From positions 1 to 9,938 of the forward strand of contig JARBTY010000106.1 in NCBI GenBank assembly GCA_029239935.1: a stretch of 9,938 nt of DNA, in the 5' to 3' direction. Each line of letters starts with the position of its first letter. The stretch's first letter is position 1. The stretch comes from Clostridia bacterium (lineage in GTDB: Bacteria; Bacillota_A; Clostridia; Lachnospirales; Cellulosilyticaceae). The notes below the pieces were generated by a model. The model searched no databases. It saw only the letters and a list, made by a program, of their open reading frames with translations, and was not told the DNA's origin. The position numbers were made by a program, and so were the translations under genes. This document shows positions 1 to 9,938 of the stretch, piece after piece.

Positions 1-1
1 G

Positions 2-223
2 ATAAAGGGAGATTATTTATTAGATGACGGTATGCATAATATACGGGATTTTCATAAATCAGGAGGAATACCTATTGTTTTTGAAAGACCTCATAATGCG
101 CATGAGGCTGATGAATTTATAAGAGTAAAAGGGTGGCTCGATTTTGAAAAACTCATTATCAATACCTGTTATCCGCATCTATACGATGACTATTTTGGAT
201 TTAAAGATCAAGAAGTGATCTGA
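2..223 (+). CDS. 3' end of a probable HAD-family 5'-nucleotidase (NT5C-like), partial
   Basis: The reading frame is open to the left window edge and stops with TGA at 221-223, so only the last 73 codons are visible; an internal ATG at 32 is not the likely start. The visible part begins with IKGDYLLDDG, followed by a phosphosite-like segment and IVFERPHN. This resembles the C-terminal part of NT5C-type HAD phosphatases, where a DD pair (codons 8-9 here) helps bind Mg2+ and is followed by a 'hydrophobic-hydrophobic-F-x-x-P-x-N' strand. Such enzymes dephosphorylate (deoxy)nucleoside monophosphates in the cytoplasm. The nucleophile motif (DxDxT/V) would lie upstream, outside the window, so the assignment rests on the tail only. 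An intrinsic terminator follows 27 bases after the stop, so this gene ends its transcription unit. Another HAD subfamily is possible. Confidence 0.6.
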   Translation: MKGDYLLDDGMHNIRDFHKSGGIPIVFERPHNAHEADEFIRVKGWLDFEKLIINTCYPHLYDDYFGFKDQEVI

Positions 224-250
224 AATGTTACGGAAATATTAAAAAGTGTA

Positions 251-284
251 AAAGAAATATCTTGGAGAGATATTTCTTTTTTTA
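251..284 (+). terminator. Intrinsic terminator of the nucleotidase-like gene
   Basis: A perfect 12-bp stem (251-262 AAAGAAATATCT with 268-279) closes a 5-base loop and runs into a seven-T tract at 277-283. It lies 27 bases after the upstream stop codon and about 94 bases before the next promoter, which separates the two transcription units. Confidence 0.85.
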
Positions 285-377
285 TTGGGAAAAATCAGAA
301 AAATCACTGTGTGCATAGGATTAGTTAGTAATAGTCAAAATAGAAAAATAAACCAAAGTATAAATAATTGTAAAAGA

Positions 378-406
378 TTGACATTTTAGTTTGAGTATTT
401 TATAAT
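378..406 (+). promoter_or_regulatory. Perfect consensus sigma-A type promoter of the SH3-protein gene
   Basis: TTGACA (378-383) and TATAAT (401-406) are separated by exactly 17 bases. Transcription would start near 413, giving a leader of about 42 bases with a GAGGAGGAG ribosome binding site just before the ATG at 455. Both hexamers match consensus fully, which suggests strong, largely constitutive expression. No operator-like palindrome was noticed around it. Confidence 0.85.
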
Positions 407-454
407 AATTATGTAATAATTAATTAACAAATCTTAACAAAATGAGGAGGAGAG

Positions 455-1444
455 ATGAAATTTAATTATAAGATACTAACAGGTATGGCTATAGGGGTAG
501 TGAGCATTGGTAGTTTGAATGTTTTTGCAGCTAATATTGCCATTATATCAGATAAATCGGCAATTCTTACAAAACAAAATGCTGAAACGATGGTCTTAAA
601 AACTGGGGATAGGATTAAAATCATCTTAGATGAAGATTTTCAGAAAAGTGACATAGCGCAAGTCGATATGAACGGTACATATGGATATATTAATAAAAAT
701 GACATACAAGTAAAAGAAGTACAAACTAATATTTTAGTGAATGGGGCAAATCTAAGGCAAGAACCTGATCCACAAGCAGAGATCATAAAAAAACTGAATG
801 TAGGTACAAAGGTAACAGCCACTTATAAATATGTAGATTGGTATGCAGTAGAGCTTGAAGATGGAAAAACGGGATTTATTTATAAAGATCAGATTAACGA
901 AGACAATTTGTACTTAGTGGATCGTAAAAGCGCACAGCCTTTAAATACTTTATTGGCAAAATCCGCACCCGTAGAAGTGATTACATGGAGTGTGGCATCA
1001 GGGATTTTACCAAGGGGAGGCACTGCAACGATACAAGATGTTTATACAGGAAAAAGCTTTAATATCAAAAGAACTTTTGGGACAAACCATGCAGATGTAG
1101 AGGCCTTAACCATGGCAGATACGGCTATCATGAAAGAAATATGGGGAGGCTTCACTTGGGAGAGACGACCTGTTATTGTTCATATCAATGGCAGGCGGCT
1201 TGCAGCATCTATGGCAGGGATGCCTCATGCAGGCAAAGACAGTGCACCTAATCTATCTTATACAAGCGGCCTTTCAGGGGGATATGGTTATGGCCAAAAT
1301 CTTGACGCAGTCAAAGGAAATGGGATGAGTGGTGTATGTGACCTGCATTTTGTGGGCAGTAGAAAACATAAAGATGGCAATATCAGTGCAACCTCAGACC
1401 CTCTGCATCAGGCAGCGATTAAAGTAGCAGCAAAGTACAAATAA
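455..1444 (+). CDS. Exported SH3-domain protein with an uncharacterised C-terminal domain
   Basis: This 329-residue protein starts with a signal peptide (MKFNYK, then a hydrophobic stretch to about residue 20, with a likely cleavage site near VFAA, 23-26). Two bacterial SH3-like domains follow. The first is at about 28-86. The second, at about 91-147, is more canonical, with GANLRQEPDP at its N-terminus and GKTGFIYKDQI at its end; such domains usually bind cell-wall peptides. The C-terminal domain (about 173-329) holds many potentially catalytic or metal-binding residues: NHADVE (H212, D214, E216), H243, MPHAG (H258), CDLHF (D296, H298), H305 and DPLH (H318). I recall the same block in other clostridial SH3 proteins but know no function for it. 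It lacks the SHGCIRM-type motif of YkuD L,D-transpeptidases and the NlpC/P60 Cys-His pattern. The gene is monocistronic, with its own consensus promoter and terminator. A role in wall binding or remodelling is inferred, not shown. Confidence 0.85.
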   Translation: MKFNYKILTGMAIGVVSIGSLNVFAANIAIISDKSAILTKQNAETMVLKTGDRIKIILDEDFQKSDIAQVDMNGTYGYINKNDIQVKEVQTNILVNGANLRQEPDPQAEIIKKLNVGTKVTATYKYVDWYAVELEDGKTGFIYKDQINEDNLYLVDRKSAQPLNTLLAKSAPVEVITWSVASGILPRGGTATIQDVYTGKSFNIKRTFGTNHADVEALTMADTAIMKEIWGGFTWERRPVIVHINGRRLAASMAGMPHAGKDSAPNLSYTSGLSGGYGYGQNLDAVKGNGMSGVCDLHFVGSRKHKDGNISATSDPLHQAAIKVAAKYK

Positions 1445-1458
1445 ATCAATAGTATGCT

Positions 1459-1502
1459 AAAAACACCTAGACATAGATAGATTATGTAAAGGTGTTTTTC
1501 AT
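1459..1502 (+). terminator. Intrinsic terminator of the SH3-protein gene
   Basis: AAAAACACCT (1459-1468) pairs perfectly with 1490-1499, whose 3' arm ends in TTTTT. An inner stem (1471-1475 ACATA with 1483-1487 TATGT) extends the hairpin. It sits 15 bases after the stop codon. The flanking A and T runs make it potentially active in both directions. Confidence 0.75.
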
Positions 1503-1508
1503 TATTGG

Positions 1509-1538
1509 CTTACAAATTATGAATATTTGTGATATAAT
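1509..1538 (+). promoter_or_regulatory. Extended -10 promoter of the stalk-domain protein gene
   Basis: TATAAT (1533-1538) is preceded by TGA (1530-1532), forming an extended -10 element (TGnTATAAT). A weak -35 (CTTACA, 1509-1514, 4 of 6 matches) lies 18 bases upstream. Transcription would start near 1545, and the AGGAG ribosome binding site at 1559-1563 fits the ATG at 1572. Confidence 0.6.
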
Positions 1539-1571
1539 GGTAATTGATACTAGTACAAAGGAGATGATTAG

Positions 1572-3791
1572 ATGATAAATCAATTAAGAAAAATGGTATT
1601 AAAAGCGATACTATTAGGGATTTTGACGTTTATACCCACGGGTCTTATGGCACAATCTGAAAATACACTAAGCAAAAATACAGTAGTGGAGGAAAAGGGT
1701 TATCGATTTACTCTAGATGAGGCATCCAGACTTAAAATTGATCTCAAGGATCCTATTAAATATAGTGGTGCACCTGTTTTCTTTTATGTGAATTTAGAAA
1801 ATGCAAAGTGGCTTGAAGCCGTTAATACAAGCAATACAATTGCTAATTTCCCGGGGGCTGTCTTTACTAAGGTCAGTGACACGAAATTAGAAGTGAAATT
1901 AACTAATTCACTGAACAGCAGTATTTACTACATACCGCTTCTGACTGAACTAACAGGGGGAGAAGCTAAAGTGAGTGTAGATGGGGGCGGAACTGAGATA
2001 AGCAGCACACCTCTTACAGTGTTTGCAGTGACCAGTGACCAAAAACCTATTGTATCTACCGGCGATGTTACAGCTGTTAGAGATGAAGGGGTTGTAGCTA
2101 ACATTAAGATTGATGAGATTATAAAGGGCGCACTGGTAAACAGCGGTAAAGCGGCAGATCGAACCATTACTCTGACACTGCTTAATCCAAATTATGAATT
2201 TGAAAATGATAAGCCAGTGATTCAGACAAGCGGTGGGTTTTACAATATGACAACAAAAGCCGTTAATGATACAGGAAGCGGTACTTATGATATCTCGCAG
2301 ATAACAACAGGTTATGGAAAACTCTCAGCCACACAAGCTGATAAAGGAATTTTACATATTTACCTGCCAGAAAAGACTAACATTACAGCACCAGGAAGAT
2401 TAAATATCACTGAACTAACGGTGAAGGCGAAGACTAAAGAACTTCAATCAGGTAAAATTGAAATAGAAGTGAGCGGCCCTAGTTTAGAAAAACGAATTGT
2501 TACAGTGGCCCAAATCAAAGACTACAGCATTTCGGTTTTAAATAAACTCAGCAGCCCAGCAGCGATTAAGATGGGAAGCAAAGGGACTATCAATTTTTCT
2601 ATTAAAGAGAATGTAGTAGAAAGTATGGTTGAAGGAAAAACAGTGCAAGTTACTTTAGATAAGGGCTATTTTGCAGCAGTTAAAAATGCGGGAACCAGCA
2701 ATCTTTCTATAGGAAGCATCAAACTTAACAAACAAGATATTACGAAACAGCTCTCTGTTTCTGCCATACAGAAAGATGGCTATTTAACGGGATTTAGCTT
2801 TGATATTCCAAGGAGTATAGATAAAGACGAGCTGAATGAAATTCAGTTTGAAAACGTAGCAGTTTATGCACCTTCAAATGCTTCGGGCAATGTAAAACTT
2901 TTGGTTAATATAGCAGGTATCAAAGAAGAAGATGCGGCGACAGTAGCTGTTATAAAAGAAGTCGCTGAAATGATTTTCGAACCTATTAGATTAAAAGTAG
3001 GTGTTAAAGATCAAAAAGGTGGCAGACTTGTTATCACAGAAACGGACAAGGATATGATACAGGCAGGGGTGATAGAGCTGGAGATAGAGGCAGAGGCAGG
3101 TATTACTTTCCCAGACAAACCTGAGGTGACAGTTATAGAAGGAGATATTAAGCTTGGAGATGTCAGATATGATGGTGTTAAGCCTAATATGTTAAAAATA
3201 GAGGTGCTTCGTACTTCACGTAATGCTTCACGGATTGAAATTAAAAACTTTATTGTGACCGCAGACGGTACTGTACCAGATGGTGGATATATGCTTACTG
3301 TAAAGGGTAGTGCGCTTACACCGGATACAGGCCTTGGCGCATTAGAGTATAAAAATTTTATGATTGTTGGTAATGCCCCTGTTGAAGTAACAGTGCCAAC
3401 ACCAGTGGAGTCAGCTACAACTCTCTCTAAGTTTGTCATTGACAGTGCAATTTATGATGTAAATGGCGAAAAAAGAACGATGGATGCAAAGGCCTATTTA
3501 GAAGGCGGAAGAACGATGGTTCCTCTCAAATATGTAGCAGATGCTGTTGGTATCACAGGTAAAGCAATTAACTTTGACAAGGGTGTTATAACTATCCAGT
3601 CAGGTAAAAAAGTAATTACATTATATGATGGACAGAATACAGCAAAGGTTAATGGCGAAGAGCTAATGATAAATGGCAAAGTGATTGTAAAAGAAGGCAG
3701 AACTTATGTCCCAGTGGCTGAAATTGCAAGGCTGCTAGATGTAAAAGTAGTATGGAATGCCAATACAAAAACAGCTGTTTTTGAAAAATAA
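1572..3791 (+). CDS. Exported modular protein with C-terminal copper-amine-oxidase N-like (stalk) domain
   Basis: This 739-residue protein begins with a signal peptide (positive MINQLRKMVLK, hydrophobic core to about 20, likely cleavage after LMA at 25-27). The body, about 40-610, is rich in beta-prone segments and looks like several divergent copies of one module. Each copy ends in a similar strand-turn-strand motif: TGGEAKVSVDG at 128, SGKIEIEVSG at 293, SGNVKLLVNIAG at 438 and DGGYMLTVKG at 570. The last 119 residues (621-739) match the copper amine oxidase N-terminal-like family. Their signatures are RTMVPLKYVADAVG, a hydrophobic core with AKVNGEELMING, then GRTYVPVAEIARLLDVKVVW and a terminal TKTAVFE. 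Despite the family name, this domain has no amine oxidase activity; in Firmicutes it is common on exported proteins and probably acts as a structural or wall-associating module. No LPXTG sorting signal or C-terminal membrane anchor is present. Start: AGGAG at 1559-1563, eight bases before the ATG. The gene is monocistronic. A surface or matrix role is inferred. Confidence 0.85.
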   Translation: MINQLRKMVLKAILLGILTFIPTGLMAQSENTLSKNTVVEEKGYRFTLDEASRLKIDLKDPIKYSGAPVFFYVNLENAKWLEAVNTSNTIANFPGAVFTKVSDTKLEVKLTNSLNSSIYYIPLLTELTGGEAKVSVDGGGTEISSTPLTVFAVTSDQKPIVSTGDVTAVRDEGVVANIKIDEIIKGALVNSGKAADRTITLTLLNPNYEFENDKPVIQTSGGFYNMTTKAVNDTGSGTYDISQITTGYGKLSATQADKGILHIYLPEKTNITAPGRLNITELTVKAKTKELQSGKIEIEVSGPSLEKRIVTVAQIKDYSISVLNKLSSPAAIKMGSKGTINFSIKENVVESMVEGKTVQVTLDKGYFAAVKNAGTSNLSIGSIKLNKQDITKQLSVSAIQKDGYLTGFSFDIPRSIDKDELNEIQFENVAVYAPSNASGNVKLLVNIAGIKEEDAATVAVIKEVAEMIFEPIRLKVGVKDQKGGRLVITETDKDMIQAGVIELEIEAEAGITFPDKPEVTVIEGDIKLGDVRYDGVKPNMLKIEVLRTSRNASRIEIKNFIVTADGTVPDGGYMLTVKGSALTPDTGLGALEYKNFMIVGNAPVEVTVPTPVESATTLSKFVIDSAIYDVNGEKRTMDAKAYLEGGRTMVPLKYVADAVGITGKAINFDKGVITIQSGKKVITLYDGQNTAKVNGEELMINGKVIVKEGRTYVPVAEIARLLDVKVVWNANTKTAVFEK

Positions 3792-3804
3792 CATAGAAAT
3801 ATTG

Positions 3805-3861
3805 GAGGTCATTTTAAAAGCTGAGATTTAAACAGCTTTTAAAATGACCTCTTGTTTATTT
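3805..3861 (+). terminator. Long perfect hairpin, probable terminator of the stalk-domain gene
   Basis: A perfect 19-bp stem (3805-3823 with 3833-3851) closes a 9-base loop, 13 bases after the stop codon. The following tract (TTGTTTATTT, 3852-3861) is T-rich but interrupted, so termination may be less efficient than at the other sites. Each arm carries a TTTTAAAA palindrome. A hairpin protecting the mRNA 3' end is an alternative role. Confidence 0.65.
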
Positions 3862-3914
3862 GCAAAATAACTATTAAAATAAACAGATAAAATGGATAAA
3901 TAAGGAGAAATAAT

Positions 3915-4673
3915 ATGTATTTTGATTCCCATGCACATTATAATGACGAAAGTTTTGATGGAGACCGAGAGGAGCTGCTCTTAAGTATGCCGAGTCAGGG
4001 GGTAGAATTTATTGTTAATGCAGCAGCTGATATGGCATCTTGTTATGCTGGTATAGCATTAACTGATAAATACCCTTTTGTTTATTGCAGCGTAGGTGTA
4101 CATCCTCATGAGGTTAAGCATTTAAAAGAAGAAGATATGGCCGTGTTAAGAGAGCTTACCCAAAAAGAAAAGGTAGTGGCTATAGGAGAAATCGGCCTTG
4201 ACTATCATTATGATTTCTCACCTAGAGATGAGCAGAGAAAATGGTTTAAAGAGCAGCTGCTATTGGCTAAAGAGGTGGATTTACCAGTTATTATCCATAG
4301 CAGAGAAGCGAGTCAGGAAACTTTTGATATGATAGCAGAAAGTGGGGTTAAAGAAGGAGTCATACACTGTTTTTCGGGGAGTGCAGAGCTTGCTAAGGCA
4401 TATGTTAAAAAAGGATTTTATATTGGTATTGGAGGATCATTAACCTTCAAAAACGCTAAAAAAACTGTAGAAGTGGTCAAAGAGATTCCGCTGGAGAAAA
4501 TACTCATTGAGACAGATTGTCCCTATTTAACACCTACGCCCTTTAGAGGGCAGCGAAATGATTCATCTTATTTAAAGTACGTGGTAGAGAAAATAGCTGA
4601 AATTAAAGGGATAGACGCTATGTCTATAAGTGAAACGACTTGTCAAAGTGCAGTTAAATTATTTAGAATATAA
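3915..4673 (+). CDS. tatD: TatD-family metal-dependent deoxyribonuclease
   Basis: TatD enzymes are cytoplasmic metal-dependent hydrolases of the amidohydrolase (TIM-barrel) superfamily with 3'-5' DNA exonuclease activity, implicated in DNA repair or degradation. The 252 residues match the family's normal length, and all metal-site positions are visible: HAH (H6, H8) near the N-terminus, E92 in GEIGLDYH, H128 in VIIHSREA, H151 in IHCFSGS and D201 in ETDCPYLTP. The family's R-G-x-R-N segment (RGQRND, 211-216) is also present. Start: AAGGAG at 3902-3907, seven bases before the ATG. A weak promoter candidate (TTGTTT 3852-3857, 17 bases, TAAAAT 3875-3880) lies just after the preceding hairpin. In Bacillus the tatD homologue yabD precedes yabE and ksgA, and the same order is kept here. 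The gene is followed by its own terminator, so it is probably not cotranscribed with the yabE-like gene. The exact substrate in this organism is unknown. Confidence 0.95.
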   Translation: MYFDSHAHYNDESFDGDREELLLSMPSQGVEFIVNAAADMASCYAGIALTDKYPFVYCSVGVHPHEVKHLKEEDMAVLRELTQKEKVVAIGEIGLDYHYDFSPRDEQRKWFKEQLLLAKEVDLPVIIHSREASQETFDMIAESGVKEGVIHCFSGSAELAKAYVKKGFYIGIGGSLTFKNAKKTVEVVKEIPLEKILIETDCPYLTPTPFRGQRNDSSYLKYVVEKIAEIKGIDAMSISETTCQSAVKLFRI

Positions 4674-4705
4674 TAGCTTATAGCACCAAAAAAAATAGAA
4701 TAAAG

Positions 4706-4747
4706 AAATTAAAAAACAGCTTTTGTAAAAAGCTGTTTTTTAATTTT
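4706..4747 (+). terminator. Strong intrinsic terminator of tatD
   Basis: A 19-bp perfect stem (4706-4724 with 4728-4746) has a 3-base GTA loop around a CAGC/GCTG core, with A6 and T6 runs in its arms. The symmetric A/T flanks make it look bidirectional. It ends the tatD unit 33 bases after the stop codon. Confidence 0.85.
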
Positions 4748-5060
4748 GTATAGTTATACTAAACTTCTAGGATATAATTATTAAATAAAATAGAAAAAAC
4801 TTAAATAGTAAAATCTCCTAATAACTGTATTAAAATACAAAAACATGGACTGCAATTATTTTTTATGTTAAAAATTTCTAGTAATTGAATAAAAAAGAAA
4901 AAATGGACATATAATAGTTATTAATTAAATGTTACGTAATTGTTAAATGGCTTCGATTGTAAAAAAAAAAATAATCTACTCAAACCATTGATATAACGTT
5001 GAAATCCAATTTTTTTTAGAGGTTTTTTAGAAAAGAAATAAAAAAAGTATTACAAAAGGC
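4748..5060 (+). other. AT-rich intergenic stretch without a recognisable gene
   Basis: Between the tatD terminator and the candidate yabE promoter there are about 310 bases of very AT-rich sequence with homopolymer runs (A11 near 4961-4971, T8 near 5010-5017). No plausible coding frame with a ribosome binding site, no tRNA and no known riboswitch motif was recognised. A loosely repeated element of 34-37 bases ending in ATGGAC occurs at 4814-4850 and 4875-4908. A small palindrome, TTACGTAA, lies at 4932-4939. Confidence 0.5.
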
Positions 5061-5089
5061 TTGAAAGATTAGAAGAAATATATTACAAT
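5061..5089 (+). promoter_or_regulatory. Candidate promoter of the yabE-like gene
   Basis: TTGAAA (5061-5066) and TACAAT (5084-5089) are 17 bases apart, each matching consensus at five of six positions. Transcription would start near 5096 and give an untranslated leader of about 150 bases. A second, weaker pair (TTGAAA 5101-5106, TATTAC 5124-5129, 17-base spacing) lies just downstream. In such AT-rich sequence, chance matches are frequent. Confidence 0.5.
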
Positions 5090-5119
5090 TTGAAATGTAG
5101 TTGAAACAAGTTGATCTTA

Positions 5120-5148
5120 ATTTTATTACCAGACGATTGTAATAAAAT
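5120..5148 (+). repeat. Perfect 10-bp inverted repeat in the yabE leader
   Basis: ATTTTATTAC (5120-5129) and its exact reverse complement GTAATAAAAT (5139-5148) flank a 9-base spacer. No T tract follows, so it is not a standard terminator. It may be a regulator binding site or an RNA stem in the 5' leader about 25 bases after the proposed transcription start. Confidence 0.6.
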
Positions 5149-5173
5149 ACGGCTTATCAGATCGAAAAAAGAA

Positions 5174-5228
5174 AATCAAATTATTTTGATTAGTAAAGAT
5201 AGAACTAAACTTTTGATTAAAAGAGTTT
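5174..5228 (+). repeat. Two further small inverted repeats before the yabE ribosome binding site
   Basis: AATCAAA (5174-5180) pairs with TTTGATT (5185-5191) across a 4-base loop. AAACTTTT (5207-5214) pairs with AAAA (5219-5222) plus GTTT (5225-5228), with a two-base bulge. They are short and AT-only apart from a few G/C pairs, so chance is possible. They follow the 5120-5148 repeat in series and end eight bases before the ribosome binding site. Confidence 0.35.
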
Positions 5229-5247
5229 ATGTTTTAAGGAGGTAATC

Positions 5248-6261
5248 ATGAGGAATCGCAGTAGAATTGCTTTATTGGTTATAGTGTTGTTTATGCTAGG
5301 AGGAGTTAGTATTACAGCTTACCAATCACTATCAAAGATTATTATGTTAGTCGATGATGGTAAAGTGACTCAATACGAGACAGATGCAAGTACCGTAAAC
5401 GAATTATTACAGCAGTTAGAAATTACTGTAGACAGCAAAGATACAGTAACACCAAGCTTACAGACAAAAATAGAAGATAACATAAAAATTACTATAAATC
5501 GATGGAAGCCCACTGTTCGTTTGAATGTGAATGGAGAGAGTGTCACATTTAAAACAAATTTTAAAACAGTAGGCCAAATCATAACTGCAAAAGGTTTACA
5601 AGATGAAAAAGAATTATCTGTAGAGCCAGACCAAAATAAGGCGATAACAGACGATATGGAAATCATAGTCAAAACCAAAGAGGTTCAAACCATTGTAGAA
5701 GATAGACCAATAAGTTTTGACACAATAGAAAAAACAACTACAGAACTTAATCCAGGAGAAACAAAGGTTACACAAGAAGGTAAAAATGGATTAAAACAAG
5801 TGACCTTGGAAAAAATATTTGTAGGTGGTGAGCTTTTAGAAGAAATCGTCAAAGAAGTTGTTGTAAAAGAAGAAGCTCAGGATCAAATAACCCTTAAGGG
5901 TATTACAAATGCCATTAAAGACCCTGATACAGGAGAGAACTACGAATATACAAAAGTTTATGACATGGAGGCTACAGCTTACACAGACTCTGGAAAAGAT
6001 GGCTGGGGAAGTAAGACAGCAAGTGGCATAGATGTTTTTGTAGGCGTAGTTGCAGTGGATCCTAAAGTGATTCCACTAGGGACAAAACTGTATGTAGAAG
6101 GCTATGGTCTTGCTTTAGCGGCGGATACAGGCGGAGCTATAAAGGGCAAAAAAATTGACTTGTTTTTTAGAACAGAAAAAGAATGTTACAGATTTGGACG
6201 TAGGCCAAAGACTGTGTATGTGCTTAAAGATCAGTCTCTTAATATTGCTGAACTGAGATAA
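5248..6261 (+). CDS. yabE: YabE/RpfB-like cell-wall protein (DUF348, G5 and 3D domains)
   Basis: The 337-residue protein starts with a short basic segment and a membrane anchor or uncleaved signal (about 7-25). Two DUF348 repeats follow, at about 33-75 and 88-132. A G5 domain, probably binding wall sugars, spans about 146-208. The 3D domain (about 238-327) carries its three defining aspartates: D271 in AVDPKVIPLG, D293 in AADTGG and D304 in KIDLFF, plus MEATAYT and the TASG turn. The 3D domain is a double-psi beta barrel related to the MltA lytic transglycosylase core, so cleavage of peptidoglycan glycan strands is the likely activity. The actinobacterial Rpf catalytic domain is absent, as in Bacillus YabE. 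Start: AAGGAGGT at 5236-5243 fits the ATG. It lies between tatD and rsmA as in Bacillus, but the rnmV gene that usually separates yabE from rsmA is missing. A long leader with inverted repeats suggests regulation. The symbol is by architecture and position. Confidence 0.9.
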   Translation: MRNRSRIALLVIVLFMLGGVSITAYQSLSKIIMLVDDGKVTQYETDASTVNELLQQLEITVDSKDTVTPSLQTKIEDNIKITINRWKPTVRLNVNGESVTFKTNFKTVGQIITAKGLQDEKELSVEPDQNKAITDDMEIIVKTKEVQTIVEDRPISFDTIEKTTTELNPGETKVTQEGKNGLKQVTLEKIFVGGELLEEIVKEVVVKEEAQDQITLKGITNAIKDPDTGENYEYTKVYDMEATAYTDSGKDGWGSKTASGIDVFVGVVAVDPKVIPLGTKLYVEGYGLALAADTGGAIKGKKIDLFFRTEKECYRFGRRPKTVYVLKDQSLNIAELR

Positions 6262-6294
6262 AAATTGAACGATTGAATGACATAAGCTTAAGAT

Positions 6295-6324
6295 GGCAGG
6301 CCTTTTTGGTCTGCCCTTGTTTTA
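6295..6324 (+). terminator. Intrinsic terminator of the yabE-like gene
   Basis: GGCAGGCC (6295-6302) pairs with GGTCTGCC (6308-6315) through seven Watson-Crick pairs and one G-U, around a TTTTT loop. A CTTGTTTT tail follows. It is GC-richer than its surroundings and sits 33 bases after the stop codon, so rsmA is probably expressed from its own promoter or by read-through. Confidence 0.75.
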
Positions 6325-6353
6325 GTCTTGGGCAATATGGTATGATAACCTAG

Positions 6354-6359
6354 AAGGAG
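6354..6359 (+). promoter_or_regulatory. Ribosome binding site that fixes the rsmA start
   Basis: AAGGAG at 6354-6359 stands eight bases before the ATG at 6368. An in-frame GTG at 6359 overlaps the last base of this site and so cannot be the start served by it. The ATG at 6368 is therefore chosen. Confidence 0.85.
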
Positions 6360-6367
6360 TGAACAAC

Positions 6368-7249
6368 ATGGAGAAGATCGCATCACCTCAGGGAACAAAA
6401 GACTTACTTAATAAATACCCGTTTGTATTTCAAAAAAAGTTTGGGCAGAACTTTCTTATAGACACACATGTTCTAGGTAAAATTATAGACGCAGCTGAGA
6501 TTACAAAAGAAGACTGCGTACTTGAGATAGGGCCAGGGATAGGCAGCGTCACAGAGGAGCTTATAGAGCATGCAGGCAAAGTGATTGCAGTGGAGATAGA
6601 CAAGCAGCTGATTCCTATTTTAGAGGAGCAGTTTGGACAAAAAGAGAACTTTAGGCTGATTCATCAAGATATACTAAAAGTAGATCTTAAAAAGCTGATA
6701 GAGGAAGAATCTCCCAACAAGAGAATCAAGGTGGTTGCAAATCTACCTTATTATATTACAACACCTATTATCATGCATCTGCTGGAAAACGAACTGCCTA
6801 TAGAAAGCATTACCATCATGGTACAAAAAGAGGTAGCTGACAGACTTTCGTCGCCGCCAGGCAACAAACAATACGGTGCTATTACTGTAGCAGTTAATTA
6901 TTATGCAAAACCCTATTTGGTTGCGAATGTACCACGCAATTGTTTTATGCCAAGACCAAATGTAGACTCAGCCGTACTAAGACTTACTCTAAATGAGACT
7001 TCTGGGGTAGAGGTTAATAACAGAGCACAGCTTTTTAAAATTATTAAAGCTTCTTTTTTGCAAAGAAGAAAAACGCTGCTTAATGCACTGGCTGCTAATG
7101 CTGACCTAGGGCTCCCAAAAGAGGAGTTAAAGACACTATTAGAAGACAGTCATGTCGGTGCATCTACAAGAGGAGAGACCCTGTCTTTGCAGGAATTTGC
7201 AAGGTTATCTGATTATATAGATGCTTTCAGGACACAAAAAAAGAGTTGA
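6368..7249 (+). CDS. rsmA: 16S rRNA (adenine1518-N6/adenine1519-N6)-dimethyltransferase RsmA (KsgA)
   Basis: RsmA dimethylates two adjacent adenines in the 3'-terminal hairpin of 16S rRNA with S-adenosylmethionine during late 30S assembly; its loss gives kasugamycin resistance. The 293-residue protein has the expected length. Visible motifs are QKKFGQNFL (22-30) at the N-terminus, the SAM-binding loop EIGPGIG (53-59), the acidic residue after strand 2 in VEID (75-78), HQDI (99-102), the catalytic NLPYYI (125-130) and FMPRPNVDS (193-201), followed by the C-terminal helical domain with FLQRRKTL. The ATG at 6368 is preferred to the GTG at 6359 because the ribosome binding site lies at 6354-6359. 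The stop TGA (7247-7249) lies inside the -35 hexamer of the next promoter. No terminator separates it from the downstream leader, so some read-through into the aromatic operon leader is possible. Confidence 0.97.
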   Translation: MEKIASPQGTKDLLNKYPFVFQKKFGQNFLIDTHVLGKIIDAAEITKEDCVLEIGPGIGSVTEELIEHAGKVIAVEIDKQLIPILEEQFGQKENFRLIHQDILKVDLKKLIEEESPNKRIKVVANLPYYITTPIIMHLLENELPIESITIMVQKEVADRLSSPPGNKQYGAITVAVNYYAKPYLVANVPRNCFMPRPNVDSAVLRLTLNETSGVEVNNRAQLFKIIKASFLQRRKTLLNALAANADLGLPKEELKTLLEDSHVGASTRGETLSLQEFARLSDYIDAFRTQKKS

Positions 7250-7274
7250 CAATGAGAATTATACCACTTATAAT
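7246..7274 (+). promoter_or_regulatory. Perfect consensus promoter of the aromatic operon, overlapping the rsmA stop
   Basis: TTGACA (7246-7251) and TATAAT (7269-7274) are spaced by exactly 17 bases. The rsmA stop codon TGA is part of the -35 hexamer. Transcription would begin near 7281, about 36 bases before the leader ORF and 295 before aroF. A fully consensus promoter followed by a terminator ahead of the first enzyme gene fits control by premature termination rather than by initiation. Confidence 0.85.
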
Positions 7275-7316
7275 GAACCTAATTTCAAAAATACAATAAA
7301 TGATGAGGATATAAAA

Positions 7317-7460
7317 ATGAATCGTATATGTGAACTTACAGCAAAATTTTATACATTCTTTTTTAGCTGGGGCTACTTTTATTTTAGCGCTGGTTATTTT
7401 TGCTGTAAACAAAATATGAGAAGGCCTTTTGGCATATACGTCCCCATTCATATATCTTAA
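7317..7460 (+). CDS. Putative aromatic leader peptide (Phe/Tyr/Trp-rich) of the aroF-pheA operon
   Basis: This is a 47-codon ORF with ATG at 7317 and TAA at 7458-7460, preceded by GAGGA (7305-7309) at 7-base spacing. Residues 11-28 read FYTFFFSWGYFYFSAGYF: seven Phe, four Tyr and one Trp in 18 codons (7347-7400), with F38 and Y41 later. The first enzyme gene downstream makes DAHP for all three aromatic amino acids, and the second makes phenylpyruvate. An intrinsic terminator begins 23 bases after the leader stop codon. This is the arrangement of a translated attenuator, as in the E. coli pheA and trp leaders: low charged tRNA-Phe/Tyr/Trp stalls the ribosome and favours read-through. The same frame is open up to an ATG at 7221 inside rsmA, but that lies before the promoter. 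Caveats: the stretch is T-rich, which raises Phe content in any frame; the peptide is long for a leader; and an overlapping frame (7330-7419) encodes a hydrophobic peptide. Confidence 0.7.
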   Translation: MNRICELTAKFYTFFFSWGYFYFSAGYFCCKQNMRRPFGIYVPIHIS

Positions 7461-7486
7461 GTTTTTTAAGATTAAAAGATATAAGG
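7442..7486 (+). promoter_or_regulatory. Candidate antiterminator segment of the attenuator
   Basis: TATATCTT (7451-7458) is the exact reverse complement of AAGATATA (7476-7483). The stem can be prolonged by C7449-G7485 and T7448-G7486 past one mismatch, invading the base of the terminator's 5' arm (7483-7486). A competing upstream pairing is TGGGG (7368-7372, within the aromatic codons) with CCCCA (7442-7446). A ribosome stalled on the aromatic codons would block the latter and leave 7448-7458 free; a ribosome reaching the stop at 7458-7460 would cover it. A rival small hairpin is ATCTTAA (7454-7460) with TTAAGAT (7466-7472). Pairings were found by eye, without energy calculation. Confidence 0.35.
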
Positions 7487-7518
7487 CTTTATGCTCAAAA
7501 GGGCATAAAGCCTTTTTT
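7483..7518 (+). terminator. Intrinsic terminator before aroF (attenuator terminator)
   Basis: AAGGCTTTATGC (7483-7494) pairs perfectly over 12 bp with 7503-7514 around an 8-base loop, followed by TTTTTT (7513-7518). It lies upstream of aroF (ATG 7576), inside the transcript from the 7246-7274 promoter, so full transcription of the operon requires read-through. A transcript ending here would be about 238 bases long. No further promoter of comparable quality was seen between 7519 and 7575. Confidence 0.9.
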
Positions 7519-7575
7519 ATTTATAGATGTTTCAAAAATACAACACTACGCTACATATTATAAGGAGGTATAAGC

Positions 7576-8604
7576 ATGATTATCGTTATGAATCACACAG
7601 CTACAGAAGAAGAGATTTTAAAGCTTATGGAGGAATTAATGAGCAGTTACCCTGTTCAAATACAAAAAATAACAGGACAGGAACGTACTGTACTGGGTTT
7701 TGTGGGAGATACATCAGGCATCGATACGACACAAATAGAAAATGACAGCAGAGTGTATAGAGCTATGAGAGTAAGAGAACCCTTTAAAAAGGCTAACAGA
7801 TTATTTCACCCTGATAACAGCATTATTGAGGTAGGCGGGAGAAAAATAGGAGGAGGCGACATTGCAGTTATAGCAGGTCCTTGCTCCGTAGAAAGTGAAG
7901 AGCAGATTGTATCGGTTGCTGAAGACGTAAAAAGATCAGGAGCGACCTTTTTGAGAGGTGGTGCTTATAAACCCCGTACTTCCCCCTATGCTTTCCAAGG
8001 TCTTGAAGAGGATGGACTTGAACTGCTTAAGATAGCCAGAGAAAAAACAGGACTTCCTATTGTAACAGAAATCATGTACCCACAGACAATTGATAAATTT
8101 GTTGAGGATGTAGATATTATCCAAATAGGAGCAAGAAATATGCAAAACTTTGCGCTTCTTAAAGAATTAGGCAGAACAAGGAAACCTATACTGCTTAAGA
8201 GAGGTTTATCTTCTACTATAGAAGAATGGATTATGGCAGCGGAATACATTATGGCAGGAGGAAATGATCAGGTTATCCTTTGTGAAAGAGGAATTAGAAC
8301 ATTCGAAAGCTATACCCGTAACACCCTAGATTTATCAGCCATTCCGGCTATTAAAAAACTCAGTCATCTTCCGATCATCATAGATCCAAGTCATGCATCG
8401 GGACTAGCGTACATGGTAGAGCCTATGTGTATGGCGGCCATAGCTGCAGGAGCAGACGGGGTTATTATAGAAGTTCATAATAACCCAGCTAAAGCTTTGT
8501 GTGACGGTCCACAATCTCTGACACCAGCAGAGTTTGATAAAGTGATAGGAAAGATGAGAAAATATGCAGCAGTAGAAGACCGTCAAATCAGTGAGGTGAA
8601 ATAA
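7576..8604 (+). CDS. aroF: 3-deoxy-7-phosphoheptulonate (DAHP) synthase, type I-beta with N-terminal regulatory domain
   Basis: The enzyme condenses phosphoenolpyruvate and erythrose 4-phosphate to DAHP, the first step of the shikimate pathway, in the cytoplasm. The 342 residues match the Thermotoga-type class: an N-terminal ferredoxin-like domain (about 1-70), which in Thermotoga mediates Tyr/Phe feedback inhibition, then the TIM-barrel catalytic domain. Visible motifs are GPCSVES (101-107), LRGGAYKPRTSPYAFQG (126-142), QIGARNMQN (183-191), LLKRG (206-210), CERGIRTFE (236-244), DPSHASG (270-276) and EVHNNPAKALCDGPQSL (299-315). The metal ligands are C103, H273, E299 and D310, each one residue on from the Thermotoga positions. 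Start: the textbook site TAAGGAGGT (7561-7569) six bases before the ATG. It is the first structural gene after the aromatic leader and terminator, and its TAA overlaps the pheA ATG by one base. No chorismate mutase domain is fused to it. Confidence 0.97.
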   Translation: MIIVMNHTATEEEILKLMEELMSSYPVQIQKITGQERTVLGFVGDTSGIDTTQIENDSRVYRAMRVREPFKKANRLFHPDNSIIEVGGRKIGGGDIAVIAGPCSVESEEQIVSVAEDVKRSGATFLRGGAYKPRTSPYAFQGLEEDGLELLKIAREKTGLPIVTEIMYPQTIDKFVEDVDIIQIGARNMQNFALLKELGRTRKPILLKRGLSSTIEEWIMAAEYIMAGGNDQVILCERGIRTFESYTRNTLDLSAIPAIKKLSHLPIIIDPSHASGLAYMVEPMCMAAIAAGADGVIIEVHNNPAKALCDGPQSLTPAEFDKVIGKMRKYAAVEDRQISEVK

Positions 8605-9548
8605 TGGGAGAAGAAGGACCTTATTATAACATCGGCGAAAACCTCAAGATATCTATAGAAAATTTGTATCAACACAACAAACATGTATTAAAAGCAATAG
8701 AAGACGGTATGAACGATGTACCTAAAGCAAATCCTATAGTGGGCTATCAAGGGGTATCGGGTTCCTTTGGACAAGAAGCGGCAATGACTTATTTTAAAGA
8801 GGGTTATGGGAGCCTTGCAGCCCACGAGGAGTTTGAAGATGTGTTTGAGGCTTTAGAAAAAGGGACGATAGACTATGGGGTTGTCCCTATAGAAAATTCC
8901 AGTGCAGGTGATGTGCTGGAAATCTATGATTTAATGTTAAAGCATAATGCATATATAATTGGCGAAGAGATTATAAAGGTGGAGCATAACCTATTGGGGA
9001 TAAAAGGCGCTAAAATAGAGGAGTTAACAGAAGTTTATTCTCATCCTCAGGCCTTGTCACAATGTAAAGGATTTCTAAGAGCCCATAGGTATATTGAAGA
9101 AAAACCTTATTTAAATACAGCGATGGCCAGTCAATTTGTTGCAGAGACTAAAGATAAGACAAAAGCTTCTATAGGAAGTAAAAGGGCAGCGGATGCTTAT
9201 AACTTAGAAATTCTCAAAAGCAATATTCATTTTAATGATACAAACTGCACCAGATTTATTGTGTTAGCTAAAAATATGGCTATTAGTAAAAAATGTGATA
9301 AAATAAGTGTAGTATTTACAACTTCTCATACAAGCGGTGCGCTTTATAATATATTAGGACATTTTGCATACAATGGACTCAACCTGCTAAAGATACAATC
9401 TAGGCCCCTTCAAGAAAAAACATGGCATTATTTTTTCTTTGCTGACCTAGAAGGCAATCTGCAGGATGCCAATGTCCTTATAGCACTTGGCAAACTTGAA
9501 GAACAGAGTAAATATTTAAAAATACTAGGCAATTATAAACAGGCTTAA
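8604..9548 (+). CDS. pheA: Prephenate dehydratase with C-terminal ACT domain
   Basis: This enzyme decarboxylates and dehydrates prephenate to phenylpyruvate, the step committed to phenylalanine. The catalytic domain spans about 45-225: VGYQGVSGSFGQEAA (46-60), VPIENSSAGDV (94-104), HPQALSQC (147-154), then NDTNCTRF (211-218), whose TRF carries the family's key threonine (T216). The ACT domain (about 233-310) has the GAL motif (245-247) and IQSRP (264-268) in place of the usual IESRP, the Phe-binding site for feedback inhibition. The first 44 residues (GENLKISIENLYQHNKHVLKAI and neighbours) are not a complete chorismate mutase domain, although many clostridial PheA proteins carry one of about 90 residues; they may be a remnant or linker. 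The ATG at 8604 overlaps the aroF TAA (TAATG), with GAGGTG at 8593-8598 five bases ahead, implying translational coupling. A later ATG at 8709 lacks a good ribosome binding site. Confidence 0.95.
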   Translation: MGEEGPYYNIGENLKISIENLYQHNKHVLKAIEDGMNDVPKANPIVGYQGVSGSFGQEAAMTYFKEGYGSLAAHEEFEDVFEALEKGTIDYGVVPIENSSAGDVLEIYDLMLKHNAYIIGEEIIKVEHNLLGIKGAKIEELTEVYSHPQALSQCKGFLRAHRYIEEKPYLNTAMASQFVAETKDKTKASIGSKRAADAYNLEILKSNIHFNDTNCTRFIVLAKNMAISKKCDKISVVFTTSHTSGALYNILGHFAYNGLNLLKIQSRPLQEKTWHYFFFADLEGNLQDANVLIALGKLEEQSKYLKILGNYKQA

Positions 9549-9562
9549 TCAAGGAGGAAAAA

Positions 9563-9934
9563 ATGAAAAAAAGTATATTTACAGACAAAGCCCCTAAGGC
9601 AATAGGGCCTTATTCACAAGCAGTGACTGCAAATGGTATGATCTATACCTCAGGTCAATTAGGAATGGACTATGAGGGAGTATTAGAAGAAACAGTAGAA
9701 GGACAAGCACACAAGGCAATTCAGAATTTGATAGCCATACTGGAGGAAGCAGAAACCAGTATAGAAAATGTCGTAAAAACCACAGTTTTTTTAGCAGATA
9801 TCAATGATTTTATAAAAGTAAACGAAATTTATGGTCAATACTTTAAAGAACCTTATCCAGCAAGAAGTGCTTTTGAAGTAGCCAATCTTCCTAAAGGTGC
9901 AAAGGTTGAAATAGAAGCAATCGCAACATTGTAG
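9563..9934 (+). CDS. ridA: RidA-family reactive enamine/imine deaminase
   Basis: RidA (YjgF/YER057c/UK114 family) hydrolyses reactive 2-aminoacrylate-type enamines and imines released by pyridoxal-phosphate enzymes, protecting other PLP enzymes from damage; it acts as a cytoplasmic homotrimer. The 123 residues are of standard length. Visible motifs are KAIGPYSQAV (12-21, with Y17), IYTSGQLGMD (27-36), the central TTVFLADINDF (73-83) and PYPARSAFEVANLPKGAKVEIEAIA. R101 is the conserved substrate-carboxylate-binding arginine and E118 the conserved acidic residue near the C-terminus, which marks the active RidA subgroup. Start: AAGGAGG at 9551-9557, five bases before the ATG. It follows pheA by 14 bases with no terminator between, so it belongs to the aroF-pheA operon. 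A role in protecting aromatic aminotransferases is an inference from position. The window ends four bases after the stop, so the operon may continue. Confidence 0.95.
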   Translation: MKKSIFTDKAPKAIGPYSQAVTANGMIYTSGQLGMDYEGVLEETVEGQAHKAIQNLIAILEEAETSIENVVKTTVFLADINDFIKVNEIYGQYFKEPYPARSAFEVANLPKGAKVEIEAIATL

Positions 9935-9938
9935 TCAT

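Follow-up and report, generated by a model that had tools for sequence, protein, structure and literature searches.

The leader locus

The window analysed here, a stretch of 9,938 nucleotides from a member of the Cellulosilyticaceae (contig JARBTY010000106.1), carries in this order rsmA, a promoter-like site, a ribosome binding site (RBS), an open reading frame (ORF) of 47 codons, an intrinsic terminator and aroF-pheA-ridA. Pfam identifies RrnaAD (rsmA) upstream of the leader and a ferredoxin-like domain in the DAHP synthase downstream.

7246..7274, + strand: putative sigma-70-type promoter, TTGACA-17-TATAAT, with 12 of 12 consensus positions
7305..7309, + strand: RBS of the leader ORF, GAGGA, 7 nt before the ATG at 7317
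7306..7334, + strand: segment 1 (RBS and first leader codons), predicted to pair with 7429-7458 in the ribosome-free minimum free energy fold
7317..7460, + strand: leader ORF of 47 codons, MNRICELTAKFYTFFFSWGYFYFSAGYFCCKQNMRRPFGIYVPIHIS
7336..7408, + strand: helix P1 (7336-7346 with 7398-7408), enclosing P2 in the ribosome-free fold
7347..7400, + strand: sensing zone of 18 codons, of which 12 are aromatic (7 Phe, 4 Tyr, 1 Trp)
7364..7396, + strand: hairpin P2 inside the sensing codons (fold and covariation)
7417..7442, + strand: segment 2, the last part of the leader ORF, candidate strand of the antiterminator
7448..7480, + strand: spacer hairpin between leader end and terminator, in two alternative registers
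7483..7518, + strand: intrinsic terminator (segments 3 and 4) with U-tract, -20.5 kcal/mol
7562..7568, + strand: RBS of aroF, AAGGAGG
7576..8604, + strand: DAHP synthase gene (aroF), first gene of the presumed operon (Pfam)
8604..9548, + strand: prephenate dehydratase gene (pheA; Pfam)
9563..9934, + strand: gene of a RidA-family protein, Ribonuc_L-PSP (Pfam)

A sequence-only reading of this DNA had proposed a translated leader-peptide attenuator, and the perfect promoter, the GAGGA site with its 47-codon ORF (stop codon at 7458) and the 12 aromatic codons in 18 that it had described were all found again at these coordinates. The sensing zone reads FYTFFFSWGYFYFSAGYF; a count of 12 aromatic codons was reached in none of 2000 dinucleotide shuffles of 7247-7575, the maximum among the shuffles being 10. 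The terminator is likewise present, albeit not as the 12-bp stem with a T6 tail that had been claimed: the hairpin (7483-7514) has 14 pairs, G-U pairs included, a loop of 4 and a T-rich tail, and the T6 run overlaps the end of the stem.

The predicted fold of the leader RNA (7281-7518) has a free energy of -63.2 kcal/mol (z -5.2), which none of 200 shuffled sequences matched. An Rfam scan of the window up to E=1 gave no credible match, three matches elsewhere being far below gathering scores. The stretch 3790-3869, after the gene for a 739-aa protein, has weak minus-strand matches to two unrelated Rfam families and is perhaps an ordinary terminator. Downstream features also include a long interval (4674-5247), flanked by tatD and a gene for a protein with G5/3D domains, in which no gene is convincing.

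A family of leaders before aromatic-pathway genes

A protein search with the leader peptide of the window found six relatives. One of these (P0001), in Cellulosilyticum sp. I15G10I2 (Clostridia, Lachnospirales, Cellulosilyticaceae), is annotated merely as a hypothetical protein, which illustrates how easily such leaders are missed. The core of the peptide is identical in the nine leaders first aligned, and a profile of nine leaders matched 29 of the 392 order-sample genomes (E <= 0.01); four of 30 order-sample matches (L110, L112, L113 and L114) were weak HMM matches without a convincing leader and were dropped. From 26 leaders we built a covariance model of the leader core, named R1, in which the downstream genes played no part.

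At E <= 0.01, R1 matches 14 of 24 genomes of the host family, a sample that, like that of the order, overlaps the sources of the model, and 42 of 391 sampled genomes of the host class. The Negativicutes class sample yielded matches in 36 of 150 genomes at E <= 0.01 and in 42 of 150 at E <= 0.05; L146-L174 and L218-L237 are not among the sources of R1. In searches of more than 40 genomes, filters were stricter and weak matches were lost. The leaders that were read number 75: that of the window, 25 order-sample loci, 29 class-sample matches and 20 matches from the Negativicutes sample. The window represents L085 (genome G001), which is near-identical to it (same leader peptide, aroF 99.7% identical), and L145, a repeat of L089, was counted once; left out of the 75 are 12 of the 42 class-sample matches and the Negativicutes-sample matches that were given no locus, bar some fetched later.

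Each of the 75 leaders has a terminator-like hairpin and an aromatic-rich ORF of 32-58 codons that runs uninterrupted across the core. Where these ORFs start is predicted, the start codons (ATG in 70 leaders, GTG in three, TTG in two) having been picked by script. A promoter-like site (at least 10 of 12 positions) lies 5' of 69 leaders, as compared to 6 of 75 base-shuffled regions, and the hairpin is at -10 kcal/mol or below in 63 leaders and in two of 75 shuffles; an RBS-like motif precedes 64 of the 75 (a raw count, with no shuffled comparison). The sequence-only reading had suggested a check for conservation among relatives, and aromatic codons, RBS-like motif and terminator-like hairpin do recur over the 75 leaders. 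Of the 253 zone codons in 26 leaders, 220 specify Phe, Tyr or Trp. Among the 49 leaders detected with R1, the leader's own aromatic score was reached by one of 1960 shuffles. Over all 75 zones there are 438 Phe, 282 Tyr and 63 Trp, with Trp absent from 10 leaders and Tyr from none. Comparison of leader peptides (one, then ten, then three) with NCBIfam and Pfam gave no family among the leaders tested; two NCBIfam matches, at E 0.1-0.15, were taken as chance.

The first gene after the leader belongs to the aromatic pathway in 74 cases, and the remaining leader (L087) meets the contig end. It is matched as DAHP synthase (aroF) in 65 instances, prephenate dehydratase (pheA) in five, shikimate kinase (aroK) in two (L230 and L236), prephenate dehydrogenase (tyrA) at L150 and dehydroquinate synthase (aroB) at L173. 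This bears on the idea that the ORF serves only for translational coupling or reinitiation, the terminator being constitutive and partial. Short leader genes have been proposed to raise expression via reinitiation (PMC4833913). Of the 74 loci with a gene match, however, 73 have a terminator-like hairpin that is complete before that match begins (at L164, the exception, the predicted terminator runs into the beginning of the match to pheA), and in all 74 the codons suit the pathway; we regard the idea as highly improbable.

Ten further matches occur in six genomes. Four precede DAHP synthase genes (L242, identified with Pfam; L238, L243 and L245, judged by similar N-terminal sequence), two precede EPSP synthase (L240, L241) and one shikimate kinase (L247), while L239 and L246 end at a contig end; L244, a poor leader with a CoA-transferase gene downstream, was taken as a false match. 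R1 thus gives a defined, searchable family of RNA plus ORF before six different pathway genes, and leaders of this design, each containing the conserved RNA hairpin, recur before aromatic-pathway genes in many related anaerobes.

At L093, L094, L095 and L098, the leader stands directly before pheA without aroF between, and the rsmA-leader synteny is kept; therefore, the first gene of the operon changes under the same leader. At L230 and L236, the leader and its shikimate kinase gene are grouped with aroD and with a chorismate synthase gene in convergent orientation; both genomes (G941 and G931) harbour another leader, followed by DAHP synthase, which faces the first from a distance of about 3.4 kb.

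Hairpin P2 inside the sensing codons

P2 consists of 11 pairs (7364-7370 with 7390-7396, and 7372-7375 with 7385-7388) around one G.G mismatch (7371/7389). In the 26 leaders, the SWG and SAG codons that stand between the aromatic codons are fixed at the nucleotide level, and their bases form P2. The Ser17 codon is AGC in 22 of the 26, and otherwise AAC, TAC, TTC or GCC, the third-position C being kept throughout; AGC accounts for 15% of the Ser codons in the genes of the window. Gly19 is specified by GGC in 24 leaders, and Ser24 by AGC or AGT in all 26.

In alignment A3, 89% of the P2 cells are paired, as compared to 18-49% when the structure is slid by 1-3 columns; the corresponding values for alignment A4 (57 rows fitted to the model, with one spurious row, the second L173 match, left in) are 87% and 21-45%. 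The covariation score in A4 is 0.18, against 0.02-0.10 for the slid versions. Changes on both sides were found in 6 of the 11 P2 pairs, in 11 cells where the shuffled mean is 3.9, a count that is no better than those at slides -1, +1 and +2 (13, 14 and 12 cells). In every one of the 57 rows fitted to the model, the P2 loop has a length of either 9 or 6 nt and therefore changes by whole codons; this nucleotide count is the evidence used, the distance between SWG and SAG (5 to 7 codons across the 26 leaders) being whole in codons by construction. At the mismatch column, 60 of the 75 leaders have G.G, seven A/U, one A.A and seven another combination, where the fixed register of the script is possibly off in a few leaders.

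Could the hairpin itself be the sensor, as a riboswitch or a protein-binding structure, with the aromatic ORF as a by-product of U-rich RNA? The near-invariance and covariation of P2 would fit, as would Ser and Gly codons fixed far beyond codon usage. Against it, however, aromatic codons fill more of the zone than mere U-richness would give, the loop is of 9 or 6 nt only, a promoter-like site, a start codon and an RBS-like motif recur with an ORF that is open through the core in every leader, and no Rfam family was found at gathering score in the homologous loci searched, just as none was credible in the window up to E=1. We therefore consider a structured-RNA sensor improbable.

A nascent-peptide arrest like that of TnaC, in which the peptide FFSWGYFYFSAG, lying in the exit tunnel, would detect some free aromatic metabolite, would agree with the identical peptide core of the nine leaders first aligned. 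The conserved non-aromatic residues change, however, with the paired base kept (S17 to N, Y, F or A; W18 to L or Q), and the spacing of SWG and SAG varies (5 to 7 codons). The constraint thus acts on the RNA rather than on the peptide, and there is little chance that peptide arrest is the mechanism. The comparisons indicate instead that two layers of selection act on the leader, one on the aromatic codons and one on the RNA structure of P2.

The Trp codon lies in a strand of P2, and in L106 and L108, where UGG is replaced by CUG or CAG, the pairing is largely kept. For this reason, and because Phe and Tyr dominate the zones while 10 of 75 lack Trp, we read the leader mainly as a Phe/Tyr sensor. 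The earlier claim that it senses all three amino acids is thus doubtful as far as Trp is concerned.

A more far-reaching reading, to which we would give only a small chance, makes the family a two-input switch: an undescribed class of attenuator common to Clostridia and Negativicutes, governing a shikimate-pathway regulon (aroF, aroA, aroB, aroK, tyrA, pheA), in which the near-invariant, mostly G.G-mismatched P2 would be functional in itself, as a programmed RNA polymerase pause or a factor-binding site, beyond being opened by stalling.

Attenuation model and known systems

The element in the window is very probably a ribosome-mediated transcription attenuator that senses a shortage of charged Phe- and Tyr-tRNA, and less certainly of Trp-tRNA. 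It is the comparison with 74 homologous leaders that makes us read it as a leader-peptide attenuator, by which the core of the sequence-only proposal is retained and its details, the antiterminator and the sensing of Trp, are revised. This comparison shows a conserved ORF with aromatic codons, the covarying P2, the long pairing between leader start and leader end (1:2), the terminator-like hairpin and the pathway genes downstream. The course of events given next is inferred, from use of the promoter and translation of the ORF, through stalling and the particular helix of the antiterminator, to the direction of regulation.

The expected start of transcription is close to 7281. A shortage of aromatic aminoacyl-tRNA would make the leading ribosome stall on the codons 7347-7400 and open P2 and P1. 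Segment 2 (7417-7442) would then be available for pairing with the terminator's 5' arm (7483-7498), and RNA polymerase would read into aroF-pheA-ridA. With a good supply, the ribosome would reach the stop codon at 7458, covering or passing segment 2, or, alternatively, segment 2 would pair back with the leader start, and in both cases the terminator would form.

Judged by sequence, no pairing signal is stronger than the 1:2 complementarity, which joins the first part of the leader ORF to its last part. In the predicted ribosome-free fold of the window, 7306-7334 pairs with 7429-7458 and 7336-7346 with 7398-7408, together enclosing P2. The 1:2 pairing has p<0.05 against shuffles in 42 of 55 leaders, and its median rank among swapped partners is 0.027 (<0.05 in 44 of 75); as these sequences are related, and the statistics here and below ignore kinship, p-values are overstated.

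The antiterminator is the weakest step of the model. The likelier candidate is a pairing of the 5' arm of the terminator with the last part of the leader ORF (7417-7442), which recurs in the family, with mixed statistics. The options in the window are 7417-7428 with 7483-7497 (-12.0 kcal/mol) and 7429-7442 with 7485-7498. In many other loci, (U)AAUGAGU at the leader end could pair with CUCAUU(A) in the terminator arm, the counterpart at L147 being UGAUGAG/CUCAUCA. Measured from the SAG codons, the best segment-2 helix starts after a median of 45 nt, and its end lies a median of 8 nt before the stop codon; there it would stay free behind a stall but be covered by a ribosome that terminates. The stronger helix of the window ends 28 nt before the stop codon, at the limit of what a terminating ribosome can cover or outside it, which is less favourable. 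The energy of the best 2:3 duplex gave no signal against shuffles (<0.05 in one of 55; Stouffer p 0.24), and the swap test a modest one (median rank 0.35; <0.05 in 8 of 75). A kinetic advantage must be assumed for the antiterminator (-12.0), because the terminator (-20.5) is more stable. The helix that the sequence-only reading had put forward instead, 7448-7458 with 7476-7486, is weak (best duplex -7.1 kcal/mol) and overlaps the terminator by only ~4 nt; we have set it aside. The segment looks like a spacer hairpin enclosed by the pairing of segment 2 with the terminator arm.

When the RNA behind the ribosome is excluded from pairing, as is usually assumed, the modelled sequestration of the terminator arm in the window is 0.74 with a stalled ribosome and 0.08 with a ribosome at the stop codon. 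The same order was obtained in 72 of 75 leaders, partly as a result of the set-up, because less RNA is free in the stop state. The excess of stalled-state sequestration over that with shuffled upstream RNA is positive in 69 of 75 leaders (individually <0.05 in 10), and for the window alone the p-value is 0.16. If pairing across the ribosome is allowed, the order is reversed in the window (0.26 stalled, 0.77 at the stop codon) and also in L086-L092. Folding with the ribosome masked, which the sequence-only reading had suggested, thus agrees with the model under the first assumption and disagrees under the second.

In E. coli and other enteric bacteria, the pheL and trpL leaders combine a leader peptide with aromatic codons, alternative 1:2, 2:3 and 3:4 pairings, and a terminator. 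The likeness of the present family to them is one of architecture; unlike pheL and trpL, it has ORFs of 32-58 codons with mixed Phe, Tyr and (Trp) codons and a conserved P2 inside the sensing codons. Leader-peptide attenuation being classic, the present family would be a variant marked by this hairpin. We found no description of it in the open-access literature searched or in Rfam 15. Seliverstov, Lyubetsky, Vitreschak and colleagues reportedly carried out comparative-genomic surveys of attenuators, one on Actinobacteria, and a forecast of the present attenuator for some Clostridia may exist in such surveys.

T-boxes (RF00230) bind tRNA directly, and uncharged tRNA raises read-through. They are abundant in the host group, with 10-24 matches per genome in 10 of 10 leader-carrying relatives, and a T-box stands directly before DAHP synthase in four of 18 loci (L012, L014, L015 and L016) as well as in L191 (same genome as L012) and L196, of 20 sources. 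This could lead one to expect a T-box or another known riboswitch in the present leaders too, which share the target gene; but the window shows no T-box even when matches up to E=1 are admitted, in agreement with the sequence-only reading, 20 homologous leader loci have none at gathering score, and we give this explanation practically no credence. Because T-boxes precede DAHP synthase in other lineages, two sensors of tRNA charging would alternate before the same gene, and the swap between the two is directly testable. The leaders indicate that a T-box-rich bacterial group controls entry into the aromatic pathway via a ribosome reading codons.

The sequence-only reading had called aromatic-codon leader peptides classic in enteric bacteria, and T-boxes or TRAP the usual control of aromatic operons in Firmicutes. 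Leader peptides of Firmicutes are, however, already published: attenuation by His leader peptides in bacilli and other Firmicutes is described as replacing T-boxes (PMC2965389, PMC9413887). Those leaders have histidine codons and precede hisS or his genes, whereas the present ones have aromatic codons and precede aromatic genes.

The closest published system among the sources consulted is the uORFC-13-1 motif, whose 24 representatives, published as confined to Acholeplasma and to environmental DNA from unknown organisms, all concern aroF (PMC8632094); we compared the family with it indirectly, through its description and R1 searches of Acholeplasmatales samples. As there described, uORFC-13-1 resembles the present family in its uORF, possible promoter, RBS, apparent intrinsic terminator and aroF; its uORF has a U-run coding for at least one Phe, and there is a further base-paired substructure, too (PMC8632094). 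For an Acholeplasmatales genome, 30 DAHP synthase loci sampled from its order gave no match to R1 at E up to 1 (best E 4.5), and R1 matched none of 247 genomes of its class at E <= 0.05, a search made without a positive control. Some of the 30 loci have short aromatic ORFs (such as L212 and L214).

Five other DAHP synthase loci in Firmicutes (L005, L007, L010, L011 and L048), none with a match to R1, have short aromatic-rich upstream ORFs without P2, that of L011 being MKTIHASRFYFGFTRFFFAAGICHA; these are perhaps further types of leader.
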